A stretch of 39,330 nt of DNA from Actinomycetes bacterium (GTDB lineage: Bacteria; Actinomycetota; Actinomycetes; Actinomycetales; Microbacteriaceae): assembly GCA_021779075.1 (NCBI GenBank), contig JAJYBG010000004.1, forward strand, positions 1 to 39,330. The letters run 5' to 3'. The stretch's first letter is position 1. Every line of letters begins with the position of its first letter. This document shows positions 1 to 39,330 of this stretch, piece after piece. The notes under the pieces are model-generated. The model did not search any database. It had not been told where the DNA came from and was given only the letters and a program-made list of their open reading frames with translations. A program made the position numbers and the translations under genes.

Positions 1-2
1 AC

Positions 3-212
3 CCGCGCACTGCGGCGAGCATCCCCACCGACGTCCAGACCGTCACCGTCATCGCCGCCAGCGGGGCGCGGGCCGAATCACTCACCAAGTCCGGATTCCT
101 GCGCCCGCTCGCCGACTATCTCGCCTGGCTGCCGACGCAGGGCGCCGCCGGGCTCGCCATCACGGCGGAGGGCGCGATGCACGCCTCACCGAACTGGAGC
201 ACCTACCGGTGA
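3..212 (+). CDS. C-terminal part of an ApbE-like FAD:protein FMN transferase (truncated by window start)
   Basis: Open frame from the window start reads TAASIPTDVQTVTVIAASGARAESLTKSGFLRPLADYLAWLPTQGAAGLAITAEGAMHASPNWSTYR*, matching ApbE C-terminal style; TGA overlaps the next GTG (GTGA). Confidence 0.6.
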   Translation, partial: PRTAASIPTDVQTVTVIAASGARAESLTKSGFLRPLADYLAWLPTQGAAGLAITAEGAMHASPNWSTYR

Positions 213-1726
213 CCGATCCGCATCTCTGGTGGTACGTATCCCGATCCGCCGCCATCGTGGCCTGGACGCTGCTGACGCTGACGACCCTGTGGGGCATCCT
301 GCTGTCCACCCGCGTCCTTCGGGTCGCCGACAACCCCGCGTGGCTGCGGACCCTGCACGCCCACCTCAGCGGGATCGCCCTCCTCATGACCTTCATCCAT
401 GTGGGCTCGCTGCTGCTGGACCCGTACCTGCGCTCCCAGGGCTTCGGGATCGCCGCCGCACTGGTGCCGCTCTCATCGCACTATGCGCCGCTGCCGCTCT
501 CCCTGGGCATCGTGGCGCTCTACCTCATGGCCGCCGTCGGGCTCTCCTCGCTCGCCATGCGCCTCCTCCCCCGCCGCCTATGGAAGGGCCTCCACTTCGC
601 GAGCTACGCCATCGTCGTGCTCGTCGCCTTCCACGCCGCAACGGCCGGAACCGATACCGGCACCGGGTGGTACATCTCGCTGTCCACCGCCGTCATCGTG
701 GCGACGGCGATGGCGGTCATCGTGAGGCAGTTCGTGGGCTCGGCCGCAGCCCAGCGGCGCCGGAGCGCGGCGAAGACGCGCCAGAGCGCGGTACGCGAGC
801 GAATACCCGTCCGGGTGGCCGCGCTGCGCCAGCGGGCGGAGGACGTGCGCGGCGTCCGCCTCGTGCCACTGACCGACGATCCGCTGCCGCCGTGGACGCC
901 CGGAGCGCACATCACCGTCCACCTCCCGAACGGCCTGGAACGGCGCTACTCGCTCTGCGGCGACCCGGCGGAGCGACACTCCTACGACATCGCCGTCGCC
1001 CGCTCGCCCGACTCCGCAGGCGGAAGCCGGTTCATCCACGACTGGCTCGTCGCCGGCCAGATGCTGGAAATCGATCCGCCGCGCAACAACTTCCCCCTTG
1101 ACGCAGCCCCGGACTACCTGTTCGTCGCCGGCGGCATCGGCATCACGCCGATCATGGCGATGATCGCCTCACTTCCCGCGTCGCGGAACTGGGAGCTGCT
1201 CTACATCGGCCGGACCCGCTCGAGGATGGCCTTCGCAGAGTCGCTCGCGGCGCGCTACCCGGGCAGAGTCACGATCTACGCGCGGGACGAGCACACCGAG
1301 CGGCTCCCTGTGGCGGACCTCGCGGCGCACAGCACCGCCCAGGTCTACGCCTGCGGCCCGGCCGGTCTTCTCGACGCGCTCGCCGCGGTCGTGCCGGCTG
1401 GACGACTCCATCTCGAGCGGTTCGTGCCCGTCGACCGGCGGGCCGGCCTGCGCCCGAGCCCGGTGCAGGTCGAGCTCGCGGGCGTCGGCTCGTTCCGCGT
1501 TCCGGCCAACCGCAGCATCCTCGACGTGCTGGAGGCCGCCGGGGCGCCCATCGCGGGCTCCTGCCGCGAAGGCGTATGCGGCGCCTGCGAGCTGCGGGTG
1601 CTCGACGGAACGCCGCTCCACCTCGACTCGGTGCTCGGCGACGCCGAGAAGGATGCCGCGCGGGTCATGTACCCGTGCGTCTCGCGCTCCGTCACTGATC
1701 GCCTGGTCGTCGATCTCGTCGACTGA
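209..1726 (+). CDS. Ferric-reductase-like transmembrane domain fused to ferredoxin reductase (FAD/NAD) and a C-terminal 2Fe-2S ferredoxin
   Basis: Hydrophobic N-terminal half with spaced His; RRYSLCGDP and GGIGITPIMAMI (FNR); GSCREGVCGACELRVLDG plus a distal Cys (plant-type 2Fe-2S). Confidence 0.88.
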   Translation: MTDPHLWWYVSRSAAIVAWTLLTLTTLWGILLSTRVLRVADNPAWLRTLHAHLSGIALLMTFIHVGSLLLDPYLRSQGFGIAAALVPLSSHYAPLPLSLGIVALYLMAAVGLSSLAMRLLPRRLWKGLHFASYAIVVLVAFHAATAGTDTGTGWYISLSTAVIVATAMAVIVRQFVGSAAAQRRRSAAKTRQSAVRERIPVRVAALRQRAEDVRGVRLVPLTDDPLPPWTPGAHITVHLPNGLERRYSLCGDPAERHSYDIAVARSPDSAGGSRFIHDWLVAGQMLEIDPPRNNFPLDAAPDYLFVAGGIGITPIMAMIASLPASRNWELLYIGRTRSRMAFAESLAARYPGRVTIYARDEHTERLPVADLAAHSTAQVYACGPAGLLDALAAVVPAGRLHLERFVPVDRRAGLRPSPVQVELAGVGSFRVPANRSILDVLEAAGAPIAGSCREGVCGACELRVLDGTPLHLDSVLGDAEKDAARVMYPCVSRSVTDRLVVDLVD

Positions 1727-3017
1727 GGTCGGGACGGATCCACGTCGACGGCGACGGCGGACGCATCGCGGCCAGGAGTGCGTCGAGCTCGACCGAGACG
1801 ACCCGGATGCGCGCGTCGTCGACACCGTGGGGAATCCACAGCACGCCGTCGTGGACGATTCCGCCGCAACTGTAGACGACGTTCGGAACGTAGCCGCCGC
1901 CGTCCAGGCCGGACGGCTCGACGAGCGGGCCGGGAAGCACGCCGATGACGTGGGACGGGTCGGCCAACTCCAGCAGGATCGCGCCGATGCTGTAGACGCG
2001 CATCGGCGCGACGCCGTGCGTGAGGACGAGCCATCCGGCCGCCGTCTCGATCGGCGGCCCGCAGTTGCCGCTCTGAACGACCTCCCAGAGTGCGTCGGGG
2101 CCGTGCAGCGGCTCCTCGGTGCTCCAGTCGAGCCCGTCCGGCGAGCGGGCGAGGCCGAGGGATTCCCCGTCCGTGCGGCCGAGCGCGAGATGCATCCCGC
2201 CGACGAGGCGCGGGAACAGCGCCATGCCCTTCGTCCACGCCGGAGGACCGGTCAGGCTGCGGACGGCGAACTCGCGGAAGTCGGTCGTCGTCAGGAGCTT
2301 CGAGGCGATCGAGCCGCCGTCGTAGGCCGTGAAGGTGCCCCGGTACTCGCGCCCGCCGTCGTGCTCGAAGGCGACGAGGCGGACGTCCTCGATTCCGTGG
2401 CTCTCCTCGTCGGTGACGGGGAACAGCACCCGCGTGCTGAGGCCACTGGTCGGGTCGAAGACCGCCCGGTAGGACGAGTCGGCGTCGGCGCTGACGACGG
2501 CGCGGCTGAGCGGGGCCTGGCGGGGAAGGAACTCCCAGCGGCGACCCGGGCCGATCACCGCCTCGCAGAACTGGACCGAGGAGAGGTGCGGCTCGCCGAT
2601 CGAGCGCAGCGACAGCATCACCCGGAGCTGGCCGGGGGCGAGCCCGCTCTGATCCGGGTGGGCGACGGCGCTCGGATTGCACAGCGCCGTGCCCTCCACC
2701 GAGTACTCGGCGGTGAAGGCCGCGCCCACGACGATCGCCATGTCGTCGTCGAGGTCCGGCGCGCCGGGCGCGCGCACCGCGGCGGCGTTCGCGCGCAGCG
2801 TCGCGACGAGGCCGTCGTGGCGGGCGCCGAAGCGGTCGAGGATGGACCACGCCTCGGCCGCGATCGCATCCGGCGACGTCGCCAGCACGCGCGCGAGCAC
2901 GCCCTCGGTGCGCGGTTCGCCGCCAGGGGTGCTCTCGCCCGGCAGGAAGAGGCGGGCGATGGCCCGTCCAGGGTCCGGGGCGAGCTCGACTCCGGCGTCC
3001 GTGGCGAGGATGCTCAT
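1692..3017 (-). CDS. Glycoside hydrolase family 130-like (beta-mannoside phosphorylase-like) protein
   Basis: ATG at 3017; reads MSILATDAGVELAPDPGR...EDVRLVAFEHDGGREYRGTFTAYDG...NCGPPIETAAGWLVLTHGV, GH130-like. The longer ORF (to 4349) extends into the neighbouring genes. Confidence 0.75.
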   Translation of the reverse strand: MSILATDAGVELAPDPGRAIARLFLPGESTPGGEPRTEGVLARVLATSPDAIAAEAWSILDRFGARHDGLVATLRANAAAVRAPGAPDLDDDMAIVVGAAFTAEYSVEGTALCNPSAVAHPDQSGLAPGQLRVMLSLRSIGEPHLSSVQFCEAVIGPGRRWEFLPRQAPLSRAVVSADADSSYRAVFDPTSGLSTRVLFPVTDEESHGIEDVRLVAFEHDGGREYRGTFTAYDGGSIASKLLTTTDFREFAVRSLTGPPAWTKGMALFPRLVGGMHLALGRTDGESLGLARSPDGLDWSTEEPLHGPDALWEVVQSGNCGPPIETAAGWLVLTHGVAPMRVYSIGAILLELADPSHVIGVLPGPLVEPSGLDGGGYVPNVVYSCGGIVHDGVLWIPHGVDDARIRVVSVELDALLAAMRPPSPSTWIRPDLSRRDRRPGDQ

Positions 3018-4045
3018 GCGAGCCGTCGGGCCGCCAGGCGGGCGTCCTGGTTCGCGCTGATCGCGGCCAGCGTGGACTCCGCGCCGCAGTTCTCGTTGCG
3101 CCCGCCGGGCTCGAGACCGTCGTATCCGGCCCCGGTGGCGAGATCGACCATCACCGTGCCGGCATCGTTGTCGCCGGTGAACCAGGCCCAGGCCCTCAGC
3201 GTCTCGCGCGCCCAGTGGGCCTCGCCCGTGACGGCGAGCGCTGCGACGCAGGCATCGGCGAGCGCCGCCGCCTCGATCGGCTGCTGGTCCCAGAGCGGCC
3301 CGGGCTCGCCGGCGCCGCGTCCGTCCGTGCCCGCCAGAGACAGATGCCCGGACGGGCTCGTCTCGATGGCGAGCAGGGCGGTGAGGAGGGCGATCCCGTC
3401 CGCGACGGTCCCGTCCTCGCCGAGCGCATCGCCGCCGACGATGAGCGCGCGGCACAGCGCCGCGTTCGCGTAGCGCAGCCTCGGCTCGGGCCATCCCCAG
3501 TCGGCGAGCGGGTGGCGGGGAATGCGGGCGAGGCAGTCGACGAGCAGGAGCCTGGCCGCGGCCAGGTGCGGCAGGGCCGCGAGCACGTCGGCGGCGCCGA
3601 CGGCGGCGAACGCCGAGGCGCGGACGTCCGCCGACGAGCGCCCCGCAGCGCGGAGGAAGGCGCGCAGCGCGCGAGCCCGGTCGCCCGCGCTGGGCGCGTA
3701 CCTCACCATCGCGCCGAGGCCGGCGACGGCGCGCCCCCACCAGTCGTCGGTCGAGGGCTGATCGGTCCAGTCGCCGGCCGGCGACATCCGGTTGTGGACG
3801 GCGCCGTTCGCCGTGACGGCCCGCTCGAGGAACGCGAGGTACACGCCGGCGAGGCCGACGAGCTCCGCCGTGCGCTCGGGCTCGCGCACGACCGCCGTCA
3901 GCGCGCGGGCGACGTCGTCGGTGCAGTAGCCGTGCCCGATACGCGGCGCACGATGGTCGGCGTGCTCGTAGATGCCGTGGCTGCCGGTCATGGCGGCCAC
4001 ATGACTGTAGGGCAGCGGCGCGATGGCCGTCTCGACGACGGTCAT
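3014..4045 (-). CDS. Glycosyltransferase-associated helical-barrel-like protein of a GT4/GH130 cluster
   Basis: MTVVETAIAPLPYSHVAAMTGSHGIYEHADHRAPRIGHGYCTDDVARAL...; 4-bp overlaps with both neighbours. Confidence 0.6.
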   Translation of the reverse strand: MTVVETAIAPLPYSHVAAMTGSHGIYEHADHRAPRIGHGYCTDDVARALTAVVREPERTAELVGLAGVYLAFLERAVTANGAVHNRMSPAGDWTDQPSTDDWWGRAVAGLGAMVRYAPSAGDRARALRAFLRAAGRSSADVRASAFAAVGAADVLAALPHLAAARLLLVDCLARIPRHPLADWGWPEPRLRYANAALCRALIVGGDALGEDGTVADGIALLTALLAIETSPSGHLSLAGTDGRGAGEPGPLWDQQPIEAAALADACVAALAVTGEAHWARETLRAWAWFTGDNDAGTVMVDLATGAGYDGLEPGGRNENCGAESTLAAISANQDARLAARRLA

Positions 4046-5190
4046 CGGGGAACGCGGTCGACGACGGCGAGCTCCGCGGCGAGTTCGCGGTAGCGTTCTG
4101 CGACGGTCTCCCAGCTGTTCGCCCGGGCGGATTCCAGGGCGCGGGCCGCGGCGGCCAGCGCATGGCGCGGATCGCGCAGCACGGTGCGGATCGCCGCGGC
4201 GATCTGGTCCGGGCGCTGATGGTCGACGAGCATGCCGCCGCCCCCCGCGAGCACCTCGATCGCGTGCGGGAACCGGGTCGCGATGACGAGCTTGCCGGCC
4301 GCGGCGGCCTCCGCCAGGACCCCGGACGTCGCCTGCTCGCGAGAGTCATAGGGCAGCAGCACGATGTCGGCGGCCGCGACCTCGGCGGCGAGCTCCGCCG
4401 TCTCGCGATACCGTCCGTCGATCTCGACGTCGTCGGCCAGAGCGAGCTCGTCGACGAGCGCCAGCAGGGAGCGCCGGTACCGCTGGCCCTCCTCCAGCAC
4501 GACCTTGGGATGGGTCTGCCCGAGCACGCGGTACAGCGGCGCCGGCGTCAGGTCGCCGAGCTCGGCGAGCGCGCGGATGCCCCACTCGATGCCCTTTCCC
4601 GGGCCGATCAGACCCCACGTCAGGATCACCGGGCGCGGAGACTCGCGCACCGCCGTCGCCGACGCCCACGGCCCGACGCCGTGCGGGATGAGGTGCAGCT
4701 TCGCCGGCGGGACCGCGTACTCGTCGGCGAGCAGCGCGAACGCCGTCGCCGTCATGGCCACGACCGCGCCGGCGAGCGCCGCGATGCCCGCGGTGACCTC
4801 CCGCTGATGAGGGGTCGGCGTCGCGAGCACGGTGTGCATCACCACGATGCTGGGCCGGCGCAGGCGGGCGAGCACGTCGAGGATCTCGTCGCCATCGGGT
4901 CCGCCGTAGATGCCGTACTCGTGCTGCACGATGACGACATCGGAGGCGTCGAGCATGTCGGCCGCGCGCGCCCGGCTGGCGTCGTCGTCGGGGCGCAGCA
5001 CGCTCCCGATCCGCAGCCCGGGCCCCGGAAGGGACGGGCCCGCGGGGACGAGGTCATCGACGCGCACGATGATCGACTCGTCGTCCTCGACGGCCGCGAT
5101 GGTCGAAGCGAGGGCCTCGGTGAAGGTGGCGAGCCCGCACCGCGTCGGCGGGTAGGTGCTCAGGTATCCGAACCGGGTCATCGACCGCAT
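4042..5190 (-). CDS. Glycosyltransferase family 4/1-like
   Basis: MTRFGYLSTYPPTRCGLATFTEAL, LIPHGVGPW, TWGLIGPGKGIEWGI, LPYDSREQATSGVLAEAAAAGKLVIATRFPHA. Confidence 0.85.
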   Translation of the reverse strand: MRSMTRFGYLSTYPPTRCGLATFTEALASTIAAVEDDESIIVRVDDLVPAGPSLPGPGLRIGSVLRPDDDASRARAADMLDASDVVIVQHEYGIYGGPDGDEILDVLARLRRPSIVVMHTVLATPTPHQREVTAGIAALAGAVVAMTATAFALLADEYAVPPAKLHLIPHGVGPWASATAVRESPRPVILTWGLIGPGKGIEWGIRALAELGDLTPAPLYRVLGQTHPKVVLEEGQRYRRSLLALVDELALADDVEIDGRYRETAELAAEVAAADIVLLPYDSREQATSGVLAEAAAAGKLVIATRFPHAIEVLAGGGGMLVDHQRPDQIAAAIRTVLRDPRHALAAAARALESARANSWETVAERYRELAAELAVVDRVPR

Positions 5191-5423
5191 CCGTCCGTTA
5201 CGGCCTGCGCCGAGGCACCGGGCCGATGGCGAGACGTCTGCCGGACGGCACCTCCCGTGGAATCACAGCGTGATCCGGTCGACGACGACCGAGCGGAACT
5301 GCTGCGATCCGGCCGTCGCAGGTAGTGCGAGCATACGCCCGCCGCCTGCACGCGGCCTGGGCGCCGAGCGAGCGCTTGACCCGACCGGAGCAGGCCCATC
5401 GGGCTAGATTGGGTGCGCAGGAC

Positions 5424-5464
5424 GGTGTGCCGGGAAGTCTGGTCGGCGATGACTCGCTGACGCC
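5424..5464 (+). ncRNA. Candidate structured leader RNA upstream of the cation/proton antiporter (possible nhaA-I-like cation riboswitch)
   Basis: Three-way-junction-like pairing: GGTGT 5424-5428 with ACGCC 5460-5464; GCCG 5429-5432 with CGGC 5444-5447; GCGA 5446-5449 with TCGC 5454-5457 (shares two bases with the previous stem). Ends 16 nt before the antiporter ATG. Class assignment is from memory only. Confidence 0.35.
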
Positions 5465-5480
5465 ACAGAAGGGTACGCCG

Positions 5481-6944
5481 ATGGAGAACGAAACGTTCGC
5501 GCTGACCGTCCTGATCGGCGCTGCGGTGGTGGTCGCCGCCGTGTTCTCGAACCGGCTCACCCGCCTGCTGCGGATCCCGACCCCGGCGCTCTTCCTGATT
5601 CTCGCCGCCATCGCCGCGCTGTTCCTTCCCCCGTTCACCGCCGACAACCGCATCGTCGACGAACGGGTCGTGAGCATCGCCCTCGTGGTCATCCTCTTCG
5701 ACGGCGGGATGCACATCGGCTGGAGCCGATTCCGGGCGGCCCTGGGACCGATCGCCTGGATAGGCATCGCCGGCACCGCGGTCACGGCCGGCGCGATCGC
5801 CGTCGCCGCGCACTTCCTGTTCGGGTTCGAATGGCAGAGTTCGCTCCTCCTCGGTGCGGCTCTCTCCCCTACCGATCCCGCTGTCGTGTTCTCCGTGCTC
5901 GCCGGCCGCGAGATCTCCGGCCGCTCGGGCACGATCCTCGAGGGCGAGTCGGGTGCCAACGATCCGGTCGGGATCGCGTTGATGCTCAGCCTGCTCAGCG
6001 TCGGCGGAGCCGGACTCGACTCGGTGGGGACCGGCGTGGCGACCTTCGTGCTCCAGTTGGCGATCGGGGCGGCAGTGGGCATCGCCGGCGGCCTCGTCCT
6101 CGCCTGGGTCATGCGCCGGGTGCGCCTGCCGGACGAGGCTCTGGCCTCCGTCTTCACCGTGGCCGCCGCGGTGCTGCTCTACGCGGTCGGCACGGCGCTG
6201 CAGGGATCGGGCTTCCTTGCGGCGTTCATCGCCGGCATCCTGGTCGGCGACGTGCGCGCACCCTACAAACGCGAATCCGAGCGATTCAGCTCGGGGCTGG
6301 CGAGTCTGGCCGAGATCACCGTGTTCGTCCTGCTCGGTCTCAGCGTCCGGCTGCGCGACGTGCTCCGGCCGGAACTGCTCCTCACCGGGCTGGCGATCGC
6401 CGGGCTGCTGATCTTCGTCATCCGCCCGGTGTTCGTCGGCCTGCTCACCCTTCCGATCCGGCTCAAACGCGGCGAACGCGCCTTCATCCTCTGGGCCGGG
6501 CTCAAGGGTGCCGTCCCGATCCTGCTCGGCATGTTCATCCTCGAATCGGGCGCGCCGGGCGCCGCCGAGCTGTACGCCATCGTCTTCATCGTCGTGCTCG
6601 CCTCGGTTCTGCTCCAAGGCGGGCTCGTGCCGCTCTTCGCGAAACTGCTCCGGGTGCCGATGCGCATCGTGGAGGCGCGGCCGTGGTCCCTCGACGTGAA
6701 GTTCGCCGACGAACCGGAAGGCCTGCGCCGTCACGTGGTGGCCGCCGGCTCGCCGGCGGACGGAAGCACGGTCGCCGAGATCTCCACCGGTGACGACGAC
6801 TGGATCAGTCTCATCAGCCGCGCCGGGCGCAACATCCCGGTCCGCAACAGCACCCGCCTGCACGCCGGAGACGTCGTGCTCACCCAGGTCGACGGCGAAG
6901 AACGGCTGGCATCCCGATTCGACGCCCCGGCCTCACCGCAATAG
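5481..6944 (+). CDS. Potassium/proton antiporter (CPA1-like) with C-terminal TrkA-C-like domain
   Basis: ATG at 5481 after AGAAGGG; VILFDGGMHIGW, LLGAALSPTDPAVVFSVL, LEGESGANDPVGIAL; C-terminal soluble domain AEISTGDDDWISLISRAGRNIPVRNSTRLHAGDVVLTQVD. Confidence 0.88.
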   Translation: MENETFALTVLIGAAVVVAAVFSNRLTRLLRIPTPALFLILAAIAALFLPPFTADNRIVDERVVSIALVVILFDGGMHIGWSRFRAALGPIAWIGIAGTAVTAGAIAVAAHFLFGFEWQSSLLLGAALSPTDPAVVFSVLAGREISGRSGTILEGESGANDPVGIALMLSLLSVGGAGLDSVGTGVATFVLQLAIGAAVGIAGGLVLAWVMRRVRLPDEALASVFTVAAAVLLYAVGTALQGSGFLAAFIAGILVGDVRAPYKRESERFSSGLASLAEITVFVLLGLSVRLRDVLRPELLLTGLAIAGLLIFVIRPVFVGLLTLPIRLKRGERAFILWAGLKGAVPILLGMFILESGAPGAAELYAIVFIVVLASVLLQGGLVPLFAKLLRVPMRIVEARPWSLDVKFADEPEGLRRHVVAAGSPADGSTVAEISTGDDDWISLISRAGRNIPVRNSTRLHAGDVVLTQVDGEERLASRFDAPASPQ

Positions 6945-6955
6945 CGTCGTCACGG

Positions 6956-8365
6956 TCACACGGCGGGCCGGCCGTACGCCTCGAGCAGCCGCAGCCAGAT
7001 CTCGCTCATGGTGGGATAGGCGGGCACGGCATGCCACAGCCGTTCGAGCGTCACCTCCCCGACGACCGCGATCGTCGCGGCGTGGACGAGCTCAGCGACA
7101 TCCTGACCGACGAAGGTCACGCCGACCACGACCTTGCGCCTCTCGTCGACCACCATCTTGGCTCGGCCCTGGTAGCCGTCGGCCTGCAGAGACGCGCCGG
7201 CAACCCATCCCAGGTCGTACTCGACTGCGCGCACCTCGAATCCGGCCGACCGCGCCTCCGCTTCCGTGAGCCCGACTCGGGCGACCTCGGGATCGGTGAA
7301 GATCACCTGCGGCACGGCGGCATGGTCGGCGGTGGCGACATGCGCGCCCCAGGGCGCATCGCGGACCGCGGTGCCGAGGTACCTGGCGGCGATCGCCTCG
7401 CCGGCAGCGCGCGCCTGGTATTTGCCCTGGTGGGTGAGCAGGGCGCGATGGTTGACGTCGCCGACCCCGTAAAGCCAGTCGGTGCCGCGCACGAGCATCG
7501 TGTCGTCGACGTCGAGCGGCGCATTCGCCGTCAGTCCGACCGCATCGAGCCCCAGGTCGGCCGTCCGGGCGGTCCTCCCGGTCGCCACCAGGACCTCGCT
7601 CGCGACCACGGCTGGACCGTCGGGCAGTTCGAGGGCCACCGGACCGTCCGGGCCCGATCGGTCGACCCGCACCGGCTGGACTCCGAGGCGGACGTCGACG
7701 CCGAGAGCGCGCAGCGCCCCGGCGACGGCTTCCCCCGCGAACGGCTCCTGGCCGGAGAGCAGACCTGACCGCGCGAGGAGCGTGACGGATGCCCCGAGCC
7801 GCGCATAGGCGGTGGCGAGCTCGACGGCCGCCACTCCCCCGCCGATGACCGCAAGGCTGGCGGGTATGGACTTCGCGCTGGTGGCCTCGCGCGTCGACCA
7901 GGGCTGGGCATCGGCGAGTCCGGGGATGTCCGGCAGCACGGGCACCGAGCCCGTCGCCACGGCGACCGCGGCGCGAGCCCGGTAGCGGGTGCCGCCGACC
8001 TCCACGGCGCGCACGCCGACGAGCCGGCCGTGACCGCGGATGAGGTCGATGCCCGCCGAGCCGAGCCAGTCGACCTGGGAGGCGTCATCCCAGTTCGCGG
8101 CGAAGGAGGTGCGCCGCTCGAGCACAGCCGCGGCATCGACCCGAGACCCCACGACCTGTGCGGCGCCTCCGACCCGCTGCGCGGCCGCGAGCGCGTGACC
8201 GCTGCGAAGCAGCGCCTTCGACGGCATGCACGCCCAGTAGGAGCATTCGCCGCCGACGAGTTCCTCCTCGACGATCGCGACCGACAGGCCGCGCTTCGCG
8301 GCGTAGTCGGCGACGTTCTCGCCGACGGGACCGGCGCCGATCACGATGAGGTCGTAGAGGTCCAC
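6956..8365 (-). CDS. Pyridine nucleotide-disulfide oxidoreductase (lipoamide dehydrogenase/mercuric reductase-like)
   Basis: YDLIVIGAGPVGENVADYAAKRGLSVAIVEEELVGGECSYWACMPSKALLR; YGVGDVNHRALLTHQGKYQARAAGEAI; C-terminal HAVPAYPTMSEIW. Confidence 0.88.
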   Translation of the reverse strand: MDLYDLIVIGAGPVGENVADYAAKRGLSVAIVEEELVGGECSYWACMPSKALLRSGHALAAAQRVGGAAQVVGSRVDAAAVLERRTSFAANWDDASQVDWLGSAGIDLIRGHGRLVGVRAVEVGGTRYRARAAVAVATGSVPVLPDIPGLADAQPWSTREATSAKSIPASLAVIGGGVAAVELATAYARLGASVTLLARSGLLSGQEPFAGEAVAGALRALGVDVRLGVQPVRVDRSGPDGPVALELPDGPAVVASEVLVATGRTARTADLGLDAVGLTANAPLDVDDTMLVRGTDWLYGVGDVNHRALLTHQGKYQARAAGEAIAARYLGTAVRDAPWGAHVATADHAAVPQVIFTDPEVARVGLTEAEARSAGFEVRAVEYDLGWVAGASLQADGYQGRAKMVVDERRKVVVGVTFVGQDVAELVHAATIAVVGEVTLERLWHAVPAYPTMSEIWLRLLEAYGRPAV

Positions 8366-8368
8366 AGC

Positions 8369-9307
8369 TCAGCCGAACAGATTCTTCTGCTTCAGCCACT
8401 CCGTGGCGATGTTCTGCGCGGATTCCTTGCCGACCGAGCTCTTGGTGTTCATCTCGATGAGGTCCGCGGTGGTGAGGTTGGCCTGCACCTTGTCGAGCGC
8501 CTGGGTGACGGCGGCGTCGGCCTTGCCGGAGTTGATGAGCGGAACGACGTTCTGCGCGAGGACCATGTGGTCCGGATCCGCCAGCGTCACGAGGTTGTTC
8601 TGGGTGATCGACGGAGTGGTCGAGTAGATGTCGGCGAGCTGGGCCTTGCCGTCGAGCAGCGCCTTGAGCGTGTTCGGGCCGCCGCCGTCGTTGATCGGCA
8701 GCAGGGTGGCGCTCACTCCGTAGACGCTCTTGAGGCCGGGGATGCCGTACGGCCGGGTCTGGAACTCCGGGTTCGCGGCGACGGTGATCGGGTCGGTGAC
8801 CTTCTTGAGGTCCGCGAGGCTCGTGACGCCCCACTTTTCGCTGAAGGCCTTCGTGACGTTGTACGAGTCGGCGTCCTGCGCCGCAGCCTGGTCGAGTACC
8901 TCGTAGCCCTGCGGAACCGCCGTCTTCAGCGCCGTGTACACGTCATCGCTCGACTGGGCCGTCGCCTTCGCGTCGAAGTACTGCAGCAGGTTGCCGGTGT
9001 ACTCGGGCACGAGGTCGATCGAGCCGTCCTTCAGTGCGGCGATGTAGGCGTCGCGGGCGCCGATGTTCGGGGTGACCGTGGCGGCGACGCCGCTCGCCTG
9101 CAGCGCGTCGGCGTAGACGTAGGCGAGGATCTCGCTCTCCGGGAAGGCGGCCGATCCGACGGTGATGCTCGTCACCGGCGCACCGGTCGAGGGCGGTGAG
9201 CTTGCCGGGTTGTTGTCGCCGAGCGGGTTGCTGGATGCGCATCCTGCGAGGGCGGCGGCGAGGGCGAGCACCCCCGCGGCGGCGGTCAGGCGGATGGTTC
9301 TGGCCAT
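8369..9307 (-). CDS. ABC transporter substrate-binding lipoprotein, glycine betaine/choline type
   Basis: Lipobox LAGCASS; SITVGSAAFPESEILAYVYADALQASGVAATVTPNIGARDAYIAALKDGSIDLVPEYTGNLLQYF. Confidence 0.88.
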   Translation of the reverse strand: MARTIRLTAAAGVLALAAALAGCASSNPLGDNNPASSPPSTGAPVTSITVGSAAFPESEILAYVYADALQASGVAATVTPNIGARDAYIAALKDGSIDLVPEYTGNLLQYFDAKATAQSSDDVYTALKTAVPQGYEVLDQAAAQDADSYNVTKAFSEKWGVTSLADLKKVTDPITVAANPEFQTRPYGIPGLKSVYGVSATLLPINDGGGPNTLKALLDGKAQLADIYSTTPSITQNNLVTLADPDHMVLAQNVVPLINSGKADAAVTQALDKVQANLTTADLIEMNTKSSVGKESAQNIATEWLKQKNLFG

Positions 9308-10023
9308 GGGATTTCCTTTCGGGACGGCTGGTGCGTGGTGGTGGGGGCATCGGGGATCCGGGCGGCGCGCACGCCGCGCGGAGTGGCGAGGCGCTGGGCG
9401 ATGACGAACACGCCGTCAGCGGCGAGGGCGAGGGCGATGACGACGAGCGAGCCGCCGAGCATCTGGGCGTAGTCGCGGATCGCCAGGCCGTCGATGAGGA
9501 AGCGGCCGAGCCCGCCGAGCGGCAGGAACGCCGCGACCGTCCAAGTGGCGATGACCTGCAGGCACGCCGAGCGGATGCCGCCGAGGACGAGCGGGAGCGC
9601 GAGCGGGAACTCGACGCGCCAGAGGACCTGCCAGCCGGTGAATCCGATCGCCTTGGCGGCGTCGACCGTGTCGCGGTCGACCGCCTGCACCCCCGCGTAC
9701 GCGCCGGCGATGATGGGCGGCAGCGCGAGGATGACGAGCGCGATGAGCGGGGCGAGGAGGTCGCTGCTCACCAGGAGCGCCAGGACGGTGACGAGGCCGA
9801 GCGTCGGCAGCGCCCGCAGCGCCCCGGTGAACGGCACGACGATCTCGCGACCGCGGCCGGTGTGGCCGACGGCGAGACCGGCGGGAAGCGCGATCGCGAC
9901 GGCGAGCGCAAGGGTGAGCCCGGTGTAGTCGAGGTGCTCGAGGATGCGCCATCCGATGCCGCCCGGACCCGCCCAGTTGCCGGCGTCGGACAGCCAGGCG
10001 AAGGCCTGCGAATAGGGGTTCAC
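9286..10023 (-). CDS. ABC transporter permease, osmoprotectant type
   Basis: GTG at 10023 (VNPYSQAFAWL...); multiple TM segments; VDAAKAIGFTGWQVLWRVEFPLALPLVLGGIR EAA-type loop. Confidence 0.85.
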   Translation of the reverse strand: MNPYSQAFAWLSDAGNWAGPGGIGWRILEHLDYTGLTLALAVAIALPAGLAVGHTGRGREIVVPFTGALRALPTLGLVTVLALLVSSDLLAPLIALVILALPPIIAGAYAGVQAVDRDTVDAAKAIGFTGWQVLWRVEFPLALPLVLGGIRSACLQVIATWTVAAFLPLGGLGRFLIDGLAIRDYAQMLGGSLVVIALALAADGVFVIAQRLATPRGVRAARIPDAPTTTHQPSRKEIPWPEPSA

Positions 10024-10709
10024 GACGGCTCCGCCTCGACGCCGAGCAGGGTCGCCGTCGCTCGGCCGGCCCGACGACTCGGGCGCGCCCACGGCATGAG
10101 GAGGCGACCGGCGAGCACGAGCAGCAGATCGAAGACGACCGCGATGACCACCGTGCCGACGATGCCCACCCAGATCTCCGTCGGGAAGTAGCGCTGGTAG
10201 CCGTCAAGGAAGAAGAAGCCCAGCGAGTTGACGCCGATGAGCGAGCCGACGGTGACGAGGCTGACGGTGCTCGCCGAGACGACGCGCACCCCCGCGAGGA
10301 TCACGGGGCCGGCGAGTGGCAGCTCGACGCCCCAGAAGCGGCGCCATCCGCCGTAGCCGACCGCCGTCGCCGACAGCGTGACCTGCCCGTCGACCGAGGC
10401 GAGCGCGTCGGCGGTGGCGCGCAGCATGAGCGCGAGGGCGTAGATCGTCAGCGCCACCTCGACGTTGAGGGGGTCGAGGATCCTGGTGCCGAGCAGGGAC
10501 GGCAGCAGGACGAAGAGCGGCAGCGACGGGATGGCGTAGAGGATGCCGCCGATCGACAAGAGCACGCCCCGCGAGAGGCGGTAGCGGTTCGCCAGCTGGC
10601 CGAGCGGTATCGACAGCGCGGTGCCGGCGACGATGGGCGGAACGCTCAGCCAGACGTGCTGTAGGCCGTAGCGCGCGATCTGGTCCCAGTTCGCGACGAT
10701 CCAGGTCAT
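10020..10709 (-). CDS. ABC transporter permease, osmoprotectant type
   Basis: LSATAVGYGGWRRFWGVELPLAGPVILAGVR EAA-type loop; 4-bp overlaps with both neighbours. Confidence 0.85.
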   Translation of the reverse strand: MTWIVANWDQIARYGLQHVWLSVPPIVAGTALSIPLGQLANRYRLSRGVLLSIGGILYAIPSLPLFVLLPSLLGTRILDPLNVEVALTIYALALMLRATADALASVDGQVTLSATAVGYGGWRRFWGVELPLAGPVILAGVRVVSASTVSLVTVGSLIGVNSLGFFFLDGYQRYFPTEIWVGIVGTVVIAVVFDLLLVLAGRLLMPWARPSRRAGRATATLLGVEAEPS

Positions 10710-11449
10710 CGCAGGATGCTCCGCGGGCGCCCGGCGTCGATGAATCCGCTGACGAACTCGTCGGCCGGGTTGTCGAGCAGTTCGCGCGGCGCGCCGAGCT
10801 GGGCGAGGATGCCGCCGTGGCGGAAGAGCGCGACCTGGTCGCCGAGCAGAAACGCCTCGTCGATGTCGTGCGTGACGAAGACGATCGTCTTGCCGAGTTC
10901 GCGCTGGATGCGCTGCAGCTCGACCTGGAGCTCGGCGCGCACGATCGGGTCGACGGCACCGAAGGGCTCGTCCATGAGGAGGATGTTGGGGTCGGCAGCG
11001 AGCCCGCGGGCGACGCCGACGCGCTGCTGCTGCCCGCCGGAGAGCTGGGCCGGGTAGCGCTGGGCGAGATTCGGATCGAGGCCGACGACGGCCATGAGCT
11101 CGCGGGCGTGCTCGCGGGCGGTTCCCCGCTTCGCGCCGCGCAGCAGCGGGACGGTGGCGATGTTGTCGAGCACCGTGCGGTGCGGCAGCAGGCCGGAGTT
11201 CTGCATGACGTAGCCGATGGAGCGCCGTAGCGCGACCGGTTCGAGGCCGCCGATGTCGTTGCCGTCGATGAGGATCGACCCGCTGCTCGGGTCGACCATG
11301 CGGTTGATCATGCGCAGAATCGTGGTCTTGCCGCTGCCGGACGACCCGACGAAGACGGTCGTCTGCCGGGCGGGGATGACGAGGTCGAGGCCGCTCACGG
11401 CGAGCGTCCCGTCGGGAAAGCGTTTGGAGACCTGGCGGAACTCGATCAC
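10706..11449 (-). CDS. ABC transporter ATP-binding protein, osmoprotectant type
   Basis: GTG start VIEFRQVSKRF; Walker A GSSGSGKTT; signature LSGGQQQRVGVARGLA; Walker B ILLMDEPFGAVD. Confidence 0.88.
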   Translation of the reverse strand: MIEFRQVSKRFPDGTLAVSGLDLVIPARQTTVFVGSSGSGKTTILRMINRMVDPSSGSILIDGNDIGGLEPVALRRSIGYVMQNSGLLPHRTVLDNIATVPLLRGAKRGTAREHARELMAVVGLDPNLAQRYPAQLSGGQQQRVGVARGLAADPNILLMDEPFGAVDPIVRAELQVELQRIQRELGKTIVFVTHDIDEAFLLGDQVALFRHGGILAQLGAPRELLDNPADEFVSGFIDAGRPRSILR

Positions 11450-11462
11450 GCGCCGACCGGCC

Positions 11463-11765
11463 TCAGTCGAGGACTTGCGCGAACTTCCAGAACGCGACGT
11501 AGTTGGAAAAATCCTTGCCGACGCGGTCGAACGCGGTGGGCAGCGGTTCCGGGTAGCTCCATGCCGTGTCACGGTAGGCCTTGCCGCCGACATTCAGCGT
11601 GAAGTACTGGCATTCGCCCTTCCACGGGCACGTGTACGGGGTCGGGCTCTTCTCGAAGTATTCGGTCTTCACCGCTTCGGGCGGGAAGTACCAGTTGCCC
11701 TCGATGCGAATCAGCTCCTCGCTCGGTGCCTCTGCGACCACCGTGCCGTCGACTACTGCCTTCAC
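11463..11765 (-). CDS. DUF427 family protein
   Basis: MKAVVDGTVVAEAPSEELIRIEGNWYFPPEAVKTEYFEKSPTPYTCPWKGECQYFTLNVGGKAYRDTAWSYPEP. Confidence 0.9.
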   Translation of the reverse strand: MKAVVDGTVVAEAPSEELIRIEGNWYFPPEAVKTEYFEKSPTPYTCPWKGECQYFTLNVGGKAYRDTAWSYPEPLPTAFDRVGKDFSNYVAFWKFAQVLD

Positions 11766-11820
11766 GACGCACCTCTTTCCGTTTCCGTCATCTCAAGCTA
11801 GATGACCGCCTCGGTTATTC

Positions 11821-12333
11821 CTAGGTCCGTTCCAGGACCCCGCGGATGAACGCGGCCTGGCCGAGATGCTGGAGGTCGTCGCTGACGATGCTGACCAGTC
11901 GGGCGGCGAGGGTCACCGGCGGACTCCAGTTCCGGTCGACCACGCGGTCAAGGTCGGACTCGCTCAGTGTGCCCAGATAGGCGACCGTGCGGTCGCAGAC
12001 GGCTTCGATGTATCCGAGGAGCAGCTCGGCGGCAATGCCTTTCACCGCGCCGACTTCGTCCGCGCTTTGCCTATATCCGGTCGCGGAGGAGTCGAATGGC
12101 AGCCCGAAGCGGTCGACCCAACCGTCCGCGATCCAGACCTCGTCGGTCCCCGCGGCGTCCGCGACCTGGGCGTCCTGCACGCGCCCGACATGCCAGAGCA
12201 GCCAGGCGATGGTGTTCGCCTCGGGGTCGAGCCTGCCCTCGAGAAGCTCGGGCGTAAGGCTTCGCGCCACTGTGCCGGCGATCGACCGCACCCGGCCGAT
12301 CGCATCCACCAGGACCTCTGCGCTCGTCGTCAC
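11821..12333 (-). CDS. DinB/DUF664-like protein
   Basis: GTG at 12333; ANTIAWLLWHVGRVQDAQVADAAG, DDLQHLGQAAFIRGVLERT: His-spaced four-helix DinB pattern. Confidence 0.75.
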   Translation of the reverse strand: MTTSAEVLVDAIGRVRSIAGTVARSLTPELLEGRLDPEANTIAWLLWHVGRVQDAQVADAAGTDEVWIADGWVDRFGLPFDSSATGYRQSADEVGAVKGIAAELLLGYIEAVCDRTVAYLGTLSESDLDRVVDRNWSPPVTLAARLVSIVSDDLQHLGQAAFIRGVLERT

Positions 12334-12379
12334 GCCGTCGACGCTACGCCACGGGGGCGCGAATGCGGCAGGCCTTCCC

Positions 12380-14293
12380 TCAGACGTCGGACGTCGTCGC
12401 TTGGGCGATGACAGCGGGGGGCGGGCCGTTGACGCCCTCCTCCTCGACCGGCTCGCGATCCCAGGCGCGGAGTCGGCGCAAGAGGCTGCGCTTCTTCTGC
12501 ATGTGGTCCTGCATCCTGCCGAGGATTCCGGCCAGCATCCGGATGGCCTCGTCGATGTACGGTCCCTTGTTGAGCATGACGCACTCGGCGCGCTCAGCCA
12601 TCGCCGCATCGGTGACCTCCGCCCGGGAGGGGATGCCGGTCCTGGCCATCGAGTCCAGGACCTCAGTGGCCCAGATCACGGGCGCGTGGGCCGCCTCGCA
12701 GAGCCAGAGGATCTCCTCCTGGACCTCGGAGAGCCGCTCGAAGCCGACCTCCACCGCGAGGTCGCCGCGGGCGATCATGACGCCGATACGGTCCCAGCGC
12801 ATCGCCTCGAGGAGGATCTGCGGCAGCGCGTCGAACCCGGCGACGGTCTCGATCTTGAGCACGACGCCCAGACCGCCCTCCGGCACCTGGTCGAGGCGGT
12901 TCAGCAGGTCGCGCACGTCGTTCTCACTGCGGACGAAGGACATCTCCACGATGTCGGCGTGCCCTTTCACGAACTCGAGATCCTCGATGTCCTGCTCGGT
13001 CAGGGCGGAGAGCGAGAGCCGGGTGTCGGGGAGGTTGATCCCCTTCTCGGCACCGAGCTTGGTTCCCGCGACCCCTGCGGCACGCACCTCCACCGTCAGC
13101 GCGCCCGGCGAGACAGCGGTGATGACGCCGCTGATCTTGCCATCGTCGAGCAGCACCCTCTCGCCCGGCCTGGCGTCCGCGAAGACGTCGGGCAGGGTGC
13201 ATCCGATCCGATGCAGGGCATCGGTCGTGGGTTCGACGGGGCTGAGGTCGTCGGAGAGGACGATCCGGTCGCCGCGCCGCACCAGGATCGTCCGTTCGGC
13301 CTGCGGGAGCGGGCCGATGCGGGCGTTCCGGCTCTTCGTGCCGGACTTCTTCCCGTCGGACAGGATCATCCCGGGCACAAGGTAGGCGGTCTGCCGGAGC
13401 GAGACCAGGCAGCCCGCGGCGGTGACCCTCTCGACGGTCATGGTCCGGCGCGCTCCGCGGGCATCCACGGTCTGGATCCGCTCGCCGACGCGGCGGCTGC
13501 CCACCCAGGCGGGCTCCTGCAGCGGGACGGCCGGGACGGAGGGCTGTCCGGCGTCCGGGGGCGGGGTTCCCAGCCAGACCCGGGCGGGCTCGATCACCGC
13601 CCCGAGCGCGTCACGAGACGGCCGGACCTTGAGTACGGACGGGCCGGGCTGGATGGGACCGGTGCGCAGCTTGGGGCCGCCCAGGTCCATGGACACCAGG
13701 CACGGCCGGTGGGAGGAGGCCGTCCCGGCGCGGATGTTGGCGAGCATCGCCTCCCATGTCGCCGGATCGTCGTGAGCGCAATTGATCCGCGCGATGTCCA
13801 TGCCGCTTTCCAGCATGTCGCGCACGAGCGGCGGGTCGGAGGCGGCCTCGGTCGGAAGCGTCACCATGATTCGCGTGACCCGGCCCGCCGGCTGCGGGCC
13901 GAGCAGGGCGACCGCATTGCGGGAGAGCAACTCCGCACCGTCCGGGACGGACGGTAGCGGCAGGTCGCTCTCGACCCGCCCGGTGAGACGGGCCAGTCTG
14001 CGAAGCAGCGCGTCGATGCTGACGAGCACATGCGACTCGGTCCTGCCGAGCGAGGAGAGGCCCTGATCGGAGAGGCGGGCCTGCAACTCGCGCATGTCGT
14101 GCCGGCGCAACTCCACGTAGTGAATAAGGTTGGCGGCGCTGTAGCGGTGATTCGGTCGGACGGCCTCGATCTGCGCGGCATTCCGTACTTCGGCGTCGAG
14201 AATCGCCTGACGGAGAAAGCTGACATCCGCGAACAGCGCGTCGAGTTCAGCGCTCTGCGCCGTCGCGGACCCCTCGGCTTCCTCGTTCGGCAC
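12380..14293 (-). CDS. Pyruvate-kinase-like protein with N-terminal helical extension and enlarged B-domain region
   Basis: MDLGGPKLRTG, VLKIETVAGFDALPQIL, GVMIARGDLAVEVGFERLSEVQEEILWLCEAAHAPVIWATEVLDSM, PSRAEVTDAAMAERAECVMLNKG; ~170-aa N-terminal extension; no usual C-terminal domain. Confidence 0.8.
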   Translation of the reverse strand: MPNEEAEGSATAQSAELDALFADVSFLRQAILDAEVRNAAQIEAVRPNHRYSAANLIHYVELRRHDMRELQARLSDQGLSSLGRTESHVLVSIDALLRRLARLTGRVESDLPLPSVPDGAELLSRNAVALLGPQPAGRVTRIMVTLPTEAASDPPLVRDMLESGMDIARINCAHDDPATWEAMLANIRAGTASSHRPCLVSMDLGGPKLRTGPIQPGPSVLKVRPSRDALGAVIEPARVWLGTPPPDAGQPSVPAVPLQEPAWVGSRRVGERIQTVDARGARRTMTVERVTAAGCLVSLRQTAYLVPGMILSDGKKSGTKSRNARIGPLPQAERTILVRRGDRIVLSDDLSPVEPTTDALHRIGCTLPDVFADARPGERVLLDDGKISGVITAVSPGALTVEVRAAGVAGTKLGAEKGINLPDTRLSLSALTEQDIEDLEFVKGHADIVEMSFVRSENDVRDLLNRLDQVPEGGLGVVLKIETVAGFDALPQILLEAMRWDRIGVMIARGDLAVEVGFERLSEVQEEILWLCEAAHAPVIWATEVLDSMARTGIPSRAEVTDAAMAERAECVMLNKGPYIDEAIRMLAGILGRMQDHMQKKRSLLRRLRAWDREPVEEEGVNGPPPAVIAQATTSDV

Positions 14294-14368
14294 GGTCGAT
14301 CACTCCATCTCGGCAGCAGCTGCGCTCGTTACCGCGAACGGCCTGCCCTGCGCGGGCGTCGGGCTGGT

Positions 14369-14545
14369 CTACTTGTGTGTCGTGTCGTGGCTCGCGGCGT
14401 GGTGGATCTTGTCCGCCGCCGTCTTCAGCGCGTTCTCCACCGCGTCGGTGGCCTCGTTGACCTTGCCCTCGACGGCGTCCACGACGTTGTCGGTGACCTT
14501 CTTGGCGCCTTCAGCACCTTTTTTGATGCTCTCTCCAGCGGTCAT
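14369..14545 (-). CDS. Small Ala/Lys-rich CsbD-like or stress-associated protein
   Basis: ATG at 14545; MTAGESIKKGAEGAKKVTDNVVDAVEGKVNEATDAVENALKTAADKIHHAASHDTTHK. Confidence 0.6.
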   Translation of the reverse strand: MTAGESIKKGAEGAKKVTDNVVDAVEGKVNEATDAVENALKTAADKIHHAASHDTTHK

Positions 14546-14891
14546 GATGACTCCTTCATCTCGTTGTCCCGAATCTACGCTCCGGTGAAGACGGTCGCCA
14601 AGGACCAAAGTCCCAGAGGAAAAGATGGCGAATTCCGGTCCATGAAGCGATCGGCCGGCGACGTTGAGGCCGCTGGTCGAGTCCGACTCCGGTCTCTACC
14701 CGTTCCGGTTGCACCATCAGACCGGCCAGATGGGAATCGGTGTCGCCGGAAAAAGCTGATCGGCATCACGGTGCTGACGACCGCCACCGCGCTGATGTTC
14801 GCCGATACACCAAACCTGCACCTTGGCCACCATGGTCGTGGCGGCTCATCGCGGCCGTTGCGCTCATGGTCGCCTACGAGCCTGGCTTGTA

Positions 14892-16880
14892 CTAGATCAC
14901 GACGAAGCTCGCGCTCACTCCCGGCGTGAGCGGGGACGAGGTCGCCCTCAGGGTGTAGATTCCGGCCCGATCGATGCTGCACCCCGAGAAGGCGGCGACG
15001 CCCGACACCGCCGCCTTCGGGTTGCTCATGCAGTTGAGGGTCGCCCCAGCGGGATTCGTGATCGCCAGAGTGACCGATGCGGTGCTGGTCGTGGTGTTCC
15101 CGAACGCGTCGAGCACGGCGACGACCGGCTGGGTCGCGAAGGTGATCGACCTGACCGAGTTCGAGGGCGATGAAGTGAAGCTCAGCCGGGTCGCGGGGCC
15201 GGCGCTGATGGTGAAGCTGGCGCTCGTCGCCGAACTCAGGCCGAAGGCCGTCGCGGTCAACGTGTAGGTCCCCGCCTTCCCGATAGCGCACCCGCTGAAG
15301 GTCGCGGTGCCGTTCACTGCCGCCTTCGGGTTCGCGGCGCAACTCAGCGTCGCCCCGGCCGGGGTGGTGATCGACAGGGTGATCGAGGTCGTGCCTGAGG
15401 TCGTGTTGCCGCTCGCATCCTGAATGGCGACGGTCGGCTGGATGTCGAACGCGGCGCCGCTGAGCGCCGACGAAGGCGAGGTGGTGAAGGCCAGCTTGCG
15501 CGGGGTCGTGAAGATGAAGAACGTGGAGCTGACCCCGCTCTGCAGGCTCGCCGAGCTGGCGGTGAGCACGTAGCTTCCGGCCTGATTGATCCGGCAGCCA
15601 TCGAAGGCAGCGACTCCCGCGACAGCGTTCTTGGGGTTGCTCGTGCAGACGAGCTTCCCCTTGGCGATGGTCAAGGCGACCGGAGCGGTGCTGCTCGTGA
15701 CCGTGTTGCCGCCGGCATCCTGCACGGCGACCACCGGCTGGGTGGTGAAGGCCACGTTGCGGGCCGCGTTGCTGGGACTCGTCGTGAAGACCAGCTTGCT
15801 CGCCGCGCCAACGGAGACGACGACGGTGCCGCTGATGGCCGAGGACAAACCCGGCGAGGTTGCCGTCAGGGTGTAGGTGCCGGCCTTGTCGATCGTGCAA
15901 CCCGAGAACCCGCCGGTTCCGGAGGCAGCGGCGACCGGGTTGGCACTGCAGCTGAGGGTGGCGCCCGCAGGGGTGCTGATGGACAGCGTCACCGGAGCGG
16001 TGCTGATGGTCGAGGAACCGCTCGAGGTCTGGATCGCGACCACCGGCTGGATGCCGAAGGCGATGCCGCCCGTCGAGTTGGACGGATTGGTCGTGAAGGC
16101 GAGTTTGGCCGGACTCAGCGCCGTGGAGGCGACCCAGTTGTTCGCTGCATTCGTCGTGCTCCCGGTGAACGCCGCGCTCGCGGCCGGGACGATCGGGGCG
16201 ATGGCGACCATTGCGGCGCAGAGAAAGAGAAACATCACCGACAGGGCGCTCTCCGGGCCGATGCGTCCGGCCAAAGTGCGGATGCCAGGGTACGGCGGCC
16301 GAGAGTGCCCGGATCGACGGTCGCCTCGTCCTCGGGTCTCGCCCCGCGACGCGAGGAACTCGATGACCAGCGCGAGCAGCGTCACCGCGATCCATGCGGC
16401 GAAGGGGACGAGAAGGCCGTGCTGCAGCCAGTAGGCCGGAAGGCCGATCCACGGAATCAGCAGGCAGCTCACCGCGATGATGTCGGCTCGGGCCAGCGGC
16501 GCGCTGTCGACGTCCCGGTTGGCGTCGCCCGCGGTGATCAGGCTGCCGTCAGGATTGATTCCGACGATGCGATGCAGCCGGATGCCCGGCTCCGCCGAGC
16601 CTGCGGGAGCCCGGAAGGTCACCACCCGACCGAGCGGAGTCGGCGCGTCCGCCGACAAAGGCTGGGAGAGCACGACGTCGCCGATGGCGATGTGCGGCAT
16701 CATCGAGCCGCTCTGCACGACCGTTCCCGTGAGGCCGAAGGCCATCGGGAGTGTGGCGCAGGCGGCAAGCGCGACGAGGAAGACCAGGTAGCCGCGCGCG
16801 AGAACGCGCACGACCAAGAGCCCCCAGTCCACGACGACTGCGCGACGCGTCTGAGGCTCCTGGGCCGGCTCCCCTGTCAT
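14892..16880 (-). CDS. SipW/S26B-type signal peptidase I fused to an internal SipW-type signal segment and four Ig-like repeats
   Basis: VVQSGSMMPHIAIGDVVLSQP (catalytic Ser) and IRLHRIVGINPDGSLITAGDAN (His in place of the usual Lys); second hydrophobic segment ending AASAAFTGSTTNAANNW; then four ~100-aa repeats. Confidence 0.82.
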   Translation of the reverse strand: MTGEPAQEPQTRRAVVVDWGLLVVRVLARGYLVFLVALAACATLPMAFGLTGTVVQSGSMMPHIAIGDVVLSQPLSADAPTPLGRVVTFRAPAGSAEPGIRLHRIVGINPDGSLITAGDANRDVDSAPLARADIIAVSCLLIPWIGLPAYWLQHGLLVPFAAWIAVTLLALVIEFLASRGETRGRGDRRSGHSRPPYPGIRTLAGRIGPESALSVMFLFLCAAMVAIAPIVPAASAAFTGSTTNAANNWVASTALSPAKLAFTTNPSNSTGGIAFGIQPVVAIQTSSGSSTISTAPVTLSISTPAGATLSCSANPVAAASGTGGFSGCTIDKAGTYTLTATSPGLSSAISGTVVVSVGAASKLVFTTSPSNAARNVAFTTQPVVAVQDAGGNTVTSSTAPVALTIAKGKLVCTSNPKNAVAGVAAFDGCRINQAGSYVLTASSASLQSGVSSTFFIFTTPRKLAFTTSPSSALSGAAFDIQPTVAIQDASGNTTSGTTSITLSITTPAGATLSCAANPKAAVNGTATFSGCAIGKAGTYTLTATAFGLSSATSASFTISAGPATRLSFTSSPSNSVRSITFATQPVVAVLDAFGNTTTSTASVTLAITNPAGATLNCMSNPKAAVSGVAAFSGCSIDRAGIYTLRATSSPLTPGVSASFVVI
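14895..16113 (-). repeat. Four tandem ~100-aa (~300-bp) Ig-like repeats coding within the signal peptidase fusion
   Basis: Each starts KLxFTTxPSN/S, contains xQPVVAxQDAxGNT, and has two conserved Cys (LxC ... FxGC). Starts: AKLAFTTNPSNS, SKLVFTTSPSNA, RKLAFTTSPSSA, TRLSFTSSPSNS. Confidence 0.88.
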
Positions 16881-16981
16881 CGAGCTGCACCCTCACGCCG
16901 CCACGACCGCTACGGGGTGGACTGCAACTCCCAAACGACATCGGCACTTGCCGACTTCCCCTGAAGGGCGTCGATCTGGGC

Positions 16982-17515
16982 CTAGGTCAGAGCGGTGACG
17001 TCGAAGGTCCAGGTCGCCTTGTAGGTCTTGGTCTCGCGCGGGGTTCCCGCGGTAGCCCAGGGCAGAACGCCGGTCGTGTAGTTGTTGGTGCTCGCGCCGA
17101 GCGCGGCGAGCGACGTCGCCGGGAGGGTGCTGGACGGCGCGAATCCGGTGCAATCCGAGAAGCTGCCCCCGGCTCCGATCTGGATCGACATCGTGATGTT
17201 GTTCTCGAGGCCCTGGGCTCCCACGGTGTCGATGTACATCCGCACCTCGCCGGGAACGGTCGAATCGGAGGTGACGACCAGGCACTTCGAGCCGGTCTGC
17301 CCTGGAGTGACTCCCGTCACGCGGAAGGCCGCAGCACCGAGGTCGTCATCGGAGAGGAGCACCGAGCCGGTCTCCCAGTTGTTGCCGGTGTTTCGGGTGG
17401 TCGCCGTGAAGGCGGCGCTGGAGCCTTGCCAGACGAGCAGCCCGGCAACCAGGATCGCGGTCGGACCGACGAGCAGCGTGGCGAGCCGACGAGTACGAGC
17501 TACGGACTTGTTCAT
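16982..17515 (-). CDS. SipW-dependent-type (TasA/CalY-like) secreted protein
   Basis: MNKSVARTRRLATLLVGPTAILVAGLLVWQGSSAAFTATTRNTGNNWETGSVLLSDDD: twin-Arg-like basic start, hydrophobic core and SAAFTATTxNxGNNW cleavage context; upstream of and co-directional with the signal peptidase fusion. Confidence 0.82.
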   Translation of the reverse strand: MNKSVARTRRLATLLVGPTAILVAGLLVWQGSSAAFTATTRNTGNNWETGSVLLSDDDLGAAAFRVTGVTPGQTGSKCLVVTSDSTVPGEVRMYIDTVGAQGLENNITMSIQIGAGGSFSDCTGFAPSSTLPATSLAALGASTNNYTTGVLPWATAGTPRETKTYKATWTFDVTALT

Positions 17516-17588
17516 TTCAAGTGCCCCCTTCGGGACTGGTATCGCACCGACGCCGATGTCAGTGGCGATGCGCGGAAGAGCGGGTGTG

Positions 17589-17603
17589 TCCGAATATTTC
17601 GGA
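17589..17603. promoter_or_regulatory. Palindromic candidate operator upstream of the SipW-type gene
   Basis: Perfect inverted repeat TCCGAA-TAT-TTCGGA, 74-88 bp upstream of the start codon at 17515. Confidence 0.4.
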
Positions 17604-17793
17604 TGTCCCGGACCCCATAACTAGCGAGTCTCCGCCGTGATAAGCACCGGTGACAGAGCCGAAGGTCCCGTCCCCGACGCGGCCGACGATGCGGCGGACC
17701 AGCGGGCGCGCACCGATGAAGGCATGCGCTCTGCGCATGATCGAACCCCGGGGAGTCGGGCTCGTCATGTCCGGACGAGGATCACCCGCCCCA

Positions 17794-18687
17794 TCAGCGA
17801 GCGGTTGGCGGGGGCGCGTCGGGCGCGGCGAGGGAGGTGTGCGTGACGAGATAGGAGCCGGCGAGGACGAGGAGGAAGCCGGCGACCGTCCACAGGGTGA
17901 TCTGCTCGCCGAGGACGATCGCACCGGCCGCGATCGCGATCGCCGGGTTGAGGTAGGTGACGGTGGTCGCGCGCACCGGCCCGATTTCGCGGATGAGCGC
18001 GAACAGGACGACGAAGGCGATGGCGGTGCAGACGACGGCGAGGACGACGATCGACCACAGCGCCGGCGCGCTGGGCCAGGTGGTCGGCCAGGTGCCGCGG
18101 ATCGCGACGAACGGGACGTAGAGGATCGCGGTGATGATGAGCGACCAGGTGGTGAGGCCGATGCTGGGCGCGTCGCCGAGCCAGCGGGCGGCGATGACCG
18201 GCGCGATCGCGTAGCCGACGACCGCGACGGAGACCTCGGCGACCGCACCCAGGTCGGAGCCCTGGACATCGAGGCCCACGAGAGCCGCGACGCCGACGAG
18301 GCCGATGCCGAAACCGGCCCAGTTCGAGGCGGTGAACCGCTCCTTGCGGCGCAGCACCAGGGCGACGAGCACACTCACCAGCGGCACCGCCGCGAGCAGC
18401 AGCCCGGTCATCGAGGACGGCAGGCGCTCCTCGGAACTGGTGAGGAAGAACCACGGGAACACGATCTCGGCGACCGTGTAGGCCAGCAACGGCAACCAGT
18501 GCCGCCGCTCGAGGCGCAGTTCGCGCCGCCACACCGCGACCGGCAGCAGAAGCAGGGCGCCCAGAGCCGTTCGGCCGAGCACGACGACCTCCGGAGCGAG
18601 CTCGCCGACCGCGATCTTGATGAACACGTACGGCACTCCCCACGCCACCGACAGCACCGCGAACAGGATCAGGCCTCGACGAGTCAC
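17794..18687 (-). CDS. EamA/DMT family transporter
   Basis: GTG at 18687; ten-TM pattern, VAWGVPYVFIKIAVGELAPEVVVLGRTALGALLLL and YLNPAIAIAAGAIVLGEQITLWTVAGFLLVLAGSYLV. Confidence 0.85.
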   Translation of the reverse strand: MTRRGLILFAVLSVAWGVPYVFIKIAVGELAPEVVVLGRTALGALLLLPVAVWRRELRLERRHWLPLLAYTVAEIVFPWFFLTSSEERLPSSMTGLLLAAVPLVSVLVALVLRRKERFTASNWAGFGIGLVGVAALVGLDVQGSDLGAVAEVSVAVVGYAIAPVIAARWLGDAPSIGLTTWSLIITAILYVPFVAIRGTWPTTWPSAPALWSIVVLAVVCTAIAFVVLFALIREIGPVRATTVTYLNPAIAIAAGAIVLGEQITLWTVAGFLLVLAGSYLVTHTSLAAPDAPPPTAR

Positions 18688-18748
18688 GGCTCCATCCTGG
18701 CGCGGGCCGCGGACATCGCCGAACCCGGCCGCATTCCGCGGATGGGGT

Positions 18749-19267
18749 CTAGACGGTGTCGGGGACGACGTACGGCAGCCCACGCAGCCATGCCGCGAGT
18801 TCGCCCCAGGGCCGACCGGTGGGGAGCTGGCGCAGCAGAGCACGCACCTGAGCCGTCGAGCCGGGCACGGGCAGCACCCGCGTGGGCGCCTTGCGGGCGA
18901 GCGCGCCGAACCACCAGTGCCGCCAGGTGCCCTCGACGGTCTCCGGTTCCAGCACGAGGTAGTAGTCGGGCATCACGGTCGCCCCCGACTGCAGCGCGGC
19001 AGCGGCCGTCTCGGCCTCGAGGCTCAGCGTCTCGAGCGAGACCAGATCGTCGTAGAACTCGACCCAGGCCGCCGCGACATGCAGCAGCGGATCGGCATCG
19101 CTGACGAAGTACGACGCGTGCGAGCGGCTGATGCGGCTGACGAGTTCGGACGCTCCCGCGGCGGCGAACTCGACGGCCTCGACGTTGCGCAGGGCTGCGA
19201 GGCCCTTGAGCACCTCGGCCGAGCTATCGCCCACGAGGGAGACAACGGTTCCATTCGATGTGACCAT
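18749..19267 (-). CDS. Conserved hypothetical protein
   Basis: Continuous ORF MVTSNGTVVSLVGDSSAEVLKGLAALRNVEAVEFAAAG...; in-gap position; no family recognised. Confidence 0.6.
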   Translation of the reverse strand: MVTSNGTVVSLVGDSSAEVLKGLAALRNVEAVEFAAAGASELVSRISRSHASYFVSDADPLLHVAAAWVEFYDDLVSLETLSLEAETAAAALQSGATVMPDYYLVLEPETVEGTWRHWWFGALARKAPTRVLPVPGSTAQVRALLRQLPTGRPWGELAAWLRGLPYVVPDTV

Positions 19268-19336
19268 GATCGAGCTTATGTCGCACGCTGCCGCAGCACG
19301 GGCGCTGCTGAGCCTGGCATGCGACCGCTCCGCGAC

Positions 19337-20722
19337 TCAGTGCGCGCTCACGGGCTGCGGCACGCGCACGAGCTTCTTGTTGGCGAACTCGCTCATCCCG
19401 TACTTGCCGAGCTCACGACCGACGCCGGAGCGCTTCACCCCGCCGAACGGCAGCTCGGCCGAACTCCCCGTGACCGCGTTGATCCACACCATCCCGGTCT
19501 CCAGATCGTCAGCCAGGTCGCGAGCGAGGTCGAGGTTCTTCGTGAAGATGCTGCTGCCCAGGCCGAACGGCGAGGAATTCGCCAACTGGACCGCCGCCTG
19601 CGGCGACGGCACGCGGTACACCGTCGCAACCGGGCCGAACAACTCCTCAGAGAACGCGCGCATCTCGGGGGTGACGCCGGTGAGCACCCCAGGTGCGTAA
19701 TAAGCGCTGCCGCCGGTCGGTTGTGGTGCCGAGTGCAATTCAGCGCCCTTGTCGACCGCGTCCTTGACGATCTCGCCGAGATCCTCGGCGGCCTGCGCAG
19801 AGGAGAGCGGCCCGATCAGGGTGGCGGGATCCGCGGGGTCGCCGGTGGAAATCTGCGTCATCGCCCCGATGAACTTCTGGGTGAATTCGTCGTACACGGA
19901 ATCGACGACGATGAACCGCTTCGACGCGGTGCACGCCTGCCCGGCGTTCAGCACCCGGCCCATCACGGCCTCCTGGACCGCGGCGTCGATATCGGCGTCT
20001 TCGAGCACGATGAACGGATCGGATCCGCCGAGTTCGAGCACGTAGCGCTTCATGTGGCGTCCGGCGACCTCGCCGACCGCCGAGCCCGCCTTCTCCGACC
20101 CGGTGAGGGAGACGCCCTGCACGCGCGGGTCGGCGATGACCTCGGCGACCTGACGGCTGTCGATGAACGCGTTGATGTAGGCGTCGGTCGGGATGCCGGC
20201 GTCGTGCAGCAGCTTCTCCATAGCGAGGGCGGATTGCGGGCAGTTGCGCGCATGCTTGAGGACGATGGTGTTGCCGAGAGCCAGGTTGGGGGCGGCGAAT
20301 CTGGCCACCTGGTAGTAGGGGAAGTTCCACGGCATGACGCCAAGGACGACGCCGATCGGCTCGGTGCGGACGACGGCCTCGCCGCCGCCGACAGCGTCAA
20401 GAACCTCGTCGGCGAGGAACTTCGCCGCGTTCTCGGCGTAGTACTGGAAGATCGATGCGACGATCATCACCTCGCCCTGGGCCTGCATCAGCGGCTTGCC
20501 CATCTCGAGGGTGAGCAGCCGCGCCAGTTCGTCGATGCGCTCGGTGCACAACTGCGCGGCGCGTGCCAGTGCTGCGGTGCGCTGAGTCAACGGCGTCTTC
20601 CGCCACGACAGGTACGCAGTGTGGGCCCGATCGAGGATCGTGTCGACCTCGCGGTCGCTGATGACCGGGAACTCGGCGAGTGCTTCGCCGGTCGCCGGAT
20701 TGATGGTGGCGTATGCGCTCAC
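19337..20722 (-). CDS. NAD(P)-dependent aldehyde dehydrogenase, succinate-semialdehyde dehydrogenase-like
   Basis: VMPWNFPYYQVARFAAPNLALGNTIVLKHA, GVSLTGSEKAG, LELGGSDPFIVLEDADID, NAGQACTASKRFIV. Confidence 0.92.
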   Translation of the reverse strand: MSAYATINPATGEALAEFPVISDREVDTILDRAHTAYLSWRKTPLTQRTAALARAAQLCTERIDELARLLTLEMGKPLMQAQGEVMIVASIFQYYAENAAKFLADEVLDAVGGGEAVVRTEPIGVVLGVMPWNFPYYQVARFAAPNLALGNTIVLKHARNCPQSALAMEKLLHDAGIPTDAYINAFIDSRQVAEVIADPRVQGVSLTGSEKAGSAVGEVAGRHMKRYVLELGGSDPFIVLEDADIDAAVQEAVMGRVLNAGQACTASKRFIVVDSVYDEFTQKFIGAMTQISTGDPADPATLIGPLSSAQAAEDLGEIVKDAVDKGAELHSAPQPTGGSAYYAPGVLTGVTPEMRAFSEELFGPVATVYRVPSPQAAVQLANSSPFGLGSSIFTKNLDLARDLADDLETGMVWINAVTGSSAELPFGGVKRSGVGRELGKYGMSEFANKKLVRVPQPVSAH

Positions 20723-21139
20723 TAGTTCCGTCTCCTTGCTCCATTGCCAGGGTCAGTGCGTGTTCCGTGCGCTCGCGCGGACACAATGCCGCAACTGCTC
20801 GTCTGCCTTCACAAGCTGCCACCGGTGGGGGCGGATGTCAATGGGCCGACGAGACTCACGGCGGATGCCCACGATACGTCTGCGGTGCCTCCGATGAGGC
20901 TGCCCGCAAAGCGGTGAATGCTCACGGCGCGGAAAGCGGGTCGTCGCCGACCATGGCGAAGCACGACCGGTGGAGCGCTGAGCGCTCCCGCGCCGCTCGT
21001 GAGCCGAGCCTCCCGTCCTCAGTTCCGCCGCCCCATTGCGCCCATTGCGGTGGGCCCGACGCGGGCATAGCGTGGAGGCATGTCCTGGCCAGTAGCGCCG
21101 GGAGCTCGCTATGACGACGATGTCGAAGGAGAGATTGCC

Positions 21140-22255
21140 ATGAAGACCAAAGCGGCCGTGAACTGGGGCGTCGGCCAGGACTGGAAGATCGAAGAGCTCG
21201 AGCTCGACGATCCTAAGCGCGGCGAGGTGCTCGTCAAGCTCGCCGCATCCGGGTTGTGCCACTCGGACGAGCACATCCTCACCGGGGACATGCCGGTGCC
21301 GGGCTACCCGTACATCGGCGGCCACGAGGGCGCGGGCGTCGTCGAGAAGGTCGGCCCGGGCGTGGAGAACCTCAAGGTCGGCGATCATGTCGTGCTGAGC
21401 TTCATCCCCGCGTGCGGCCGGTGCAAGATGTGCTCCACGGGCCACCAGAACCTGTGCGATCTCGGCGCGGGGATCCTCGAGGGTCTGCAGATCACCGACG
21501 GAACCTCCCGGCACCACGTCAAGGGCGATGACGCCCGGCTGATGTGCGTGCTCGGCACCTTCGCCCCGTACACGGTCGTGAACGAGGCATCCGCCGTGAA
21601 GATCGACGACGACATCTCGCTCGAGTTGGCGGCGCTCGTCGGGTGCGGTGTGACGACCGGCTGGGGATCAGCGGTCAACAGCGCGGAAGTGAAGCCGGGC
21701 GACGTGGTGGTCGTCGTCGGCGTGGGCGGGATCGGCTCCAACGCGGTGCAGGGCGCCCGGATCGCCGGGGCGAAGTACATCGTCGCGGTCGACCCGGTGG
21801 AGTTCAAGCGCGAGAACGCGCAGTCGCTGGGCGCTACCCACACCGCCGCGAGCATCGAGGAGGCCATGCCTCTCGTGCAGCAGCTCACCCGTGGTGCGAT
21901 GGCCGATGCGGTCATCTACACGGCAGGGGTCGTGGAGGGCGCACTGATCGCGGGCATCATGGCGCTGACCACGAAGGGCGGCATCGCGGTGGTCACCGGC
22001 ATCAGCCCGGCCGCCGACATGAGCGTGAACATGTCGCTGTTCGATCTGACGCTTTCGCAGAAGCGGCTGCAGGGCTCACTGTTCGGTTCGGCCAACCCGC
22101 GCGCCGACATCCCGCGCCTGCTCAGCCTCTACCAGAACGGGCAGCTCAAGCTCGACGAGCTGGTCACCAAGACCTACAGCCTTGAGGACATCAACCAGGG
22201 CTATCAGGACATGCGTGACGGCAAGAACATCCGCGGCGTGGTCGTCTACAACTGA
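21140..22255 (+). CDS. NDMA-dependent-type zinc alcohol dehydrogenase (MDR superfamily)
   Basis: ATG at 21140; GLCHSDEHILTGDMP, GGHEGAGVVEKVGPGV, PACGRCKMCSTGHQNLC, GVGGIGSNAVQGARIAGA. Confidence 0.9.
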   Translation: MKTKAAVNWGVGQDWKIEELELDDPKRGEVLVKLAASGLCHSDEHILTGDMPVPGYPYIGGHEGAGVVEKVGPGVENLKVGDHVVLSFIPACGRCKMCSTGHQNLCDLGAGILEGLQITDGTSRHHVKGDDARLMCVLGTFAPYTVVNEASAVKIDDDISLELAALVGCGVTTGWGSAVNSAEVKPGDVVVVVGVGGIGSNAVQGARIAGAKYIVAVDPVEFKRENAQSLGATHTAASIEEAMPLVQQLTRGAMADAVIYTAGVVEGALIAGIMALTTKGGIAVVTGISPAADMSVNMSLFDLTLSQKRLQGSLFGSANPRADIPRLLSLYQNGQLKLDELVTKTYSLEDINQGYQDMRDGKNIRGVVVYN

Positions 22256-22256
22256 C

Positions 22257-23291
22257 GTGACCTCGCCCCACGGGATCGCCGCGACTCCACCCGGCGGGGT
22301 CGCGGCGATCCTCACTCCGGCGACGCTCGCCGCCTTCGATGCGGCTGTGATCGGTCGTCGTCCGGAAACCGAGGTGCTCCTGGCCGCACTCGCGGCGGGC
22401 CGCCACATCGTTCTGGAAGGCCCGCCGGGCACCGGCAAGTCCACCTTGCTGCGCACGCTCGCGGACGCCGCCGGCATCGGCCTGGTGTTCGTGGAGGGCA
22501 GCGCCGAGTTGACCCCGGGTCGGCTCGTGGGCAGCCACGACCCGAGTCGGCTGCTCGCCGAGGGCTACCGCGATGAGAACTTCCTCGACGGCCCGCTCGT
22601 GCAGGCGATGCGGACCGGCGCGCTGCTGTATCTGGAGGAGCTCAACCGCGTCCCCGAGGAGACCATCAACGTCCTGATCACGGTCATGAGCGAGGGCGAG
22701 TTGCATGTTCCGCGCCTCGGCCTCGTGCGGGCGGCGCCGGGGTTCGCTCTCGTCGCCGCGATGAACCCATTCGACGCGGTCGGCACGGCTCGGATCTCCG
22801 CGGCCGTCTACGACCGCACCTGCCGCATCCGGATGGACTACCAGAGCGCGGCGGATGAGGAACGCGTGGTCGAGCGCGCCGTCCACGCCGGCGGTGCCGC
22901 CGCGGTGCCCGACGGGAGTCGGCAGCCGCTCGATGTCGGCCGGGTGGTCGCGCTCGTGCGCGCGACCCGCAGCCACCCCGACGTCCGCATCGGTTCGTCG
23001 GTGCGCGGTGCCATCGACATGATGCTCGTCGCCGACCGGCTCGCCGAGTTGCGCGGCGCGGCCGCAACGGATGCCGGCGTCAGTCTGGATGCCGCCCTCG
23101 CCGCGCTGACCGGACGCATCCGGGTGCAGGAGAGCAGCGAGCGCAGCGCTGAGGAGATCATCACCGAGCTGTGGCATCGCGTCTACGACCCGGCCGTCGC
23201 GCCGCAGCCGGGAGCGGACGCGGGGGCGGAACCGGGAAAAGCGCGCGGGGCGACCGGCCCCGACCGACCGGCGCCCCTCGCAACGAGCTGA
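22257..23291 (+). CDS. MoxR-type AAA+ ATPase
   Basis: GTG start one base after the ADH stop; Walker A GPPGTGKST, Walker B LLYLEELNRVPEETINVLI, sensor VAAMNPFD. Confidence 0.88.
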   Translation: MTSPHGIAATPPGGVAAILTPATLAAFDAAVIGRRPETEVLLAALAAGRHIVLEGPPGTGKSTLLRTLADAAGIGLVFVEGSAELTPGRLVGSHDPSRLLAEGYRDENFLDGPLVQAMRTGALLYLEELNRVPEETINVLITVMSEGELHVPRLGLVRAAPGFALVAAMNPFDAVGTARISAAVYDRTCRIRMDYQSAADEERVVERAVHAGGAAAVPDGSRQPLDVGRVVALVRATRSHPDVRIGSSVRGAIDMMLVADRLAELRGAAATDAGVSLDAALAALTGRIRVQESSERSAEEIITELWHRVYDPAVAPQPGADAGAEPGKARGATGPDRPAPLATS

Positions 23292-24214
23292 GCCCCGACC
23301 CGCAGCCGCGCGCCGAGCAGGGCGACCAGCCGCGTGTCTCCACGGGCCGTCACCTGCTCAAGGCGATAGCGGGGTTCGAGGAGGTGTCCCCGCAGGTGGG
23401 GATGCTCGACGAACAGGCCCTCAGCGCCCTCGAGCGACGGGACCCGGATGCTGCGCTGACCCTGCTCGCGGAGATGAGCGGCGCCACTGACGAGCGGCTG
23501 CGACGCCTGGCGCGGGCGCTGTCGGGCCGGGTCATGGTCCGCGCGGCGTCGCCGCGCGGCGCACCACGGCCCGGCGCAGGGCGCATCCGGTCGCGGCGCT
23601 GGGAGCCGGGCGTGGACGTGGACGTGGATGCGAGCCTGGACGAGCTCATGGTCTCGAACCTCGCCGGGCGGGCCGCTGACCCGGCCGGGCTGCGCGGACC
23701 CGGCTGGGTCCGGTCCGCGACCGCGATCAGTAGCGTGCTGGACCGGTCCGGATCGATGGGCGGCGCAAGGCTGGCCACGGCGGCGGTGGCCGCGGCGGCG
23801 GTGGCGCTGCGAGACATCGAGGACTACAGCGTCATCGCCTTCGGCTCGGCCGTGCGCGTCGTCAAGGCGCAGCGCCAGCCGCGCTCCGTGGAGAGCGTCG
23901 TGGGCGACCTGCTGAGCCTGCGCGGCCACGGCCGCACCGATCTGGCCGCCGCGCTGCGAGCCGCCGCGCGCGAACTGTCGGACTCGGCCGCATCACGGCG
24001 GATCGTTCTGCTGCTCTCGGACGGGCGCGCCACCACCGGGGACGACCCGCTTCCGGCAGCGCGCGCACTGGACGAGCTGCTGGTGCTGGCGCCGGTCGGG
24101 CCGGACGAGTCCGGTGCGCAGGCGCGCGCACTGGCGCGGGCGGTCGGCGGTCGGGTGGCGGAGGTGACCGGACCGAGCGCTGTCCCTGCCGCGATCGCCG
24201 CCCTCTGGCCGTGA
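23171..24214 (+). CDS. VWA-domain protein partner of MoxR (start uncertain; overlaps the MoxR 3' end)
   Basis: MIDAS-type DRSGSMGG, DYSVIAFGSAV, GRTDLAAALRAA, RRIVLLLSDGRATTGDDP. Confidence 0.8.
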   Translation: MASRLRPGRRAAAGSGRGGGTGKSARGDRPRPTGAPRNELSPDPQPRAEQGDQPRVSTGRHLLKAIAGFEEVSPQVGMLDEQALSALERRDPDAALTLLAEMSGATDERLRRLARALSGRVMVRAASPRGAPRPGAGRIRSRRWEPGVDVDVDASLDELMVSNLAGRAADPAGLRGPGWVRSATAISSVLDRSGSMGGARLATAAVAAAAVALRDIEDYSVIAFGSAVRVVKAQRQPRSVESVVGDLLSLRGHGRTDLAAALRAAARELSDSAASRRIVLLLSDGRATTGDDPLPAARALDELLVLAPVGPDESGAQARALARAVGGRVAEVTGPSAVPAAIAALWP

Positions 24215-24264
24215 CGTCAGCGCGTGAGGCGTCGAGCCGGCCCGACCCGTCCTGCGGTGGCGAT

Positions 24265-24640
24265 GCCGCGGGCTCGGAAAGCGATCGGGCCGCCCGCGGC
24301 CGGCCCTTCGCGGCCGATAGCCGCAGGCAGTGAAACACACTCTCCGCCGCAGCAAGCGTGCGGCAGATGGCCCAGACCCCGAAACGCACCCATCTGATCG
24401 ATGAAGCGGACCATCTCGTCGCGGGGCGGTCGAGCTCCGCGGCGAAAACGCCGACGCCGCCCGCAGTATCTCGTTCGCCCGCTTGAGCTCCGCGTTCTCC
24501 TGCTTCAACCGCTTCACCTCAGCATGCTCGATCGAGGTCACTCCCGGCCGCTCGCCCGCGTCGACCTCGAAGCGGCGCCGCCACTTCTGTCGACGGCGCT
24601 CGAAAACTGGAAACCACCGGTGAAGGGCCCCGCGGAGAGC
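24265..24640 (-). pseudogene. IS3-family transposase remnant (orfA end plus orfB start, frameshifted)
   Basis: WRRRFEVDAGERPGVTSIEHAEVKRLKQENAELKRANEILRAASAF, then in other frames MVRFIDQ and RFGVWAICRTLAAAE; no single intact frame. Confidence 0.75.
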
Positions 24641-24645
24641 CGCTG

Positions 24646-25002
24646 TCACGCCCCGATCTTGTGCTCCGCGAGGAGCAGCTGCACGGCCTCGCGGACGAGT
24701 TCGCTCTGCTTCTTGCCCGTCTGTTCCTCGAGCTGCTTGAATGCGGCGAAGTCGGCCTCAGCCAGCCGCCCCCGCACGGTGGGAGAGGCTCCCTTGGGGT
24801 GCTCGCCGAGTCGTGTACGCCCGGCACGCCGCAGCACGGCGTCCAGCGCCGCCTCGCTGCCGTACTCGCGCAACATGAGTGCGCGGCCGCGCCCGGCCGC
24901 TTCGGCGCCGGTTGCGATGTCCGTCACCTTCGGCATCGGGGTCGAGGGGTCGGTCAGCCACGCGGCCAGCGCGTCGTAGTCGGTGTCCTTGGGGTCAGCC
25001 AT
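24646..25002 (-). CDS. Ribbon-helix-helix-type antitoxin-like protein
   Basis: ATG at 25002; C-terminus SPTVRGRLAEADFAAFKQLEEQTGKKQSELVREAVQLLLAEHK is RHH-like; 8-bp overlap with the upstream small ORF. Confidence 0.6.
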   Translation of the reverse strand: MADPKDTDYDALAAWLTDPSTPMPKVTDIATGAEAAGRGRALMLREYGSEAALDAVLRRAGRTRLGEHPKGASPTVRGRLAEADFAAFKQLEEQTGKKQSELVREAVQLLLAEHKIGA

Positions 25003-25273
25003 TGGGGTTCTCCTCTCGGTGTCGGCGGAACTTCGGGCCAAGCTCCATCGTGTGAAATACAAGGGCTTCGCGGCCGTCTGAGAACACTTCCACCAGGATC
25101 TCGATTTCGCGGTCGGTCTGCGGGTGCGGGTGCCCGATGTAGAGCCATACGTCACCGCTGGCGGAGCCTTCATCCGGCAGCTTGGCGGAGTACGTCGCGT
25201 GAACGACGGCGTACACCTGGTCGTCGCGTGGGATGCCATGCTTCTCGGTTGAGTCGGTCCACCCGGGCGTCAC
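24995..25273 (-). CDS. Small toxin-like protein upstream of an RHH antitoxin
   Basis: GTG at 25273; TDSTEKHGIPRDDQVYAVVHATYSA...DREIEILVEVFSDGREALVFHTMELGPKFRR; toxin-first two-gene layout. Confidence 0.55.
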   Translation of the reverse strand: MTPGWTDSTEKHGIPRDDQVYAVVHATYSAKLPDEGSASGDVWLYIGHPHPQTDREIEILVEVFSDGREALVFHTMELGPKFRRHREENPNG

Positions 25274-25449
25274 GCCCTCATGCTATCATGTAGCCGTCAT
25301 TGGTGGATACTAAATGTGTAGCCGATAACCGCTGCTGTGTCAGTTTGAAGTTACTCCGACCACAAGGGGCCGCCGGGCTCCCACGAAAGAGACCTACGTC
25401 GGGCTGTCTCAGATGGTGACGTCCCGCTGAGTGGATGCTCCTATTGCTG

Positions 25450-26550
25450 TCAAGGGCAAGGTGGAGGGGTGATTTGGTCGAGGGCGGTGTGTGCTTGGCG
25501 CTCGAGCGTGGTGTCGCCGCGGGTGCCGACCTCGAGGCGGCGGAGCTTCTGGTAGGGGGCTCCGAGGGTCGCGGCGAGGACCGTGATCGGGATGCCGAGG
25601 GCTTGGCGGCGTTGACGAAGGACCAGGCCTGTTGGTGTCTCGGGTGAGGGGTGGGTGAGGGTGTGGAAGATCTCGTTCGCGATGTGCCGTTTCAGGCAGC
25701 GGATGATGTCGCGGTCAGAGAGCCCCTCGGCTCGACGCCGGGCGAAGTACTCCTCCGTTCGGGGCTCTTGGTGTCGCATCCGCAGGAGCACGATGCGGTA
25801 GAGGGCGCTGTTCGCTTGCCGGTTCCCACCTCGAGAGAGGCGGTGTCGGATGCGTTGCCCTGATGAGGCGGGGATCGGGGCGGCACCGCAGAGGGATGCG
25901 AACGCGGCCTTGGAGGTGAGTCTTTCGGGGTTGTCTCCGGCGGCGGTCAGGATGGTCGCCGCGACGACGACACCGACGCCGCTGAGGGCGAGGAGTGCCG
26001 GGTTGACGGCTCGGACGAGGGCATCGAGTTGCGCGTCGATGATCGTGAGCTCGTTGCGGAGAAGCGTGTGTCGGATCGCGAGCCGCTTCAACGTCTGCCG
26101 GGCGACGGAGTCAGGATCGGAGCCGCCTGAAGGCCTGGTCCGGTTCAAGACGGCGACAAGTTTCGTCTTGTCCAGTGCCCGGTAGTCCTGGCGAACCCGG
26201 TCGGGTGCGGTGATCAGGAGGCCGTGGATTTGGTTCATGGTCTGCGACCGGGCCTTGACCGCGGAATGGCGTTCGCTCATCAGAATCCGAAGCGATTCCA
26301 CGCCCCCGTCACCCCGTTTCGGAGTCGCCGTCTGGGTGCCGGCGATGACCCCCAGCGCGGCTTGGTGGGCATCGATCGGGTCGGACTTCCCTTTGAGCCT
26401 GCGATGCTGCCTGTTCGGGCGGGCGATCTCCATGGCAGTGATTCCCGCAATCGCGAGGGCGCGAGCGATGCCGGCGCCGTAGGAGCCGGTGCCCTCGACG
26501 CCGACACGCTCGACGGTCTCGTGCTCCTGGAAGAACGCGACGACAGGGCG
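25450..26550 (-). pseudogene. IS110-family transposase lacking its N-terminus
   Basis: ETVERVGVEGTGSYGAGIARAL, RPNRQHRRLKGKSDPIDAHQAA, LSGVGVVVAATILTAAGD, FASLCGAAPIPASSGQRIRHRLSRGGNRQANSALY. The usual N-terminal DxHK segment is replaced by unrelated sequence; 5' limit approximate. Confidence 0.82.
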
Positions 26551-26611
26551 CCGATCCAAGTAACGATGACTTTTGGGGACCAGAACGCCGGGGGCCCGGA
26601 AAAGACGAAGC

Positions 26612-26645
26612 CCTGGTGAGAAACATGCTCTCACCAGGATTTTTT
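26612..26645. terminator. Intrinsic terminator-like hairpin beside tRNA-Pro
   Basis: CCTGGTGAG (26612-26620) pairs with CTCACCAGG (26630-26638), followed by ATTTTTT on the + strand; minus-strand side is also T-rich (GCTTCGTCTTTT). Confidence 0.6.
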
Positions 26646-26646
26646 G

Positions 26647-26720
26647 TCGGGCTGACAGGATTTGAACCTGCGACCCCATGACCCCCAGTCATGTGCGCTA
26701 CCAAGCTGCGCCACAGCCCG
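26647..26720 (-). tRNA. tRNA-Pro (anticodon GGG)
   Basis: Minus strand CGGGCTGTGGCGCAGCTTGGTAGCGCACATGACTGGGGGTCATGGGGTCGCAGGTTCAAATCCTGTCAGCCCGA: paired acceptor (CGGGCTG/CAGCCCG), anticodon stem CATGA/TCATG, loop CTGGGGG, TPsiC loop GTTCAAATC. Confidence 0.92.
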
Positions 26721-26910
26721 TGACGTTCGATATTCAGTTGTGTCGGGCCGACTGGAAAGGGCCTAAACCCCTTATCCCCCAGGCGTCCAAACTGCTCGAT
26801 CTGGCATTGATCCCGCGTGGTTCTGCGGCTCAAGTCATGCCGAGCGCGTCACGAGATGCATGGTTTCCATGGTTTTGGTCCCCTTTTTGGTCCCCGCACC
26901 GGGGACGTGA

Positions 26911-26925
26911 CCCCAAGCAGGGAAC
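26911..26925. repeat. Left target-site duplication of the IS481-type element
   Basis: CCCCAAGCAGGGAAC, identical to 28352-28366. Confidence 0.88.
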
Positions 26926-28351
26926 TGTGATGTCGCAGGACATCGGTGACGGTTCTGTGTCAGGACATCGGTGACACTTCCGGGGTGTCTGGTGGTGACA
27001 CTTCTGCCGTTCTGATTGGTGGGTGAGCAAAAACGAGCCTGTCGATCCCCGTGTCCGTCTTGCGATCGCCCAGTGGCCGCCGGACGCGCCACGAGGTGCG
27101 GTGACGACGTTCTGCGCTGAGCACTCGGTCTCGAGGAAGACGTTCTACGAGATCCGGAAACGCGTCGCCGCCGATGGGCCTGCGGCGGCGTTGGAGCCAC
27201 GCTCAAGGCGTCCGAAGAGCAGCCCGACGACGATCGCCGATGAGGTGAAGCAGCAAGCACTCGGGGTGCGGGCCGCGCTGGAGCAGTCGGGGCTGGATCA
27301 CGGTCCGATCAGCGTGCATGAGAAGCTGCGCGCCCTCGGGATGACCGCCCCGTCCCCGGCGTCGCTGGCGCGGGTCTTCCGTGACGCAGGCGTCGCGAGG
27401 TTGGAGCCAAAGAAGAAGCCTCGGGCCGCGTGGCGCCGGTTCGTGTATCCGGCGCCGAACGCGTGCTGGCAGCTGGATGCGACCGAATATGTCCTGACCG
27501 GTGGGCGCAAGTGCGTGATCTTCCAACTCATCGATGATCACGCCCGCTACGCCGTCGCCTCCCACGTCGCGGGGTCCGAGACCGCCGAAGCGGCTGTGAT
27601 GGTCGTGAAGAAGGGCATCAACGCGCACGGGGTCCCGCAGCGGCTTCTCAGCGACAACGGCCTCGCGCTCAACCCCTCCCGACGTGGGGTGATCGGTCAA
27701 CTCACCGCGTATGTCACCTCTCTCGGAGTCGAGGCGATCACCGGGAAACCATACAAGCCGACCACGCAGGGCAAGAACGAACGCTTCCATCAGACCCTGT
27801 TCCGCTTCCTCGATAAGCAGCCTCTCGCCGAGACGATCGAGCAACTTCAGGAGCAGGTCGACCAGTTCGACATCATCTACAACACGCAGCGTCCGCACCA
27901 GGGCCTACCCGGCAGGATCACACCGCAGCAGGCATGGGAAGCGACACGGAAGGCCGACCCGCCCCGGCCTCGCCCCGACAACACGCAGCGGCCACTGCCA
28001 CGGCACGCTCCCGCGACCACCATGCACGGTCGGGCCGCCGACGAGGTGCGTGTCGCACGGATCCGCGGCAACGGGACCGTCAAAGCACGCGGCGTGTTGT
28101 TCCAGACCAGCAGCACCCTCGCCGGGCAGAGCGCCTATGTCGTTTACGAACAGGACACCGTGCTGTTCTTCGACGACGCCGGCACCCTGATCATCGAACA
28201 CTCCTGGCCCGATCCCGGCATCAGATACGTCGGCAACGGGAAACCCCGAGGCCGACGACCCCAAACCCTCTAACCGTCACCGATGTCCAGACACAGGAAG
28301 TGTCACCGATGTCCAGATACAGTTTCGTCACCGATGCCCCGAGACATCACA
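26926..28351 (+). mobile_element. Apparently intact IS481-type insertion sequence, 1426 bp
   Basis: Imperfect terminal inverted repeats: left TGTGATGTCGCAGGACATCGGTGACGGTTCTGTGTCAGG; right (reverse complement) TGTGATGTCTCGGGGCATCGGTGACGAAACTGTATCTGG; exact 15-bp flanking duplication. Confidence 0.88.
27023..28273 (+). CDS. IS481-type DDE transposase
   Basis: GTG start; N-terminal HTH; ACWQLDATEYVLTGGRKCVIFQLIDDHARY, LSDNGLALNPSRRG, KPTTQGKNERFHQTL (DDE core). Confidence 0.9.
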   Translation: MSKNEPVDPRVRLAIAQWPPDAPRGAVTTFCAEHSVSRKTFYEIRKRVAADGPAAALEPRSRRPKSSPTTIADEVKQQALGVRAALEQSGLDHGPISVHEKLRALGMTAPSPASLARVFRDAGVARLEPKKKPRAAWRRFVYPAPNACWQLDATEYVLTGGRKCVIFQLIDDHARYAVASHVAGSETAEAAVMVVKKGINAHGVPQRLLSDNGLALNPSRRGVIGQLTAYVTSLGVEAITGKPYKPTTQGKNERFHQTLFRFLDKQPLAETIEQLQEQVDQFDIIYNTQRPHQGLPGRITPQQAWEATRKADPPRPRPDNTQRPLPRHAPATTMHGRAADEVRVARIRGNGTVKARGVLFQTSSTLAGQSAYVVYEQDTVLFFDDAGTLIIEHSWPDPGIRYVGNGKPRGRRPQTL

Positions 28352-28366
28352 CCCCAAGCAGGGAAC
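28352..28366. repeat. Right target-site duplication of the IS481-type element
   Basis: CCCCAAGCAGGGAAC, identical to 26911-26925. Confidence 0.88.
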
Positions 28367-28404
28367 TCGCGGGCTTTCGAGGTTCGAAGTTCGCGAGTCG
28401 ACGA

Positions 28405-30837
28405 TCAGGCGGAACCTTCCTGGCCGACTGTGGCCTGTACCCGCTCGCCACCCTCAACAGGTTCCGCCGTCACGAAGCCTTCCTTCGACATCACGCGTCT
28501 GCGCCGTGAGTACATGCGTTCCAAGATAGGCACGTTCTTGTCTCGGTAGTCGTGAACGATCGCGGGCATAGACTGCTCCGCTCGTCCACGCGTGATGCGG
28601 CCGATCTGCTGAATGACGCGCCCTTTGAAAGAGACCGGGACAGTGAGGAAGAGAGTGTTGAGCGTCGGGAGGTCGAGACCTTCTCCGGCGATCTTGTCGA
28701 TGGCGACAAGAACGAACGGCTGCTGCTGCGCGTCCATCTCCTCGAGCGAATGCCTGATGTCACGGCGGTTGGCGGCGGTGAGGCGTCCGTGAAGCCGGAT
28801 CACCGGCGAAGCGCATGATTCCAGCGCATCCGCGAGCGCGTCGAGGTGTTGGAGCCTGTTTGTCAGTACGAGGCAAGTGCGCCCCTGGTCGGCTGCTTCT
28901 CTGACGTGCCCTGTAATCATTGCGTTGCGCTCGGTATCGGCGGCGAGTTCCGAGTAAATCGCCTGAACGGATGGACCGTCGATTCCGGGTTCCTCGGTGC
29001 GGAAGGTCGTCTCATGGACGACCATCTCGCGAGCAGCATGATCGGCGGTGTCGACCACGTGGCGGATCGGACCGCATTGCATCGTGATCAGTCCATTCAT
29101 CTGATCGGCGCGGTAGGGTGTCGCCGTCATCCCCACCCAGTAGCGGACATTGACGTTGCGCAGGGCGGCTTCGGTTGCTGGTGCTGCGACGGCGTGGCAT
29201 TCGTCGATGATGATCTGCCCGTACTCCTCCAGCATGCTGGGGTCCGCGTTCCGATGCGCGACGGACTGCATCATGATCAGGTCCACAACGCCGCGCCGTT
29301 TCCGTCGCCCCGCCCCGAGCTGACCAATCTGCTTCTCGGTCAGGCCAAGGAACTGCTGGAGTCGTTCGCGCCACTGGGCGAGCAGTTCGGCACGGTTCAC
29401 GAGGATCGCCGTTGGCGTCGCGCGTTCGGCGATGAGGGCGCAGGCCATGACCGTCTTGCCTGCGCCTGGAGGAGCGACGAGCACTCCGGTGTCGTGCGCG
29501 AGGAGCGCATCGACCGCGCGCAGTTGCTCGTCTCGGAGTTGACCCGCAAAGGTCACCTCTAGACACGCCGGCGCCGTAGCCACTGTCTCGGTCGTTGTCT
29601 GGAAGCCTGCGTCCGCGAGGAGCGCTTCGGCTTCGTCGGCGAGTCCCCGAGGCAGGCGCAGTTCGTGCTCGTCATGCTCGAAGCTGGTGACCAGACGCGG
29701 CGTGCCGAAGGTACTGAACCGCTGAGCCTGTCTGCGGTAGAACTCCGGATTGGGCACGGACGCCATGTGCTTGAGTTCGGTGATCACAATCCCCGGAAGG
29801 AGCTCTGTCGGGATGTGCAGAACCGCATCGCGGCGTAGCCCCAGCTTTCGTCCCGCTATCGTGCGCGCGACCGCCTTGATACTTGATCGCCGCGGCCGTG
29901 CACCGAGCGACTCCGCGGGCCCCACGCGTGACTCCGCGAGGCTCGTCGAACCGAGTTCAGCGACCCGTTCGACGGGTACGGGCGTCGTCATTGCCAGGGC
30001 CGCGAACTGATCCTCATACGGATCCCAGGTCCCGGGATCGACGAACACGGTCGTCCCGCGTCGGCGGCAGTCGCCCTGCAACGGTAGCGCGATGAGATTG
30101 CCCAGGCGCGCCCGCCCAGTGGATCGTTCCGGCAGGGTGTCTTGCGACGGAAAGAAGCGATCGTAACTCTGAAAATCCATCGTCGGTCGGCGCGCCATGG
30201 CGGCGCGCAGAAGGCGCATCCCTGCCGTGCGTGCTGTCGCCGCCGGAACAAGGTCCTCGATAAAGATCCAGACATGCGCACCCTCACCGGATCGCGACAC
30301 TTCGGTGAGCACGTCGATCCTGGCGCGCTCGCACTCCGCAACGAATGCTGCGGCATCATGCCGCCACTGCGCGTCGTCGAAGTCGCAGACCAGTAGACGG
30401 CACTGGTCGCCAGCAAGCATCGGGTAGAGGCCTGCGTGAAACTCGCGCTCTCCGGGTTGAGAAGCGCCTCGAAGATGCCGCTCCACGGTTCGATTTTCGA
30501 GTGGCAGATAGTCCGCAGTGGTCTCGGATCCGGTGTAAAAGCCGCCGCGTACCGCGGGGGCCCAACCTGACTTTCCCGTGCGCGCGCTGGTCCATCGCAC
30601 CGCGTGGACATCATTCCTGCCGACGAAGCGAGCACGGAACAGGGCGAGCTTTTCGGCACTCGACGATGCTGCCGTCACCGCAGGCAGCAGGCCAGCACGA
30701 GCGGGTACAGCCACCAAGGCCTTTTCCATCGCGTCTCTCGCGCGCTCAAGTTCTCCGAGCTCGCTGCGAGCCTCCGCGAGGTCCTGCTCCAGTCTCGTGA
30801 TCCGAGACCTCAAGATGTCGATCTCGGCGTCAGTCAA
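28405..30837 (-). CDS. TOTE-type archaeo-eukaryotic primase (AEP) domain fused to a DEAD/DEAH SF2 helicase
   Basis: TTG start; N-terminal coiled coil; EKLALFRARFVGRNDVHAVRWTSARTGKSGWAP, VCDFDDAQW, EVSRSGEGAHVWIF, GNLIALPLQ (AEP motifs); VAPPGAGKTVMACAL (Walker A), IIIDECHAV, VGMTATPYR, QQIGRITRG (SF2). Confidence 0.85.
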   Translation of the reverse strand: MTDAEIDILRSRITRLEQDLAEARSELGELERARDAMEKALVAVPARAGLLPAVTAASSSAEKLALFRARFVGRNDVHAVRWTSARTGKSGWAPAVRGGFYTGSETTADYLPLENRTVERHLRGASQPGEREFHAGLYPMLAGDQCRLLVCDFDDAQWRHDAAAFVAECERARIDVLTEVSRSGEGAHVWIFIEDLVPAATARTAGMRLLRAAMARRPTMDFQSYDRFFPSQDTLPERSTGRARLGNLIALPLQGDCRRRGTTVFVDPGTWDPYEDQFAALAMTTPVPVERVAELGSTSLAESRVGPAESLGARPRRSSIKAVARTIAGRKLGLRRDAVLHIPTELLPGIVITELKHMASVPNPEFYRRQAQRFSTFGTPRLVTSFEHDEHELRLPRGLADEAEALLADAGFQTTTETVATAPACLEVTFAGQLRDEQLRAVDALLAHDTGVLVAPPGAGKTVMACALIAERATPTAILVNRAELLAQWRERLQQFLGLTEKQIGQLGAGRRKRRGVVDLIMMQSVAHRNADPSMLEEYGQIIIDECHAVAAPATEAALRNVNVRYWVGMTATPYRADQMNGLITMQCGPIRHVVDTADHAAREMVVHETTFRTEEPGIDGPSVQAIYSELAADTERNAMITGHVREAADQGRTCLVLTNRLQHLDALADALESCASPVIRLHGRLTAANRRDIRHSLEEMDAQQQPFVLVAIDKIAGEGLDLPTLNTLFLTVPVSFKGRVIQQIGRITRGRAEQSMPAIVHDYRDKNVPILERMYSRRRRVMSKEGFVTAEPVEGGERVQATVGQEGSA

Positions 30838-31738
30838 CGGCTTTTCCCCAGGACTGAGCGTTCGGGTCCCATATCAGATGGGCCACGTTATTTGTCAGGG
30901 CAGGTTCGGCGAAGAGTATGCATGCCTGAAGAAGTTCGACGAAGCTCTCCGGTGTCGACTGTTCGAGTCGTTGCTTTTTACGCCACGTTTCCCACTTGCG
31001 TTGTGCCAGCGCCGGCATCCCCGCGATCAGTGGCCCAAGAGGTTCGATGTCGACGTGACGGTAGCGGGCGACGGTGTCGATCGCTTCGCGCAGGTCTGCT
31101 CCGCGGATGATCCTGGACCGTGCGATGGCCGCGATGTCGGTGAAGTCGCGCCAGCGGGTGTTCTGCTCACCTCGTTCGAGTGCGGTGACGATCTTCTCGG
31201 CAAGCACCATGTGGTCGGGATAGCCTCTCAAGCGAAGTGTTCCGCCGAGCAGCAGCGGGAGCACGACTTCAGTCGGGGCCGGCCAGATCGGATCACCAAA
31301 GTTCACGTCGACGTGCAGAGCTACCCGCGCTGTCGCGAGTTGCGCGGTGATCTTGACGCGGACACCGTTGTAATCGGCGTCGTCCCGGATTGGCTCTCCT
31401 ACTGCGGAGTCCGAGTCGAACTCCAATCCGTCCTCGAGGTGCACTTCGATGATGCTGCGCACCCGTTGCTCGACATCGGCTATGTCGTTGGCGAATCCAG
31501 TCGCTGCGAAGTCGATATCGCGGGTCGGCCGTCGCGCAGCGAATGCCGCCATAAGCACACCGCCCTTGAGTACGAACTCTCCGACATGCTCAGAGACGGC
31601 CAACCGGGCGAGAAAACCTTCGAGCGCGTACAGCGTGAAGTACTCAGCAGGATCGCGTCCGTCGCGGCGGGCGAGATTGCGCAGATCGTTGTACGCCTGC
31701 CCAGCAGGAGTGTCTCGTGTCGGCGTTGGCGGAGTCAT
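30830..31738 (-). CDS. abiEii: AbiEii/AbiGii-type nucleotidyltransferase toxin
   Basis: ATG at 31738 overlapping the upstream stop (ATGA); LARLAVSEHVGEFVLKGGVLMAAFAARRPTRDIDFAATGF, nucleotidyltransferase GG-x9-DxD motif; MVLAEKIVTALERGEQNTRWRDFTDI. Confidence 0.88.
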   Translation of the reverse strand: MTPPTPTRDTPAGQAYNDLRNLARRDGRDPAEYFTLYALEGFLARLAVSEHVGEFVLKGGVLMAAFAARRPTRDIDFAATGFANDIADVEQRVRSIIEVHLEDGLEFDSDSAVGEPIRDDADYNGVRVKITAQLATARVALHVDVNFGDPIWPAPTEVVLPLLLGGTLRLRGYPDHMVLAEKIVTALERGEQNTRWRDFTDIAAIARSRIIRGADLREAIDTVARYRHVDIEPLGPLIAGMPALAQRKWETWRKKQRLEQSTPESFVELLQACILFAEPALTNNVAHLIWDPNAQSWGKAVD

Positions 31739-32313
31739 AGGAGCGCCTCGAGCGCCTGGCGGATCCGCGGCTGCGCCTTTGGGAACGACGAGGCAACCTT
31801 CAACAGGGCTGCCGGTGAGTTCCCGCGGCGGCGTAACCACCGTCGGAGTGCGTCGTAGGCGACGTCGCTGCCTTCTTGATGCATGAGCCGGAAGCAGTCC
31901 ACGATCGTTCTCTCGGCTGAGTAGATGGAGAACCTAAGTCCATTTCCGGCATCGATGTGGTCGCGTCCGATGTGAAAAGTTGTCGGGTCGAAGCTGTGCC
32001 AGGCAACGTGAGCGAGCCCAACGGGATGATGGACACCACGCGGTAGGGCGATATCGGACTCGAACGGGATGGCGTCGCTCAGGTCGTGGTGCACGAGCGC
32101 ACTCGTTAGACACAACGTCGCCTCTTCACGCACGGCCGTTGCTGCGGCGAGCGAAGCAAAGGCAGTGTCGATCTTGTCAGGACGCAGATACACGCCGCGA
32201 CCTACGCGTTCGATCTCACCCTTCGCGAGAAGGTCGTAAACCTGATCTTTCCGCAGGCCTGCGGTGCGAGCGTCGCCGAGCGTGAACACGGGTCCGAGGT
32301 CCGCCGCCATCAT
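31735..32313 (-). CDS. abiEi: AbiEi-type antitoxin / transcriptional regulator
   Basis: VFTLGDARTAGLRKDQVYDLLAKGEIERVGRGVYLRPD winged-helix start, then EATLCLTSALVHHDLSDAIPFESDIALPRG...YSAERTIVDCFRLMHQEGSDVAYDALRRWLRR. Confidence 0.86.
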   Translation of the reverse strand: MMAADLGPVFTLGDARTAGLRKDQVYDLLAKGEIERVGRGVYLRPDKIDTAFASLAAATAVREEATLCLTSALVHHDLSDAIPFESDIALPRGVHHPVGLAHVAWHSFDPTTFHIGRDHIDAGNGLRFSIYSAERTIVDCFRLMHQEGSDVAYDALRRWLRRRGNSPAALLKVASSFPKAQPRIRQALEALL

Positions 32314-32338
32314 CCACCTCCCAACTCTCTACACATGA

Positions 32339-32366
32339 AGCCTATCTGTAATGAGTTAGGAAGGCT
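32339..32366. promoter_or_regulatory. Imperfect inverted repeat upstream of abiEi, candidate AbiEi operator
   Basis: AGCCTATCTGTAA-TGAG-...AGGAAGGCT; the right arm reads AGCCTTCCTAA in reverse complement; lies 26-53 bp upstream of the abiEi start. Confidence 0.4.
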
Positions 32367-32432
32367 ACGACGAGGCTCAAGGGATGAAACGTTCCTTAGG
32401 GCTATTCATCTGAGCGGAGTGGTCTTTGGCGT

Positions 32433-33243
32433 GTGGTTGATCGCCTGCGCGCAGGTGTGCATTACCCCAGGTCGGCGGGCGAGTTGAGGTCGTGGTTCGC
32501 TACAGATGAGGACTGCCTCGATTACCTCGACTGGGTCCGATGGCCGGCGGGGTTCGTCTGCCCGCATTGCGGGGGCGCGGGCGGCTGGCGGGTAGCGGAC
32601 GGCGGGTACCGGTGCCGGCGCTGCGGTAGGCGGACCGCGGTGACGGCGGGGACGTTGTTCGACCGGCGGCGCACGCCTCTGACGGTGTGGTTCGAGGCGT
32701 GCTGGATGTTCGTTTCGGCCAAGAATGGTGTCTCCGCGTTGACGGTGCAGCGGTCGCTGGAGATCGGTTCGTACGCCACCGAGTGGGCGATGCTGCACCG
32801 GCTGCGGCAGGTGCTGATCCGTCCGGGCCGGGAGCGGCTGTCGGGCACGGTGCAGGTCGATAAGACCTACTTCGGTGGCGTCGAGCCAGGGCTGGCGGGC
32901 GGCCGCGCGAAGGGGAAGAAATCGATGGTGGCGGTGGCTGTTGAAGAGGCCGCCCGCGGATTCGGCCGCTGTCGGATGCAGGTCATTCAGGATGCTTCCG
33001 CGGCCACGTTGGGTGGTTTCATCAGCGACAACGTGGAACCCGGCGCCACCGTGATCACCGACGGGTGGTCCGGCTACGCCGGTGTTACCGGCCTGGGCTA
33101 CCAGCATGAGCCGCGCAATCAGTCCGCCGCCAGGAAGGCCGGCGAGGACATCGGCACGCTGCTGCCCGGCGTGCACCGGGTCGCGTCCCTCGCCAAGCGG
33201 TGGATGCTGGGAACACATCAAGCCTCTATCACCGAAGCGCACT
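32433..33243 (+). pseudogene. IS1595-family (ISXO2-like) transposase, 3'-truncated
   Basis: CLDYLDWVRWPAGFVCPHCGG...YRCRRCGRRTAVTAGTLFD, VQVDKTYFGGVEPG, VITDGWSGYAG, GVHRVASLAKRWMLGTHQASITEAHL, then loss of homology at the IS21 junction. Confidence 0.86.
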
Positions 33244-34203
33244 TGTCGGGTCGACGGAGTAATCGTTGCCCAGGACCCGGACGTAGTAATCCCGTGGCAG
33301 CCTCACCTGCTCTCGGAACCCGAGCTCGGGTGCGACGGGCGGAAGGGGCAGCATCCGGTCGCGGTCCAACCCCACAAGCGACGCCGGCTTCGCCCGCAAA
33401 GACCTCACCCTCCGAGCATTCGCGATCGGCAGCCAGGCCCGCAGCTGCTGATTGAAATCATCTGCCGAAGAGAACGACCGGCCGGGCAGGAACGAGGTCT
33501 CCAGGAACCCGTTCGCGCGTTCGACGATGCCTTTCGACTCCGGGTCGAACGGTTTCAGCTGCACCAGCTTCGTCGCGAGCATCCCGCAGAACCCCGGCAC
33601 CCCATGGGCGAGGTTGTTGCGGCGGCCGATGCCGGCCTCGTTGTCCCAGATCAGACGGCGCGGGACCGCGCCGAGCTGCCCGGACAGCAGCGACCACATG
33701 CCCGCCAAGAGATCCTGCGTCGTCCGGGTCGGGATCATCTCCGCCGTGATGAACCTCGAAAATGACGCCACGATCACCAGCACCGGGAACACGACCGGCC
33801 CGGCCGGTGTCATCACCGGCGTCGCCGGGAACCAGAGATCGCACTGCGCCTGATCACCGGCCGCGAACGCTAGCCGGTCAGCGGGATCCTTCGGCTCGTA
33901 CTCCGGCCGCAACAACGCGACCTTCTTCCGGAACCACGACATCGAACCCGACCAGCCGGCGCGCTCCGCGATCACCGTCGCCGGCATCGACGGGAACTCC
34001 ACCAACAACTGCCGGACACGAACCTCGAACACGTCGAACGCCGAGGGGACCACCGGCCTCGAATACGACGGCGGCCCCTCGAGCGCCAACGCCTTCGTCA
34101 CCGTGTCCCTAGCAACCCCGAGATGCTTCGCGATCTGCCGGATCGACAGGCCCTCGCTGCCATGCAGGTGCCGGATCTCCGCCCATTCCTTCACTGTGAT
34201 CAC
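33244..34203 (-). pseudogene. IS21-family IstA transposase, 3'-truncated, no istB
   Basis: MITVKEWAEIRHLHGSEGLSIRQIAKHLGVARDTVTKAL...GDQAQCDLWFP...LIWDNEAGIG...KPFDPESKGIVERANGFLETSFLPGR...RVLGNDYSVDPT, then breaks at IS1595. Confidence 0.88.
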
Positions 34204-34222
34204 CCAACCAATCTGTCTGGGT

Positions 34223-34266
34223 GGCCTAGATTTCGAAGAGGCGCTACCGGCCTAGATTTCGAAGAG
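34223..34266. repeat. Two direct copies of an IS21 subterminal repeat
   Basis: GGCCTAGATTTCGAAGAG at 34223-34240 and 34249-34266 (26-bp period); IS21 end reads TGTCAGCGCTCTTCGAAATCTAGGCC on the minus strand, ending at 34274. Confidence 0.82.
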
Positions 34267-34277
34267 CGCTGACACAG

Positions 34278-34919
34278 GGGTGGAGGGTGTCCAAGAAGAC
34301 CGTGCTCAAGTTAATGCGCGAGCTCGGGTTGCAGTGCCCGGTTCGGCGCCGCAAACGCTGCAACTCGTTTCGTGGCGAGGTCGGCGAGGCAGCCGACAAC
34401 GTGTTGAACCGCGAGTTCGCGACCAGAGTCAGGCATACCAAATGGGTCACGGGCGTGACCGAGTTCAAGATCGGTACCTCCAAGGTCTACGTCTCCTCCA
34501 TCCTCGATCTGCACGACAACAGAGTCATCTCAACGATGGCAGGACCCTCTCCCAGCGTGAAGATGGTCACCGACGGTCTCCGCCTAGCAATCGGCGAGCT
34601 GGAGCCCGGCGAGCGAGCCCTGGTTCACTCTGACCAAGGATTTCAATACCGCCACGCCCTCTGGCGAGACGCGTTGCGAGAGGCCGGGCTGACCCAATCG
34701 ATGTCCCGCAAGGGCACATGTCTCGACAACGCGGTGATCGAAGGCTTCTTCAGCCACCTCAAGGAAGAATGGTTCCGCATCCAGCAACCCGAAACTCTCG
34801 ACGAGTTCCACGCAGGGCTGAGGAGATACCTTCACTGGTGGAACTCTGCCCGACTCCAAGAACGGCTCGGCTACCTCAGCCCGGACGAGTATCAAGCACA
34901 GCTGGCCCCAACCGCGTAA
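34278..34919 (+). pseudogene. IS3-family (IS150-like) OrfB, 5'-truncated
   Basis: GWRVSKKTVLKLMRELGLQCPVRRRKRCNSFRG...KWVTGVTEF, VHSDQGFQYRHALWRDAL, SMSRKGTCLDNAVIEGFFSHLKEEWF. Right end ...AACTTTCGGGGACCACTCCA near 34956. Confidence 0.86.
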
Positions 34920-34956
34920 TGTCTATTTGCACGTCCAACTTTCGGGGACCACTCCA

Positions 34957-35665
34957 GGAGCCCATTCGTGTTCTCGTTCGAGCCGCGCTGCCACGGCGAG
35001 TGGAAGTCGCAGAAGTAGACCGGCGTCCCGAGCGATTTCGTGATCTCGATGTGCCTGGCCATCTCGGTGCCCTGGTCCCAGGTGATCGACCGCAGCAGGC
35101 CATCGGGCAGATCACCCATCCGCGCTTTCAACGCCTCGTGCAGCGACTCGCCATCCCGGCGGGGCAGATGCAGCAGCCGGACCAGCCGCGTCTGCCGTTC
35201 GACGAGAGTGCCGATCGCGGATCCCTGCCCCCGGCCGACGATGAGATCCCCCTCCCAGTGACCGGCTTCGGATCGGTCGGCCGGTTCGAAGGGCCGGTCG
35301 TGGATCGTCAGCATGGGCTGCTGGAACCGGGGCCGGCGCCGCTGCGTGTCCTGGTGAGCGCGCCGGTGATCCCGCCCTGTCCGAAGCGGCGAGCGGTGCT
35401 GCGGTGCCAGCTTCGAAGGCCGCAGGAACGCGGATCCGGGCGCGTAGAGGACCTGGTAGATGCTCTCGCGGCACAACTGCAGCTCCGGGTTCTCAGGGAA
35501 TGTGAGCCGCAGGTGCCGGCTGATCTGTTCCGGGCTCCACCGCTGCCCCAGCATCTCCACCACCGACCGCCGCAGGACCGGCTCGATCTCGACACGCCGT
35601 CGAGGGCGGCGGGCCCGCCGGGCCGTCGCCCGCCGGTGCGCATCGAACGGCCGATAGCCCCGCCC
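34957..35665 (-). pseudogene. IS30-family transposase fragment truncated at both ends
   Basis: YRPFDAHRRATARRARR, LGQRWSPEQISRHLRLTFPENPELQLCRESIYQVLYAPG, GHWEGDLIVGRGQGSAIGTLVERQTRLVRLLHL, SITWDQGTEMARHIE, SPWQRGSNENTNGLL then IS3 end. Outer limits approximate. Confidence 0.85.
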
Positions 35666-35914
35666 GGCACTTACGTCAACGACGACGAGAACCCTGTGGG
35701 AAGTGACAGCACGATACGAGACGCACCCGCGCTGATCGCCTTCATCAGCAACACCTGTGCGGACTCGCAGAGATGGATCGAGCATGCTCTCCGCGGCGGC
35801 ATCGACGGCGTCCATGAAGACTTCGCCGAGACCAGCTCGTCGGTTCTCGTACCAGCTTGCGGCAGCACGGTACTCGTCGAGCGCTTCACCATGCCCACGC
35901 CAGGCGAGACTCAC
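35666..35914 (-). pseudogene. ParE/RelE-like toxin fragment truncated by the IS30 remnant
   Basis: GTG start; GEALDEYRAAASWYENRRAGLGEVFMDAVDAAAESMLDPS...VSYRAVTSHRVLVVVDV, then in-frame IS30 sequence. Confidence 0.6.
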
Positions 35915-35986
35915 TTGCGACGTGCGGCCGACACACCCCGAGACTGAGAAGGCGACCCTTATCCGTTGCTTGTCCGCCAGGGGGCC

Positions 35987-37429
35987 TCAAGCCCGGCCCC
36001 GCCCGTGACGGGCATCTACCTCATCAAGGGCGTCCGTGCCAGTCGGGCGCACGGGGAGGGACACGACGAACACCGCGCCGTCGTCGCTATCGGGTGACTC
36101 CGTCGTGATGCGACCACCGTGCGACGTCGCGATTTCGCTTGCAATTGCGAGGCCTAAACCGCTCCCGCTGTCACCGGTGGCGGCGGAACGTGCGCGGGCG
36201 GGGTCCAGTCGGGTGAATCGATCGAAGATCCGCAGCCGATCTTCGGCAGGGATCGGGATACCGTCGTTGGCGATCGTGATGACCGCATCCCCACCCCTCT
36301 CCGTCAGTGAGATGGAGACCGTCGACCGGGCATGTCGCACCGCGTTGTCTCCGATGTTGCGCACCAACCGGGCGAGATCTCCACGTCGGCCCATTGTCCG
36401 CACGGCCTGGAGGTCGACCAGTCGTACGGCAACCTGGCCGAGCTGTTCCATCCGGTGGAACTCGTCGATGACGATCTCATCGAGATCGACCGCCTCGAGG
36501 TCGTCGCGCTGACGCCCCTCGTCCGTATGCGCGAGGAAGAGGAGGTCGTCAATGAGTGAAGACATCCGGACCGCTTGCACCTGGACTGCGCGAAGTGCGG
36601 TCAGCGCATCGGATCGGGTCAATGGATTGAGGGCGACCTCCACCTGGGCCCGCAGCGTGGCGAGCGGGCTTCTCAGCTCGTGCGACGCGTCTCCGATGAA
36701 CCTCTTCTGTTTGAGCGCGGAGGCCTCGAGGAGATCGAGCATGTGGTTGACCGTGACCGCAAGTCGCGACACCTCGTCACGAGATCCCGGGACGGGAACC
36801 CGCTGACTGGGGTCCGACCCGATCGCCGCGGCCTGCCGGCGGATGCTCTCGATGGGCTTCAGGGACCGTCCGACCGCGGAGCGGATGGTCAATGCAACGA
36901 TCACGATCAAGCTCGGAACTGCCGCAGCGAGGGACCAGCTGAGGGTGTTTGTCGCCGTGTCGACGTGCGCGAGCGACGTCGCGACATAGACCCATCCGGG
37001 CCCGCCGGGAAGAGTTGCCGGGTGCGTGACGACCCGAAACGACTGCGACTCGTCCCCGATCGGCAGCGTCTGCAGGGTCACGAAAGTGTCGTGGATGGCG
37101 GACGGGGGCCGGCTCAGGATCGGTGGCTCCCCGAGAACGTTGTCGGATGCCGAGGTCACCGCATTGGTCTGGTTGACGACCTGCACCAAGCTGCTGCCGT
37201 CGACGGGGGTCGGGAGAGTTGGTTGCGCGGCCGAGTGCATCAGGAGAGCCGACACGTCACGCGCTCGCGTCAAGGCGGAGGCGTCGAGGCTCGAGATCAG
37301 CGACTGATGCACCAGCGCGACGATAGCGACTGCGCCGAACGTCATGATGATGGCCAGGACACCGACGGCGGCGAATGTGACCCGGGCACGGACGCCCCAC
37401 TGCCGGTGGTGGAACCGTGAGCGCATCAT
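35987..37429 (-). CDS. Two-component sensor histidine kinase
   Basis: Two TM segments and HAMP-like region; KQKRFIGDASHELRSPLATLRAQVE (H box), RNIGDNAVRHA (N box), GDSGSGLGLAIASEIATSHGG (G box). Confidence 0.92.
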   Translation of the reverse strand: MMRSRFHHRQWGVRARVTFAAVGVLAIIMTFGAVAIVALVHQSLISSLDASALTRARDVSALLMHSAAQPTLPTPVDGSSLVQVVNQTNAVTSASDNVLGEPPILSRPPSAIHDTFVTLQTLPIGDESQSFRVVTHPATLPGGPGWVYVATSLAHVDTATNTLSWSLAAAVPSLIVIVALTIRSAVGRSLKPIESIRRQAAAIGSDPSQRVPVPGSRDEVSRLAVTVNHMLDLLEASALKQKRFIGDASHELRSPLATLRAQVEVALNPLTRSDALTALRAVQVQAVRMSSLIDDLLFLAHTDEGRQRDDLEAVDLDEIVIDEFHRMEQLGQVAVRLVDLQAVRTMGRRGDLARLVRNIGDNAVRHARSTVSISLTERGGDAVITIANDGIPIPAEDRLRIFDRFTRLDPARARSAATGDSGSGLGLAIASEIATSHGGRITTESPDSDDGAVFVVSLPVRPTGTDALDEVDARHGRGRA

Positions 37430-38127
37430 CCGGGACCCGGCCGCGCCGCGGGCGACTCCACGGCATCAAGCGAATAACCGACCCCGCGAACCGTCTGGAT
37501 GTCGTGGCGCCCGAAGGGGCGATCGATTTTGCGACGAAGGTAGCCGATGTACACATCGACGATATTCGAGTCGATGTCGAGCTCTGCGTCCCACACATGC
37601 CGCGCGATGGTGGCGCGACTGGAGACGATCCCGCGTCGATACATGAGGAATTCGAGAAGGGAGAACTCCCGCGCAGTGAGCGATATCTCGGTTTCGCCCC
37701 TCCAACACCTGCGGGCGGCGGGGTCGATGCTGAGGTCGCCGAGAGTCAGCTTGGGCGATCGATCGGCAGGTGAACGCCGGAGCAGGGCCCGGATGCGGGC
37801 GCCAAGTACCAGGAATGAGAATGGTTTCGAGAGATAGTCGTCCGCCCCGAGGTCAAGCGCTTCGGCTTCGTCGTGTTCGCCGTCCTTCGCCGTGAGCATC
37901 AGGATGGGCACCTTCGATCCGTTCTGGCGGACACGCCGGCACACCTCGAATCCAGAGATCCCGGGAAGCATGAGGTCGAGGACCAGGATGTCGAAATCGT
38001 TCTCCGTGGCCATCCAGAGTCCCTCGATGCCATCCGGCGCGGTCTCAACCTGGAATCCCTCAGAACCAAGCCCGACGGCCAGAGCCGCGAGCATCTCGGC
38101 ATCGTCGTCGATGACGAGAACCCGCAT
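37426..38127 (-). CDS. OmpR-family response regulator
   Basis: MRVLVIDDDAEMLAAL, DILVLDLMLPGISGFEVCRRVR, LTAKDGEHDEAEALDLGADDYLSKPF; C-terminal winged helix LTAREFSLLEFLMYRRGIVSSRATIARHVWD; 4-bp overlap with the kinase. Confidence 0.93.
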   Translation of the reverse strand: MRVLVIDDDAEMLAALAVGLGSEGFQVETAPDGIEGLWMATENDFDILVLDLMLPGISGFEVCRRVRQNGSKVPILMLTAKDGEHDEAEALDLGADDYLSKPFSFLVLGARIRALLRRSPADRSPKLTLGDLSIDPAARRCWRGETEISLTAREFSLLEFLMYRRGIVSSRATIARHVWDAELDIDSNIVDVYIGYLRRKIDRPFGRHDIQTVRGVGYSLDAVESPAARPGPG

Positions 38128-38226
38128 CGCCGACCCCGTCCCCGCCCGATCGGAATCGTCGAGCTACCCGCCCATTCTTGTCCGCATGGCTGAGACGGCC
38201 GTGAGAGCGCAGCACGGCCACAACCG

Positions 38227-38246
38227 CAGGCGAATCCCCAGGCGAA
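38227..38246. promoter_or_regulatory. Direct repeat in the divergent intergenic region; candidate OmpR-type regulator box
   Basis: CAGGCGAA at 38227-38234 and 38239-38246 (12-bp period), between the response regulator and the secreted small protein. Confidence 0.35.
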
Positions 38247-38318
38247 CTTATTTCCGGCTCATTCGGCTGTGACAGTTTCTCCATGTCCAAGCGGACGACG
38301 AACAAGGAGAAGACACAC

Positions 38319-38609
38319 ATGCAGAAGAAGAAGACCGTCATCACGACTCTCGCGATCCTCGGCGGGGTTGGTCTGGCCTCTGTCGGCGCGAGCGCTGCCA
38401 TGGCGAGCACGCCGTCGGCACCGCCAAGCACGTCGACCTCATCTAGCACGGAGACCACCACCCCTGAGACCGCAGGCGCGACGGAGACCCCCGACGCACC
38501 GGAGACCGGAGCGACCGCGGAATCCTCGACCGCGAACGATGGCCCCGGCGGCCACGCCGACGCACCGGGTGCCGACGTCAACCACGAGGGCGGAGACTCC
38601 GAGAAGTAG
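38319..38609 (+). CDS. Small secreted acidic Thr/Ser/Glu-rich protein
   Basis: AAGGAG upstream of ATG 38319; MQKKKTVITTLAILGGVGLASVGASAAMASTPSAPPSTSTSSSTETTTPETAG...DGPGGHADAPGADVNHEGGDSEK. Confidence 0.7.
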   Translation: MQKKKTVITTLAILGGVGLASVGASAAMASTPSAPPSTSTSSSTETTTPETAGATETPDAPETGATAESSTANDGPGGHADAPGADVNHEGGDSEK

Positions 38610-38630
38610 AAGAACTCGGGAATCCCGCCG

Positions 38631-38665
38631 AAGCCGCCCCGCGCATCCCGTGCGCGGGGCGGCTT
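38631..38665 (+). terminator. Strong GC hairpin after the small secreted protein gene
   Basis: AAGCCGCCCCGCGC-ATCCCGT-GCGCGGGGCGGCTT, 14-bp perfect stem, no long T tract. Confidence 0.72.
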
Positions 38666-38677
38666 CGCGCGCCGGCG

Positions 38678-38822
38678 TTACTTCTGCGAAGAGACGCGCA
38701 GGACCAGATCCACCCGCGAACCCAACCCCGGGGTCGAGGTGACCCGCACTCGGCCATGATGAGCGTGGACCGATCCTCGTGACCGCCGAGAGCCCGAGCC
38801 CGTGACCGGACGAAGAGTGATC
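38678..38822 (-). pseudogene. C-terminal remnant of a histidine kinase (frameshifted)
   Basis: Minus strand: SSGHGLGLSAVTRI in one frame, then VHAHHGRVRVTSTPGLGSRVDLVLRVSSQK* in another: G-box and end of a HATPase domain. Confidence 0.65.
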
Positions 38823-38915
38823 ACCTCGACCGCTTCTCAGTTATGAGCCTCCAAGTCTCACCGCGAGCGGCCCAAGAGGTCGCAATTTGCAATAAGACTC
38901 GGTTGGTCGGGATGA

Positions 38916-39330
38916 CAGTCTTCCTACCTTCGCTTCGAGGCCGATCTGCCCAACGAGACCTGGCAATCCAACTTCACCCACTGGCGCATCAAGGGCGGGA
39001 TCGGAGTTGAGATCCTCACCTTCCTCGACGACCATGCCCGGCTCGCCCTCTCCGTGATCGCCTACCCCGTCGTGACCGTCCAACGAGTTCTCAGCCAATT
39101 CCGTCAAACCGTCGCGGAGTTCGGCCCGCCCGCCTCAACATTGACCGACAACGGGCTGGTCTTCACCACCCGGGTCCGCGGCGGCAAGAACACCTTCGAG
39201 AACGAGCTGAACCTGCTGGGCATCGACCAGAAGAACGGACGACCCAACCACCCGCAAACCCAGGGCAAGGTCGAACGGTTCCAGCAGACAATGAAGAAAT
39301 GGCTACGCGCCCAGCCCGCCGCCGCCACGG
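38916..39330 (+). pseudogene. Partial IS481-type transposase (left-truncated; runs off the window)
   Basis: QSSYLRFEADLPNETWQSNFTHWRIKGGIGVEILTFLDDHARLAL, STLTDNGLVFTTR, NGRPNHPQTQGKVERFQQTMKKWLRAQP; stop codon directly upstream and no HTH region. Confidence 0.82.

Follow-up and report, generated by a model that had tools for sequence, protein, structure and literature searches.

A candidate TasA-type surface-fibre cassette of actinomycetes in which a SipW-type signal peptidase is fused to a putative substrate of its own with an exchangeable domain

Among the systems encoded by tapA-sipW-tasA of Bacillus subtilis and related genes, TasA polymerises via its N-terminal strand, and the N-terminus of TapA resembles that of TasA (PMC9674648). 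Residues 28–38 of TasA constitute the donor strand, with contacts made by F29, I32, and F39 (PMC9674648). TapA has an Ig fold, donates its N-terminus to TasA, and is co-expressed with SipW, the stop codon of tapA overlapping the start of sipW (PMC10151520). TasA has Phe at P2′ and Trp at P2, is cut by SipW, and is refractory to or poorly cut by LepB (PMC10269814). In Bacillus cereus, sipW-tasA, calY, and capP encode SipW together with a pair of camelysins and, in place of TapA, an accessory factor for assembly (PMC13082335). The literature also cites assembly by donor strands and archaeal pili that resemble TasA (PMC9674648). In Streptococcus pyogenes, the S26 homologue SipA (4n31) is dedicated to pilus polymerisation. 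The pilus assembled there is of a different type.

The window analysed here, a complete contig of 39,330 bases from a MAG of 1.78 Mb (197 contigs, 89% complete), carries two neighbouring genes on the minus strand. Gene B (16982..17515) encodes a TasA/camelysin-like SipW-type substrate, and gene A (14892..16880) encodes a 662-residue polypeptide in which a signal peptidase, a SipW-type signal, and an Ig-repeat passenger are fused. Like tapA-sipW-tasA of B. subtilis, the pair would comprise a SipW-type peptidase, a TasA-like subunit, and a third SipW-processed protein with a donor-strand-like N-terminus and an Ig fold. Unlike in B. subtilis, a single polypeptide combines the peptidase and the third protein, the subunit is encoded by the first gene, and the domain of the third protein is exchangeable. 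B. cereus has no such fusion, its CapP being encoded by a separate gene, and S. pyogenes SipA, although likewise an S26 homologue with a dedicated role, has no fused passenger. The subunits of archaeal bundling pili (7ueg) and CanA filaments showed low-ranked structural similarity, and to our knowledge no fused peptidase is known in these systems. The parts of the cassette are of known kinds, and what is new is the fusion with a swappable cargo and a donor-strand motif; in the open-licence literature, we did not find any account of an S26B peptidase that is joined to its own SipW-type cargo. Elsewhere in the window, a small charged ORF (14373–14545, minus strand), CsbD-like by eye, lies between gene A and a pyruvate-kinase-like gene, and a fragment at 23993–24649 (minus strand) resembles, by eye, the start of an IS3-type transposase. 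A scan for promoters and terminators found nothing.

The N-terminal part of gene A consists of a first transmembrane segment (TM1; about residues 20–50; 16731..16823), identified by hydropathy and an AlphaFold2 helix at residues 13–47, an S26B catalytic domain (residues 51–153; 16422..16730), and a second segment (TM2; residues 155–180; 16341..16418; helix 157–180). In the catalytic domain, Ser59 is contained in QSGSMMPHIAIGD and His103 in LHRIVG, and these two residues, the G-D-A-N motif (residues 118–121), and Asp125 were all invariant in alignments of 18–29 relatives. The His103-Arg104 pair was also invariant, the catalytic Ser thus occurring with His where bacterial LepB has Lys. Gene A matched TIGR02228 (E 3.3e-11) and the SipW model NF046067 (E 2.1e-7) with 43.3 and 30.7 bits, below the respective cut-offs of 51.85 and 190, which are equivalog cut-offs set for a narrower group than S26B as a whole; several fused relatives exceeded the cut-off of TIGR02228. 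The S26 domain was modelled confidently by AlphaFold2 (pLDDT about 86–96), and its best PDB matches in Foldseek were the catalytic subunit of the human signal peptidase complex (7p2q and 7p2p; E 5e-4), with LepB-type enzymes ranking below. The invariant catalytic residues and the fold of the model support the assignment of gene A to the S26B (ER/SipW-type) signal peptidases, with putative cleavage activity, as an earlier note made from the letters of this DNA had proposed. No second close relative of this peptidase was found in the genome, the sole further match being weak (E 0.018).

Downstream of TM2, gene A continues with an Arg-rich linker (residues 181–208; 16257..16340), a third hydrophobic segment (TM3; 16173..16256; helix 209–227), a post-cleavage donor-strand-like segment, AFTGSTTNAANNWVASTA (16119..16172), and four Ig-like repeats (15804..16112, 15504..15803, 15195..15503, and 14895..15194, respectively). 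The net charge of the 20 residues preceding TM3 averaged +4.8 and was at least +1 in 29 of 33 fused proteins, in line with a predicted topology in which the linker is cytoplasmic and TM3 leads the passenger outside. The number of repeats given in the earlier note was borne out by repeat comparison, with lengths of 103, 100, 103, and 100 residues and pairwise identities of 47–64%; the third repeat also gave a weak Invasin_D3 match over residues 467–560. This tail was beta-rich but poorly modelled by AlphaFold2, with pLDDT mostly below 60.

Gene B begins with a signal peptide (residues 1–34; 17414..17515), with cleavage predicted between A34 and A35-F36, followed by the mature N-terminus (17354..17413), predicted to be a donor strand from conservation and the model of the gene-B relative at locus L036. 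Camelysin family PF12389 matched 18 of 48 gene-B relatives at E <= 0.1 (best 7.4e-5), the single relative that was scored against the gathering cut-off falling below it (16.1 vs 22.5 bits), and the Pfam scan gave no PF12389 match in the gene B of the window itself. The TasA model NF046066 matched one relative (E 0.0046). When a close relative was modelled (pLDDT 84), ranks 1–3 among 350,542 PDB chains in Foldseek were occupied by TasA (5of1/5of2) with a probability of 0.99–1.00, an E value of about 1e-3, and a moderate TM score of 0.40–0.46, and the archaeal bundling pilus 7ueg was at rank 27. The gene-B profile searched against PDB sequences returned a chance match only and no TasA, so that the link came by fold. 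The relationship to TasA, which the earlier note had put forward as TasA/CalY-like, is therefore supported but not strong, the similarity in sequence being weak and that in fold moderate. In the model from L036, residues 2–15 had pLDDT below 50, yet F2, W13, and G16 were among the most conserved positions, as would be expected for a strand that needs a partner.

Both genes read exactly as previously quoted, except that the frame of gene B is cut by an in-frame TAG at codon 178 (16982–16984, minus strand), leaving 177 residues to the first stop, which had gone unremarked. A further 23 codons match relatives, the homologous frame running on to 16913, and the gene-B match spans 16919–17413 with one TAG inside. 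The codons past the TAG read AQIDALQGKSASADVVWELQSTP, and their counterpart in L035 reads SQIDALQGKSVSDDVVWELQSN; the part lost contains the conserved last strand with the invariant W163. Possible origins of the TAG are a recent nonsense mutation, variation between strains, and an error in the assembly. If it is real, the fibre subunit would be damaged here and the fused enzyme intact, and with gene B truncated the cassette may be broken in this genome.

The residues around the predicted cleavage sites of the two genes are closely similar, AASAAFTGSTTNAANNW of gene A (containing F238) and SSAAFTATTRNTGNNW of gene B (containing F36) each following a hydrophobic segment. In gene A, cleavage is predicted after A236 at the end of TM3 (A-S-A followed by A-F). 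The P1 residue at the end of TM3 was Ala in 78 of 81 distinct fused sequences, and an aromatic residue stood directly past the site in all but three of the fused proteins scanned, the latter count not being independent because the internal sites were picked by the aromatic residue. Nine loci were missed by this filter, of which six carry G/V/E-P-F/W and three, from Microbacterium, have no aromatic residue. In the fused proteins of L146, L147, and L150 (Microbacterium), Leu replaces the aromatic residue of the motif, possibly reflecting a change of specificity.

The similarity extends over about 17 residues of the tail past the site of gene A, which match the N-terminus of gene B in the pattern AF[ST]xxTxNPTSx[WFL]xAGxV. 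The mature N-terminus of gene B follows F-S-A-T-T-V-N-P-T-S-N-W-T-A-G-[TS]-V, and in the tails of gene A the residues seen most often are F-S-A-T-T-[AS]-N-P-T-S-S-[LFW]-A-A-[AG]-T. In 83 distinct pairs, the mean BLOSUM62 score between the post-cleavage segment of gene A and that of its own gene B was 17.2, compared with −1.3 when the residues of gene A were shuffled. An HMM built from gene-B N-termini only, searched against 7,958 six-frame ORFs from the fetched loci, recovered gene-B proteins, the internal sites of the fused peptidases, a small number of further SipW-type substrates, and almost nothing else at E <= 0.1. The reading of the internal hydrophobic segment as a SipW-type signal, given in the earlier note, is supported. 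The resemblance between the post-cleavage segments of genes A and B is far above chance. Segments of gene A scored higher with gene B of their own locus than with those of other loci (17.2 vs 14.2), a difference confounded by shared phylogeny, which accounts for part of it, and it was not taken to prove coevolution.

Related peptidases were present in 105 of 245 genomes of Microbacteriaceae. In 40 regions examined, they comprised enzymes of roughly 210–310 residues with two TM segments and fused forms with a third TM segment and a tail of roughly 110–430 residues. When a single genome was scanned for each species, 78 loci were obtained in named organisms, all 77 readable ones being fused (Frigoribacterium, Curtobacterium, Frondihabitans, Schumannella, Microbacterium, Arthrobacter, Pseudarthrobacter, Microlunatus, and an Intrasporangiaceae MAG); the search behind this list used a less diverse query (A2), which skews it to LamG and short-tail types. 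In a class-wide sample, additional families also had gene B together with fused enzymes. Altogether, about 100 loci from Microbacteriaceae, Micrococcaceae, Propionibacteriaceae, and other actinomycetes showed the fusion architecture. Gene B, of about 200 residues, was located directly upstream of fused gene A in the same orientation in 100 of 101 loci and carried a SipW-type signal in 100 of 101, these loci including some fetched twice and representing 88 distinct gene-B sequences. Across 240 genomes of the family, gene-B matches were found in 27, and 26 of these also had fused gene A, the exception being a weak partial match. In L048 (G080), a second SipW-type substrate lies directly downstream of the fused gene, giving the order B-A-B′.

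The tails attached to the enzymes were of several types, namely Ig repeats (the window and L035), ice-binding-like domains (PF11999; 1.2e-26 and 3.7e-35), LamG domains (PF13385; 7e-24 and 1.4e-20), and a short domain of about 115 residues, which gave no Pfam match in those scanned. Within the genus of the window, three genomes with the fusion had three different tails, which were Ig repeats in G000, an ice-binding-like PF11999 domain in G001, and a LamG-like domain in G003, the last assigned by eye from its resemblance to the LamG group. The enzyme and the motif are constant, and the passenger is exchanged. The short tails occur in L040, L042, L043, L047, L049, L052, L064, and others, and possibly represent a new small beta domain. 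The LamG tails also gave a weak match to the fimbrial protein TafC, which was set aside because it lay mainly over the LamG part and no paper on a bacterial TafC was found. Unfused enzymes also occur. At L223 (G409:C193), a SipW with two TM segments is accompanied by three gene-B-like genes, and a separate gene on the opposite strand encodes a 416-residue passenger, which starts with VRWPRLLIAGSAVLALGSLTAPGTGAAFSAVAANGTNSFSAAASFGTC and thus has the passenger signal and the motif at its true N-terminus. Enzymes in L220 and L227 are unfused as well. These unfused forms argue that export and cleavage are inherent to the passenger.

By analogy with tapA-sipW-tasA of B. subtilis, we moderately favour the reading that genes A and B form a two-gene cassette for a TasA-type surface fibre, in which gene A carries its own SipW substrate as a starter, cap, or tip with an exchangeable domain. 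The product of gene B would be the fibre subunit. Gene A would be inserted with TM1 running from inside to outside, the catalytic domain outside, TM2 returning, the Arg-rich loop in the cytoplasm, and TM3 running out again to place the passenger outside. Its S26B active site would cut gene B between A34 and A35-F36 and its own TM3 between A236 and A237-F238, acting in cis or on an adjacent copy. Once freed, the passenger N-terminus, AFTGSTTNAANNW..., would insert into a gene-B subunit as a donor strand, and gene-B subunits would polymerise through their own like N-termini, AFTATTRNTGNNW..., with the outcome of one passenger at one end of each fibre. Cleavage, strand donation, fibre formation, and the position of the passenger at the fibre end are all modelled on the B. 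subtilis system. The TapA family was not among the Pfam and NCBIfam matches of the fused proteins, and the passenger would accordingly be said to work like TapA rather than to be TapA.

The fusion itself could in principle be an assembly or annotation artefact that merges two genes, and the window is indeed a MAG contig; the earlier note had named absence of the fusion from close relatives as a sign of this. The fusion is present in relatives, and its recurrence across several families, in genomes that are closed or nearly so, refutes this explanation, to which we give practically no weight. The passenger might instead stay attached, TM3 serving as an uncleaved anchor and the extracellular tail keeping or docking subunits of gene B at the membrane during processing, as a platform and not a released tip. 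The three helices of the model fit such an arrangement, and a tethered starter would site fibre growth at the enzyme. We consider it unlikely, because the small P1 residue (mostly Ala) and the aromatic residue past the site are kept while TM3 varies, the first residues past the site (about 17) copy the predicted mature N-terminus of gene B, and the unfused relative has its passenger as a separate exported protein.

It is equally improbable, in our estimation, that the passenger is a conventional secreted adhesin or lectin, with fusion only ensuring its processing and the shared segment acting as an extended recognition sequence of the peptidase that donates no strand. The passenger domains are diverse and include known stand-alone binding modules (PF11999 and PF13385), and the shared segment is common to all S26B substrates here, both of which this explanation would accommodate. 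Against it, the match reaches G-x-[VL], some 15 residues beyond the site and in the region of the TasA donor strand and the next segment, and is in our judgement longer than the contacts expected between a signal peptidase and its substrate. The near-perfect coupling with gene B also argues against it. 

The coupling with gene B and the shared donor-strand-like motif strengthen the idea of the earlier note that the two genes may build a two-component surface fibre. The note did not include that the Ig repeats are one of several tails, that the cassette is widespread, and that gene B of the window is cut by an in-frame stop.

Returning to the fibre cassette as the preferred reading, we suggest, more tentatively, that these proteins are a widespread class of actinobacterial self-processing signal peptidase polyproteins. 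Each enzyme would cut off its own C-terminal passenger, which would start or cap a TasA-type fibre and be swapped between strains to alter what the tip binds, such as ice, glycans, or other surfaces. Fibres of the TasA donor-strand type have been described in Bacillus and archaea, and the cassette points to a broad branch in actinobacteria (Curtobacterium, Frigoribacterium, Arthrobacter, Microbacterium, and others) in which the processing enzyme is physically joined to the probable starter or tip protein. If this is true, the fusion would offer one route to one starter per peptidase, cis cleavage by a signal peptidase would become directly testable, and the exchangeable passengers would provide modular display at the fibre tip. 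The arrangement may also bear on the cause of the overlap between the tapA and sipW reading frames in B. subtilis.
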